Shown here piece after piece: positions 1 through 47,871 of a stretch of 47,871 nucleotides of DNA. Under the pieces are notes generated by a model. The model was not told where the DNA came from, did not search any database, and was given only the letters and a program-made list of their open reading frames with translations. The DNA is from an uncultured Verrucomicrobiota bacterium. Lineage in GTDB: Bacteria; Verrucomicrobiota; Verrucomicrobiia; Palsa-1439. Positions within the stretch are counted from its first letter, which is position 1. Each line of letters opens with the position of its first letter. The translations under genes were made by a program, and so were the position numbers. The stretch lies in the NCBI GenBank assembly GCA_903825435.1, contig CAIKAP010000186.1, forward strand, positions 1 to 47,871, read 5' to 3'.

Positions 1-174
1 GAGCTTGTTAAACTTCGAAAACGCAATCAACGCGAGGTTGGCCGCGTTGAGATTCATCTCCAGCGCCATCAGGATGACCAGCGCGTTGCGCCGCACGATC
101 ACTCCCGCGATGCCGAGCGCGAACAGCAACCCGCTGACGATGAGATAATGATTGAGCGTGATGGTCGCGATCAT
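1..174 (-). CDS. nuoK: NADH-quinone oxidoreductase subunit K (partial)
   Basis: This is the start of a small membrane subunit of respiratory complex I, cut by the window edge after 58 codons of the usual ~100. The reverse strand reads MIATITLNHYLIVSGLLFAL and continues into an IVRRNALVILMALEMNLNA stretch, the typical NuoK second helix with its conserved glutamate. NuoK is one of the antiporter-like proton-translocating subunits. The ATG overlaps the nuoJ TGA as ATGA, so it is translationally coupled. It is too short for the ORF track. nuoL, M and N probably lie beyond position 1, but that cannot be seen here. Confidence 0.93.
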   Translation of the reverse strand, partial: MIATITLNHYLIVSGLLFALGIAGVIVRRNALVILMALEMNLNAANLALIAFSKFNKL

Positions 175-671
175 TCCATGTCCCTCTTGGAGAGCAACAC
201 CACGCCGACCATTGCCACCAGCAGCAACAAGGCAGTGACTTCAAACGGCAGCATATAATTCGCGAACAGCGGTTTCACAACTGCCTCCAATCCGCCGTGA
301 AGATTGGTGTCAGAACCAGCCAGCGGACGAACGGGCTGTTGCAAAATGAGAATCAATTCCCACGCGAGCGCACCCGCGACGGCGACGCCACCGAACACCG
401 CCAGCAGTTTGACGCGCCGCTGTTGCGACGCACGAACATCGAGCAGCATGATGACGAACAAAAACAGCACCATCACCGCGCCCGCGTAAACCAACACCTG
501 AATCGCCGCGAGGAAAAACGCCTCCAGCAACGCAAACAACCCGGCCATAAACACAAACAGCATCACCAGAAACATTGCGCTCGTCACCGGACTGCGGCTC
601 GCAATCACACCGACGCCGCTCAACAGCATCGCGATACTCAGAAACCAAAATAGTGTATCGAGAAAAGTCAT
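171..671 (-). CDS. nuoJ: NADH-quinone oxidoreductase subunit J
   Basis: This 166-residue integral membrane protein is the NuoJ subunit of the complex I proton-pumping arm. It has about five hydrophobic segments and the family pattern SPVTSAMFLVMLFVFMAGLF and QVLVYAGAVMVLFLFVIMLLD, the latter being the pi-bulge helix region of NuoJ. It ends with KRDME, and its stop overlaps the nuoK start by 4 nt. A 91-nt gap holding an inverted repeat separates it from nuoI, the only sizeable gap in this operon. No clear Shine-Dalgarno precedes its ATG, so expression may depend on the structured leader. Confidence 0.95.
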   Translation of the reverse strand: MTFLDTLFWFLSIAMLLSGVGVIASRSPVTSAMFLVMLFVFMAGLFALLEAFFLAAIQVLVYAGAVMVLFLFVIMLLDVRASQQRRVKLLAVFGGVAVAGALAWELILILQQPVRPLAGSDTNLHGGLEAVVKPLFANYMLPFEVTALLLLVAMVGVVLLSKRDME

Positions 672-692
672 AATCGCGAATAACCCGAATCA

Positions 693-743
693 GACACGAA
701 GCAACACGAATACAACCTGATATCGGTTCGTGTCATTCGTGTC
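693..743. repeat. Imperfect inverted repeat between nuoI and nuoJ
   Basis: Two copies of an (A)CACGAA motif on one arm (gacacgaagcaacacgaa) face ttcgtgtcattcgtgtc on the other, around a ~16-nt centre. In the nuo mRNA this can fold into a long hairpin. It could be an interspersed REP/MITE-like element or an RNA stability or attenuation element within the operon. No T-run follows that would make it a classical terminator. Confidence 0.6.
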
Positions 744-762
744 TTCTTTGTCCTCTTTGTGT

Positions 763-1263
763 TCATTTGTTTTTCCATTTCTGAATCTTGTCTTCGCGGA
801 CACCGCCGAGTTCCAACAACTTGTCTTTATGGAATTGCATTTCCTCCCGCGAGTAACCACTGACCGAAAAATCGCGCAACAGGAAAATCGCCTCCTCCGG
901 ACAAACCTCCTCGCAGAAGCCGCAGAAAATACACCGATTCATGTTGATGATAAAATCAGACGGCTCCTTCTCGACGCTCGCGTCCGACGCGCCTTCTTTC
1001 CGGAAACCGGGCACGACGCGAATCGCCTTCGGCGGACACACAAACTCGCAGAGCTGACACGCCACACATTTTACGCGGCCATCCGGATCGCGCACCAATT
1101 CCGGCGCGCCGCGATACTTGCCGTACAATGGCGGTTTCTCCTCTGGATATTGCCGCGTGAATTTCTTCCGCGGAATGTGACTCAGCGTCTGCCACAATCC
1201 TTGCAACACCTGCGGCAAGTAGAGCCGTTCCCAGAAAGTAAGTTTGGGGCGTTGTACCAACAT
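763..1263 (-). CDS. nuoI: NADH-quinone oxidoreductase subunit I (2x[4Fe-4S])
   Basis: This 166-residue ferredoxin-like subunit passes electrons through clusters N6a and N6b toward N2 in NuoB. Two complete motifs are visible, CVACQLCEFVCP and CIFCGFCEEVCP. The ORF-track start (1344) would run 78 nt into nuoH. I use the ATG at 1263, two bases after the nuoH stop, preceded by a GGAGG at good spacing. The length is normal for the family. Confidence 0.95.
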   Translation of the reverse strand: MLVQRPKLTFWERLYLPQVLQGLWQTLSHIPRKKFTRQYPEEKPPLYGKYRGAPELVRDPDGRVKCVACQLCEFVCPPKAIRVVPGFRKEGASDASVEKEPSDFIINMNRCIFCGFCEEVCPEEAIFLLRDFSVSGYSREEMQFHKDKLLELGGVREDKIQKWKNK

Positions 1264-1265
1264 CG

Positions 1266-2306
1266 TCAGCGTCCTCCCCACAACGCCAGCACAATGCCGA
1301 CGAACACAATGTTCACAATTGTCAGCGGAATAAAAATTTTCCAACCGAGCGCCATCAATTGATCATACCGCACGCGCGGAATCGTCCACCGAATCCAAAT
1401 ATAAAGAAACAAAAACACCAATATCTTCGCCAGAAAAATTGCCACGTGCGCCAGCCCGATCCACAGCGTCGTCGCCGGGCGATTGAACGGCGCGAACGGC
1501 AGCGACCAACCGCCGAAGAACAACGTCACCATCATCGCCGACATCACAAACATCGCCGCATACTCGCCGAGGAAAAACATCGAGAACTTCATCGAACTGT
1601 ACTCGGTATTATAGCCCGCGACCAATTCCTGCTCCGCTTCGGGTAAATCAAACGGCGTGCGATTCGTTTCCGCGAACGCGCTGATGATGAAGATAAGAAA
1701 CGACGGCCATTGCCAAGGCATAAAAATCATCCACGTGTGGTGCGTCTGATACTCCACCATGTGACACAGACTCAACGACCCGATCTGCATAAACACCGGC
1801 ACCACGCTCAACGCAAGACAGACCTCGTACGAAATCATCTGCGCGCTCGACCGCACGCCGCCGAGGAACGGATACTTCGAGTTGCTCGCCCACCCCGCCA
1901 GCACAATTCCATATACCGCAAACGACGACGTCGCGAACACGACTAACACCGCCGCGTTCAAGTTCGCCACGACACATTGAATCTGTCGTCCGAACAACGG
2001 CAACTGACTTCCCCACGGAATCGCGCCTGCCGTCACCAGCGCGGGCACCATCGCCATCAACGGGCCGAGCGTGTACAACGCCTTGTCGGTGATGTGGCGC
2101 GGCAACACATCTTCCTTCAACATCATCTTCAAACCATCGGCCAGCGGTTGCAGCAAACCGAACGGACCGACGCGATTCGGCCCGACGCGGTCCTGCATCC
2201 ACGCGCACACTTTTCGTTCGAGCCAGACGGTGTACGCGACGACGGTCAACAACACGCCGAGCATCACGGCAATCTTCGCCATCGTGATGACAACAAACTC
2301 CATCAC
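1266..2306 (-). CDS. nuoH: NADH-quinone oxidoreductase subunit H
   Basis: This 346-residue polytopic membrane protein is the NuoH/ND1 subunit that forms the quinone-binding site with NuoB and NuoD. Diagnostic stretches are VAYTVWLERKVCAWMQDRVGPNRVG near residue 30 and ETNRTPFDLPEAEQELVAGYNTEYSS near residue 210. The start is a GTG at 2306 that overlaps the nuoG stop (GTGA) and is followed directly by ATG. A GGAGG lies 7 nt upstream of the GTG and 10 nt upstream of the ATG, so either may be used. Confidence 0.96.
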   Translation of the reverse strand: MMEFVVITMAKIAVMLGVLLTVVAYTVWLERKVCAWMQDRVGPNRVGPFGLLQPLADGLKMMLKEDVLPRHITDKALYTLGPLMAMVPALVTAGAIPWGSQLPLFGRQIQCVVANLNAAVLVVFATSSFAVYGIVLAGWASNSKYPFLGGVRSSAQMISYEVCLALSVVPVFMQIGSLSLCHMVEYQTHHTWMIFMPWQWPSFLIFIISAFAETNRTPFDLPEAEQELVAGYNTEYSSMKFSMFFLGEYAAMFVMSAMMVTLFFGGWSLPFAPFNRPATTLWIGLAHVAIFLAKILVFLFLYIWIRWTIPRVRYDQLMALGWKIFIPLTIVNIVFVGIVLALWGGR

Positions 2307-3898
2307 GATTTCACCTCCACGCCGCTATCGCCAATCTTCGACAAATTCAATCCAGCCAAAGCCGGAACATCGCGAGTCATGTCGGCGAAGACTTCTTGAA
2401 TCGTCGCGTACCGTTTTCCGCCGAGTTCCGCGAGCAACGCCGACAAAATCAAATGTTCCGGTTTTGTTCCGACCAGCGGCGGAATCGCGGGATTCAGTCG
2501 TTGGATCCGGTTTTTCGCGTTGATAAATGTTCCGGACTTCTCGGCAAAGGTGACGCCGGGCAGAATATAATGCGCGGCCTCCGTCGTTTTGCCCGGTAAA
2601 ATGTCGAGCACGATTAACAACTCCAGCTTCGCCAACAACTCCGGTACAATCGCATCTTCGCCGAGTACAATCAGCGTCTTGATTTTACCGTCGGCGATAC
2701 CGTCGGCAATCACGCTATAATCGCTACTAAAGCCGGTCAACATTGCACCGGCTGCGTTCGGATTCCGGTCGGTGTTCAGGAGGAAGTTGTCCCCTGTTCC
2801 AACGCGCGGAATGTATGCGGCGAATGACGGAGAAAATTTCTTGAGCAAATATAATTCTTCCGTCGTTGCGCGGGCGCTGCCGATGACGGCGAGGCTGTCG
2901 CGTTTTGCGGCGCGAAGTTTGTCGACGACTTGCCGGATCGCTTCGGGCCACGTGAGATTGACACGCTGGCCGAGCGTTGCGGATTTTACCGACGGCGTTG
3001 TGAGCCGATGCGGGTCGTTGATGAATTTATAATTGATACGGCCGTAATCGCACATCCAGCATTGGTTCACGTCGTTGTTGTCGCGCGGTGTTTGCCGGTA
3101 GACGACGTCTTCACGCGACCAAATGACGGTGTTACAACCGGTGGCACAATTCGGACAGATGCTCTTCGTCTGTTTCAAAAACCAAACGCGCTGTTGGAAT
3201 CGGAAATCGTTCGACGTGAGCGCGCCGACGGGACAGATGTCCACGATGTTCAAATCGTAATTCGTTTTCGGCTCGTTGCCGAGATAACAAGTCAGCGTCG
3301 AATGGCTGCCGCGCTGGATGAATCCGAGACAATCTTGTCCGGCGACATCGCGCATGAACCGGATGCAGCGCGAGCAGAGAATGCAACGCTCGTCGTCGAG
3401 TGTAATCTTCGCGTTGAGCGCCGTCTTCTTCGGTTTGTGGACTTTCTCCTCGACGAACCGACTTTCGGCTTTGCCGTAGTCAACGGAAAATTCCTGCAAC
3501 CGACACTCGCCCGCTTGGTCGCAGATCGGACAATCGAGCGGATGATTGATGAGGAGAAATTCCATCACGCCTTCGCGCGCCTTCACGACCTTCGGCGATT
3601 TTGTAAGCACAACCATTCCGTCGGCGACGGTGGTGTTACAACCGATGACAAGTTTCGGCCCGAACATGACGACCATTTTTCCGTCGGAACCAATCTCCGG
3701 TTTCCGGTCCGCTCCGAGCTTCGGCATTCCGACATCAACGAGACACATCCGGCAATTACCCGCGATGCAAAGCTTCGGATGATAACAATAATGTGGAATC
3801 TCGATGCCGACGAGCTTGGCGGCTTCGATCAGGTTCATCCCTTTCGGGGCGACGACCGCTTTGTCGTCAATCGTCAAGTTGACGGTATTATCCGCCAT
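2303..3898 (-). CDS. nuoG: NADH-quinone oxidoreductase subunit G (short form)
   Basis: NuoG carries most of the Fe-S wire of complex I. The N-terminus has the [2Fe-2S] ferredoxin domain (HYCYHPKLCIAGNCRMCLVD), then the His/Cys3 N3 motif (HPLDCPICDQAGEC), the N4 ligands (CILCSRCIRF with a later CPVGAL) and a CPNCATGC motif followed ~25 residues later by another Cys, which fits the N7 site found in only some bacteria. The molybdopterin-like C-terminal domain is abbreviated: 531 residues against about 900 in E. coli. The start ATG overlaps the nuoEF stop by 11 nt. The gene belongs to the nuo operon. Confidence 0.95.
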   Translation of the reverse strand: MADNTVNLTIDDKAVVAPKGMNLIEAAKLVGIEIPHYCYHPKLCIAGNCRMCLVDVGMPKLGADRKPEIGSDGKMVVMFGPKLVIGCNTTVADGMVVLTKSPKVVKAREGVMEFLLINHPLDCPICDQAGECRLQEFSVDYGKAESRFVEEKVHKPKKTALNAKITLDDERCILCSRCIRFMRDVAGQDCLGFIQRGSHSTLTCYLGNEPKTNYDLNIVDICPVGALTSNDFRFQQRVWFLKQTKSICPNCATGCNTVIWSREDVVYRQTPRDNNDVNQCWMCDYGRINYKFINDPHRLTTPSVKSATLGQRVNLTWPEAIRQVVDKLRAAKRDSLAVIGSARATTEELYLLKKFSPSFAAYIPRVGTGDNFLLNTDRNPNAAGAMLTGFSSDYSVIADGIADGKIKTLIVLGEDAIVPELLAKLELLIVLDILPGKTTEAAHYILPGVTFAEKSGTFINAKNRIQRLNPAIPPLVGTKPEHLILSALLAELGGKRYATIQEVFADMTRDVPALAGLNLSKIGDSGVEVKS

Positions 3899-5639
3899 GC
3901 TTCTCGAACTCCTCCCGGTATTTTGTCACGAACGCTTTCACTGGCCACGCCGCCGCTTCGCCGAGCGGACAAATTGTTTTGCCGTCAATATTATCGGCGA
4001 CTTCGTACAGCATCTCCACGTCCAGCGGACGACCTTCGCCGCGTTCGATGCGGTGCAACATCTTCTCCATCCACAGCGTCCCTTCGCGGCACGGCGTGCA
4101 CTGTCCGCAACTTTCGTGCGCGTAAAACTGCGCCACGTTCAATGTCGCGCCGACGATGTCAACCGAATCGTCGAGCACAATAATTCCGCCGCTGCCCGCC
4201 ATCGTACCGGCTTTACGGAGCGACTCGAAATCGAGCGGCACATCAATTTGATCCGCTTTCATCACCGGCATCGAACTGCCACCGGGGATGACGCCTTTGA
4301 GCGTGCGACCATCTTTAAGACCGCCGCAAACATCGAAGATAAGTTGGCGCAACGTCAGTTTGCCCATCTCGAATTCGTAATAGCCGGGCCGTTTGACCGG
4401 ACCGCTGACGCACACCAATCGCGTTCCCGTCGAACCGCTGACGCCCATCGTCTTAAACCACGTCGAACCTTTGTTGATGATGTGCGGAATATTTGCGAGC
4501 GTCTCGACGTTGTTGACGACTGTCGGGCAACCGAATAAACCGACAACAGCCGGGAACGGCGGTTTGATGCGCGGATAAGCTCGCTTGCCTTCGAGTGACT
4601 CAATCAATCCGGTTTCCTCGCCGCAAATGTACGCGCCCGCGCCGCGATGAACATAAATCTCGACGCCATTGCCGACATAACCTTTCGCGCGAGCTTCCTC
4701 GATGGCTTTCTGTAAAATCTTCGCGCCGCCCGGCATCTCACCGCGAATATAAATGTAGGCGACCTTCGCGCCGACGGCGTGACACGAAATGAGAATACCT
4801 TCGATGAGAAGATGCGGATCGTAACTGATAAGTTGGCGGTCTTTGAATGTGCCGGGTTCACTTTCGTCGGCGTTGCAGACAAGATAAACCGGCTTACCGG
4901 TTCCTTTCGCGAGGAAACTCCATTTCAAACCGCACGGAAAACCCGCGCCGCCGCGACCGCGAATCTCGCTGTTCTTAACTTCGGCGACAATCTCATCCGG
5001 CTTCATCGCCAGCGCCTTGCGCAACGCCGTGTAGCCGCCTTCGCGCTCGTAATCTGCGAGTGATCCGGTGTAGCCGGGCTTGGTGATATTCGAGAGTAGC
5101 ACGCGTTTCTCCAGCGGATGCGCCGCCAACGGCATCGGCAGCGGTTGCGCGTCGAGTCGGCCTGTCGTTCGGATACGATCAATAATCGCGTCCACTTTTT
5201 CCGTCGTCAGATTCTCGAACGTCTCGTCGTTGATCATCATCACCGGACCGGTGCCGCACAACGCGAGACACTCGACCGTTGAAATTGTGAACAGACCGTC
5301 GGTAGTATTTTCATCGAGACCGACGCCGAGTTTCTTCCGAAGATGCGCGACGATATTTTTACAACCGCACAACTCGCATGAAAGCGTCCGGCAGACTTTG
5401 ACATGAAACTTACCGTGCGGTTTCGTCGTGAACATCGGATAAAACGTCACCACTTCCCAGACATTGATCGGTTGCAAACCGAGCTTATTTGAAATCCACA
5501 ACACCTGTTCGTCACCGAGAAAACCAAAATACTCCTGCAACAAATGACAAAGCCACAGCGTCGCTGCCCGTGTTTTATCCGGCGGATAATGCGTCACGAT
5601 TTCGTCAATGTGACGTTCGAGTTCGACGGGAACTGTCAT
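3888..5639 (-). CDS. nuoEF: NuoE-NuoF fusion: NADH dehydrogenase module of complex I
   Basis: One uninterrupted 583-codon frame encodes two normally separate subunits. Residues ~1-160 are NuoE (thioredoxin-like [2Fe-2S] domain with CRTLSC and CLALC ligand pairs). From ~165 onward it is NuoF, with the FMN/NADH-binding GRGGAGFPCGLKWSF glycine-rich segment, the NADESEPGTFKDR motif, and the N3 [4Fe-4S] ligands ESCGQCTPCREG plus TICPLGEA. The ORF track starts at a GTG (5648). I prefer the ATG at 5639 because it overlaps the nuoD stop as ATGA and has GGGAG at proper spacing, while the GTG sits inside that site. HoxF of NAD-reducing hydrogenases has a similar E-F layout, but NuoG, NuoD and the rest show this is complex I. 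Confidence 0.94.
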   Translation of the reverse strand: MTVPVELERHIDEIVTHYPPDKTRAATLWLCHLLQEYFGFLGDEQVLWISNKLGLQPINVWEVVTFYPMFTTKPHGKFHVKVCRTLSCELCGCKNIVAHLRKKLGVGLDENTTDGLFTISTVECLALCGTGPVMMINDETFENLTTEKVDAIIDRIRTTGRLDAQPLPMPLAAHPLEKRVLLSNITKPGYTGSLADYEREGGYTALRKALAMKPDEIVAEVKNSEIRGRGGAGFPCGLKWSFLAKGTGKPVYLVCNADESEPGTFKDRQLISYDPHLLIEGILISCHAVGAKVAYIYIRGEMPGGAKILQKAIEEARAKGYVGNGVEIYVHRGAGAYICGEETGLIESLEGKRAYPRIKPPFPAVVGLFGCPTVVNNVETLANIPHIINKGSTWFKTMGVSGSTGTRLVCVSGPVKRPGYYEFEMGKLTLRQLIFDVCGGLKDGRTLKGVIPGGSSMPVMKADQIDVPLDFESLRKAGTMAGSGGIIVLDDSVDIVGATLNVAQFYAHESCGQCTPCREGTLWMEKMLHRIERGEGRPLDVEMLYEVADNIDGKTICPLGEAAAWPVKAFVTKYREEFEKHGG

Positions 5640-6871
5640 CGGTCGCACTCTCCCATCACGAAATCGAGACTCGCCAGAATTGCGACGAGGTCGGAGATCA
5701 TGTGACCTTTCGCCATCACCGGCAACGCTTGCAGGTTCACAAAACTCGGCGCGCGAATCTTCAACCGGTGCGGCGTGCCGCCGCCGCGACTGACGATGTA
5801 GAAACCAAGCTCGCCTTTCGGATTCTCCGCCGAGAAATAAACTTCGCCGGACGGTGCATTGAGTCCTTCGGTGACATTGATGAAGTGATGGATCAACTCT
5901 TCCATCTTCGTCAGCACCGCCTTCTTTTCCGGCAACACAATCTTCGCTTCGGGTGCATTCCAGGCGCCGCCCGGCATATTATCAATCGCCTGCTGAATGA
6001 TTCGGATGCTCTGTCGCATTTCTTCCATCCGGCAAAGATAGCGGTCGTAGCAATCGCCGACGGAGCCGACCGGCACGTCAAAATCAAACTTCTCGTAGCC
6101 GCCGTACGGATGCGCCTTGCGCAAATCCCATTCGATTCCGGTCGCACGCAAAATCGGCCCGGTGATTCCAAAATCCACCGCCTGTTCTTTCGTCAACACA
6201 CCGATGTCGCGCGTGCGGTCGAGGAAGATTTTGTTCCGGGTCAATAGCGTGTCCACCTCGGCAATTGTCGCGGGAAGTTCGGCGAGAAATTTCCGGAGCA
6301 TCGGCAAAAATTCCGGAGGCATATCGTTCGCGAGTCCGCCGATGCGCGTGTAACTCGTCGTGAATCGCGCACCGCAGAGGCACTCGCAAAGGTCGTAGAT
6401 TTTTTCGCGTTCCTTGAACGTGTACAGGAACACGGTAATCGCGCCGACATCCATACCGAACGTGCCAATGCCGAGCAGATGCGAACTGATCCGCGCCAGC
6501 TCCGCGCAGACAACGCGAATATACTGGCAACGCGGCGGCACTTCGAGTCCGAGCAATTTCTCCACGGCGTACGCGTACGCGACATTGTTGGCAAGCGGCG
6601 CAAGATAATCGAGGCGGTCGGTGTACGGAATGAATTGCGTCCACGTCATGTTCTCCGCAAGCTTCTCGTCGCCGCGATGCAGAAAACCGATGTCGGGCCA
6701 GACATTGATGATCTCCTCGCCATCAAGTTCGAGCACCAGACGCAACACGCCGTGTGTGCTCGGATGTTGCGGCCCCATGTTGATGATCATCCGCTCGCCG
6801 CGCAATTCGTCCCCCGCCTCCTGCGCGCGCGCCGCCGACTCCATCAACTCAATCTGGTGTTCCGTAGCCAT
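5636..6871 (-). CDS. nuoD: NADH-quinone oxidoreductase subunit D (49 kDa)
   Basis: This 411-residue peripheral-arm subunit derives from the large subunit of NiFe hydrogenases and lines the quinone pocket. Conserved MGPQHPSTHGVLRLVLELDG, IGFLHRGDEKLAE and a C-terminal SLDFVMGECDR identify it. It is a stand-alone NuoD, not a NuoCD fusion as in E. coli. It starts 4 nt after the nuoC stop codon and its own stop overlaps the nuoEF ATG. Confidence 0.96.
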   Translation of the reverse strand: MATEHQIELMESAARAQEAGDELRGERMIINMGPQHPSTHGVLRLVLELDGEEIINVWPDIGFLHRGDEKLAENMTWTQFIPYTDRLDYLAPLANNVAYAYAVEKLLGLEVPPRCQYIRVVCAELARISSHLLGIGTFGMDVGAITVFLYTFKEREKIYDLCECLCGARFTTSYTRIGGLANDMPPEFLPMLRKFLAELPATIAEVDTLLTRNKIFLDRTRDIGVLTKEQAVDFGITGPILRATGIEWDLRKAHPYGGYEKFDFDVPVGSVGDCYDRYLCRMEEMRQSIRIIQQAIDNMPGGAWNAPEAKIVLPEKKAVLTKMEELIHHFINVTEGLNAPSGEVYFSAENPKGELGFYIVSRGGGTPHRLKIRAPSFVNLQALPVMAKGHMISDLVAILASLDFVMGECDR

Positions 6872-6874
6872 TGC

Positions 6875-7507
6875 TCAGACTGATTCCTTTTTGTTTGGAT
6901 GCGCCAACTTCTCCTGCTCCTCCGCAATCGTGTCGACTTGTTGCGGCTCGCGGAGAATCGAACTCGGCGAACCTTGTCCCGGCACGAACGGACCGCCGAG
7001 CATCGGCGCCACTTCAACGCGCCCCGCACCGGATTCCGGATCGCGCAATTCAGCGTCCATGCCGGCAAGCGGGAATTCTTTTCGCAACGGAAAATACGGA
7101 TAGCCGTCCCACATCAAAATCCGTTTCAAGTTCGGATGACCGCGGAATTTCAAGCCGAACATATCGAACGCCTCGCGCTCGTGCCAGTCCGCCGCCGCCC
7201 AAATACCGGTGACGGTATCAATCGTCATGTCGTCTTCCGTTACCGGAACTTTCACGCGCAGACAGCAACGGTTCGTCATCGAGTAAAGATGATAGACAAC
7301 CTCGAATCGCGGCTCCGTGCCGTAATTATCAACACCGGCAAGGTCGGTCAACATGTCGAAACCGCATTCCCACTTCAGAAACCGGCAGGCTTCGACGATT
7401 TTTTCGCGCGCAACTCGCACGGACGTTTCCCCCCGGAACAAAACCGGAACATTGACCGCATCGCCAAACCGCTGGCGTAATTGTTCGACTGCTTGTGATG
7501 GTGTCAT
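6875..7507 (-). CDS. nuoC: NADH-quinone oxidoreductase subunit C (30 kDa)
   Basis: This 210-residue NuoC is recognised by [25 protein letters not shown] (family motif ERExYDMFGIxFxGHPxLxRIL) and YPLRKEFPL-like [12 protein letters not shown]. The ORF-track start at 7630 would overlap nuoB by more than 120 nt. The ATG at 7507 ([10 protein letters not shown]) overlaps the nuoB TGA as ATGA and is the likely start. The C-terminal ~45 residues are a charged, Gln/Glu-rich extension. Confidence 0.95.
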
Positions 7508-8007
7508 GAAGTTAGCTTCGGCGCGTACTCGCCGCGCACGATGATCGGGCTGCTGAGTTTCCCGGTCGTCGCAATCTTGGCTTGAATCGCCATCAACCCA
7601 TCCAGAAACGCTTCCGGCCGCGGCGGACAACCGGAAATATAAACGTCGACCGGTAAAAATTTATCCACGCCTTGCACGACAGCGTAGCTGCGGTACATGC
7701 CGCCGCTGCTGGCGCACGCTCCCATCGCGATGCACCATTTCGGATTCGGCATCTGATCCCAGACGCGTTTGACAGCGCCCGCCATTTTATAAGTGCAGGT
7801 ACCGGCGACAACCATAAGATCAGACTGACGCGGCGAGAAACGCATGACCTCCGCGCCGAACCGCGCGATGTCGAACCGGCTCGCGCCCGCGGCCATCAAC
7901 TCGATGGCGCAACACGCCAACCCCATCGGCATCGGCCAGCAGGCATTCTTGCGCGCCCAACCGATCGCGGCGTCGAGGCGCGTCACAATGAAATCGGGGC
8001 GCGTCAC
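7504..8007 (-). CDS. nuoB: NADH-quinone oxidoreductase subunit B (cluster N2)
   Basis: NuoB (167 residues) holds the N2 [4Fe-4S] cluster that donates electrons to quinone. The ligand sites are visible: adjacent cysteines in [17 protein letters not shown] and GCPPRPEA, with [10 protein letters not shown] between them. The ORF-track start at 8175 is a read-through into nuoA. I use the GTG at 8007 ([10 protein letters not shown]), which overlaps the nuoA stop as GTGA and follows a GGAAAAGGA stretch. Confidence 0.95.
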
Positions 8008-8423
8008 CGTTGATCCTTTTCCGGACGCGGCTTGCTGCGCGGCGGCGCCCAATCCAGTGCGCCTTTTTTCCAGATGTAAATATGTCCGACTTCGAGAATC
8101 GCCAGAAACACGAGCGCGCCGAGTAACATCCGGATGCCGATTTCCTTCAGCATCTCGCGGTAGACCGCCGCCCAACCGAGAAAAAAGACAACCTCGACGT
8201 CGAACAACAGGAACAGCATCGCCACGAGATAAAATTTCACCGTGAGCCGCGGATGCGCCTCGCTGTCAGCCGGCATACCGCATTCATAGGCGGAATCCTT
8301 GATCGCGTTGTGCGTGCGCTTCTTACCGAGGATTCTGGGCACCACCAGCATCCCTCCCCCCATGCCTAAAGCAACGAGGATAAGAAGCCCGACGGCCAGG
8401 TATTGTTGCAGTTCAGTAGTCAT
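8004..8423 (-). CDS. nuoA: NADH-quinone oxidoreductase subunit A
   Basis: This 139-residue, three-helix NuoA is the first gene of the complex I operon. It contains the conserved loop [37 protein letters not shown]. The start is uncertain by six codons: a GTG at 8441 or the ATG at 8423 ([11 protein letters not shown]). I chose the ATG because NuoA N-termini are short. No strong Shine-Dalgarno is seen for either. The operon promoter should lie in the 98-nt gap upstream, which has inverted repeats (ccggc...gccgg and ttgcgtg...cacgcaa) but no convincing -35/-10 pair. Confidence 0.94.
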
Positions 8424-8521
8424 TGCCCAATGACAATCCACCGGCAGTCACGCGCCGGCAGTTGCGTGAACGTAGCAAAATGAATCCGCCACGCAAGCGA
8501 TATCTTCACCTTTTATCGTGG

Positions 8522-9376
8522 TCAGGATTTGAAGTCGCGGGAGCAGAACGCCATGGCTCCAATAATCCAGAATGTTGCGCCAAGTGCCATCAGATAAACG
8601 ATCGACTCGCCAATGCTCCACCACGGAATGACGTCGTGGTAAATCCGCAGCCAACTCGACGTGTGGTACGTGATGAAGTATTTCTGGAATGACTGGAAAT
8701 ATGGCACGTTCCGCAATACGAAGTCGGTAAACATCACCGTCAACGTCAAGATCGTCGCCGCTGCAGGTTTCATGCGGAAGCAGGAAAACATAAACGCCAG
8801 CGCTGTGATAACTTGCATTGTGACCGCCAACAGTCCGATGGCGGCCGCGTACCGCACCACCCCATCGGCCGTCGGGAAAACTCCGAAGACGTTCTCATGA
8901 GGCACGAACACAAACAACTGCCCAAGCCGGCCCCGATAAATCACACCCGCAGCCATGCTGGTGAGTCCGAGGAACACCATTAACACACCTGTGTAGAGCG
9001 CACAGGCGAGCCATTTGGTTGCCAGTAACCGCACCCGCGACACGGGGCGCGCCAACACCATCCGCATCGTACCATCCTCGACCTCCTTGGCCACCACATC
9101 ACCAGCGACGAGCGCCAGATACAGCGCGCCCATCAGGAAGATGGTGAACTCGATGATCAACATCGCCAACGTCAACCCTGCATAGTAATCCTCCGGTAGG
9201 TATCCGTTCGTGCTGAGCAGCTTCGTGAACGCCTGTTTAGCCTTCGGTAATTGCAGGAGGAGTAGGATCAACACCTGTAACGCCGCGAATGCGCCAAACC
9301 CGATGTAGGTCCGTTTCCGTGCGAACAGCTTTACCAGTTCGTGCTGCAGTTGCTGACGGAACATCATCGCAGGCAT
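8522..9376 (-). CDS. ABC-2 type transporter permease
   Basis: This 284-residue membrane protein has about six hydrophobic segments and the ABC-2 layout: a cytoplasmic N-terminus (QLQHELVKLFARKRTYIGF), a first helix, then the KEVEDGTMRMVLARPVSR coupling loop typical of NatB/CcmB-like permeases. It would form the channel of an exporter with the adjacent ATPase. The start may be the ATG at 9376 or the ATG at 9367, which overlaps the ATPase stop as ATGA. It is last in a four-gene overlapping operon. The substrate is unknown. Confidence 0.88.
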   Translation of the reverse strand: MPAMMFRQQLQHELVKLFARKRTYIGFGAFAALQVLILLLLQLPKAKQAFTKLLSTNGYLPEDYYAGLTLAMLIIEFTIFLMGALYLALVAGDVVAKEVEDGTMRMVLARPVSRVRLLATKWLACALYTGVLMVFLGLTSMAAGVIYRGRLGQLFVFVPHENVFGVFPTADGVVRYAAAIGLLAVTMQVITALAFMFSCFRMKPAAATILTLTVMFTDFVLRNVPYFQSFQKYFITYHTSSWLRIYHDVIPWWSIGESIVYLMALGATFWIIGAMAFCSRDFKS

Positions 9377-10266
9377 CCCGATCCATGAATGGTTTCGAGG
9401 TAGAAGTCCTCTAACGTCCGCTCGATCGGATGGACTGCCTCAACCCGGTAACCGTGTGCGACTAGCCACGCCGCCACCGCTGGCACGTCCGCTTGCTGTG
9501 CGAGACGGGCACGGCTGTCGTACGCTAATTCGTCCACTAATCCTGACGCCAGCAACGCGCGCTCCGCCTCCGCCTGCCGGTCCACGCGCACCCGTAGCCA
9601 GTGACGGTCTGCACCTAACTCGCGCCAGTCGCCCGAGAATAAGAGACGGCCTTCGCGCATCACGGCCAACTTGGTGCAGAGTTGCTGGACCTCGCTGAGT
9701 AGGTGCGACGAGAACAGGATCGTCAGGCCCCAATCGCGGTTCAGGCGGAGGATCAGGTTGCGCATCTCATGGATACCTTCAGGATCAAGTCCATCGCCAG
9801 GCTCATCGAGGATTAGTAACTCCGGATTCGGTAACAACGCCTGTGCCAGCGCAAGCCGTTGCCGCATCCCGTGCGAGTACACGCTGACGCGATCATGGAT
9901 GCGGTCCTCCAACCCGACCAACTTGACGATCTCATGCATGCGTTCCGCCTCGGCGGGCGCCGTGTACTCGCAGAAGATTCGCAGGTTGCGCCACCCGCTC
10001 AGATAGTCATAAAACGCCGGCGTCTCGAAGATGGCGCCAACTCGCGCCAGCGCCGTCGCACGGTCGGCGAACACGTCGCAGCCGTTGATCCGCAACTCGC
10101 CCGCGTCGGGCAACACCTGCGCCAGTAACATACCGATGGTGGTGCTCTTACCTGCACCGTTGTGGCCGAGGAGGCCAAAGATGACGCCGCGCGGCACCTC
10201 CAATGAGAGGTCATCGACGGCGACACGCTCGCCGAACCGTTTACTAGCTTGACGAATCGAGATCAT
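9364..10266 (-). CDS. ABC transporter ATP-binding protein
   Basis: This is a 300-residue ABC ATPase of the NatA/CcmA-like exporter class. Walker A is [12 protein letters not shown], the signature is [15 protein letters not shown] and Walker B is [15 protein letters not shown], with the H-loop in FSSHLLSEV. The C-terminal ~90 residues form an extra domain as in other ABC-2 ATPases. Its ATG overlaps the upstream pseudopilin stop (ATGA) and its stop overlaps the permease start, so the three are made together. The substrate cannot be read from the sequence. Confidence 0.93.
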
Positions 10267-10790
10267 GGGCCGCTCACTGAGAATTGGAGTTCGCGCGACG
10301 CGTGGCCGTCGCCATAGAGGATGTTAATCTTGTCGCGCAGGTTTGGGTGGAACCCTTCCTTGTCGCATACGAGTGGGATACGCGTCACCTCCGAACCACC
10401 TACGATGGAGAACAAGTTCGCGATATACTGCGTGTTGACGGTGAAGTTCCAGAAATAACTCGTCCCCGTGCTAACGTAGAGCCGTTCGCGATCCGCAGGG
10501 CAAGCGAACAACGCCGACTGCCCACTGACGTACGACAATAGTACTGTGTCTAGTGCGGGCTGTGCATTGTTGGTGCTGGCGCGGTTTTGAAGAAAGGGGA
10601 GACGGCCGTTGTTTTCGTCCGTGTACATCTGCAGTGCCAGACCAATTTGCTTGAGTTGGCTGAGGCACTTTGTCGTGTAGCCTGCCGCCCGCACATTGCT
10701 AAACACTGGCATCAACAGCGCCGCAAGGACGCCGATAATACTGATGACAACCAGTAACTCGATCAACGTAAAGCCGCGCGCTGTTTTCAT
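10263..10790 (-). CDS. Prepilin-type (DUF1559-like) protein in an ABC operon
   Basis: This 175-residue protein has a class III signal peptide ([20 protein letters not shown], cleavage after Gly6 with Glu at +5) followed by one long hydrophobic helix. It is the type II secretion/type IV pilin leader cut by prepilin peptidase. The C-terminal NILYGDGHA resembles the 'DGH' motif of the large PVC pseudopilin-like (DUF1559) family. It sits, with ATGA overlaps on both sides, between a membrane-anchored protein and an ABC ATPase, an unusual setting for a pilin-like protein. Its function is unknown; it may be an exported surface or scaffold protein. Confidence 0.85.
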
Positions 10791-11386
10791 CGTCCAGACT
10801 GCATGATGCTCTGGATTTGTTCGATAAACGGTTGCAGGTCCAGCTTCGTCTCTGCGCTGGCGTCGCTAAAGAAACTCCGCATCCCCTCCTCCACCACTCG
10901 TTTCACCGTCTGGTCAGGGAGCGCCCTCTTCCCTTCCGGTTTCTCACTTTCGCCGCGGTAGCGTTCGAGGTCGGCCAACGCACGGGCGATCATCTGCCTG
11001 CGCTTCTGGGGTGTCATCTCGTTGAACGCCGCCATCATCTGCTTCATCCCTTTCGGCAGTGTACGGTCTATGTAATAACGCCGTTCCGTTTCGTTCATCT
11101 GCTCAAACCACCGGCGCAACTCATCATTATAACGAAAAAACTGGCGCTCCTCAAACGGCAACCGGTTCACCCGGTCTGCCATCTCTTCGATGACGGGTTG
11201 CCGTTCTGTCGCTGTGAGGCCGTGCAACGGATGTGCCTTGAGATAATCGATAGTCTTGTCTGCAGTCATTTGCTGACCGCGCACCAGCCAGATGGCGGCA
11301 CCCGCTACGATCCAGGCTGCCGTCAGCGCCATAACACCCCACAGCCAGATTGTTTTTCGACGAAACACTTTTGAAAGATATCCCAA
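10787..11386 (-). CDS. Membrane-anchored protein of unknown function
   Basis: This 199-residue protein is not recognised. It has one N-terminal transmembrane helix (about residues 13-35, [23 protein letters not shown]) and then a strongly charged, helical, Arg/Glu/Met-rich domain (for example [23 protein letters not shown]), probably periplasmic. It is the first gene of the pilin/ABC operon and its stop overlaps the pilin start. The start at 11386 is a TTG, preceded by a weak GGAA. The 50-nt gap upstream is AT-rich with a TATAAA but no clear -35. The charged helices suggest protein-protein contact. Confidence 0.72.
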
Positions 11387-11436
11387 AATCGCATTCCGTA
11401 CAATTTTATATCATAATTATTCTGGCGGCATTTCGC

Positions 11437-13461
11437 TCACCAATGTGCGGCATTGTTGCGTAAACTCAACTCCTGGTAGTGCATTTTTGGAAGTTCGACA
11501 ACAAAACGCGAAGCGCGCTGAAACCCACCGGCGTCGCCACCCATCTGGCGATAGAGCGGATACGTCATGTAGAGTTCGTCCTTGGCGCGGGTGACGGCGA
11601 CGTAGAAAAGACGGCGCTCTTCCTCAACGCCTTCCATGTTGTCGAGCGTCCGGCCAAGCGGGAACATGCCGTCGCAGAGGCCGATGACGAAGACGGCTTT
11701 CCATTCCTGGCCTTTGGCTTGGTGGACCGTGCTAAGACGGATGAATTCTCGTTCGTCGGCGGAGATCAGCGTGGCGTCCTCAGCTTCCAAATTCGTCAGC
11801 AAGGCGAGCTGGCTAAGGAATTCCTCCATCGTCGGGAACTGGAGCGAGAAGGAGGCAAGCTGGTTGATATCTTCTTCGCGGACGCGAGCGTTGTCGTATT
11901 TGACCTTGAGGTAGCCGCTGTAGAAGTTTTCGAGGACGATCTCGATCATCTCGTCGGCGTGTTTGTCGCCGTCGGACTTGTCACGGAGGTTGTTGTGCAA
12001 CTTGGCGATCTGCTTCCAATCGGCGGCGGACTTCTTGGGCACGCTGGGATGCGATGTCGGCAAATCGCCGGTGAGGCCACTGATAATCGGATGGATCTTT
12101 ACCCAGAGTTTGTCGGCTGTCGCAGCACCGACGCCGGTCATGAGCTTTGCGATGCGCTTGAAGGACATCTCGTCGTGCGGGTTCAGCGCGATCTTGAGAA
12201 AACAGGCGGTATCCTTGATGTGAGCCTGCTCGAAGAACCGCAAGCCGCTGGTGATGACGTAGGGGATGTTCCGCCGGGTCAGTTCCATCTGGAGCTCCAT
12301 CGCGTGGAAATGGGCGCGGTAGAGGACGGCGATTTCGTTCAGTTCGACGCCTTCGCCGCGCAGTTCGAGAACGCGCTGGGCAATAAACTGCGACTGCTGA
12401 TTGGCGTCGGCGCACGGGATGAGCCACGGTTTCGCACCGCCTTTGCGGACGGCTTGGAGATTCTTGGCGAACTGGTTCGGGTTCGCCTTGATGGCGTCAT
12501 TGGCGAGGTTGAGGATCGCGGGGACGCTGCGGTAGTTGACCTCGATCTTGTGAACAGTCGCAGACGGATAACGCTCGGGAAAGTTGAGGATGTTACGGTA
12601 GTTCGCGCCGCGCCAAGAGTAGATGGATTGCGCGTCGTCGCCAACGACCATCAGGTTGCGGTGCAGCATCGCGATGGCGTCAATGAGGTCGGCCTGTATC
12701 TTATTCGTGTCCTGATACTCATCCACGAGCACGTACAGGAATTGCTCACGGTAACGGTCGCCGACTTCCTTCTCCTCCTGAAACAGCCGCAGGCAGTTCA
12801 CCAGCAGGTCGTCGTAGTCCATCGCATTGGCTTTCAGCTTCCGCTCGCGATAGACGTCGCGCAGCGTCTTGATCGGCCCCGCAAGGTGCGAGAAGTAGTC
12901 GTACTGCTCGGCAAGGACACGTTCGACGCTACGCTCGGTGTTGACGGCGAGCGAATAGATCTCTGCCAGCACGTCCCCTTTCGGGAACCGTTCCGCCTTC
13001 GTGTCAATCTTCGCCTCGGCAATACAATCGTTCAGTAGGCTCGCGGAGTCTTCGCGGTCGAGAATGGTGAAATCTGGTCCATATCCAAGCAGCTTCGCGT
13101 TCCGTCGAAGGATACGGTTACCGATGTGGTGGAACGTGCCGCCCCAGATTTGCGAGATGTCCATCGGCAGAAGGCCCTCGACACGGCGCAGCATTTCCTT
13201 CGCAGCCTTGTTCGTAAATGTGAGCAGGAGGATGCGCGATGGCTCAATGCCGTGTTCGACAAGCCACGCCACCCGGTAGGTCAACGTCCGCGTCTTGCCG
13301 CTACCGGCGCCCGCGATGACGAGCATCGGCCCGGAGTTTAGCGATCCGTCCGCACCGCGCGCCGTGACGGCGGCATACTGCTGGTCATTGAGTTCCTTGC
13401 GGTAATCAATGTGCAACTCCCTCGGCGCGTGCGACGGGTGAAGGATGTACTCTTGCGTCAT
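11437..13461 (-). CDS. UvrD/Rep-family DNA helicase (SF1A)
   Basis: This 674-residue 3'-5' DNA helicase is of the UvrD/Rep/PcrA family. Motifs in order are I GAGSGKTRTLTYRVAWL, Ia LLLTFTNKAAKEM, II VDEYQDTNKIQ, III GDDAQSIYSWRGA, V STVHQAKGQEWKAVFV and VI EEERRLFYVAVTRAKDELYM. It unwinds DNA in repair or removes blocking proteins. It starts 4 nt after hisA ends, so it is probably co-transcribed with the histidine genes. It is somewhat shorter than E. coli UvrD (720). Rep, PcrA and UvrD subclasses cannot be separated by eye. Confidence 0.93.
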   Translation of the reverse strand: MTQEYILHPSHAPRELHIDYRKELNDQQYAAVTARGADGSLNSGPMLVIAGAGSGKTRTLTYRVAWLVEHGIEPSRILLLTFTNKAAKEMLRRVEGLLPMDISQIWGGTFHHIGNRILRRNAKLLGYGPDFTILDREDSASLLNDCIAEAKIDTKAERFPKGDVLAEIYSLAVNTERSVERVLAEQYDYFSHLAGPIKTLRDVYRERKLKANAMDYDDLLVNCLRLFQEEKEVGDRYREQFLYVLVDEYQDTNKIQADLIDAIAMLHRNLMVVGDDAQSIYSWRGANYRNILNFPERYPSATVHKIEVNYRSVPAILNLANDAIKANPNQFAKNLQAVRKGGAKPWLIPCADANQQSQFIAQRVLELRGEGVELNEIAVLYRAHFHAMELQMELTRRNIPYVITSGLRFFEQAHIKDTACFLKIALNPHDEMSFKRIAKLMTGVGAATADKLWVKIHPIISGLTGDLPTSHPSVPKKSAADWKQIAKLHNNLRDKSDGDKHADEMIEIVLENFYSGYLKVKYDNARVREEDINQLASFSLQFPTMEEFLSQLALLTNLEAEDATLISADEREFIRLSTVHQAKGQEWKAVFVIGLCDGMFPLGRTLDNMEGVEEERRLFYVAVTRAKDELYMTYPLYRQMGGDAGGFQRASRFVVELPKMHYQELSLRNNAAHW

Positions 13462-13465
13462 CGGT

Positions 13466-14176
13466 TCAGAGCACTTCCTTCAACGTGAGCCACCCGTCGT
13501 AGAGTCCCTTGCCGATGATTACGCCAGACAGATTCGGATGCTTCAACTCGCGCAAGCGACGAACGTCGTCAGCCGTGGAGACACCGCCACTGGCGATGAT
13601 ATCGCACTTGACCGCGTTGCAAACCGCTAACACCGCCTTGTAATTCGGCCCAGTCAATGTACCGTCGGTGGCGATGTCGGTGAAGATGATCGCGCGCACA
13701 CCCAGCCCGCTGATCTGTTGAGCAAACTCGACAGCGGCAAGCGAGGTCTTCTCGACCCAGCCTTTGACGGCGACAAATCCGTCACGCGCATCAATGCCAA
13801 TGGCAACCTTCTCACCGAACTCAACTACCAACGTTTCCACGAAAGACGGTTCACACGCTTTCGTACCCACAACCACGCGCGCCACGCCCATTGCCAACGC
13901 ATCCGCGATTTGCTGTCGGGTACGCAGGCCGCCGCCCAACTGCACCGGCACGTTCACCGCCGCAAGAATGGCGCGCACTGATTCCCAATTGCGCGGCTCA
14001 CCGGCAAAAGCGGCATCGAGGTCAACAACGTGCAAGCAGTGCGCCCCCTGCTCCACCCAACGCCGCGCGGCGGCGGCGGGGTCGTTGCCGTAAACGGTGC
14101 TCTCGTCGGCGCGGCCTTGGTGGAGACGGACGACTTGACCGTTCTTTAGATCAATGGCTGGATAGATGGTGAACAT
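13466..14176 (-). CDS. hisA: ProFAR isomerase, histidine biosynthesis
   Basis: HisA (236 residues) isomerises ProFAR to PRFAR in histidine biosynthesis. It is a TIM barrel with the two phosphate-binding half-barrel motifs PVQLGGGLRT and IIASGGVSTADD, the N-terminal YPAIDLKNGQVVRLHQG (catalytic Asp in AIDL) and the opposite catalytic Asp in IFTDIATDGTL. It lies downstream of hisH, separated by a broken four-helix-bundle gene, and just upstream of the helicase. Confidence 0.95.
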   Translation of the reverse strand: MFTIYPAIDLKNGQVVRLHQGRADESTVYGNDPAAAARRWVEQGAHCLHVVDLDAAFAGEPRNWESVRAILAAVNVPVQLGGGLRTRQQIADALAMGVARVVVGTKACEPSFVETLVVEFGEKVAIGIDARDGFVAVKGWVEKTSLAAVEFAQQISGLGVRAIIFTDIATDGTLTGPNYKAVLAVCNAVKCDIIASGGVSTADDVRRLRELKHPNLSGVIIGKGLYDGWLTLKEVL

Positions 14177-14240
14177 AGGAGTCAGGAGACAGAATTCAGA
14201 ATGGCAGAGGCGTAGCAGCCCGGTGAAAAAGTCGGACTCC

Positions 14241-14260
14241 GCCGCGTGAGGGCACGCGGC
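14241..14260. repeat. Palindromic repeat (gccgcgtg / cacgcggc)
   Basis: A perfect 8-bp inverted repeat, gccgcgtg-aggg-cacgcggc. It lies 57 bp from a second palindrome inside the broken four-helix-bundle gene. The shape fits a REP-like interspersed element; I recall similar GCCGCGTGCCC...ACGCGGC units in PVC genomes but cannot confirm this. Confidence 0.6.
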
Positions 14261-14317
14261 CTACACAAATTCTTCGGAAATTCTTGGCTCGCCACCCGCC
14301 ACGAGTGGTGTTGTAGT

Positions 14318-14335
14318 CCCGCTGACCTCAGCGGG
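14318..14335. repeat. Palindromic repeat (cccgctga / tcagcggg)
   Basis: A perfect 8-bp inverted repeat with a 2-nt centre, cccgctgacctcagcggg, lying close to the point where the four-helix-bundle reading frame loses similarity. Together with the 14241 palindrome it probably marks one inserted repeat element. Confidence 0.6.
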
Positions 14336-14447
14336 CGTTGTTGTTTAACGGGCTGATACGCATCCGTGAATCGATACACATTCAACGCAAACTGATACGC
14401 CTTCTGCCACACAATAAGGCCACGAAACGTCTTGGCAGGCGGACGGC

Positions 14448-15080
14448 TCACGTTTTCCGTCCTCCTGACTTCTTCACCAACTCCACAAAATTCTCCAGCA
14501 TCTTCAGTCCAACGGCTTGCGACTTCTCCGGGTGGAACTGCGTTGCGAAAATGTTATCGCGCCAGAGCGCGGCGGCAAACTCGGCGCCGTACTCGGTAGT
14601 GGCGGCTACGACAGAGTTGTCACGCGGCTGACCATAGTAGCTGTGGACAAAATAGACGTGGCTGCCGTCGAGAACGCCGCGTAGCAACGGACAGTCGGGG
14701 CGTTTGATGCGGAGCTGATTCCAGCCCATGTGCGGTACCTTGAGTTTGCCGTCGGCAAACCGCGGCACGGTGCCGGGCAACACGCACAAGCCGGGGACGC
14801 CGCGCGATTCGTCGCCGCTTTCGAAAAGCATTTGAAGGCCGACGCAGATGCCAAGGAATGGACGTTTGCTGGCGATGAAGTCGCGGATCGCGTCTACCAA
14901 GTTGAGCTTCGCGAGGTTGCTCACGCAATCGCCGAACGCGCCGACACCGGGCAGGACAACGGCATCGGCGGCGAGCACATCGGCGGGAGCGCTGACGATA
15001 CGCACATCGCCATCGACCTTCGCGAGCGCCTTTTCGACGCTACGGAGGTTGCCGCTGCCGTAATCAATGAGTGCAATCAT
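14448..15080 (-). CDS. hisH: Imidazole glycerol phosphate synthase, glutaminase subunit
   Basis: HisH (210 residues) is the class I glutamine amidotransferase that feeds ammonia to HisF. The nucleophile elbow is LGICVGLQMLF (Cys), and the His-Glu pair is in FATQFHPEKSQ. The N-terminus IALIDYGSGNLRSVEKAL is typical. The ORF-track start (15119) is upstream of the family start; I use the ATG at 15080. A promoter-like TTGCCC-16-TAATCT lies just upstream. HisF is not in the window. Confidence 0.94.
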   Translation of the reverse strand: MIALIDYGSGNLRSVEKALAKVDGDVRIVSAPADVLAADAVVLPGVGAFGDCVSNLAKLNLVDAIRDFIASKRPFLGICVGLQMLFESGDESRGVPGLCVLPGTVPRFADGKLKVPHMGWNQLRIKRPDCPLLRGVLDGSHVYFVHSYYGQPRDNSVVAATTEYGAEFAAALWRDNIFATQFHPEKSQAVGLKMLENFVELVKKSGGRKT

Positions 15081-15091
15081 GACGGGCAGAG

Positions 15092-15119
15092 AGATTACAC
15101 GGAATTTGGCAGCGGGCAA
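15092..15119 (-). promoter_or_regulatory. Candidate promoter for hisH
   Basis: On the minus strand, TTGCCC and TAATCT are separated by 16 nt. The -10 ends 11 nt before the hisH ATG, which would give a leader of only a few nucleotides. The match is moderate. Confidence 0.4.
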
Positions 15120-15559
15120 GTATTCACGCGTGCCTTCAACGCGCGCTTGCTATCCACGGTCGCCCACAAATTGACCTACGAGCCGTTTTACGATGATTTC
15201 CCGACCGGCTCCCGCGACTGATACGCGGAACTGACCTTCACTGTAGTCACCCCACTCTGCGCCACGGTGGACAAGTGCTGGGGTGTCGTCCGTATGTGCT
15301 ACCGGAACAACTGCCTTGCGACACGATGGGGAAATCGCGTACAAACGCCATCGAAATGAGAAGTGGAATACGGCACGAAGACAGATTCGGAGGACGCGTG
15401 ACGGCAACCGGCAACCTGAATGCCGCTCACTCCCGAATCGAGACAGGAATCCTTTCATCGATTGGCTCATGTAGCCAAACACATGCTCAATCCTCGCTCG
15501 CCGGCAACGGCCAGCACAGGGTTAGTGAAGCCTTGCCAACGCACCACGCACGGCGGTAA
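15120..15559. other. Gene-poor stretch, no supported gene
   Basis: Short ORFs occur on both strands (for example a 110-codon minus frame at 15150-15482), but none has recognisable motifs or a convincing start. The minus-frame tail (TDDTPALVHRGAEWGDYSEG) looks somewhat protein-like and may be a decayed gene. No RNA gene or terminator is seen. Confidence 0.4.
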
Positions 15560-15814
15560 GATAGCTCTAACAAGACCGATGCGGATGGCCGGTGTACTGG
15601 CAAAGTCCCAAAATCTGGAACATATGCGTTCTGTGCCCACTTCTCCCGTGTTGTCGGCAAAACATCTGAGAAAGACATTTGGCTAGTCTGGGTCAACCTT
15701 GATGAGACAACCACAAAGAAGGTAATACTAAGCAACGACAACACACTTTTCAGCGGCAGTCCTGACTGTGTTTTTCAGGTTATCCCAATGGCGAAACTAC
15801 CGCCAAACGATTAG
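15560..15814 (+). pseudogene. Start-less open frame, possible decayed gene
   Basis: An 84-codon open frame runs from a TAA to a TAG and has protein-like composition (CTGKVPKSGTYAFCAHFS ... EKDIWLVWVNLDETTTKKV). It has no ATG, GTG or TTG before its last dozen codons, so the ORF track omits it. It ends 27 nt before the HNH gene on the same strand. It may be the 3' end of a truncated gene formerly in the same operon. I do not recognise the family. Confidence 0.35.
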
Positions 15815-15841
15815 CTCATCTGCAGCACCGGTTCAGTGATC

Positions 15842-16699
15842 ATGTCGACTCACGGAAGAAAGCAAATCCTTTTCGATATTGGACGTGAGGCGTTTCAGAA
15901 GCTCACAGGCAGAACCGATGTCGGGTATGTTTGCCCAATCTGCTTGGGAAGATTTCCAAACCTTCAAGGACTTTCTGAGGAACACGTCCCTCCTGCTGCG
16001 CTAGGGGGAAAGGTGCTTTGCCTTACATGTCAGGAATGCAATTCTGCCGCGGGACATCGGATTGACACACACATACACCGAGAGCAGATTTCTCAATCGT
16101 TCATGGAGAAGACTGGACAAACGAGGAGAGCAACACTGATCAAAAATGGGCATCAGCTAAATGTTGACGTGCGACATGATAATCAGGGCATCAACATTAG
16201 CATACTGGGCGAGCACAACAATCCGCGAGTCGTCGAAATACTGCAACCACGAGATATCCTCTCTGGTACCAGTTTGCAGCTCCGAGACCGAGTTTCATAT
16301 AGCCAAACCAAGGCAGACATCGGTCATTTGAAATCCGCTTATTTGGCCGCCTTCGCGAAGCTAGGCTATGCCTATATTCTGAGGCGCGAGCTAAATAGCG
16401 TTCGGCAGCAGATTATATCGCCTGAAACCCAAGAATTGGGTCTATTGCGACTTGAGGCACGGGACGGCAGCAATATCCAAAACGATTTGTTCCTCTTTCA
16501 GAGTCCAGTTCGTTGCCTTGGGATCAAGATGGGCAATGTAATCATTTGTCTGCCCGTGGACAGCGAAGGACTGTATGAGAAGCTCCAAGAAATGCGCTCC
16601 GTTGGTTGGAAAGAGACTTGGCAGATAAAAGAGAGATGTGACTGGCCGGATAGGTTCGAGTTGGCGCTTGATTTCAGTGGAAGGTACAGGATCGAATAA
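15842..16699 (+). CDS. HNH-endonuclease-like protein with zinc-ribbon start
   Basis: This 285-residue protein has a CPICLGRF knuckle (~residue 30), then LSEEHVPPAALGG and LCLTCQECNSAAGHRID, the Cys/His arrangement of HNH_5-like nuclease domains (first His in EHVPP, second CxxC, then Asn and His). The remaining ~200 residues match nothing I recognise. It lies in a gene-poor island, convergent with the zinc protease gene, and its codon use is more AT-rich than its neighbours, which suggests acquisition. The start may instead be the GTG at 15836. Nuclease activity, possibly defence, is inferred from the fold only. Confidence 0.72.
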   Translation: MSTHGRKQILFDIGREAFQKLTGRTDVGYVCPICLGRFPNLQGLSEEHVPPAALGGKVLCLTCQECNSAAGHRIDTHIHREQISQSFMEKTGQTRRATLIKNGHQLNVDVRHDNQGINISILGEHNNPRVVEILQPRDILSGTSLQLRDRVSYSQTKADIGHLKSAYLAAFAKLGYAYILRRELNSVRQQIISPETQELGLLRLEARDGSNIQNDLFLFQSPVRCLGIKMGNVIICLPVDSEGLYEKLQEMRSVGWKETWQIKERCDWPDRFELALDFSGRYRIE

Positions 16700-16752
16700 T
16701 CCCGTTCCGACTCCACCCACGTCCTTTTGTTGCCTTTGTCTGCCCGGTTCGC

Positions 16753-17433
16753 TCAATCGCGGCTATCGCGGATGGCGAGAAGGTGCAGCAGGTGCGTCAA
16801 TGCCGACAGGAACGCGGCGACGTAGGTCCATGCGGCGGCGTTGAGTACTTTGTTGACGCCGTCGGCTTCGTCGGCCATCACCACGCCGCTCTCGCGGAGA
16901 ATCAGTTTAGCGCGGAGGCTGGCGTCGAACTCGACAGGCAACGTGATGAGTTGGAACACTGTCAGGATGGCGTACACGAAGATGCCGAGCGTGATGAACC
17001 CCATCATGTGGAACCAGAACCCACCAATCATCACCAGCGGCAACAGTTGCGACGCGATCATCGTGACAGGCACGACGGTCATACGCACCTGCAATGGCCA
17101 GTAGGCGTTCTTGTGCTGGATAGCATGGCCGCACTCGTGCGCCGCTATGCCGACCGCCGAGACGGAGTCGCTGTCGAACACACCGGGCGAGAGGCAGAGC
17201 ACCTTCTTGGTGGGATCGTAGTGGTCGCCGAGCCAAGAATCGGTGCGCTCAATCTCGACATCGGTGATGCCGACATCGCGAAGAATCTGCTTTGCGACCT
17301 CGGCACCGGTAAGTCCGCGCATAGTGCGGACCTGACCAAAGCGTTTAAACGCGCCCATCACACGGAACTGCGCGATGATCGCGATGATCGAAGCTCCAAT
17401 GACCAACATCCAAGTTACTGAAACGGATAACAT
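16753..17433 (-). CDS. YugP-type neutral zinc metallopeptidase (Zn_peptidase_2)
   Basis: This 226-residue membrane metalloprotease has an N-terminal helix (MLVIGASIIAIIAQF), the zinc site AAHECGHAIQH (HExxH), and two further hydrophobic segments around residues 120-165. The GLTGAEVAKQIL and YDPTKKVLCLSPGVF stretches are typical of the PF04298/YugP family. Its substrate is unknown. A good site (AAGGAGAACAGAAG) precedes the ATG. It follows tsaD and is probably the last gene of the envelope/housekeeping operon. Confidence 0.92.
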   Translation of the reverse strand: MLSVSVTWMLVIGASIIAIIAQFRVMGAFKRFGQVRTMRGLTGAEVAKQILRDVGITDVEIERTDSWLGDHYDPTKKVLCLSPGVFDSDSVSAVGIAAHECGHAIQHKNAYWPLQVRMTVVPVTMIASQLLPLVMIGGFWFHMMGFITLGIFVYAILTVFQLITLPVEFDASLRAKLILRESGVVMADEADGVNKVLNAAAWTYVAAFLSALTHLLHLLAIRDSRD

Positions 17434-17483
17434 CTTCTGTTCTCCTTGTTCGACGGATTAGATACCACACCGCCCGAAATCGT

Positions 17484-18485
17484 TCAAGCAGCGCGCAGGC
17501 CGATGGATGGCGCAACGTCGAGGCTCCAGTCGCTGCGGGCGCCGCGTTGGAGTTTGTGGTACGCGAGCGAGGCGATCATGGCGGCGTTGTCGGTGCAAAG
17601 CTGGGCGCTGGCGAGGAACAGGCGGAGGTTGCGCCGCGGACACTCGGCGGCGAGCCGTTCGCGAAACCGGCTGTTGATGGAGACGCCGCCGGAGGCACTG
17701 ATGGCGCGGACACCGGTGTGGCAGGCGGCGCGCAGCGTCTTGCCGACGAGAACGTCCACGACGGCCTCCTGGAAACTCGCGCAGACGTCGGCAACGACGG
17801 CGTTGGGATTCTTCTTTAGGTAGTAGAGGACGGAGGTCTTGAGGCCGCTGAAGCTGAAGTTGAAACCGGGATCGTCGAGCATCGAACGCGGGAACGCGAT
17901 GGCGGCGCGGTTGCCCTGCTTGGCGAGCCGGTCCACCTCGGGGCCGCCGGGATAGCGGAGGCCGAGAAGCTTGGCGACTTTGTCAAACGCCTCCCCTGCT
18001 GCGTCGTCAACAGTCTGGCCTAGAATCTCGTGTCGGCCAATGTTGGTGACGTGGGCGAGGATGGTGTGGCCGCCGGAAACAATGAGCGAGACCATCGGCA
18101 ACGCGTCGAAGTTGTGTTCAGAAAGCAACGGCGAGTACAGATGCGCTTCGAGGTGGTTGATGCCGAGAAACGGCTTGTTCAACGTGAACGCAACGCCCTT
18201 GGCGGCGTTGAGTCCGATGAGAAGCGACGAAGCGAGACCGGGACCGTAAGTGGCAGCGACGCCGTCAATTTGTTCCGTTTTTGTTCCAGCTGCGTCGAGT
18301 GCCTGCTGGATAACGGACTGGATGAGTTCGAGGTGGTGTCGCGAGGCGAGCTCCGGCACGACGCCACCGTAGGGACGGTGGAGGTCAATCTGACTACTGA
18401 CGACGTTGGAGAGAATCTCCGTGCCGTCGCGGACGACGGCCGCGGAGGTCTCGTCGCACGATGTCTCGACGCCAAGGATGTTCAC
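17484..18485 (-). CDS. tsaD: tRNA t6A synthesis protein TsaD (Kae1/Gcp)
   Basis: TsaD (333 residues) transfers threonylcarbamoyl from TC-AMP to A37 of ANN-decoding tRNAs, working with TsaB and TsaE. It shows the ASKHA fold start ILGVETSCDETSAAVV, the metal-binding NHLEAHLYSP (HxxxH) and the SGGHTIL nucleotide-binding motif, with a later FDKVAKLLGLRYPGGP. It starts 5 nt after ctpA ends. Length and motifs are normal. Confidence 0.96.
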   Translation of the reverse strand: MNILGVETSCDETSAAVVRDGTEILSNVVSSQIDLHRPYGGVVPELASRHHLELIQSVIQQALDAAGTKTEQIDGVAATYGPGLASSLLIGLNAAKGVAFTLNKPFLGINHLEAHLYSPLLSEHNFDALPMVSLIVSGGHTILAHVTNIGRHEILGQTVDDAAGEAFDKVAKLLGLRYPGGPEVDRLAKQGNRAAIAFPRSMLDDPGFNFSFSGLKTSVLYYLKKNPNAVVADVCASFQEAVVDVLVGKTLRAACHTGVRAISASGGVSINSRFRERLAAECPRRNLRLFLASAQLCTDNAAMIASLAYHKLQRGARSDWSLDVAPSIGLRAA

Positions 18486-18490
18486 GGGCG

Positions 18491-19771
18491 TCAGTGTTTG
18501 GCTTGTTTAACTTGATGGGCGAAGAGTTTGACGCCTTTGAGAACGTCAACCGCACGGTCGAGCTGGACATCAGCGATCTTCTCGACCTTGGTGTCCGGGT
18601 CTTCGGGTAGACCGGCGCGGGCGCGTTGCGCCATCAGAGTCGCTTCGTCTTCGGCGCTGATGGGAACGATGATGTCAGGCGTGACACCGTGTTCGTGGAT
18701 GACCTTGTGGCTCGGCGTGTAGTACTTCGCCGTGGTCAGGCGCATTGCGGAGCCGTCGGGCAACGGCAACACGCTCTGGACGGACCCTTTGCCGAAGGTG
18801 GTTTCGCCAACGAGAACGGCGCGCTTCAAGTCCTGCAATGCCCCGGCAACGATTTCGCTGCCGCTGGCGCTGCCGTTGTTGGTGAGGAGGACGACGGGGT
18901 AGTTGCGTTTCTTGCCGCGGTCGGCGCGATAGACAATCTTGTTGGCGAGGTCGCGGCCTTCGGTCGAGACGATGAGTTCGCCGCCGGCGATGAATTTGCT
19001 GGCGACTTTGCGGGCGGATTCGAGAAGACCGCCGGGGTTGTTGCGGAGATCGAGGATGAGCGCGTCCATCCCCTGCCCTTCGAGTTTGACGAGGGCTTTC
19101 TCGAATTCCTCGGCGGTCGGTTCGTTGAACTGGGTGATGCGGACGTAGCCGATGCCGTCCTGAAGAATCTTGGCGTCCCTGACGCTGTCAACAGGGATGA
19201 TGGCGCGTTCGACGGTATAGTCCTTGATGCGGTCGCCGGGGTTCTTGGCTTTGGCGCGGAAAACGGTGAAGGTGACCTTGGTACCGGGATCGCCGCGGAG
19301 TTGGCGGACGACATCAGGCAAGCCCATCTTGTCGGTGGGTTTGCCTTCGATCTTGATGATGCGATCGGCTGGCAGGATGCCAGCGCGGGCGGATGGGGTA
19401 TTTTCGATCGGGGTAACGACGGTGATGAAGCCCTCCTTGGACATGGAGATTTGGATGCCGATTCCGCCGAACTTGCCTTCGGTGTCTTCCTTCATGTCCT
19501 TGTAGCCTTCAGGCTCCATGAACTGGCTGTGCGGGTCGAGCGAGCTTAGCATGCCGCGGAGCGCGCCGTAGGTCAGATCCTTGTAGCCAACTTTGTCTTT
19601 GTCCACGTAATCCTTGCGGATGGTCTCGAGGACCTTCGTGAACAGCTCCAGTTGCGGGTACGGGTTTTCCTTGTCGGCCTTGGTCGCCGTTTGCGAGTAG
19701 ATGCGGGCGGCAATCGCAAGATTGATCCCCAGCAGTCCGACTACCACCAATACTGTGATTCTCTTGACCAT
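18491..19771 (-). CDS. S41-family carboxy-terminal processing protease
   Basis: This 426-residue CtpA/Prc-like serine protease has an N-terminal signal anchor (TVLVVVGLLGINLAIAA), a PDZ domain (residues ~95-175, GGIGIQISMSKEGFITVV), and the S41 catalytic core with the Ser in NNGSASGSEIVAG and the Lys in TTFGKGSVQSVLPL. It would act in the periplasm on unfolded or tagged proteins. A strong AGGAGACTGAC precedes the ATG. It lies 9 nt after the phosphohexomutase gene. Confidence 0.94.
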   Translation of the reverse strand: MVKRITVLVVVGLLGINLAIAARIYSQTATKADKENPYPQLELFTKVLETIRKDYVDKDKVGYKDLTYGALRGMLSSLDPHSQFMEPEGYKDMKEDTEGKFGGIGIQISMSKEGFITVVTPIENTPSARAGILPADRIIKIEGKPTDKMGLPDVVRQLRGDPGTKVTFTVFRAKAKNPGDRIKDYTVERAIIPVDSVRDAKILQDGIGYVRITQFNEPTAEEFEKALVKLEGQGMDALILDLRNNPGGLLESARKVASKFIAGGELIVSTEGRDLANKIVYRADRGKKRNYPVVLLTNNGSASGSEIVAGALQDLKRAVLVGETTFGKGSVQSVLPLPDGSAMRLTTAKYYTPSHKVIHEHGVTPDIIVPISAEDEATLMAQRARAGLPEDPDTKVEKIADVQLDRAVDVLKGVKLFAHQVKQAKH

Positions 19772-19780
19772 GTCAGTCTC

Positions 19781-21181
19781 CTACTTCACCAGATCCAATG
19801 CCGCCTGGCGATACGCGGCCAACTGTTTCTTCGTTTTGCCTTCCAGGTAACAGCGGAAAACTGGTTCCGTCCCGGACGCCCGAAACATGACCCAACTTCC
19901 GTCTTCAAGCAAGAACTTGTAACCGTCAATCGTTACGGTACCTTTGACCTTGCGGCCGCCTAAATCGTTCAGGCCCGCCGCGAACTTCTGGAGCAGTTCG
20001 TCCTTGCGCTGCGGCGTGACGCGCAGGTTGATGCGGTCGCTGAGGATCGGCCCCGTCTGCGCCATGATTTCCTTGAGGATTTGTTTCAACGGTTTGCCTT
20101 CGTAGGCGACCAGCTCGCACATCAACAGGCACGCGAGGATGCCGTCCTTCTCCGGCACGTGACCCTTGACGCTGAGGCCGCCACTTTCCTCGCCACCCAC
20201 GATGACCGGCTCGCTCTCCATCACCGCGCCGATGTACTTGAACCCCACGGGCGTCTCGCGCAACGGCACATCGTACAATTTCGCCACGGCATCCACGAGA
20301 TGGCTCGTCGCCACCGTCCGTACCACCGCACCAGTCCACTTCCGATTCTTCACGAGGTGATACAACGCCAGCACGAGAATGTCGTTTGCGCTGATGAACG
20401 ACCCGTCGCTGTCCACGACCGCGAACCGGTCGGCGTCGGGATCGAGGCCGAGGCCGAGCGCGGCCTTCGACTTCTTCAGGCGAGCCAGCAATTCGCCCAT
20501 GTTCTCCTTGATCGGCTCCGGATGGCCGTTGCCGAACAGCGGGTTCAACTCGCCGTGCAACGCGTCCACCTTCCATCCGCTCTTCAACAACAGCGTGTCG
20601 AGATAGCCGCGTCCCGTACCAAACATCAAATCCGTCACCGCCTTCTTCGGCTTCCGTTTCAGCGCCTTGAAATCAATCAGCTTCCGCAACTGTGTGACGT
20701 ACTCCGGCATCGGATTGAAGATCCGCACCTCGCCGCGCGCCGCCGACAACGACGTGCCGTCAAGCGCCTCGGCTTTCGCTTCGATGCCTTTCGCCACTTC
20801 GGACGAACAAGGCGCGCCGTTAGCGCCGTTAAACTTCAGGCCGTTGTACTCCGGCGGGTTGTGGCTCGCGGTGATGTTGATGCCGCCCGACGCCTTGTGC
20901 AGGCGCAAACAATGCGAGATCGCCGGCGTCGGCGCGTCGCGGTCGGTCAACCACGCCTCGAACCCGTAGCCCGCGACGATCTGCGCGCAACGCGTGGCGA
21001 ACTCGCGCGACAAAAACCGCGTGTCGTATCCGACGATGAGCCGTCGCTCGGCGCCGGCGGCCGGGTTTTCGTTCAGGTACTGCGCGATGGAGTGTGCTGC
21101 CAACTCGACGTTGGCGAAAGTGAAGGTGTCACTAATGATGCCGCGCCAGCCGGAGGTGCCAAACTTGATGGCCGATTTCAT
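19781..21181 (-). CDS. Phosphoglucomutase/phosphomannomutase family protein
   Basis: This 466-residue alpha-D-phosphohexomutase interconverts hexose 1- and 6-phosphates. It shows the N-terminal KFGTSGWRGIISD sugar loop, the phosphoserine loop GINITASHNPPEYNGLKFN, the Mg loop LGLDPDADRFAVVD, and the C-terminal phosphate loop FRASGTEPVFRCYLEG. Glucose versus mannose preference cannot be read with certainty (the sugar loop is GGEESGGLSVKGH). Its ATG overlaps the uppP stop, so the two are coupled. Confidence 0.93.
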   Translation of the reverse strand: MKSAIKFGTSGWRGIISDTFTFANVELAAHSIAQYLNENPAAGAERRLIVGYDTRFLSREFATRCAQIVAGYGFEAWLTDRDAPTPAISHCLRLHKASGGINITASHNPPEYNGLKFNGANGAPCSSEVAKGIEAKAEALDGTSLSAARGEVRIFNPMPEYVTQLRKLIDFKALKRKPKKAVTDLMFGTGRGYLDTLLLKSGWKVDALHGELNPLFGNGHPEPIKENMGELLARLKKSKAALGLGLDPDADRFAVVDSDGSFISANDILVLALYHLVKNRKWTGAVVRTVATSHLVDAVAKLYDVPLRETPVGFKYIGAVMESEPVIVGGEESGGLSVKGHVPEKDGILACLLMCELVAYEGKPLKQILKEIMAQTGPILSDRINLRVTPQRKDELLQKFAAGLNDLGGRKVKGTVTIDGYKFLLEDGSWVMFRASGTEPVFRCYLEGKTKKQLAAYRQAALDLVK

Positions 21182-21978
21182 AGTGGCGAGAGTTTACCAG
21201 CAGCCAGTGCTGCGAGCAAGAGAGCACCGAGCACGAGCCGGTAGATGATGAACACCCACGTCGTGTGCCGGCGCAGGTAACCGAGCAGGAACGCGATGGA
21301 GGCATAACCGACAACGAACGACACGACCGTAGCCACGATGACATTCGTCCAGTCCACCGCCCCGGCATGACGGAGTTCTTTCAACTCGAACATGCCCGCC
21401 GCGAACACCGCGGGCAGCGACAACAGGAACGAAAACCGGGCCGCCGTGTCGCGTTTCATGCCGAGGAACAGCCCACCGGTGATGGTGCAGCCGGAGCGCG
21501 ACGAGCCGGGGATGAGCGCGATGGCTTGGAAACAGCCGACAACGATGGCGTCGAGCCAGCTGAGTTCGTTCATCTCGCGAAGTTTCTGCCGGCGGCGCTC
21601 GAACCACTCGGCCAGCGCAAGTACCAGCGCCAACCCGATGATAGCAGCAGCGATGACATAGAGTGAACGCCAGTTGTGCTCGATGTATTTCTTGCAGGAC
21701 AGGCCGAGCACGACGACCGGAACAGTTCCGGCGCAAATCATCCAGCCGAGTTTACTTTTACCGGTGAACGCGTCGCGGATGATGTTGACGATGTCGCGCG
21801 CGAAATAAATGAAGACGGAGGCGAGTGTGCCGAGTTGGATGACGGCGGTGAATGCCGCACCGGGATCACCCCAGCCAAGCCACGCGGGAATGATGCGCAG
21901 GTGCGCCGTGCTGCTGATCGGGAGAAATTCACTGAGTCCCTGGACGATTCCCAGGACAATGGCCTGCCATAGGGTCAT
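21178..21978 (-). CDS. uppP: Undecaprenyl-diphosphatase (BacA type)
   Basis: UppP (266 residues) dephosphorylates C55-PP to recycle the lipid carrier for peptidoglycan and glycan export. Family motifs are GIVQGLSEFLPISSTAHL (E/Q-rich catalytic segment) and ALIPGSSRSGCTITGGL (PGxSRS phosphate-binding loop), with about eight membrane helices. The start overlaps the TPR gene stop as ATGA and its stop overlaps the mutase start. Confidence 0.96.
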   Translation of the reverse strand: MTLWQAIVLGIVQGLSEFLPISSTAHLRIIPAWLGWGDPGAAFTAVIQLGTLASVFIYFARDIVNIIRDAFTGKSKLGWMICAGTVPVVVLGLSCKKYIEHNWRSLYVIAAAIIGLALVLALAEWFERRRQKLREMNELSWLDAIVVGCFQAIALIPGSSRSGCTITGGLFLGMKRDTAARFSFLLSLPAVFAAGMFELKELRHAGAVDWTNVIVATVVSFVVGYASIAFLLGYLRRHTTWVFIIYRLVLGALLLAALAAGKLSPL

Positions 21979-22805
21979 TCTTTGTGGGCCTTGTTGATCT
22001 CTGCGATCCGATTCTTGGCGTCGGCGACGTACCGTGAATCGGGCGTTTCCTTCAAAAGGTCTTCGTATTCTTCCCTGGCCCGTTTCCAGTTACCGGTCTG
22101 TTCGAGCACCTTACCGGCCTTGAACCTGGCCTCGGCCTCGCGCGCGTCGTCGTAATCGTACAACGTCACGACCTTTAGGTAGCAATCGAGCGCTTCGTAG
22201 GGTTTCTCCTTCGCCAACAGGCAATCGCCCATCAACACCAGCGCCTCCGCCATAGTCGTCTCCTGGTCAGGCGGCAGGAAGTCCTTCTTCAATTGCGGGT
22301 CGAGGTAGCCCTTGATGACTTTGATGACCTCGTCATACTTCTTCAGCGAAAACAGCACACGGGCATTCTTCACGTCCACCGCCTGCACCTGCGGCGAATT
22401 CGGATACAGTTGCTTCAACTTGTCAAACGTCATCGACGCCGATGCCGTGTCCTTCATATCCAGGTACGCATCGCCCAGACGCAGAATCGCGTCGATCACC
22501 CAAGGTGCCGGCAGGCCTGCCATGCGGTCCACCAACGGTTTCAACGACTCCACCGTCTCCTGCGGTTTACCCGCCTTCAATGCCGCCAGTCCGCTCTCGT
22601 ACGCCGCAGGCCGTTCGACCTCGACGCGGACGATGTCGCGGCTCAGCACGCCAAACTCGCCTTGATCGAGCTTAATGAAAACGGAACCGCCCTCCACGTG
22701 GGTCACCTGCCCCGTGTAGATGGCCGTGCGCGTCTGCAAGACGTCCGCCCGCGCCGCGACACACACAACCACCAGACCCACAACCAGCATTTTATTCATC
22801 ATCAT
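21975..22805 (-). CDS. Exported TPR-repeat protein
   Basis: This 276-residue protein has an N-terminal signal peptide (MNKMLVVGLVVVCVAARADV), a short beta region, then tandem tetratricopeptide-like helices (AILRLGDAYLDMKDTASASMTF, AEALVLMGDCLLAKEKPYEA, AEARFKAGKVLEQTGNWKRA). It resembles YbgF/BamD-style TPR scaffolds, so a periplasmic protein-assembly role is possible. I use the first of three ATGs at 22805, after CGGAGAAGAG. It heads the uppP operon and is divergent from another TPR gene. Confidence 0.82.
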   Translation of the reverse strand: MMMNKMLVVGLVVVCVAARADVLQTRTAIYTGQVTHVEGGSVFIKLDQGEFGVLSRDIVRVEVERPAAYESGLAALKAGKPQETVESLKPLVDRMAGLPAPWVIDAILRLGDAYLDMKDTASASMTFDKLKQLYPNSPQVQAVDVKNARVLFSLKKYDEVIKVIKGYLDPQLKKDFLPPDQETTMAEALVLMGDCLLAKEKPYEALDCYLKVVTLYDYDDAREAEARFKAGKVLEQTGNWKRAREEYEDLLKETPDSRYVADAKNRIAEINKAHKE

Positions 22806-22868
22806 GACTCTTCTCCGATATGCGCAAAATAGACGGAGACATCCGCCAACGCCAGCGAAAAACACCAC

Positions 22869-22896
22869 TTGCCGCCGCCCTTAGACGTGCTATAAA
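22869..22896 (+). promoter_or_regulatory. Candidate leaderless promoter for TPR gene
   Basis: TTGCCG and TATAAA are 16 nt apart, and the -10 ends only 6 nt before the ATG at 22903. Transcription would start at or next to the start codon. No Shine-Dalgarno is seen. Confidence 0.5.
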
Positions 22897-22902
22897 CCTC
22901 CC

Positions 22903-24303
22903 ATGCCTGAGAAGACCCTCGACAACATCAACCGCATGGCGCGCGAGCAGTACCAGAAGGCGCTCAGCGCCATGGAACGCAACAACTACGACTACGCCAT
23001 TGAGATGCTCCAGCAGTGCCTTGCGCTCGAACCCAGTTTCCTCCAAGGTCGCAAACATCTTCGCGCCATCCAGATGAAACGAGCCGAGACTCACGGTGCA
23101 TTCCGCCGTGCCATGTCCGGGGCGAAGCTCCAGCCCTTGATGATGAAAGCTCGTGCCATCCTTGCCAAAAACCCAACCGAAGCCATGGTCCTGTCCGAAC
23201 AAGCACTCAGCGAAGACCCAAAGAACTCACAAGCCCTCCAACTCCTTGCCGAAGCCGCCGAGACCGCCAACCTCCCCGAAATCACCGCCCAGACCCTTGA
23301 ACACCTCACCAAACTCAACCCCCGCGACATCAAATCCGCCCACTGGCTAGCCCGCTGTTACTCCGCCCTCTCCCGCCACGACCTCGCCCGCGACCTTTAC
23401 GACCGCATCCTCCAGAGCCACCCCAACGATTACGACGCACAGAAAGGCATCAAAGACGCCACCGCTCACGGCGCCATGCAAACCGGCGGCTGGGACGATG
23501 CCAAGTCCTACCGCGACATCATCAAAGACAAAGACGAAGCCGTCTCCCTCGAACAACAGTCCCGCGTCGTCCGCGCCGAGGACATGATCGCCAACCTCAT
23601 CCAGGAAAACCTCACCAAGCTCAATACTGATCCCAACAGCCCCGTCATCCGCCGCGAACTCGGCAAACTCTACGGGCAAAAAGGCGACTACGACCGCTCC
23701 CTCCAATACCTCGAAGCCATCTTCGCCACCGAAGCCGGCGCCGACCCCACCCTCGAAAAAGAAATCACCGAAGTCCGACAGAAGCGTGTCTCCGATAGAC
23801 TCGCCGTCAAGAAGACACAGCTACAGGCCACCCCCGCCGACACCTCCCTTCAGGCCGAAGTCGCCCAACTCGAACGCGAGTTCGACGAGCTTCAACTCCG
23901 CGACGCCATACGCATCGTCGAGAAATATCCTAACGACCTCATGTACCGTTACGACCTCGGCGTCCTCTATATGAAAACCGGCGACGTCCAGAACGCCATC
24001 GAACAATTCCAGCGTTCCATCGGCCAGCCCCAGCGCCGTGTTCCCTCACTGAACTACCTTGGCCAATGCTTCCAGCAACTCGGCCTCCACGACCTCGCCA
24101 TTGACCAATACATCAAGGCCATCGAGGAACTCCCCCTGATGGACGGCGTCAAAAAAGAAATCACCTACAACCTCGGCGCCGCCTACGAAGCCCTCGGCGC
24201 CGCCGACAAAGCCCTCGGCGAATTCAAGAAGATCGCCGCCGTTGACTTCGGCTACCGTGACATCCGCGCCAAGATCACCCGCCGGCCTTCGCCAAAACCC
24301 TAA
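22903..24303 (+). CDS. Cytoplasmic TPR-repeat protein
   Basis: This 466-residue protein has no signal peptide and is built of tetratricopeptide repeats (NNYDYAIEMLQQCLALEPS near the start; MYRYDLGVLYMKTGDVQNAIEQFQRSI and LNYLGQCFQQLGLHDLAIDQYIKAIEELP near the end) with a charged middle region (residues ~190-320). It likely acts as a protein scaffold; no partner is evident. It stands alone on the plus strand and its stop overlaps the convergent ubiX stop by 4 nt. The 3' half is strongly biased to C-ending codons. Confidence 0.85.
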   Translation: MPEKTLDNINRMAREQYQKALSAMERNNYDYAIEMLQQCLALEPSFLQGRKHLRAIQMKRAETHGAFRRAMSGAKLQPLMMKARAILAKNPTEAMVLSEQALSEDPKNSQALQLLAEAAETANLPEITAQTLEHLTKLNPRDIKSAHWLARCYSALSRHDLARDLYDRILQSHPNDYDAQKGIKDATAHGAMQTGGWDDAKSYRDIIKDKDEAVSLEQQSRVVRAEDMIANLIQENLTKLNTDPNSPVIRRELGKLYGQKGDYDRSLQYLEAIFATEAGADPTLEKEITEVRQKRVSDRLAVKKTQLQATPADTSLQAEVAQLEREFDELQLRDAIRIVEKYPNDLMYRYDLGVLYMKTGDVQNAIEQFQRSIGQPQRRVPSLNYLGQCFQQLGLHDLAIDQYIKAIEELPLMDGVKKEITYNLGAAYEALGAADKALGEFKKIAAVDFGYRDIRAKITRRPSPKP

Positions 24304-24842
24304 ACCCAGCGTTTCGCCAGTTTGTGGGCGATGCCCAAGTGGTCGAGGATGCGAGCGACAATCGTGTCCAGCAAGTCGGTGATCGTTGCGGCCCCACCGT
24401 AGAAAGACGGACTGGCTGGAATGATGGTGGCACCGGCTTCGGTGATCGCTATCATATTGCGGAGATGGATCAGGCTGTAAGGCGACTCACGCGGCACGAG
24501 AATCAATTTGCGCCGCTCCTTTAGGAACACATCGGCAGCGCGGGCGATGGTCGTGTCGGAGGTGCCGTTGGCGATGCGTCCGATGGTTCCCATCGAAGCC
24601 GGTATGACGACCATGGCGTCGAACTTCGCCGAGCCGCTCACGAAAGGGACGAACATCGAGCCATGTTCCTCGTACACGGTCACTCCTGCCGGTATCTTTA
24701 GGCCACCGGGAAGTTCGAGGGTTTGGACTTCTTTGGCGTGGTGGGTGGAAATGAAATGGACTTCGTGGCCGGAGAGATTGTCGAGCAACCGCTGCGTATA
24801 CAACGCGCCACTGGCACCGGTAGCTGCAACGACGAGTTTCAC
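24300..24842 (-). CDS. ubiX: Flavin prenyltransferase UbiX
   Basis: UbiX (180 residues) joins dimethylallyl phosphate to FMN, making the prenyl-FMN cofactor of UbiD-type decarboxylases. It shows [16 protein letters not shown] at the N-terminus, [25 protein letters not shown] in the middle and [16 protein letters not shown], all diagnostic. It is translationally coupled to hemL (ATGA overlap). No ubiD partner is in the window. Confidence 0.95.
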
Positions 24843-26098
24843 AGCGTCTTCACTGCCTCCCGGGCGGCTCGGAGTGTGGCTTCGATATCGGCTTCGGTGT
24901 GGGCGAGCGACATGAAACCGACTTCAAACTGCGACGGCGCCAAGTACACGCCGTTTTCCATCATCGCATGGAAATACCGGCCATACTTCTTCGTGTCGCA
25001 AGTCTTCGCCGTCGCGTAATCCACAACCGGCACATCCGTGAAGAACACACAAAACTTTGACCCAACCCGTGCATGATAACCTGGCACGATCTTCTTCAAC
25101 CCGTAGCACAGTGCCGCGCTTCGTTCTTCGAGAGTCTTGTAATGACCGGGTTGGAACAACTCCTCCAGTGTCGCGATCCCTGCCGCCATCGCCAACGGAT
25201 TCCCGGATAACGTCCCCGCCTGATACACAGGTCCGTTCGGCGCTAGTAAATCCATGATATCAGTCCGCCCGCCAAACGCTCCTACCGGTAAGCCGCCTCC
25301 GATGATTTTGCCAAGCGTTGTCAGATCTCCGGTGACGCCGTACAACTCCTGCGCCCCACCTTTCGCCACGCGGAACCCGCACATCACCTCGTCCAAAATC
25401 AAAAGCGCTCCGACATCGCGTGTCACCTGACGGAGCGCTTGGAGAAATGCCAGCTTCAAGGGAATTAGCCCCATATTCCCCGGCACCGGCTCGATGATGG
25501 CGCAGGCAATCTCGCTCCAGTTCACGCGTTTCAAACCGGCAACGTCATTTAGTGTCAACGTCAGCGTGTTCCGCGCGAAGTCTGCCGGCACGCCCGCGCT
25601 GTCCGGCACGTCGAACGTCGCCGCACCGCTACCGGCCTTAACCAACAACGAATCGGCGTGGCCGTGATAACAGCCGTCGAACTTCACAATCTTGTCGCGT
25701 TTCGTGAAGCCACGCGCCAACCGGATCGCCGACATCGTCGCTTCCGTCCCGGAGTTAACGAACCGCACCTTCTGGATGGATGGATACGCTTCGCAAACGA
25801 GTTTTGCCAACCGGATTTCGAGCGGGTTGGGGGTGCCAAAGCTCGTTCCATTACGCGCCGCGTCCAGCACGGCTTGAATGACTTTCGGATGCGCGTGACC
25901 GAGAATCATCGGCCCCCATGAGCCGACGTAATCAATGTATTCGTTCCCGTCCACGTCCCAAAGCCGGGGGCCTGTGGCTCGTTGGGTGAAAAACGGCGTC
26001 CCGCCGACGCCGCGAAACGCCCGCACCGGCGAGTTCACGCCGCCCGGGATAATTTGTTGGGCTTCGCGAAAAAGTTTCTCGGAGTAATCGTGTTTCAT
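24839..26098 (-). CDS. hemL: Glutamate-1-semialdehyde 2,1-aminomutase
   Basis: HemL is the PLP enzyme that makes 5-aminolevulinate from glutamate semialdehyde in the C5 heme pathway. It has [21 protein letters not shown] at the N-terminus, [19 protein letters not shown], the catalytic lysine in [16 protein letters not shown] and the substrate-site [10 protein letters not shown]. The ORF track begins at a GTG (26128) touching the upstream stop. The ATG at 26098 ([10 protein letters not shown]) fits family N-termini better, though no strong Shine-Dalgarno marks either. Length is 419 residues from this ATG. Confidence 0.94.
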
Positions 26099-26127
26099 GT
26101 TCGTGATGTCTAACTTTAGCAAATTCA

Positions 26128-27093
26128 CTACCGCTTACGAGGCAAATTCAAATCGGCAACTACCATTCGATGATCTGAGTTCTTCGTGCGCTGCACAAAA
26201 ACATGCGCAGCATGCACAGCATCGTTGCCCCAAATCTGATCAATGCGTACAAACGGAAATTCGTTGATCAGCGTATTGCCCCATCCGGTGCCGGCAGCCC
26301 GAAACATGTCGTGCAAGCGTGGTTTCAGTGATTGTAGCAGGGCGTCGTTACCGGCCAGATTGAAATCACCACCCACGATCAGCGGTATATCGCGCGGTAT
26401 GCCAGCCGTCCGCTCGATTAACCAATCAATCAGTTTGCGTTGACGCCGTCGCGCATCTGCTTGAGCGCGCCAGCAGTCGGGTGTCCACAGGTCGGTGCGG
26501 AGGTCGTACGGCCAGAGGCGAAGAGAAATGATGGCGACCTGTGACTCGTTTGTCAGGGTCACGCGTGCTTCCGTGATGTGCATGTTCCATGGACGCGCCA
26601 CCGCAACCGGGGTGACGCGCCCGCGAGCAATGAGTGATGTGTTGCCGGTTACGACAAAACCGTCATCCCGTCCGTAAAGTTGGCGTGCTATTGCGGCGAC
26701 CTCGCGTGTGGTGGGCGATTCTTGAAAAAATGCAATGTCAGGATTCAACGCGATGACTTCGGCGGCAGCCAACTTGTTGCCGCAATCACAATTCAACGAG
26801 ACCACTCTTACCGGCACTCCCGTTGGCACTGATGGATGAGGGTGGCAATGCAGTTCTTCAACAAAGATAGCAACGTAGACCAGCCAAACCAGTCCTGCGA
26901 CCATTGCGAAGCGTTTTGCGGATCGGTGCCAGCTAAGACCAGTCAGCAACAAGGCCGGTGCCAACCAGAGCCAACGCGGCCAGATGAGAAAAGCCGCCCA
27001 CGCATCCGGTTGCCACCAACACACCGCCGATACGAAAAAGCAAAACGCGATTGAAGCGACCGAGGCGCTCCAGACTCGGACAGACGTTTTCAT
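26128..27093 (-). CDS. Membrane-anchored endonuclease/exonuclease/phosphatase family protein
   Basis: The N-terminal ~85 residues carry three hydrophobic segments. A metal-dependent EEP domain follows: [22 protein letters not shown] (catalytic Glu), [14 protein letters not shown] (Asp/Asn), IDQIWGND and the terminal [10 protein letters not shown] (Asp/His). Such proteins hydrolyse phosphodiesters in nucleic acids, sphingomyelin or phosphoinositides. The membrane anchor suggests the domain faces the periplasm. The substrate is unknown. It follows ppnP by 6 nt and touches the hemL region. Confidence 0.88.
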
Positions 27094-27099
27094 GGCAGG

Positions 27100-27429
27100 C
27101 TAGGGCAGGAATGAGCAGACGTATTCGCAGATGCCGGATTTGACTTCGATGTCGAAACCGGAGTTGGCGGGAACGTCGAAGAGTTGGTTGGCGGCGTAAT
27201 CTTTCCAGTTCGATTGGCTATCGAGTTTGACGCGACAGGTGCCGGCAACGATTTCCATTCGCTCGGCGGCCTTGGTGCCGAAGTGGAAGGAGCCGGGGTA
27301 GATGAGACCGACGGTTTTCTTCGAGCCGTCAGGAAACAGGACGGAGTGGCTGACGACTTTGCCGTCGAAGTAAACGTTGGCTTTGGTGAGAACGGTGACG
27401 TTGGTGAATTGTTGTGGGGTGACTGCCAT
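27100..27429 (-). CDS. ppnP: Pyrimidine/purine nucleoside phosphorylase PpnP-like
   Basis: This 109-residue cupin-fold protein is of the PpnP/YaiE (DUF1255) family, which phosphorolyses nucleosides. It shows the ANVYFDGKVVSHSVLF start, VGLIYPGSFHFGTKAAERMEIVAG, and the FDVPANSGFDIEV cupin strand ending in EYVCSFLP. It is ~15 residues longer at the N-terminus than E. coli PpnP. It is the first gene of a minus-strand run with the EEP protein, hemL and ubiX. Confidence 0.92.
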   Translation of the reverse strand: MAVTPQQFTNVTVLTKANVYFDGKVVSHSVLFPDGSKKTVGLIYPGSFHFGTKAAERMEIVAGTCRVKLDSQSNWKDYAANQLFDVPANSGFDIEVKSGICEYVCSFLP

Positions 27430-27464
27430 GGGAATCAGTTAGCCATAGTGTGGCAGAAACGCAA

Positions 27465-27483
27465 GCGAATCTGTTCGATTCGC
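27465..27483. promoter_or_regulatory. Perfect 7-bp inverted repeat upstream of ppnP
   Basis: gcgaatc-tgttc-gattcgc lies about 36 bp upstream of the ppnP start. It could be a regulator binding site or an mRNA hairpin. No clear -35/-10 pair is seen beside it. Confidence 0.35.
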
Positions 27484-27588
27484 GTTGACAACGGAACAAC
27501 GGTGATTCAGCATCCTGCCCGGCGTTGTTCGTATTGCATTTGGGATTGCGGGATATGAGAATTGAGCAACAATTTAATGTAGTTGGCA

Positions 27589-27615
27589 CGCCGTTTCGCC
27601 GTTTCGCCGTTTCGC
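27589..27615. repeat. 8-bp tandem repeat (cgccgttt)n
   Basis: Three perfect head-to-tail copies of cgccgttt plus a partial fourth, in the repeat-rich gap between ppnP and the 27904 gene. Such octamers may vary in copy number by slippage. Confidence 0.75.
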
Positions 27616-27681
27616 AATGAACGTGCCACGGTAGAATCTCTCCCTGTTTTTCAATCCGAATCTTCCTCATCCCGCTGCCGA

Positions 27682-27870
27682 GTTGGCTTGCCGCGAGTGC
27701 GTGTTACGCTTCCTGACGGCCAAGCACGGCTGCTTGGCCGCTGGGCGGGCTTACCTGACAGCGCGGTTGCCCTTCCTGACTGTCAGGTTGCCTTACCTGG
27801 CCTTCAAGTTGCCCTTCCTGGCCGTCAGGTAAGTCTGCCGCGCCAGCGGGTTTCCATTCCCAAAATCCGC
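27682..27870 (+). repeat. Nine 21-bp tandem repeats with hairpin cores
   Basis: Nine degenerate 21-bp units run head to tail; the clearest are gttgcccttcctgactgtcag and gttgcccttcctggccgtcag. Many units contain an imperfect palindrome such as cctgactgtcagg or cctggccgtcagg. The frame on the plus strand stays open and would encode a seven-residue repeat, V-x-L-P-x-x-Q. The array ends 33 bp before the ATG of the 27904 gene and may be its structured leader. It is not a CRISPR: there are no unique spacers. Confidence 0.8.
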
Positions 27871-27903
27871 ACCATCAACCACTAACACCATAAAGGAGCA
27901 GTT

Positions 27904-28176
27904 ATGCCGAAAGCCAAAGTAAAACTAGACCTCCACGGTCAAACCGTTGTCCAGAAGATCGCCTCCACACGGGCGTATATCAAGGCAATGTTCGGGAACC
28001 CGACGTTCGTGGCACCGGCGCCGACGCTCAGCTCGGTGGGCACCGCGACCACCAAGCTGGAGACCCTCCCGGTTCTACCGCGTCCGCCTCGCTCCGTAAG
28101 AGCCGTTGCCATCAGCGGGATCGTCACGGTAATCTTCGCCCGGTTCTATCCGCCAGAGACGGACAATCGCGCCTGA
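27904..28176 (+). CDS. Small protein of unknown function (PVC-type N-terminus)
   Basis: This 90-residue protein follows a good ribosome site (AAAGGAG). The first ~50 residues (PKAKVKLDLHGQ ... MFGNPTFVAPAPTLSSV) resemble the N-terminal segment of a small-protein family that I recall from Verrucomicrobia, normally continued by a helical linker and a fibronectin-like domain. From about residue 55 the sequence becomes Pro/Arg-rich and unrelated, so this may be a truncated or frameshifted member. The function is unknown. Confidence 0.5.
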   Translation: MPKAKVKLDLHGQTVVQKIASTRAYIKAMFGNPTFVAPAPTLSSVGTATTKLETLPVLPRPPRSVRAVAISGIVTVIFARFYPPETDNRA

Positions 28177-28335
28177 CCCATAAGCCGTTGTGCGTTACAG
28201 GAGCGACCGCAACACGCGCAAATTCTCGACATCCTCGTGCAGATCTTCGCTCTTGGGCTTCTCCTACACCATCAGCAGCCTGCGCCAGCGCGTAGCATTG
28301 TGCAATCGCTTTGGCGTGTGCTATCGTGCCCGCGA

Positions 28336-29085
28336 ATGAATGACGCCATCGTCCAGGTCGAGCATCTGCGCAAGGAATTTAGCGGCACCGTTGCCGTCGC
28401 AGACGTGTCGTTCAACGTGCGGAAGGGCGAGATTGTTGGACTGCTCGGCGCCAACGGCGCAGGCAAAACGACGACCATTCAGATATTGCTCGGCTTGACG
28501 ACGCCGACATCGGGCAGCGTACGCGTGTTCGGGAAGGACCTCGAACGACACCGTTGCGAGATTCTCCAGCGCTGTAATTTCTGCTCCGCCTACACTGCGT
28601 TGCCGTCGAACCTGAAGGTGCGCGAGAACCTGCGCGTGTCCGGTGGGCTGTACGGTGTTCCGGATTTGTTCCGGAAGATGGACGCCTTGCTGTCGCTATT
28701 CGAGATCGCGCACTTGAAGAACAAGGTTACCGGTCAACTCTCATCAGGCGAGAGCACACGGGTGAACCTGTGCAAGGCGCTTTTGAATGATCCGGAGCTG
28801 TTGATGCTCGATGAGCCAACGGCGAGCCTCGACCCGAACATAGCGGACAAGGTGCGGAAGTTGTTGCGGAAAATCCAACGCGAGCAGGGAATCACAATGA
28901 TCTACACCTCGCACAACATGCGCGACGTGGAAGAGGTGTGCGACCGCGTACTCTTCTTGCACAAGGGCCTAATCATCGCCGAGGGAACACCGCAGGAGGT
29001 CATCACGCAATTCAATCACAAGACGTTGGAGGAAGTCTTCATCACCGTGGCACGCAGCGGCGACCTGTTGGAGGAGACAACGTGA
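28336..29085 (+). CDS. ABC transporter ATP-binding protein (ABC-2 exporter)
   Basis: This 249-residue ABC ATPase has Walker A LLGANGAGKTTTIQIL, signature QLSSGESTRVNLCKALL and Walker B LLMLDEPTASLDPNIAD, with the H-loop in IYTSHNMRDVEEV. The ORF-track start at 28237 is an upstream extension; I use the ATG at 28336 (MNDAIVQVEHLRKEF), which fits the family start. The next gene, a permease, begins on a GTG overlapping its TGA. The substrate is unknown. Confidence 0.93.
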   Translation: MNDAIVQVEHLRKEFSGTVAVADVSFNVRKGEIVGLLGANGAGKTTTIQILLGLTTPTSGSVRVFGKDLERHRCEILQRCNFCSAYTALPSNLKVRENLRVSGGLYGVPDLFRKMDALLSLFEIAHLKNKVTGQLSSGESTRVNLCKALLNDPELLMLDEPTASLDPNIADKVRKLLRKIQREQGITMIYTSHNMRDVEEVCDRVLFLHKGLIIAEGTPQEVITQFNHKTLEEVFITVARSGDLLEETT

Positions 29086-29882
29086 GCTGGTGCCGTATCC
29101 AAGCGCTGGTGTTGCGTTACACGTACCTGTACACTCGCAGCGTGCCGCGGGTAACGGAGATTTTCTTCTGGCCGCTGATGGACCTGCTGGTGTGGGGTTA
29201 CGTCACGCTCTATCTACAACGTATCGGCGGCGTGTCGGCTCCAGCGAACGTCTTCATGTTCCTGCTCGGCGCGATGATCTTCTGGGACATCCTCTACCGC
29301 GCCCAGCAAGGCGTAACGCTGTCATTTCTGGAGGATGTTTGGGCGCGGAATCTGTTGAACGTCTTCGTCGCTCCGGTGCGCATCGGTGAGTTCGTACTGG
29401 CGACGTACATCGTCGGCTTGTTTCGCATTACCATCACCGTCGCCATGCTGGCGGGGCTGGCGTACGCGCTGTACTCGTTCAATATCTTCTCGCTCGGCAT
29501 GAGTCTGTTGCCGTTCTTCGCCAACCTGCTGTTGATGGGTTGGGCACTCGGCATGGTGACGACATCTCTCATCATGCGTTGGGGTCAGGCGGCGGAAGCG
29601 TTGGCGTGGGGTGTGCCGTTCTTGATCCAGCCAATCGCGGCCGTATTCTATCCGCTCGACGTGTTACCGCGCTGGGTCCAGCCGATCGCACTTTGCATCC
29701 CTGCCACACACGTCTTCGAGGGCATGCGACAAGTCCTGCGCGGCGAAGGCGTCTCCGCCGCGAGCCTGACAGCGGCGTTCGCACTCAACGCTATTTATCT
29801 TGTGGCGGCGGCGCTGTTTTTCCGTTACATGTTCGACGTAGCGCGACGGAAAGGTCTACTGGCCAAACTCGGCACACAATGA
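29082..29882 (+). CDS. ABC-2 type transporter permease
   Basis: This 266-residue protein has six membrane segments and ABC-2 features (RSVPRVTEIFFWPLMDLLVWGYVTLYL; the late GVPFLIQPIAAVFYPLDVLPRWVQPIALCIPATHVFEGMR with the conserved P-x-x-H-x-x-E stretch). The start is a GTG overlapping the ATPase TGA and preceded by GGAGGAGACAAC, so the ORF-track start at 28938 is wrong. It resembles polysaccharide or drug exporter permeases of the NodJ/YadH type. Confidence 0.9.
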   Translation: MSWCRIQALVLRYTYLYTRSVPRVTEIFFWPLMDLLVWGYVTLYLQRIGGVSAPANVFMFLLGAMIFWDILYRAQQGVTLSFLEDVWARNLLNVFVAPVRIGEFVLATYIVGLFRITITVAMLAGLAYALYSFNIFSLGMSLLPFFANLLLMGWALGMVTTSLIMRWGQAAEALAWGVPFLIQPIAAVFYPLDVLPRWVQPIALCIPATHVFEGMRQVLRGEGVSAASLTAAFALNAIYLVAAALFFRYMFDVARRKGLLAKLGTQ

Positions 29883-30610
29883 AACGAATCCTGATTCTGA
29901 CAATCGCATGTTGCGCCGCGGCTGGCGCACAAGGACAACTCTTCGACACCTCGGCGGCGCAGTCGGAACTGGTGGCGACGTTAATGGGCACCGGGCGCGT
30001 CTTCAGCGCGAACGTGACGGTCAAACGCGAGAAACGCGACAAGCAAATCAGAATCGCCGACAACGTCATGTTTATGCGCGACGGCGACCTCCGTATCGAA
30101 CACAAACCCGCCGACGAACCGTCGCTGGCGAAACTGACCGCCAAGCTCAAGAAGGACAACCTCGCCGAGATTGTCACCATTCTCCTTCCGAAAACCAACA
30201 AAGCCTACCTGATCCTTCCCGGTAAACGTGCCTACATCGAAGCATCTTCCGAGAAGACAGCCGCACCCCGCACGGAAAGCAAGCTCTTGCGCGCGGAGAC
30301 CCTGGACGGTCATCTCTGCACCGTCCGTCAGATCACCCTGACCAGCGAGGATGACTCTCGCCAACAGATCATCATCTGGGAAGCCGCCGAACTCCAAGGA
30401 TTCATCGTCAAGAGCCAGATGGACCGCGGCGACGACACCAACGAGATTCTCCTCTTTACCAACATCAAGCTCGAAAAAACCGACGATACAAAATTCGCCA
30501 TCCCCGACGGTTACAGCAAGCTCAAAGGGGAATCCACTGGTGAGATCGCCGAGGTGATGATGGAGTTCGACCTCGACCGCGACGCCGCGCTCGCCGATCT
30601 GCTGCGCTAA
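29879..30610 (+). CDS. Exported DUF4412/LolA-like protein coupled to ABC exporter
   Basis: This 243-residue protein has a signal peptide (MKRILILTIACCAAAGAQGQ). The mature part looks like a LolA-type or DUF4412 beta-sheet fold: RVFSANVTVKREKRDKQIRIADNVMFMRDGDLRIEH, then IIWEAAELQGFIVKSQM and TKFAIPDGYSKLKGE. Its ATG overlaps the permease stop (ATGA), so it probably works with the exporter, perhaps as a periplasmic lipid or envelope-component carrier. The ORF-track start (29540) runs through the permease gene. Its stop overlaps the convergent recN stop by 4 nt. Confidence 0.75.
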   Translation: MKRILILTIACCAAAGAQGQLFDTSAAQSELVATLMGTGRVFSANVTVKREKRDKQIRIADNVMFMRDGDLRIEHKPADEPSLAKLTAKLKKDNLAEIVTILLPKTNKAYLILPGKRAYIEASSEKTAAPRTESKLLRAETLDGHLCTVRQITLTSEDDSRQQIIIWEAAELQGFIVKSQMDRGDDTNEILLFTNIKLEKTDDTKFAIPDGYSKLKGESTGEIAEVMMEFDLDRDAALADLLR

Positions 30611-32274
30611 CGTTTCCGCTTGCCGGCTTTTACCAGCATCTCCTCGGCGTGCTTTAACGTCACGCTCGTCAGGTCGCGCCCGCCGAGCATCCGCGCCAAC
30701 TCCTCCGCGCGTTCCTTCTCCGCCACCGGCGCGATGTCGGCGGAAGTCCGACCGTCTCGGACGGTCTTCGTCACGACGAAATGGCACGCACCCTGCGCCG
30801 CCACCTGCGGCAGGTGCGTGATGCAAATGACCTGTCGTTTGTCAGCGACAACCTGCAGTTTCTCGCCAACCGCTTTGCCCATCTCACCGCCCACGTTCGC
30901 GTCAATCTCGTCGAACACCAGCACCGGAATCTTGTCGTGCGCGGCGAGCACCACCTTCACCGCCAGCATTACGCGCGACATCTCGCCACTCGACGCGATC
31001 TGTCGCAACGGGCGCGTCGGTTCACCGACGTTCGGCGCGAAGGCGAACTCGATCTCGTCGAGGCCGGACGGCGCCGGCGTTGCCGTATCGCTTAGCGTGA
31101 CGTCGAAGCTGCCATGCGCGAAGCCGAGGTCACGCAACTCCTTCGTGATGGCAGCGGCAAGCTTCTTCGAGGCAGCCTGTCGCAGCTTGCGAAGCTCGCA
31201 TCCGTGCTGCTCAATCTGTGCGACGGCCTTCGTAATCTCGGCGTCGAGTTGTGTGGCGCGCTCGCCGCGTGTTTCGAGGAAACGAAGCCGCTCCTTCGAC
31301 TTTGCGCGGAATGCCAACACGTCGGCGAGTGAGCCGCCGTACTTGCGTTTCAGCTTGTGCAGTGTGGCGAGACGGTCGTCGAGGAACTGGAGGCGTTGCG
31401 GGTCAGCGTCAATCCGCCCGGCGAAGTTCGTGACGCTGCGGTCCAACTCCTGCAACTGCACCGCGACCGACGCGGCCTCGTCTTTCCACGCCGACGCTTC
31501 GGGTGCGATGGCAGCGAGGTCGGCGAGTGGTTTCTGCGCGGCGACCAGCGCGCTGAACGCCGATGACTCGTCGCCAGCGAGCACGGCGTGGATGACATCG
31601 GCGAGTTCGAGGATGCGCGCGGCGTTGGCGACGCGGTTGTGTTCTGCCTGCAACTCCGCCTCGTCGAGGTCGGCGAGTTTTGCGTCTTCGATTTCTCGGA
31701 CTTGGAACTGGAGAAACTCGATCTCCTGCGCCGGGTCGCGTCCGTCCTCAGCGAGCGCGGCGCGGTCGCGCTGGAGTTGCTGCCAGCGCTGGTAGGCGTC
31801 CTTGTAGGCACGGCTCGATTTGTCGTGTTCACCGAACGCATCGAGCAGATCCATCTGAAACTCGCGGCTCAACAGCGATTGGTGGTCGTGCGGTCCGTGC
31901 ATGTCCACAAGCAGATCGCCGACGCGCTTGAGCGACTGCACCGTCGCTGGTGAATCGTTGATGAAGACTTTGCCAGTGCCGTTCGCGTTGAATTGCCGTC
32001 GGATGATGAGCGGTCCATCTTCGCCGTCGGCGAGGCCGAAGTCGTCGAGCAAGCCGCGCGGAGGCGCGGTGAAGACGGCCTCAACAGCGCACTGGTCGGC
32101 GCCGGAGCGGATGAGCGACTTGTCGGCGCGGTCGCCGAGGATGAGATTGAGTGCGCCGACGATGACGGATTTGCCCGCGCCGGTTTCGCCGGTAATGACG
32201 TTGAGACCGTCGCCGAACTCGACGGCGACATCCTCGACGATGGCGATGTTACGGATACGAAGCGACTGGAGCAT
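30607..32274 (-). CDS. recN: DNA repair protein RecN
   Basis: RecN (555 residues) is an SMC-like ATPase in double-strand break repair. Walker A is NVITGETGAGKSVIVGAL, preceded by LQSLRIRNIAIVEDVAVEF. The coiled-coil arms span roughly residues 150-370 (DPAQEIEFLQFQVREIEDAKLADLDEAELQ), and the C-terminal head has IASSGEMSRVMLAVKVVLA and LVFDEIDANVGGEMG. The start is moved from 32340 to the ATG at 32274, the family start. It ends a long minus-strand gene run from folE. Confidence 0.96.
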   Translation of the reverse strand: MLQSLRIRNIAIVEDVAVEFGDGLNVITGETGAGKSVIVGALNLILGDRADKSLIRSGADQCAVEAVFTAPPRGLLDDFGLADGEDGPLIIRRQFNANGTGKVFINDSPATVQSLKRVGDLLVDMHGPHDHQSLLSREFQMDLLDAFGEHDKSSRAYKDAYQRWQQLQRDRAALAEDGRDPAQEIEFLQFQVREIEDAKLADLDEAELQAEHNRVANAARILELADVIHAVLAGDESSAFSALVAAQKPLADLAAIAPEASAWKDEAASVAVQLQELDRSVTNFAGRIDADPQRLQFLDDRLATLHKLKRKYGGSLADVLAFRAKSKERLRFLETRGERATQLDAEITKAVAQIEQHGCELRKLRQAASKKLAAAITKELRDLGFAHGSFDVTLSDTATPAPSGLDEIEFAFAPNVGEPTRPLRQIASSGEMSRVMLAVKVVLAAHDKIPVLVFDEIDANVGGEMGKAVGEKLQVVADKRQVICITHLPQVAAQGACHFVVTKTVRDGRTSADIAPVAEKERAEELARMLGGRDLTSVTLKHAEEMLVKAGKRKR

Positions 32275-32320
32275 GGTGCGGAAGATAGCGAAGACAGGCG
32301 GAAAGCGAAAGCTGGAACAT

Positions 32321-32395
32321 TTAGCGACCCCACTGCTCATTTGATCTTATCATGCTTCTGAAGTTCGATTTGGCTTCGGTTGATCCCACTTTCAT
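32321..32395 (-). pseudogene. Possible Phd/YefM antitoxin N-terminal remnant
   Basis: This 24-codon frame starts on an ATG that overlaps the GT9 stop as TAATG. It reads MKVGSTEAKSNFRSMIRSNE, much like the start of Phd/YefM antitoxins (MxVGxxEAKxNxSxLLxRVE), then stops. The rest of the antitoxin and any toxin are missing. It may be a decayed cassette or chance. It is too short for the ORF track. Confidence 0.3.
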
Positions 32396-33315
32396 TAGTG
32401 TACAAAGCGGCTGGCGGCATCACAGACTTTGGCAATGTCGCGCTCGTTGAAACGCACGATGCTGACGTGTTCGCCACGCGGCTCCCAGATAGGCAAGGAT
32501 GCCGGGCCAAACAACGCGATAGTGGGGGTGCTGACAGCGGCAGCCATATGGGTGATGCCGGAATCGTTCCCCACGAATAGGGTGCACCGTTCGAGCACAG
32601 CGGCCAGCTCGACCAGCTTTAGTCCCCACACCCGATGGAATATAGGGAACTCGATCAACTCGGTCAGGCGTGCCACAACCGCTTCGTCAGCCTCGCCTTG
32701 CACAAGGAGGAGTTGAACTGCCAGTTCGTCTACAAGCCAACGTGCAATAGCCGCAAACTTCTCGACGGGCCAGTTCTTGCGCTCGCTACCACTGCCGGGG
32801 TGGAGCGCGACGATCCGTTTGCCGCCCACCGCCGCCAGAAAACGGGAAGCCAACGCACGGTCAACATCGTTCGGGAAAACCCGTGGTACCGTCTGTTGGA
32901 CGAAGATAGCGAGTGTTTCGAGCGGTTTGCAGTAGTGCTCCGCCGCATGCAACTGGCTGGGGCGAGGCGAGGCTTCGATAACCTGTCCCGCGCCACATCG
33001 GCGGATGTTGTCGGCGAATATGTGGTCAGGGTCAAAGATGTAGGAGAGAACGACGTGAAAGCCGCGGAAGTAGTCGACGAGGGATTCGTTGAACTGGCCG
33101 TTGGGGACGAAAAAGCCGGCCATTGGTCCAGCCTCGATGGATCGGATGGCGTCGGCGTAGTGGCGTTGGTGGGCAAGCTCGATGATATGGGGATAGCCGA
33201 GGATCTCGATATGGGCGTCGGGCCAGCGTTCGCGCAAGGCGCCGACGGCAGGCAGCGTCAGGATGAAGTCGCCAATGGCTCCACCACGCACAACAAGAAT
33301 ACGGGGATGGTTCAC
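32395..33315 (-). CDS. Glycosyltransferase family 9 protein (heptosyltransferase-like)
   Basis: This 306-residue GT9 enzyme is of the ADP-heptose:LPS heptosyltransferase type, which adds sugars to the LPS core at the inner membrane. It shows ILVVRGGAIGDFILTLPAVGALRERWP at the N-terminus, HPGSGSERKNWPVEKFAAIA and the C-terminal FVGNDSGITHMAAAVSTPTIALFGPA donor-site loop. The start is a GTG that overlaps the TAG of a 36-codon upstream ORF. The exact donor and acceptor are unknown. Confidence 0.92.
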   Translation of the reverse strand: MNHPRILVVRGGAIGDFILTLPAVGALRERWPDAHIEILGYPHIIELAHQRHYADAIRSIEAGPMAGFFVPNGQFNESLVDYFRGFHVVLSYIFDPDHIFADNIRRCGAGQVIEASPRPSQLHAAEHYCKPLETLAIFVQQTVPRVFPNDVDRALASRFLAAVGGKRIVALHPGSGSERKNWPVEKFAAIARWLVDELAVQLLLVQGEADEAVVARLTELIEFPIFHRVWGLKLVELAAVLERCTLFVGNDSGITHMAAAVSTPTIALFGPASLPIWEPRGEHVSIVRFNERDIAKVCDAASRFVH

Positions 33316-33425
33316 TATTTAGGGCGGTAGGTGCGCAGTTCCAAAGGCTGGTCGTTGGAGTAGATGGCGAGAAGGTCAGCCTGTTCCGTAAATTTCCACT
33401 TCACGCATGTCTCCGTGCCATTCAT
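33315..33425 (-). CDS. 36-residue small protein between lipoprotein and GT9 genes
   Basis: This small ORF is below the ORF-track cut-off. Its ATG comes one base after the lipoprotein TAG, and its TAG overlaps the GT9 GTG start, so it fills the gap between the two genes exactly. The product begins MNGTETCVKWKFTEQADLLA and ends in ELRTYRPK, hydrophilic and without a membrane segment. The precise fit suggests a real, translationally coupled small protein. It could alternatively be a coupling leader. I do not recognise the family. Confidence 0.6.
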   Translation of the reverse strand: MNGTETCVKWKFTEQADLLAIYSNDQPLELRTYRPK

Positions 33426-33426
33426 T

Positions 33427-33771
33427 CTACCGTATCACCTTTGTGAAACCGTCCAGCTCGACGCCCACAACCTTCCCCTTCCCGTCAAAACGAACGATGA
33501 GCCGTTTCTCCGACGGCAGGCTGTACTCCCAAGTCACCCGCGACACCATACCGACGACACTCCTCACGTGGTTAGGTTCTCCCGCGGCTTTCACCACTTC
33601 TGTCTCCGTCATTCCGACTTTGATCACCGATTGCAGATGTTCCAGCTCGATCTCCCACTGTTTCTTGGGGGCAGGCGGTGGTTCGGGGGACGGTGACGAT
33701 TTAGCGGGTTCGCCACAACCGCACGCCAGTAGCAACGCAACTAGGCCACACAAGAAATGCTTCTTCGTCAT
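33427..33771 (-). CDS. Small lipoprotein with SmpA/BamE-like domain
   Basis: This 114-residue protein has a lipoprotein signal peptide (KKHFLCGLVALLLACGCG, lipobox LLAC), a Pro-rich linker (SPSPEPPPAPKK) and a compact domain with IKVGMTETEVVKAAGEPNHV and later WEYSLPSEKRLIVRFDGKGKVVGVEL. The GMTxxEVxxxxGxP motif is that of SmpA/BamE-type outer membrane assembly lipoproteins, though many small lipoproteins share it. The start is moved from 33873 to the ATG at 33771, 5 nt after the upstream stop. Confidence 0.85.
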   Translation of the reverse strand: MTKKHFLCGLVALLLACGCGEPAKSSPSPEPPPAPKKQWEIELEHLQSVIKVGMTETEVVKAAGEPNHVRSVVGMVSRVTWEYSLPSEKRLIVRFDGKGKVVGVELDGFTKVIR

Positions 33772-33776
33772 GGCGG

Positions 33777-34325
33777 TCAATATGCCAGAACTCCGAGCGC
33801 CATCAAGACGGCGCCAAGGCAGATTCCCAGCGAACAAACCGTGCGGCATCGTTCGTCGTTGGCCATCGCCCAATCGATCAGGTCGCGGAAATGATGCGGC
33901 GCGACCGTCATCCAGATCGACGCCACCACCCAGATGTACGCCAGCACTGTCACAAACAACCGCAGCACCGTCTCACTCGCGTCAGCGGCATCCACCATCT
34001 GCTTGGCCAGCAGCAACAGCAGCGCCGCCGTCGCCCGCAACGCCAAGTAATGCACACTGTAGCGATATACCAGGAACAACGCGACCGGCACACCAATCAC
34101 AACGAACGGCTGCGCCCACTTCCATTCGTCGCTGTCGCGCGCCGCATTGAACATCACCCACCAGGCGATCAATCCCGCGACGGTAATCAGGACACGTCCC
34201 CATAACACCGAGCGCGGGAATTTCACAAGAAATTCCCGGTGCCGCGACGGCACCAGCACCCCCGGCAGCCGCACCGCGATAATCGCACTACCCACCATCG
34301 TCGAAATCAAAGCTAGTCGTGTCAT
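33777..34325 (-). CDS. Integral membrane protein of unknown function
   Basis: This 182-residue protein has about five hydrophobic segments (LALISTMVGSAIIAV, VLITVAGLIAWWVMF, FVVIGVPVALFLVY, LFVTVLAYIWVVASIW, CSLGICLGAVLMALGV). I do not recognise it; it resembles generic uncharacterised PVC membrane proteins. Its ATG overlaps the miaB stop as ATGA and it is followed by a lipoprotein gene, so it belongs to the folE-miaB run. Confidence 0.75.
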   Translation of the reverse strand: MTRLALISTMVGSAIIAVRLPGVLVPSRHREFLVKFPRSVLWGRVLITVAGLIAWWVMFNAARDSDEWKWAQPFVVIGVPVALFLVYRYSVHYLALRATAALLLLLAKQMVDAADASETVLRLFVTVLAYIWVVASIWMTVAPHHFRDLIDWAMANDERCRTVCSLGICLGAVLMALGVLAY

Positions 34326-35653
34326 AAATTTTGAATTGCCGGCGTGCCGTATAACGTGACATCTGTGGCTCGTTCAATCCGCACCGACAACAGCGCGTTC
34401 TTATGCCGCAAATCGCCCTCAAACACAACCCCCTTATTTGTCCGCGTACGGCCGAACATCCTTCGTGGATTCTTTGCGCTTGGTCCTTCGACCAAAATCT
34501 CGACCGTATGCCCGACAAGCTCGCGATTCTTCCGCAACGCCGTCTCGTTGAGCATCTCCAACAGTCGGTGGTGGCGTTCCTCCTTCACCGCCGTCGGCAC
34601 CTGCTCCTCCATTGCCGCCGCTGGCGTGCCGCGCCGTTTGGAGTACATGAAGATGTACGCCTGCTCAAAGGAAACCTCCCGCATCAACGATGCCGTTTGC
34701 TCGAAATCCGCCTCCGCCTCACCGGGGAAACCGATAATGATGTCACTGGAGAAAACCATCTTTGATTGAGCCGCCCGCAGTTTTTCCACGATCCGCAAAA
34801 ATTTCGCCCTGTCATACCCGCGCTTCATCGCTTTTAAAATCCGGTCCGAACCGCTCTGTACCGGCAGATGTGCCTGCTCGCATAACTTCGGCAGATCGCG
34901 GTATGCCGTGACCAGGTCATCGCCAAACCCCTTCGGATGCGGCGAGGTGAACCGGATCCGCTCAAGCCCATTCACCTCGTGCACGGCCTCCAACAGTTGG
35001 ACAAATGCCGACTTGCCATTCTTCTTCGCAATGAGGCCGCGACCGTAACTCGTCACGATCTGCCCGAGCAACGTCACCTCCTTGACGCCGCAATCCGCCA
35101 ACCGCCGAACCTCATCCACTATCTCCCCAATGTTCCGACTTCGTTCCGGTCCGCGGGTCTGCGGCACGATGCAAAAGCTGCACTGCATGTCGCAGCCTTG
35201 CATAATGCTGACAAACGCCGTCACCCCACCGGCTTGATGTTCCTTGACCGCGGATTCGCTGCCGATCTCCTCCGCGATGTCCACGATGGGAGTCTTTTCC
35301 GTAAAAAGACGATCCAGGTACTCTGGCATGTGATGGAAGCGCTGCGTTCCAACGACCAAGTCCACGGCCGGTAACTTTTTGGACAGTTCCGCGCCACGGC
35401 TCTGCGCCATGCACCCCATAAATCCGAGCCGCAGCGTCGGCTTCGAGCGTTTGCGCCCGGCCAGCGCCGCCATTTTGTTGAGCGCCTTCTGTTCGGCAAG
35501 GTCGCGGACGCTGCAGGTGTTCAACAAAATTGCGTCGGCTTCCTCTTCCGTGGTGACTATAGCGTAGCCGTGTTGCGCCAACATCGCAGCGACCGCCTCG
35601 CTGTCGCGCACGTTCATCTGGCAACCGTACGTCTTGATGAAAACCTTCTTCAC
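34322..35653 (-). CDS. miaB: tRNA-2-methylthio-N6-dimethylallyladenosine synthase
   Basis: MiaB (443 residues) adds a methylthio group to i6A37 of tRNA. It has the N-terminal UPF0004 domain with three cluster cysteines (KTYGCQMN, LLNTCSVRD, LGFMGCMAQ), the radical-SAM motif CDMQCSFC, and a C-terminal TRAM domain. The EQVPTAVKEERHHRLLEML stretch is also typical. The start is a GTG overlapping the folE TAG by one base. RimO would be an alternative, but the VPQTRGPERSR stretch favours MiaB. Confidence 0.94.
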   Translation of the reverse strand: MKKVFIKTYGCQMNVRDSEAVAAMLAQHGYAIVTTEEEADAILLNTCSVRDLAEQKALNKMAALAGRKRSKPTLRLGFMGCMAQSRGAELSKKLPAVDLVVGTQRFHHMPEYLDRLFTEKTPIVDIAEEIGSESAVKEHQAGGVTAFVSIMQGCDMQCSFCIVPQTRGPERSRNIGEIVDEVRRLADCGVKEVTLLGQIVTSYGRGLIAKKNGKSAFVQLLEAVHEVNGLERIRFTSPHPKGFGDDLVTAYRDLPKLCEQAHLPVQSGSDRILKAMKRGYDRAKFLRIVEKLRAAQSKMVFSSDIIIGFPGEAEADFEQTASLMREVSFEQAYIFMYSKRRGTPAAAMEEQVPTAVKEERHHRLLEMLNETALRKNRELVGHTVEILVEGPSAKNPRRMFGRTRTNKGVVFEGDLRHKNALLSVRIERATDVTLYGTPAIQNL

Positions 35654-36243
35654 TAGAACGGCTGCGCAGGATGACGTCCGTGGATTAACGCCAACACCTC
35701 GGTGCGGGTCGAGATGCGTTTACGGAACCCACCACGCATGGCGGAGGTGATGACCGTCGCACCGGGTTTCTTGACGCCGCGCATGGTCATGCAGGTGTGG
35801 ACCGCCTCGCAGACAACGGCGACCCCCTGCGGCTTCAACTCCTGATCGACGATGTCGGCGATCTGGCTGGTCATTCGTTCCTGCACTTGCGGACGACGCG
35901 CAAACGACTCGACCACGCGCGCCAGCTTGCTGATGCCAACGACATGACCGTTCGGGATATACGCCACATGCGCCCTGCCAAAGAACGGCATCAGGTGATG
36001 CTCGCACATCGAGAAAAACGGGATGTCTTTGACCAGCACCATCTCGTGGTGATCCTCATAGAACTGTTTCGAGAGGCTCTCCTTCGGGTCCTCCTCACCA
36101 GCACCGAAGATCTCCTCGTACATCCGCGCCACACGTTCGGGTGTCTCCAGCAATCCTTCCCGTTTCGGGTTCTCACCGATAGCTTCCAGCAACATACGGA
36201 TCGCTTCGGCAATCTTCTTTTGGTTGACGCGGCGTGTTTTCAT
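35653..36243 (-). CDS. folE: GTP cyclohydrolase I
   Basis: FolE (196 residues) opens the guanine ring of GTP in the first step of folate synthesis. It shows [22 protein letters not shown] (zinc Cys/His), [28 protein letters not shown] and [19 protein letters not shown] (second zinc Cys). The track start at 36264 lies inside the predicted -10 box (TATGCT); I therefore use the ATG at 36243. There is no visible Shine-Dalgarno and the predicted leader is short. It is the first gene of a run reaching recN. Confidence 0.95.
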
Positions 36244-36259
36244 AACAGGAACGGTGAGG

Positions 36260-36288
36260 AGCATACCCCATCACCTTCCATAGGTCAA
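36260..36288 (-). promoter_or_regulatory. Candidate promoter for folE run
   Basis: TTGACC and TATGCT are 17 nt apart on the minus strand. The -10 ends 16 nt before the folE ATG. The upstream in-frame ATG (36264) is part of this -10, which argues against it as the start. Confidence 0.55.
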
Positions 36289-36335
36289 TTAGCGCCATAC
36301 GTACGCCTTATCGGGAAAGGCATACGCGTGTATGA

Positions 36336-36364
36336 TTGACTTGCATCAATGCCGCTGTTATTGT
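36336..36364 (+). promoter_or_regulatory. Candidate promoter for the 36393 pseudopilin
   Basis: TTGACT and TATTGT are 17 nt apart; the -10 ends 28 nt before the ATG at 36393, which is preceded by a GGAGAA ribosome site. It is divergent from the folE promoter. Confidence 0.5.
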
Positions 36365-36392
36365 CAAGCAGAGAATAGGAGAAACTGCTGCG

Positions 36393-37154
36393 ATGAAAAC
36401 AGTTCAAACCGCTACAGACTACAGACGGAAGAAACCAATTGCCTTTACCCTGATAGAGCTGTTGGTAGTGGTTACGATCATCCTCGTTCTGGCTGCCCTC
36501 CTGTTTCCTGCCCTTGCGAACATCAAGGAAAGAGCGAACCGTGTAAAGTGCGCAAGCAATCTGCGCCAAATAACAACCGCCGCTATTCATTTTGCTTCCG
36601 AGACCAAGTTTGATACTGATGTCAAAATAATAGCTAGCGCTGCTGCAGGTGTGCAGGCATATGGCCAATTGCCGCTTCGCTCTACCTGGTGGGGGACGAA
36701 TACGCTGACTGGTACTACCAGTGCGGATTTCATCGGTGGGGATATTTGGCCATACCTCGGCAGAACCAATAACATCGGCATTCCTGGTAACCCGGAAATC
36801 CTTCGCTGCCCATATGACAAGGTTCCGTCAACCGCCTGTAAAGCATGGAAGGACAGCTCCTACGTCATGAACGATTGCGTTTACGCAAATCCTGCCCCTT
36901 ACTCCGGGAGGCAAAAAGTTCTCTATTGTTATCCTGCCGATGCCGTGTTTTTCTACGAAGCCAACCTTTCTACTGTTAATCCAGGCGGGCTTTATTTGAA
37001 TCCAGCCGCGAATAAATTAACTAGCCGTCACGCAAATGGTGGCAACCTGAGTTGTTTTGATGGTCATGTCGAATGGATGTCAATCGCTGAATGGAACGCA
37101 TTGGCCGGAGTCAGTGCAGGCACAACTAATCGGCTATACCCTTTCGGCAACTAA
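36393..37154 (+). CDS. Prepilin-type protein with H-X9-DG motif
   Basis: This 253-residue DUF1559-like protein has a class III signal peptide ([25 protein letters not shown]; the residue before Phe is Ala instead of the usual Gly), then a large exported domain ending with [19 protein letters not shown], a clear H-X9-DG motif. The start at 36336 in the track lies within the predicted -35; the ATG at 36393 has a Shine-Dalgarno. It stands alone with its own promoter and a terminator, convergent with the pseudopilin operon. The role is unknown. Confidence 0.85.
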
Positions 37155-37170
37155 TCGAGTGCGGCTGACT

Positions 37171-37191
37171 GTCATTGAGAGCCTCAATGAC
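37171..37191. terminator. Bidirectional hairpin terminator
   Basis: A perfect 9-bp stem with a 3-nt loop (gtcattgag-agc-ctcaatgac) followed on the plus strand by a T/C-rich tract. It lies 17 nt after the 36393 gene and 26 nt after the end of the convergent pseudopilin operon, so it can serve both. Confidence 0.75.
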
Positions 37192-37217
37192 TTCTCTCTG
37201 TTCCCCTTATTGCCGCA

Positions 37218-39614
37218 TTAGTTCGTCAAGTAATGCAGGTACTTGATTCGAAACTTGACCTGCTTGCCAGCAGGTGCGGCGAGATCTTCGTACCGCTCTA
37301 CAACTGCATGCACGACAACTTCACCAATAACTATGTCAGTGCCCGCGTCGAAATTTCCGTCTGCGTTTACATCCACAATAGCTTGTCCAATAGCCCAGAT
37401 GCTGAATGTGCTGGACCGGGTCGTGATGAGGTTGGCGATGGCACGGACACCAGCTTCGCGTATGGATTTTTTGTTTGCCACTCCGTCGGCGACTCCAGCG
37501 ACTTCGCAAATTTCGCCGACCATTGAATAGCCGCTATTGGTGAATATCGTCCCGAACACATTGAGTGTCCCCCAGTTGGATATGGGGCGATATTGACGGA
37601 TGCTGTTGTTCCAATTCCGATTCTGGATATCGGCCACGTTGAGGGACGCAAGAGAGGTGTTGGTGACGAGAGCGATCAGTACGTCTTGACGCAATTGGCT
37701 TGGCGACGGGTACAGCCATTGAAATGGATATACGATGTATACTGTGTCGTTGATGTTGATGCGGCCTGCCACTGGCTCGTTAGTCGTGGTGAACAGGTCC
37801 AGCATGGCCCAGTCGGGAATGCTGTTTGTTTCCGACACGGGCGCAGGCCCCATACACAAAGTCCGCCACGGCACCCCGGTGTGGATGTAGCCAAGTTCAC
37901 CGAGTGATTTGATGGGGCTACCCGCAACGCTGCCGATGTTGGTGTGGCAGGACCAGTCGGCATCATTACCGGTAATGACGGAATCACTGACGAGCGGCAC
38001 GGAACAGCCGAGTACGGTGTTGGTGAGTCTGTATGTGTTGTACGCGCCACCCTGTCCGTAGCTACCAGAGTTCCAGCCGCCTAGAGTCCCAACGACAAAC
38101 GTCGTCCCACCGCCGAGGCAGTTCCAATACGTATTGACCGGTCTGCAACGCGGATCTATAGAAGCGCTGCCCCAGATCAAATTCGTCACTGGATTAAAGA
38201 AGTCCGGAGCGCCAGCCATAGCGGCTTTGAGAGTGTACGTGTGGTTCGTCATCGGAATGTGGGCATAGTCAAACCGTTGTAGAGGGAGTACCTTTTGAAA
38301 GACCCCGGTGACCATTCCGGAGTTGAAAGTGACGGTGACGTCACTCAAGTTAGCGTTCGTGAACGCGTACTTTTCCGCGCTCACCACCAGTGCCGTGTAC
38401 ACCCCAAAATTCCCCACCACAGGAACCATGACGCCAGTGATGCCGCTCAGCGCGTTGGGATTCGGAAATGTCTTGGTCTGCCCACTGCTAAACTTGATTG
38501 AAGGCTGGTTATAAAGCGTAACGCTGTGCGAAGTCAGAGGATACGAGATCGACGGGTACATATACCACAACTCGACATAGGTAGTTGAATCCATCTGCAC
38601 CATCAATTGGCCTAAAACATTGGTTGCCACTCGAAAGGAATTGGAAACGATTAGCTCATTCAGATAGGGCGTCCGCTGAAGGCCGAGATAGGTTGGCGGA
38701 TTCCCAAGACTATCGACAACGGTGGTGCGGGGGACACGGTAGGCGACGATGTTGGCTGCGATTTGCAGGCAGTTACTCCCGTACTTTTGGGCAAAGGTCA
38801 TCGGGAATAAATTTGTGAGATTGGGGTTTTGGAGATAGGCTGCTATATTTGTAACTAGGTCCGAAGGGAGCGAATAACTTTGGTTGAGGTTGAAGCAGGG
38901 AGCGCCCCACGGTGTCAACTTGGTGTTGGCACTGTAGGCGGTGATGTTAAAAATGCCGTTCATGCAGTCTTGAGTGCTGATGGCAGATGACGACCCCATC
39001 GGCCAGGAGCGTTCGGTCGGATAGCCAGCACTCGTTGCCGTGGTGTAGGAGGTATTGGGTTGGACACTCGCACCGAACACTCTCAGGTCAATGTTCGTTG
39101 GGGTACTACCAAGTGGATCTCCCCGTTGTTTGGCGGTGTTAATGTTGACCTTGCTGGCATCGTCGTCCACCCAATAGGCGTAGCGACCGACAAGGCCCGG
39201 TTGTCCCCATGTATAGTTGATCCAGTTGGCCGTGATGTTTGTTGTTGTGATGCCAGTGATACGTGCGCCCGCGTTGAGATCACAGCTGCCATTAGCCCCC
39301 ATACTGTACATTGAGACAGAGAAACCTACACCGTTGGTGCGAGTGAGAATCAATCCCGGTGCTGTGATATAAGAAGTGGTCGGTGTGATCTGTGGGGTGG
39401 CGGTTCGAAGCTGCATGACAGCCGCATCGATGCCAGCCAAAGCCATTTCTCTCGCTCTGATTTGGTCGCTGAAGGCAAGCGCGGCACTGTTCTCGATGCG
39501 CATGCTAATGGCAAAGGCAACAACCAGAATCGTTACGAGCACCAGTATGGCGAGGGTCAAGATGAGCGCAACGCCACGCTCGTCACGATGGCGGTTCAAG
39601 AGACGGTTGTTCAT
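37218..39614 (-). CDS. Large GspK/PilX-like protein, Verru_Chthon cassette A-like
   Basis: This 798-residue protein begins with a pilin-like anchor (RDERGVALILTLAILVLVTILVVAF) without the Glu at +5, as in GspK minor pseudopilins, then EMALAGIDAAVMQLRTATPQ, typical of GspK/PilX. It is far longer than GspK (~320). The late segment (VPWRTLCMGPAP ... PDWAMLDLFT ... NEPVAGRININDTV) resembles the 'Verru_Chthon cassette protein A' family as I recall it. It would cap a pseudopilus tip. The start is the ATG at 39614 with GAGGA upstream, not the GTG at 39629. The long extracellular part is Asn/Thr-rich. Confidence 0.78.
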   Translation of the reverse strand: MNNRLLNRHRDERGVALILTLAILVLVTILVVAFAISMRIENSAALAFSDQIRAREMALAGIDAAVMQLRTATPQITPTTSYITAPGLILTRTNGVGFSVSMYSMGANGSCDLNAGARITGITTTNITANWINYTWGQPGLVGRYAYWVDDDASKVNINTAKQRGDPLGSTPTNIDLRVFGASVQPNTSYTTATSAGYPTERSWPMGSSSAISTQDCMNGIFNITAYSANTKLTPWGAPCFNLNQSYSLPSDLVTNIAAYLQNPNLTNLFPMTFAQKYGSNCLQIAANIVAYRVPRTTVVDSLGNPPTYLGLQRTPYLNELIVSNSFRVATNVLGQLMVQMDSTTYVELWYMYPSISYPLTSHSVTLYNQPSIKFSSGQTKTFPNPNALSGITGVMVPVVGNFGVYTALVVSAEKYAFTNANLSDVTVTFNSGMVTGVFQKVLPLQRFDYAHIPMTNHTYTLKAAMAGAPDFFNPVTNLIWGSASIDPRCRPVNTYWNCLGGGTTFVVGTLGGWNSGSYGQGGAYNTYRLTNTVLGCSVPLVSDSVITGNDADWSCHTNIGSVAGSPIKSLGELGYIHTGVPWRTLCMGPAPVSETNSIPDWAMLDLFTTTNEPVAGRININDTVYIVYPFQWLYPSPSQLRQDVLIALVTNTSLASLNVADIQNRNWNNSIRQYRPISNWGTLNVFGTIFTNSGYSMVGEICEVAGVADGVANKKSIREAGVRAIANLITTRSSTFSIWAIGQAIVDVNADGNFDAGTDIVIGEVVVHAVVERYEDLAAPAGKQVKFRIKYLHYLTN

Positions 39615-39632
39615 ATGGAGAATCCTCACGGG

Positions 39633-40331
39633 CTAATGGCTCGGTAAATAAACGTCTAGACTGAACGTGCGCGCTGCGGAATTCGTAATGTTGTTGAAAA
39701 CAGCGGAACCAGAAGCGGCGTTAGCTTTGGCCAACCGGGCAGCGGCACGACTGTCAACGATGGTCAGTGAGAGTCTGACAGAAACAGGATTTTGGTTTCC
39801 CCCTGGCAGCGCGCTAGACCATGTTTGATTTGAAGCTACAATTGTCGCGTATTGAAATGACACATCCACTACGTTATCCACCAGAACGTCTCCCCCATTG
39901 GCATCCGCTGTGAGCTTCCAGTTATTCCCAGTCCCAACCGTGAATGTGTTTGTAGCGGTACGGCGCAGGGAGCACAAGCCGTTGGACTCCGTATTCATTT
40001 GGTAGGTGATTGTGAGGATGTCAGGCAGACCGTCATTAGCTGCTGCGGGAAACGCGATCCAGTCAGCACCACCTTGGAGAATTAGTGGCTGGGGATCGGA
40101 ATTGGTGCGCAAGACGGCTTGCGAAATGTCACGCGCAAATAAGTCTAACGCGGCACGGGCCTGCACAAACGTTTCAACTCTATTTTCGGTTAGTAGCCAG
40201 GCTTTGCTGGCCTGATTAAACGCTCCAAACAGAATGGCGCTCAGAATCGCAACGATGGAAATGGCCGCCAGCATTTCCAGCAATGTAAACCCCTCCGCGT
40301 ATCGCGATGATGGAGCCAAGAGTCGTTTCAT
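39633..40331 (-). CDS. GspJ-like minor pseudopilin
   Basis: This 232-residue protein has the prepilin leader EGFTLLEMLAAISIVAILSAILFG and the following TENRVETFVQARAALDLFARDISQAV, the pattern of GspJ/PulJ minor pseudopilins (helix followed by a 'DL..DI..A' segment). It sits between the I-like and K-like genes in I-J-K order as in type II secretion. Its ATG overlaps the upstream stop (ATGA). Confidence 0.8.
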   Translation of the reverse strand: MKRLLAPSSRYAEGFTLLEMLAAISIVAILSAILFGAFNQASKAWLLTENRVETFVQARAALDLFARDISQAVLRTNSDPQPLILQGGADWIAFPAAANDGLPDILTITYQMNTESNGLCSLRRTATNTFTVGTGNNWKLTADANGGDVLVDNVVDVSFQYATIVASNQTWSSALPGGNQNPVSVRLSLTIVDSRAAARLAKANAASGSAVFNNITNSAARTFSLDVYLPSH

Positions 40332-40753
40332 GGAATCGAATAGTCCGAAATAACGGTATAGTAGTAGTACTGCGCGTATTTGCTATGGCAACTCCACACT
40401 AAGGCGTAATACTTCCTGCTATTGCTCGTAATCATGTCAGGCTGTATCTGTACTTTGAAGTAGTAATCCGAGTACACCCTCACGCCGTTTATGTCGTACC
40501 ATCGTTCGTTGGTAGCACCCGAAGTATTATTCACAGCACTCGGATTGGCGCGAATTTCGGTAAACCGTCTCTCCACGAGCAGGGCAGCCATGGTATGTTC
40601 TAGAGCTTGGCTGGCATTTTGTGCTGTGTTGGTTAGCAGGGCGAGTATTCCCATCAAACCAATAAAACAAACCGTAACAGCGATCAAGACTTCCGCCAGT
40701 GTGAACCCAGCGCAATGACCGCGCCTGAATTTGGAGAGAGATTGTGGTTTCAC
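40328..40753 (-). CDS. GspI-like minor pseudopilin
   Basis: This 141-residue protein has a prepilin leader, AGFTLAEVLIAVTVCFIGLMGILAL, followed by ALEHTMAALLVERRFTEIRAN; the 'LAEVLIA..' leader and the short length match GspI/PulI. A Tyr-rich C-terminal end (KYYALVWSCHSKYAQYYYY) is unusual. The start is a GTG overlapping the upstream TGA. Confidence 0.78.
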   Translation of the reverse strand: MKPQSLSKFRRGHCAGFTLAEVLIAVTVCFIGLMGILALLTNTAQNASQALEHTMAALLVERRFTEIRANPSAVNNTSGATNERWYDINGVRVYSDYYFKVQIQPDMITSNSRKYYALVWSCHSKYAQYYYYTVISDYSIP

Positions 40754-41379
40754 GGGCGGAGAATCTGAATGCGGCCGACAAGAGCCTTGTAAACAATGTC
40801 GACCCGGTTGCTGTTTAACACGTAGGCTGGCGTGCCATCAGATCGGCGGGTACCCTCATAGATACTTAGGGTGCCAGCGTTACTACCACCGCCCGTTGGA
40901 CTGGTCGCCGCACCGGTGGGTTTGAACTCGATATAGGCAACGGTCCGGGTGCCAAAGCCAAAGTCCATATCCGTACTGTTTAGGCTTGACGCATCATTCA
41001 ATGAACCATTCGTCACACTGCTGTTACCAAAAAGGGCGCCAAGTGGGAGGCTTTCCCAGTTTCCAACTTGGCACCAGCATTCCGGATCGGTTATCATATT
41101 GGTGCGGGCGATGACAGTGTAGGTGCCGTATTGCTTGGAAAGGTTTAGGTCCTGTGTGGTTCCGTCGTAATAGAAAACGACTCGGGTATTGGTGTGTCGG
41201 TTGATGGCGTACTGTCGAGCCAGGTTGAGTGTATTGTAAACAGCCCGGCTACCGGAGGAGACGGCAGTGGCGCGAAAACTCGACAATGCGGGAAGTCCGA
41301 GTGCCAGCAATATGCCTATCAACAGAACGACAGATAGCAACTCAAGTAGAGTAAATGCATTTTGACATCGGGGGGGCAT
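40750..41379 (-). CDS. GspH-like pseudopilin
   Basis: This 209-residue protein has the leader NAFTLLELLSVVLLIGILLALGLP (Ala before Phe) then SRAVYNTLNLARQYAINRHTNTRVVFYYDG, which is the GspH/FimT pattern (helix, then 'AR..AI.R...V.'). It has an N-terminal Cys in the leader (PPRCQNAF). The ORF-track start (41496) overlaps the previous gene; the ATG at 41379 has GAGAGG at good spacing. Confidence 0.78.
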   Translation of the reverse strand: MPPRCQNAFTLLELLSVVLLIGILLALGLPALSSFRATAVSSGSRAVYNTLNLARQYAINRHTNTRVVFYYDGTTQDLNLSKQYGTYTVIARTNMITDPECWCQVGNWESLPLGALFGNSSVTNGSLNDASSLNSTDMDFGFGTRTVAYIEFKPTGAATSPTGGGSNAGTLSIYEGTRRSDGTPAYVLNSNRVDIVYKALVGRIQILRP

Positions 41380-41389
41380 AGCGCGCCTC

Positions 41390-41920
41390 TCACCAACTCG
41401 TACAAACCGAATCAAGGTCATTCGCCGTATCCTTGCTAGTGCCACACGTGCCACCCGCAGGCCCAAATGACCACACCCAAACATTGCGAGATGCATAGCT
41501 TGTTACGCCAGCAAAGGGATACCCAACGCCACCGCCACCCGCATTGGCACCACTGAAATCACCGTCGCATCGGAACCGATACGGCTGCCTCCAAGGATCA
41601 AGATAGTTCCCGGTACTGTCAACACTTCCCTTCCTAGTTGAAAAATCGTAAAAGTTTATGCTCCGGGTATTCAGAAATGTATTTGTCGCAATGTTATAAC
41701 AATTCTGGTTGTTGGTAGGCCAATACCCAAACTCCGTGTAAAATGCTTGGAAAGCTGCTGATAAGTTACGCGCCTCGGCTGTTGCCTTTGCTTTCTGAGC
41801 CGAACGGATCGCGGAACTGATAGCAGGAAACAAAAGCCCAGCGAGAACACCTATGATACTGATTACTACGAGTATTTCAATCAATGTGAATGCGCGCTGT
41901 TTTCGGAAATCTCTTTTCAT
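41390..41920 (-). CDS. GspG-like pseudopilin
   Basis: This 176-residue protein has the leader [24 protein letters not shown], followed by AKATAEARNLSAAFQAFYTEFGYWPTNNQ, the GspG major pseudopilin pattern (helix, then a 'GYWPT' turn) and a late YLDPWRQPYRFRCDGD like the GspG 'DPWG.PY' motif. The ATG at 41920 follows AAGGAG. It is one of two consecutive GspG-like genes. Confidence 0.85.
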   Translation of the reverse strand: MKRDFRKQRAFTLIEILVVISIIGVLAGLLFPAISSAIRSAQKAKATAEARNLSAAFQAFYTEFGYWPTNNQNCYNIATNTFLNTRSINFYDFSTRKGSVDSTGNYLDPWRQPYRFRCDGDFSGANAGGGGVGYPFAGVTSYASRNVWVWSFGPAGGTCGTSKDTANDLDSVCTSW

Positions 41921-41942
41921 GGCAGTTGCTCCTTGCATTGAT

Positions 41943-42488
41943 CTATTGCGTCCAGTTGCGATATACCACACTATTGTCCACGCCGATAACCCACAAATCA
42001 TACCCGCCTAGGTTATGGGTGCCAGGGCAAACATATTGGTATTCATTGCCAGCAGGATTGGCGAGTGGATTACTACCGTTGATCCAGCCGGCTTGAACAG
42101 TGCCACCTGCTGAGTCCACATAATGTTCAGCACCATCGGGACCGTGATTGTAATCCCATCCCTGCAAATAGCCTCCACCGAAGCCATCAGCATCGAGAAA
42201 CCTCCCTAAGAGATGGATTCCTTGCCTGCTACCGGCCCATTCTTTATCAGCGCCTGTACCGGCTGCATATGGACTCGCCAAGTTGGTCGGTGGATAATAC
42301 CCATTGTTAGACTTATACGCTTCGATGGCCAATTGGAGAGCCGCAAACTGTGCTTGGCATTTACCCTCAAGGGCTTTCCTTTGCATATACCGGGCACTAC
42401 TAAAAATCATCGAGACTAAGATTATGATGATAAAAACCACCGCCAGCAACTCAAGTAACGTAAACCCTTTGTTTTTAGTCGTCTTCAT
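41943..42488 (-). CDS. GspG-like pseudopilin, first of the pseudopilin operon
   Basis: This 181-residue protein has the leader KGFTLLELLAVVFIIIILVSMIF followed by CQAQFAALQLAIEAYKSNNGYYPPTN, again the GspG 'L..AIEAYK..NGYYP' pattern. A W-rich, Gly-rich domain follows. Its ATG overlaps the stop of the antitoxin gene (ATGA), so translation is coupled to a toxin-antitoxin pair, an odd pairing for a pilin gene. Confidence 0.85.
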   Translation of the reverse strand: MKTTKNKGFTLLELLAVVFIIIILVSMIFSSARYMQRKALEGKCQAQFAALQLAIEAYKSNNGYYPPTNLASPYAAGTGADKEWAGSRQGIHLLGRFLDADGFGGGYLQGWDYNHGPDGAEHYVDSAGGTVQAGWINGSNPLANPAGNEYQYVCPGTHNLGGYDLWVIGVDNSVVYRNWTQ

Positions 42489-42766
42489 CTCTCTCCTCTC
42501 GAACGTAGCTCAGTTTCAAGCTTCTCGCTGAGCCACTGTTTCATCATGCTCTGATAATTCAAATATCGCGACCGCGCCAGCCGTTTGATTCGCGCCAACA
42601 TCCGTGGGTCAAAACGTAATGTGATCGTCGTTGACTCGCTCTGGTCAGGACCCGCCACCGATTGTTGCATCAACTTCGCATCCAGCCGGTGCGACAGCCA
42701 GAAGTCGGCCTCGTCACTCTCCGACTCGAAGAACGGTATGTTCTCCCATTTCATCACGAGATCCAT
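42485..42766 (-). CDS. CopG/ribbon-helix-helix-like antitoxin
   Basis: This 93-residue protein has an acidic N-terminus (KWENIPFFESESDEADFWLSHR) and a C-terminal ribbon-helix-helix-like part (ESTTITLRFDPRMLARIKRLARSRYLNYQSMMKQWLSEKLETEL), the CopG_antitoxin architecture. It should bind and neutralise the adjacent BrnT-like toxin and repress the promoter. The start is the ATG at 42766 after AGGAAGG, overlapping the toxin end by 13 nt; an ATG at 42754 touching the toxin TGA is also possible. The ORF-track start (42898) is too early. Confidence 0.82.
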   Translation of the reverse strand: MDLVMKWENIPFFESESDEADFWLSHRLDAKLMQQSVAGPDQSESTTITLRFDPRMLARIKRLARSRYLNYQSMMKQWLSEKLETELRSRGER

Positions 42767-43047
42767 TCCGATACCTTCCTCTCGTAAAAGTAGCACTCCT
42801 CCTGCGTCATCTCCCTTGCTGCAAAGACGCGTATCTGTTTGCCATCCGACCGATACACACTGAAAACTCCTCGTCCCGACAAAGTCTTCCCCAAGCAAAA
42901 CGTTCGCGATTCCTTTGCAAACCGAGGCGAATCAGGGAAAAGACGGATCCCGTGAGGATCCTCAAAAGACTCTTCAATCTCGCGAGTCGTCGGTCCTTCT
43001 TTCGTATCGAATGGCTGCTCTGACCAGTCAAAGTCCATATCCTCCAT
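42754..43047 (-). CDS. BrnT-like (DUF497) toxin
   Basis: This 97-residue protein resembles BrnT RNase toxins of the RelE-like fold: it has MDFDWSEQ at the N-terminus, EIEESFEDPHGIRLFPDSPRFAKESR, and FSVYRSDGKQIRVFAAREMTQEE, matching the BrnT 'ESR...G...VVY...G..IRIISAR.AT..E' pattern. It would cleave mRNA when unchecked. The start could be 43047 or the ATG at 43038. It is the first gene of a run into the antitoxin and the pseudopilin operon, divergent from the DUF350 cassette. Confidence 0.82.
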   Translation of the reverse strand: MEDMDFDWSEQPFDTKEGPTTREIEESFEDPHGIRLFPDSPRFAKESRTFCLGKTLSGRGVFSVYRSDGKQIRVFAAREMTQEECYFYERKVSEWIS

Positions 43048-43054
43048 CCACACA

Positions 43055-43086
43055 ATGTATCTACATCGTACATACCAACATGTCAA
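43055..43086 (-). promoter_or_regulatory. Toxin-antitoxin promoter with overlapping operator
   Basis: On the minus strand a perfect TTGACA (43081-43086) and TAGATA (43058-43063) are 17 nt apart. An inverted repeat ATGTA-TC-TACAT (43055-43066) covers the -10 and a third TACAT follows at 43069. This is the expected place for antitoxin autorepression. Confidence 0.6.
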
Positions 43087-43169
43087 GCGCTACTTCTCAT
43101 TTTTTTAGAAAAACATCCGTTCGCCATGGCATCACATGCCAAATCATGGTTTGGAGAGAACTGGAGTTC

Positions 43170-43197
43170 TTGACTCGCTGTGTTGCCTAGGTAGAAT
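43170..43197 (+). promoter_or_regulatory. Strong candidate promoter for DUF350 cassette
   Basis: TTGACT and TAGAAT are 16 nt apart, each five of six to consensus. The -10 ends 10 nt before the ATG at 43208, and there is no Shine-Dalgarno, so the mRNA would be nearly leaderless. Confidence 0.65.
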
Positions 43198-43207
43198 CCG
43201 CAACATC

Positions 43208-43447
43208 ATGAACCTACTCATCATGCTTATCGCCCCCACCGCACTGCTGCAAGCCCTCGGCAACATGGTCATCTTCGCCGCCGTCGGCGTCGGCGTCGCG
43301 ATCCTGGGTTATAAAATATTCGACAAATGCACGCCCGGCGACCTGAACAAGGAGATCGTCGAGAACAAGAACATCGCCGCCGCCATCGTCGCCGGGGCAC
43401 TCATCCTCGGCGTGTGCATCATCGTTGCCGTGGCGATGATCGGTTGA
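43208..43447 (+). CDS. DUF350 membrane protein (YjfL-like, single unit)
   Basis: This 79-residue protein has two membrane helices (residues ~5-35 and ~55-78) with the DUF350 loop YKIFDKCTPGDLNKEIVENKNIAAAIVAGALILGVCIIV between them. E. coli YjfL is about 130 residues and carries two such units; this has one. It is the first gene of a cassette with DUF1190-like, YjfC-like and DUF4178 proteins. The ORF-track start (43136) runs upstream of the predicted promoter. The molecular role is unknown; the family is linked to membrane stress gene sets. Confidence 0.88.
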   Translation: MNLLIMLIAPTALLQALGNMVIFAAVGVGVAILGYKIFDKCTPGDLNKEIVENKNIAAAIVAGALILGVCIIVAVAMIG

Positions 43448-43451
43448 ACCG

Positions 43452-43835
43452 GTGAAACGCAGCCGCCGCGTCAAGCTCGTGCTCCTCAGCAGCCTGTCGG
43501 CAGGCGCGCTGAGCAGCTGCGGTCCGTCAGCGGGCGGACCGCCCGCCATCAGCACCGGCGCTGTTTACACCAACAACTTCCATGTCCCCGGCGCCGGTTA
43601 CTATCATGCACCGTTCCGTCGGTGGTACGTGCTGCCATACAATTATTTTGATCCGCAGACGAAGCGGTACTACTACGGCGGACAATGGGCACTGGAACCG
43701 CACCAAACCATCACCAACATCTCCGCACCGACGGCGGATGCGGTGAACTGGGTCGCCGCCACACGCACCGACGTGCAACGCGGCGGGTTCGGCAGCAGTT
43801 CCCGCGGCTACAGCAGCCATTTCATCGGGTCCTGA
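43452..43835 (+). CDS. DUF1190-like lipoprotein (YjfM-like)
   Basis: This 127-residue protein begins KRSRRVKLVLLSSLSAGALSSCG, a lipoprotein signal with the lipobox LSSC, and ends in TRTDVQRGGFGSSSRGYSS, the 'RGGFG.S' tail of YjfM/DUF1190 proteins. The middle is Tyr/Trp-rich (PFRRWYVLPYNYFDPQTKRYYYGG). It lacks the Cys-rich section of longer members. The GTG start lies 4 nt after the DUF350 stop, and its stop overlaps the next ATG (TGATG). Confidence 0.78.
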   Translation: MKRSRRVKLVLLSSLSAGALSSCGPSAGGPPAISTGAVYTNNFHVPGAGYYHAPFRRWYVLPYNYFDPQTKRYYYGGQWALEPHQTITNISAPTADAVNWVAATRTDVQRGGFGSSSRGYSSHFIGS

Positions 43836-44956
43836 TGCAACGCCACCATTGCGAACCGCGTCCCGCTTGGCGGGAGAAAGTCGAGGAGATCGGCCTCACC
43901 TTTCACTCACACGAACACGGGCCGTACTGGGACGAGTCCGCCTGTTACGAACTTACCGCCGCCGAGGTGGACACGCTCGAAGCCGCCGCCCACAAACTCC
44001 ACTACCTCTGCATCGAAGCCGCCGAGGCCGTCATCCGAAACAACTGGTGGCAACGCCTCGGCATCCCGGAAATCGCCGCGCCCGCGATCCTCCGCTCGTG
44101 GGAGCGCGACGACTTCAGCCTCTACGGCCGGTTCGACCTCAGCTACGACGGCCAATCGCCGCCGAAGCTCCTCGAATACAACGCCGACACGCCGACTGCG
44201 CTTATCGAGGCAGCCGTCGCGCAATGGTTCTGGCTCCAGGACACGCGCCCCGGCGCCGACCAGTTCAACTCGCTCCACGAACGGCTCATCGAAGCGTGGC
44301 GCCGCTGGGCCGGGCAGACGATTCATTTCAGCAGCATCAAGGAACACGACGAGGACCAGCAGACCGTGCTCTACCTTCGCGACACCTGCGAACAAGCCGG
44401 CGTGAAAACCAAGCCCGTCTTCATCGAGGACATCGGGTGGGATCAACGGCAGAGTTGCTTCGTTGACCTCGACAACGAACGCATCACGCATTGCTTCAAG
44501 CTCTACCCGTGGGAATGGTTCTGGCACGAGGAGTTCGGGCCGCATCTCGCGCGCGAGCCGGTCCAGTTTATCGAGCCGACCTGGAAAATGCTCCTCAGCA
44601 ACAAAGGTCTCCTGCCGGTTCTCTGGGAACTTTTCCCGGACCATCCGAATCTCCTGCCGACATACGAAGACGCCGCGCCGCTCGGTCCCCGCTACGTCCG
44701 CAAACCGAAACTCAGTCGCGAAGGCGCCAACGTCGCCTGGTTCGAAGGCGGCGTCGCCGTCGAGGAAACCGGCGGCGATTACGGCGAGGAAGGCCACGTC
44801 TTCCAGGCGACGGCGTCGTTGCCCGAGTTCGACGGCAATCGCCCGATTTGCGGCGTCTGGATCGTTGACCACGAGCCGGCCGGTCTGGGCATTCGCGAAG
44901 ACACCCGCCGCATCACCGGCAACCTCAGCCGGTTCGTCCCGCACTTTTTCCCATGA
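43835..44956 (+). CDS. Glutathionylspermidine synthase-like ATP-grasp enzyme (YjfC type)
   Basis: This 373-residue protein matches E. coli YjfC throughout: RPAWREKVEEIGLTFHSHEHGPYWDESACYEL, DLSYDGQSPPKLLEYNADTPTALIEAAVAQW, FKLYPWEWFWHEEFGP, PTWKMLLSNKGLLPVLWELFPDHPNLLPTY, YVRKPKLSREGANV and YGEEGHVFQ. It is the ATP-grasp half of the GSP synthase family without the amidase half, so it ligates an unknown acid to an amine. The natural substrate is unproven. It starts on an ATG overlapping the previous stop and ends overlapping the DUF4178 gene. The ORF-track start (43685) is in another gene's frame. Confidence 0.93.
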   Translation: MQRHHCEPRPAWREKVEEIGLTFHSHEHGPYWDESACYELTAAEVDTLEAAAHKLHYLCIEAAEAVIRNNWWQRLGIPEIAAPAILRSWERDDFSLYGRFDLSYDGQSPPKLLEYNADTPTALIEAAVAQWFWLQDTRPGADQFNSLHERLIEAWRRWAGQTIHFSSIKEHDEDQQTVLYLRDTCEQAGVKTKPVFIEDIGWDQRQSCFVDLDNERITHCFKLYPWEWFWHEEFGPHLAREPVQFIEPTWKMLLSNKGLLPVLWELFPDHPNLLPTYEDAAPLGPRYVRKPKLSREGANVAWFEGGVAVEETGGDYGEEGHVFQATASLPEFDGNRPICGVWIVDHEPAGLGIREDTRRITGNLSRFVPHFFP

Positions 44957-46095
44957 GCGACTACACCAATCCAACCGCGTTGCAGGTCGGCATGTCCGGC
45001 AAACTCTGCGGCCTGAACTACCGCGTTGTCGGCCGCGTCGTCCTCGGCATGACGGAAGATGGCGAGACCTACTACTGGAACGAGTACAACCTTGTGGACG
45101 ACTCCGGCCAATCCGCCACGCTCGTCTTCGAGGAGGTGGAGGAAGGCCCCGAATGGAAGCTGTTCATCCTGTTTGACCCGGTCGAACCGATGACTGCCAC
45201 CGAAGCGGCGCGCAAAAAAGTCGGCGACAAGGTGAACCTCAACGGCTCGCTGGTGAAGATCACTCTCGTCAGCCAATCCCGCGTCTATCACATCGAGGGA
45301 CAAGCGCCCGAAGGCGTCGAGGTCGGCGACATTGCCAGCTACTTCAACGCCGACACCGGCGTCGAGATGCAGGTCGCGAGCTGGACCGGCGACGAGATCG
45401 AGTTCTACCGCGGCATCAACGTACCCGTGGACGATGTCGCCTCCGGTTTCAACCTGCCGACGGAGAAACTGACCGGCGGCGGCCCTGCCGTTGAGGAAAC
45501 CGAAAGCTCATCGGGAAGTTCATGGCCGGTATTGCCGAGACTGATCGCCGTGGGAGTGGCCACGCTGATCAGTTTCGTCACCTACTCGTCATGGCGAAGC
45601 CCGCGTCTGACCGGTGGCGCGCCGAAGAAACCGTCAACACGCACCTCACCGTTGCCAACCGGCGCTTCCGGCACTCTCGCCACTAAGCACACCACCATCG
45701 CGGAACACGTCGTCGTCGAGATCGCCAAGGTCGGCGCGTTGTACGACTGGCACGAGTACCGTCTTCGCGACGATACCGGTGAATCGGCGCTGCTCATCTG
45801 CGGCCTGACCGGCGACGCCGCGCAATGGCACCTGTTCCGCAGTGCGCAACCGTTCACGTCGTTGACGCCTCCGCAAGCCGCCGCCCTGCGCGTTCGTGAA
45901 ACGCTGATAATTGGCGAGCGCACACTGCGAATCGAGACGTTGTTCCAAGCGCGCCGCCTCGATGGCGCCGTGTCGTTTGGTTTTCTCGCCCGCGCCGGCA
46001 ACGACTGGGGCGTCGTTCGCTGGACGCAGAACGAGATCGAGTTCTACCTCGGCACTCCGTTACCGGAGAAGGAAGTCCTCGCCGCCTTCAAGTAA
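44953..46095 (+). CDS. Double DUF4178 protein with central membrane helix
   Basis: This 380-residue protein has two copies of the same domain. Copy 1 (~residues 15-160): YYWNEYNLVDDSGQSATLVFEE ... GDEIEFYRGINVPVDDV. Copy 2 (~240-380): YDWHEYRLRDDTGESALLICG ... QNEIEFYLGTPLPEKEV. A single helix (WPVLPRLIAVGVATLISFV) and a Ser/Pro linker lie between them, so the two domains would sit on opposite sides of the membrane. Its ATG overlaps the ATP-grasp stop (ATGA). DUF4178 proteins are linked to DUF350/GSP-synthase gene sets. Confidence 0.85.
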   Translation: MSDYTNPTALQVGMSGKLCGLNYRVVGRVVLGMTEDGETYYWNEYNLVDDSGQSATLVFEEVEEGPEWKLFILFDPVEPMTATEAARKKVGDKVNLNGSLVKITLVSQSRVYHIEGQAPEGVEVGDIASYFNADTGVEMQVASWTGDEIEFYRGINVPVDDVASGFNLPTEKLTGGGPAVEETESSSGSSWPVLPRLIAVGVATLISFVTYSSWRSPRLTGGAPKKPSTRTSPLPTGASGTLATKHTTIAEHVVVEIAKVGALYDWHEYRLRDDTGESALLICGLTGDAAQWHLFRSAQPFTSLTPPQAAALRVRETLIIGERTLRIETLFQARRLDGAVSFGFLARAGNDWGVVRWTQNEIEFYLGTPLPEKEVLAAFK

Positions 46096-46199
46096 GTTAC
46101 AGGACAAGGAAGAACCTCAACGACCTAAGCATCTTTCTGCGCGCCAAGTAGAAGAAGTTCAGGGACACGATATAGTAGGTAAAAGAACAGAGGCTCGTT

Positions 46200-46586
46200 T
46201 TAGTACGATCCCCAGTCAATTCCCACACCGTCCAACGCGCTCTTGGTCGCGTCAGAAACCCTGAATTGATTTGTGCCGACAGTGCCGATGACGAATGAAT
46301 TGCCGAGTGAATCAATGGACCTCCAAGGCACTTTTAGGTAGGTTGCAATTGCAGATTCATTACCAGCAACTGTATCTCCATCTTTTTTTCCGTTTTCTAG
46401 CGCCCACTGATTGATCGCATTGTCCTGTACCCGCGCATCGTTGACGATACGACGGCCTTGGGACACCTTGCGCGATTTCACGAATGTCGGCATTGCCAAG
46501 ACAGCCAGCAGCCCAATAATGGCTACAATGATCATGATTTCTAACAGCGTAAAAGCTGCAGCTTTGTCGGTGGTTTTGCATTTCAT
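46200..46586 (-). CDS. Prepilin-type protein, tandem paralogue 1
   Basis: This 128-residue pilin/pseudopilin has the leader AAFTLLEIMIIVAIIGLLAVLAMP (Ala before Phe), a short helix FVKSRKVSQGRRIVNDARVQDNAINQWALEN and a C-terminal LDGVGIDWGSY. It is a close paralogue of the 46734 gene. The ATG at 46586 follows GGAGGAACC; the ORF-track start (46625) is an upstream extension. It is separated from its paralogue by a terminator, so it may need its own promoter, which I could not identify. Confidence 0.85.
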   Translation of the reverse strand: MKCKTTDKAAAFTLLEIMIIVAIIGLLAVLAMPTFVKSRKVSQGRRIVNDARVQDNAINQWALENGKKDGDTVAGNESAIATYLKVPWRSIDSLGNSFVIGTVGTNQFRVSDATKSALDGVGIDWGSY

Positions 46587-46677
46587 GTTGTCTGGTTCCT
46601 CCAGCCAAATGTATCTCTTGCCCATGCCGTCGTCTCGACCTGAACTCTCTAGCCAGTTGCACTACGGCATCTTCCAG

Positions 46678-46721
46678 AAAAAAGCAACCCTGCAACAGCC
46701 ATATTACAGACCGCTGCAGGG
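46678..46721 (-). terminator. Rho-independent terminator between the two pilin genes
   Basis: On the minus strand a 7-bp stem (CCCTGCA ... TGCAGGG) with a long loop is followed by a run of six T residues. It lies 12 nt after the stop of the 46734 gene and upstream of the 46200 gene, so it would cut transcription between the paralogues. Confidence 0.65.
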
Positions 46722-46733
46722 ATGCAATGTTGG

Positions 46734-47111
46734 TTAGAACTGACCCCAGTCAATTCCTACGCCATCCAACGAACTCTTGGTCGTGGTGGCGATCTTCATC
46801 TGGTTGGAGCCAACCGTGCTGATTGTGAACGAATTACCCAGCAGGTCAGTATCTTTCCATTCGCCCTTCAGATAGGTAGCGGCCTCTGACGTTGTGACGG
46901 TGTCGCCGTCCTTCTTGTGTTTCTCTAGTGCCCATTGATCAATGGCTGAGTCCATCTGACGCGCATCATTCAGGATACGACGGCCTTGCGATTGTTTACG
47001 AGCTTTCACGAAGCCCGGAATCGCCAACGCTGCCAGCAACCCAATGATAGCCACCACGATCATGATTTCCACCAGAGTGAATGCTTGGTTTTTTCGGGTG
47101 TCTCTCATCAC
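46734..47111 (-). CDS. Prepilin-type protein, tandem paralogue 2
   Basis: This 125-residue pilin has the leader NQAFTLVEIMIVVAIIGLLAALAIP (Ala before Phe), then FVKARKQSQGRRILNDARQMDSAIDQWALEKHKKDG and ends LDGVGIDWGQF, about 60% identical to the 46200 product by eye. A strong AAAGGAGTGACACAG precedes the ATG. The small size and a free C-terminal aromatic residue suggest a GspG/PilA-type major subunit. It lies next to the tRNA-Pro gene. Confidence 0.87.
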   Translation of the reverse strand: MMRDTRKNQAFTLVEIMIVVAIIGLLAALAIPGFVKARKQSQGRRILNDARQMDSAIDQWALEKHKKDGDTVTTSEAATYLKGEWKDTDLLGNSFTISTVGSNQMKIATTTKSSLDGVGIDWGQF

Positions 47112-47157
47112 TGTGTCACTCCTTTCTTTGGTTGGTTAGTGTAACGTTAACTACTGT

Positions 47158-47173
47158 AACAGATACTGTGCCA
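47158..47173 (-). promoter_or_regulatory. Weak sigma-54-like site upstream of the pilin gene
   Basis: On the minus strand TGGCACAGTATCTGTT matches the -24 element (TGGCAC) well but the -12 GC is GT. It lies 46 nt before the pilin ATG. Sigma-54 control of type IV pilins is known in other bacteria. The imperfect -12 makes this a weak call. Confidence 0.25.
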
Positions 47174-47285
47174 GCGACAAGATATATCAATTACTGTGGT
47201 TTTGACTATCTTTAAGACTGAAATAGAAGTTTCTTTGCAAAAACGCGACAGCGCGATGACGCCTAGATGCAAAAGAGAAAATTGG

Positions 47286-47360
<75 letters not shown>

Positions 47361-47461
47361 CCATAAGCAAAATCCACTTTTTGAGACTTCAGACTTGCCA
47401 TCTGGCACTGCTTTTATATACCGACTCAAATGAAACGCAGCCAAAACGAGCACAAAGGCCC

Positions 47462-47871
47462 GTGGCAAAAAACTCCATACGCCAACTTGATTTGGCACGT
47501 TCCATCTCGCGCACATATTTCGCTCGAATTCGCATCAAAGGCAAGCTCATTGTGAAGTCGTTGAAGACGGACTCCATCGCCGTCGCCAAGCTCCGTTTGG
47601 CGGATTTGGAGAAGGACGAGCGACAGGCGGCTGAACATCGCGATGTTCGTGGCCACGGGGAAAATGACGTTTGGCGATTGTCTGGATCTGTATCAGCAAC
47701 GGCTTCAGGCTGATCCAAAATTCAAACCCAAAAGACGTTCTTGCAAAACTTCTTTTAGTGGATGGCGATTGGAGTGGAGATGGCGAGCCGAAGGTGTGAA
47801 AACAGTTTTTCCAGAGGCCCTTCGGCTTACTTTTACGATGGGCGACCATGCTCCGCCCTTGGCGTCGGCCC
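47462..47871 (+). pseudogene. Integrase (tyrosine recombinase) N-terminal remnant, frameshifted
   Basis: From the GTG at 47462 the frame reads IRQLDLARSISRTYFARIRIKGKLIVKSLKTDS ... LADLEKDERQAAEH, the N-terminal arm/SAM-like region of phage-type integrases. It then shifts frame near 47640; the continuation GKMTFGDCLDLYQQRLQADPKFKPK is in frame +1 and soon decays or shifts again. No catalytic R-H-R-Y domain is visible in the window. It is therefore a broken or partial integrase, cut further by the window edge. The true start is unclear. Confidence 0.7.

Follow-up and report, generated by a model that had tools for sequence, protein, structure and literature searches.

A pair of small genes related to BrnT toxins and CopG-type (ribbon-helix-helix, RHH) antitoxins stands at the head of a six-gene pseudopilin operon in an uncultured member of the Verrucomicrobiota, and it is probably an ancient, domesticated pair that serves as local autoregulator of this operon, with the toxin-like protein as a partner without catalytic function. 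This reading is built on the gene order, the single copy, purifying selection, the loss of the K-H motif of BrnT and the presence of one conserved operator motif per genome. It has long been debated, mostly from individual cases, whether toxin-antitoxin pairs on chromosomes are selfish elements or have been recruited to serve the host; the pair described here, wide in its class, with the motif lost, under strong selection and with one promoter-operator per genome, provides a clear and testable case of domestication. The pair is, in addition, a candidate for the control of pseudopilus or secretion loci in this lineage; no regulator of such loci was found for the lineage in the open papers searched.

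The stretch of DNA analyzed (the window, 47,871 nt) corresponds to a complete contig (G000:C186) from a draft genome of 3.4 Mb, and the features concerned are collected in Table 1. The BrnT-like frame is counted from the ATG at 43038, the start common to the orthologues; an alternative in-frame ATG three codons upstream, at 43047, had been taken as the start in the first-pass annotation. The BrnT-like and antitoxin-like frames overlap by 13 nt, and the antitoxin-like stop shares the letters ATGA with the start of the first pilin at 42488 (4-nt overlap), which is served by a purine-rich ribosome-binding site (GAGAGGAGAGAG-ATG). Both overlaps, as well as the six-gene operon that follows the pair, had been described in the first-pass annotation and were confirmed from the sequence and the ORF coordinates; every junction within the operon is overlapping or at most 22 nt long. 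Small overlapping genes that encode a toxin fold and an RHH antitoxin, the layout of a type II toxin-antitoxin module, are thus present at the window pair.

Table 1. Features of the pair and of the pseudopilin operon in the window (- strand), with the basis of each assignment.
Feature	Coordinates	Strand	Basis and remarks
Promoter-operator (putative)	43056..43086	-	Motif conservation among relatives
BrnT-like protein, 94 aa	42754..43038	-	PF04365, AF2 and Foldseek; without K-H catalytic motif
CopG-type (RHH) antitoxin-like protein, 93 aa	42485..42766	-	PF12441, alignments
First GspG-like pseudopilin	41943..42488	-	PF08334 and PF07963; TIGR01710 under its cut-off
Second GspG-like pseudopilin	41390..41920	-	Pfam and NCBIfam matches
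GspH / Verru_Chthon D-like minor pseudopilin	40750..41379	-	GspH weak; TIGR02596 44.7 bits, cut-off 70; start (41379) approximate, inferred by eye
GspI / PilV / Verru_Chthon B-like minor pseudopilin	40328..40753	-	NCBIfam; GTG start, 4-nt overlap with preceding gene
GspJ / Verru_Chthon C-like minor pseudopilin	39633..40331	-	NCBIfam; 4-nt overlap with preceding gene
GspK / Verru_Chthon A-like protein, 803 aa	37218..39629	-	TIGR02600 E 1.3e-39, 136 bits, cut-off 332; GspK NF037980 E 1.7e-5

The operon shows the G-H-I-J-K order and the prepilin N-terminal motifs of a type II secretion pseudopilin operon or Verru_Chthon cassette. Five of its proteins exceed the cut-off of the Pfam N_methyl model, and the NCBIfam matches include Verru_Chthon cassette proteins A-D, all full-length models being below their cut-offs (GspG 49-52 bits for a cut-off of 88.9; A and D as in Table 1). 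The best pilB and pilC homologues of the window's genome are located elsewhere, on contig C41. Two more prepilin-type genes lie in the window apart from the operon (46200-46625 and 46734-47111, - strand); they are alike, VGIDWG and two further residues forming the C-terminus of each. A divergent gene group occupies positions 43136-46095 (+ strand) beside the pair and encodes a DUF350 membrane protein (43136-43447), a small protein, a glutathionylspermidine synthase-like protein assigned by NCBIfam (43685-44956) and a 380-aa protein with no NCBIfam match (44953-46095).

The BrnT-like protein matches BrnT_toxin (PF04365) with an E value of 5e-7 and 30.3 bits, under the cut-off of 34.5; 26 of 28 relatives match the same model at E up to 0.01, and some of them pass the cut-off. 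The AF2 model of the protein (pLDDT 82) finds 7vd7_A (E 9.5e-4) and the BrnT structure 3u97 (prob 0.96) as its best PDB matches in Foldseek and has the BrnT / RelE-like fold, and a sequence-only PDB search with the toxin profile matched nothing. The K-H motif of BrnT occurs in none of 141 homologues, and the histidine column of the alignment holds no histidine in 62 pair-family sequences vs H in 13 of 14 canonical BrnTs and Y in one. Because the alignment is loose in the region of the lost motif, the count of any K-H motif (141 homologues) is given beside the column count (62 sequences); the canonical controls come from the same and sister genomes, with C_L197 and C_L198 left out of the counts. 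Sporadic histidines are found at varied places in 17 of the 141 homologues. The PF04365 match of pair-family members begins at profile positions 14-19, behind the K-H motif, and that of most canonical BrnTs at position 1. The other BrnT-conserved positions (R, G, R, R, E, Y) are kept nearly invariant, in 58-62 of the 62 sequences; among them R45, R70, R75, E81 and Y85 (window numbering) vary hardly or not at all, and E23, E26 and D27 are further invariant acidic residues of the alignment. Judged from the sequences, the toxin-like protein has lost the catalytic motif in every member examined and has kept the rest of the conserved core. A separate canonical BrnT is encoded in the window's genome (G000:C183:8-199, locus L196; K-H motif AAKHGVTFEEA) and is cut by the contig end.

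The residues that are kept give rise to the main rival explanation, according to which the BrnT-like protein retains RNase activity through a rebuilt site (E23, E26 and D27 together with R45, R70, R75 and E81) and acts on pseudopilin mRNA or translation, while the RHH protein restrains the RNase and represses the promoter. Apart from the near-invariance of the remaining half of the BrnT core and the additional acidic residues, this explanation can draw on the E86A variant of Aave_1720, which lost RNase activity and had only slightly reduced toxicity, meaning that activity and toxicity can part (PMC10714953). However, the H18A exchange abolished the toxicity of Aave_1720 (PMC10714953), and the K and H residues matter for toxicity in BrnT and RelS, both of which are disabled by their loss (BrnT mutant data as related second-hand in PMC13284704). 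None of the 141 homologues has the motif, and in one genome (G010) an insertion of about 190 nt parts the toxin and antitoxin genes, neither of which was lost, a situation that a potent toxin should not easily tolerate. An RNase of this kind is considered unlikely.

The RHH protein exceeds the cut-off of CopG_antitoxin (PF12441; 39.4 bits, cut-off 28), all 28 of its relatives examined match this model at E up to 0.01, and the alignments display a conserved core, STTITLRFDPRMLARIKRLARSRYLNYQSMMKQW. Nothing significant was retrieved in a sequence-only PDB search with the RHH profile. The AF2 model of the RHH protein alone was poor (pLDDT 62), as is expected for a single chain of an obligate dimer such as an RHH protein, and it was left out of the analysis.

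The arrangement of pair and pilins is not due to chance, since it recurs in genomes of the family, in further loci and in other families. Nine of the 11 genomes of the window's family carry exactly one full orthologue (62-78% identical), and the link to a pseudopilin operon, for which a check among relatives had been proposed in the first-pass annotation, holds in eight of these nine, the window's genome included, where the complete pair heads the operon. The exception, G002 (53% complete), has the pair and the promoter-like site with no pseudopilins downstream (L047 / L066, G002:C95); G001 contains an orthologue fragment at a contig end, and no orthologue was seen in G007 (85% complete). From the 193 relatives detected in a scan of species genomes a set of 80 was retained, the majority of them in Verrucomicrobia, Limisphaerales and Pedosphaera assemblies; the RHH gene adjoins the BrnT-like gene in 79 of the 80 loci (the remaining one is truncated by the end of its contig), pseudopilins follow the pair in 76, and the arrangement recurs in 75 of the 79 loci beyond the window. 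Within the class, the BrnT-like gene was detected in 201 of 384 genomes sampled, nearly always as one copy. Besides the window's family, 52 further families were sampled with one to three loci each, giving a set of 61 loci that overlaps in part with the 80. Both genes occur together in all 61, and at least two pseudopilins lie directly downstream of the pair in 34 of the 52 families, including one (f79) placed outside the class by the taxonomy used. Pilins were detected by a prepilin-motif pattern with a hydrophobicity check, and most genomes are metagenome assemblies. In 17 of the 34 pilin-linked families, homologues of pilT-pilB-pilC are found directly upstream on the same strand, so that the pair is flanked on both sides by genes of a type IV filament locus. 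These counts led to rejection of the possibility that the pilin link is limited to the window's family.

Several loci deserve separate mention. In L216 (G386, f79; labelled as another class of the phylum) five pseudopilin genes plus a GspK-like gene lie behind the pair, and the BrnT-like protein has a longer N-terminus. Loci L073, L087, L112, L113 and L141 belong to assemblies titled, for instance, Omnitrophota or Akkermansia muciniphila and hold a Limisphaerales-type pair; these assemblies are probably mislabelled. The BrnT-like and RHH genes are separated by an inverted-repeat-rich insertion in L046 (G010:C33, 3692-3889) and by a 59-nt insertion in L044 (G008:C16, oriented 6163-6222), with both genes intact in each case. 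In L044 a partial second RHH C-terminus (residues 66-93, 64% identical) lies between antitoxin and pilin, at about 6542-6625.

Directly before the pair, on the - strand, a promoter-like site consists of TTGACA (43086-43081), a 17-nt spacer and TAGATA (43063-43058), and the palindrome TGTAGATACA (43065-43056) is contained in an imperfect inverted repeat, GTATGTAC-GAT-GTAGATAC (43075-43057). TTGACA followed by GTAAATACAttGTAnnnACAtTGcATgggCg is present in recognisable form upstream of the pair in 79 of the 80 loci, and 64 of these 79 have a spacer of 17 or 18 between -35 and -10. When 20 genomes were searched with up to three mismatches allowed, 19 contained exactly one promoter-operator motif, always directly before the pair (reversed control, 0). 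In the window's family the pattern TTGAC-N15-19-TGTAnATACA occurs once in eight of the 11 genomes, always at the pair (control pattern, 0), and in families lacking adjacent pilins the motif is at background level. As the operator motif is seen only at the pair's promoter in each genome, no wider regulon with such an operator is visible. The site at 43086 was accepted on conservation and not on a generic promoter scan, which performed at chance level and missed it because the -10 hexamer ends in A.

A separate promoter just before 42488, which according to the first-pass annotation would have spoken against a promoter shared by pair and pilins, was looked for in the sequence and none was found; the sole conserved promoter-like site precedes the pair. 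At the junction of antitoxin and pilin, examined in 75 loci, a possible -4 overlap is seen in 20, another overlap in 10 and a possible start within 30 nt in 34, so that 64 of 75 leave little room before the pilin. Given this lack of space and the conserved motif before the pair, a single promoter is well supported at the sequence level, and pair and pilins appear to form one unit with one conserved promoter-operator, as the first-pass annotation had suggested.

The inheritance of the pair is that of a conserved, single-copy, vertically kept element and not of a roaming toxin-antitoxin module. The mobile, patchy, multi-copy pattern that is usual for type II systems, without strictly defining them, is absent, with one copy in nearly all carriers. 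In the tree of the pair, members of one family mostly cluster together, and unrooted splits separate the pair family from canonical toxins with a support of 0.993 and from canonical CopG antitoxins with 1.0. The toxin-like protein had no plasmid matches and the RHH protein no phage matches; plasmid matches to the RHH protein were all less than 60% identical, and several are annotated as BrnA-type antitoxins. Among close locus pairs, dN/dS is mostly 0.01-0.13 for the BrnT-like gene, 0.03-0.25 for the RHH gene and 0.1-0.5 for the first pilin, dS being saturated in many locus pairs, so that only the closer ones carry weight. In L117 and L118, for example, the BrnT-like proteins are 100% identical at a dS of 0.52 and the pilins 79%. 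Purifying selection is stronger on the BrnT-like and RHH genes than on the adjacent pilin, and decay of a dead toxin gene was rejected by the dN/dS values.

The pair lacks two adjacent pilins in 18 of the 52 further families, where its neighbours are, for instance, a glyoxalase-like gene on the upstream side, VanZ and ligA on the downstream side, or miaA; its role may therefore be wider, and pilus control would not be the sole role everywhere. In L172, L181 (f3), L176, L177, L186, L189 and L191 the pair overlaps miaA or precedes VanZ-ligA, and the upstream gene in such families is often glyoxalase-like, ending in a peptide like PEGYEIELIQ. From these neighbourhoods, together with the higher conservation of both proteins compared with the pilin, it could be argued that the pair has a wider role in the class as a conserved regulator or factor, for example in an RNA process, and that the pseudopilin operon is in many families a neighbour by descent that shares the promoter rather than a target. 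Such a role seems improbable, as the pilin link is old and wide, reaching 34 families, among them f79 outside the class, the pair often lies inside a pilT-pilB-pilC...pseudopilin cluster, and the operator motif is found in each genome only at the pair's promoter.

If the pair is a domesticated local autoregulator, an ancestral, vertically inherited BrnT-CopG toxin-antitoxin pair would have taken over the local regulation of a locus for a type IV filament (of the type II secretion or pilus-like kind). The RHH protein would bind the TGTAnATACA operator, which overlaps the promoter -10, and the BrnT-fold protein, devoid of the K-H motif and cleaving no RNA, would bind the RHH protein in a complex and tune how tightly the latter binds DNA, in the manner of toxins in conditional cooperativity. 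Promoter, pair and pseudopilins would thereby constitute one autoregulated transcription unit, in which translational coupling at ATGA may let pseudopilin output track the RHH : BrnT-like ratio; DNA binding, complex formation, non-toxicity and pilin control are accordingly predicted properties of the pair. More tentatively, with a little less than an even chance, domestication may have taken place once, early in the Verrucomicrobiota, with loss of the catalytic histidine, to leave a dead-toxin/RHH switch that autoregulates pseudopilin supply and whose BrnT-fold component possibly reads the assembly state of the machine. Two observations weigh against the autoregulator: the near-invariant R45, R70, R75, E81 and Y85 are not obviously needed by a purely structural partner, and where two adjacent pilins are lacking the operator is at background. 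It is also conceivable that the RHH protein only represses its own promoter and that the pilins are simply carried along.

It is very improbable that the pair is an ordinary type II toxin-antitoxin module with a stress-responsive promoter from which transcription runs on into the pilins by chance, or with an addiction effect that stabilises the operon, as first proposed, since the BrnT fold, CopG antitoxin, toxin-then-antitoxin order, gene overlap and promoter palindrome that fit such a module are countered by single copy, vertical descent, strong purifying selection, loss of K-H in every homologue while true BrnTs in the same genomes keep it, a toxin-like protein not found on plasmids and the many families that keep the pair without pilins. 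What endures of that first interpretation is the apparent single pair-pilin unit with a shared promoter; an active toxin that protects the operon against loss is not supported, in view of the absent motif, the single-copy vertical gene and the 18 families without two adjacent pilins.

Open papers that join BrnT with a pilin, or that deal with a 'domesticated toxin-antitoxin', were not found, nor was any on the Verru_Chthon cassette, and the link of a Verru_Chthon-type cassette with a BrnT-RHH pair thus seems undescribed. The window operon shares with type II secretion / type IV pilus pseudopilin operons, including the Verru_Chthon cassette (TIGR02596, 02598, 02599, 02600), the GspG-GspG-H(D)-I(B)-J(C)-K(A) order and the prepilin motifs, whereas its proteins remain under all full-length NCBIfam cut-offs for the cassette and GspG models. 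The closest relatives of the pair in layout are the BrnT-BrnA type II systems (Brucella abortus; PF04365 / PF14384; relatives RelS-RelI and Aave_1720-1719), which have in common with it the fold represented by 7vd7 and 3u97, the toxin-then-antitoxin order, an RHH antitoxin, a palindrome in their own promoter and the R, G, R, R, E, Y core. They differ in possessing the K-H motif that all 141 homologues of the toxin-like protein lack and in their patchy spread, unlike the single-copy, vertical, pseudopilin-joined pair. The pairs of CopG_antitoxin and BrnT in other classes of the phylum (L217-L229) resemble it in the N-terminal motif P.F..E.EE..FW, the RHH core and the BrnT-like partner; the histidine is present in their partners (KNW..H), however, and the antitoxins reach only about 50 bits on the profile of the pair family, compared with about 135-155 for true members. 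AmrZ of Pseudomonas aeruginosa is an RHH regulator of type IV pili that acts alone and widely. It is similar to the window RHH protein in that both are RHH proteins with a known or proposed control over a pilus locus, and in contrast to AmrZ the window protein is paired with a BrnT-fold protein of its own and has one operator motif per genome.
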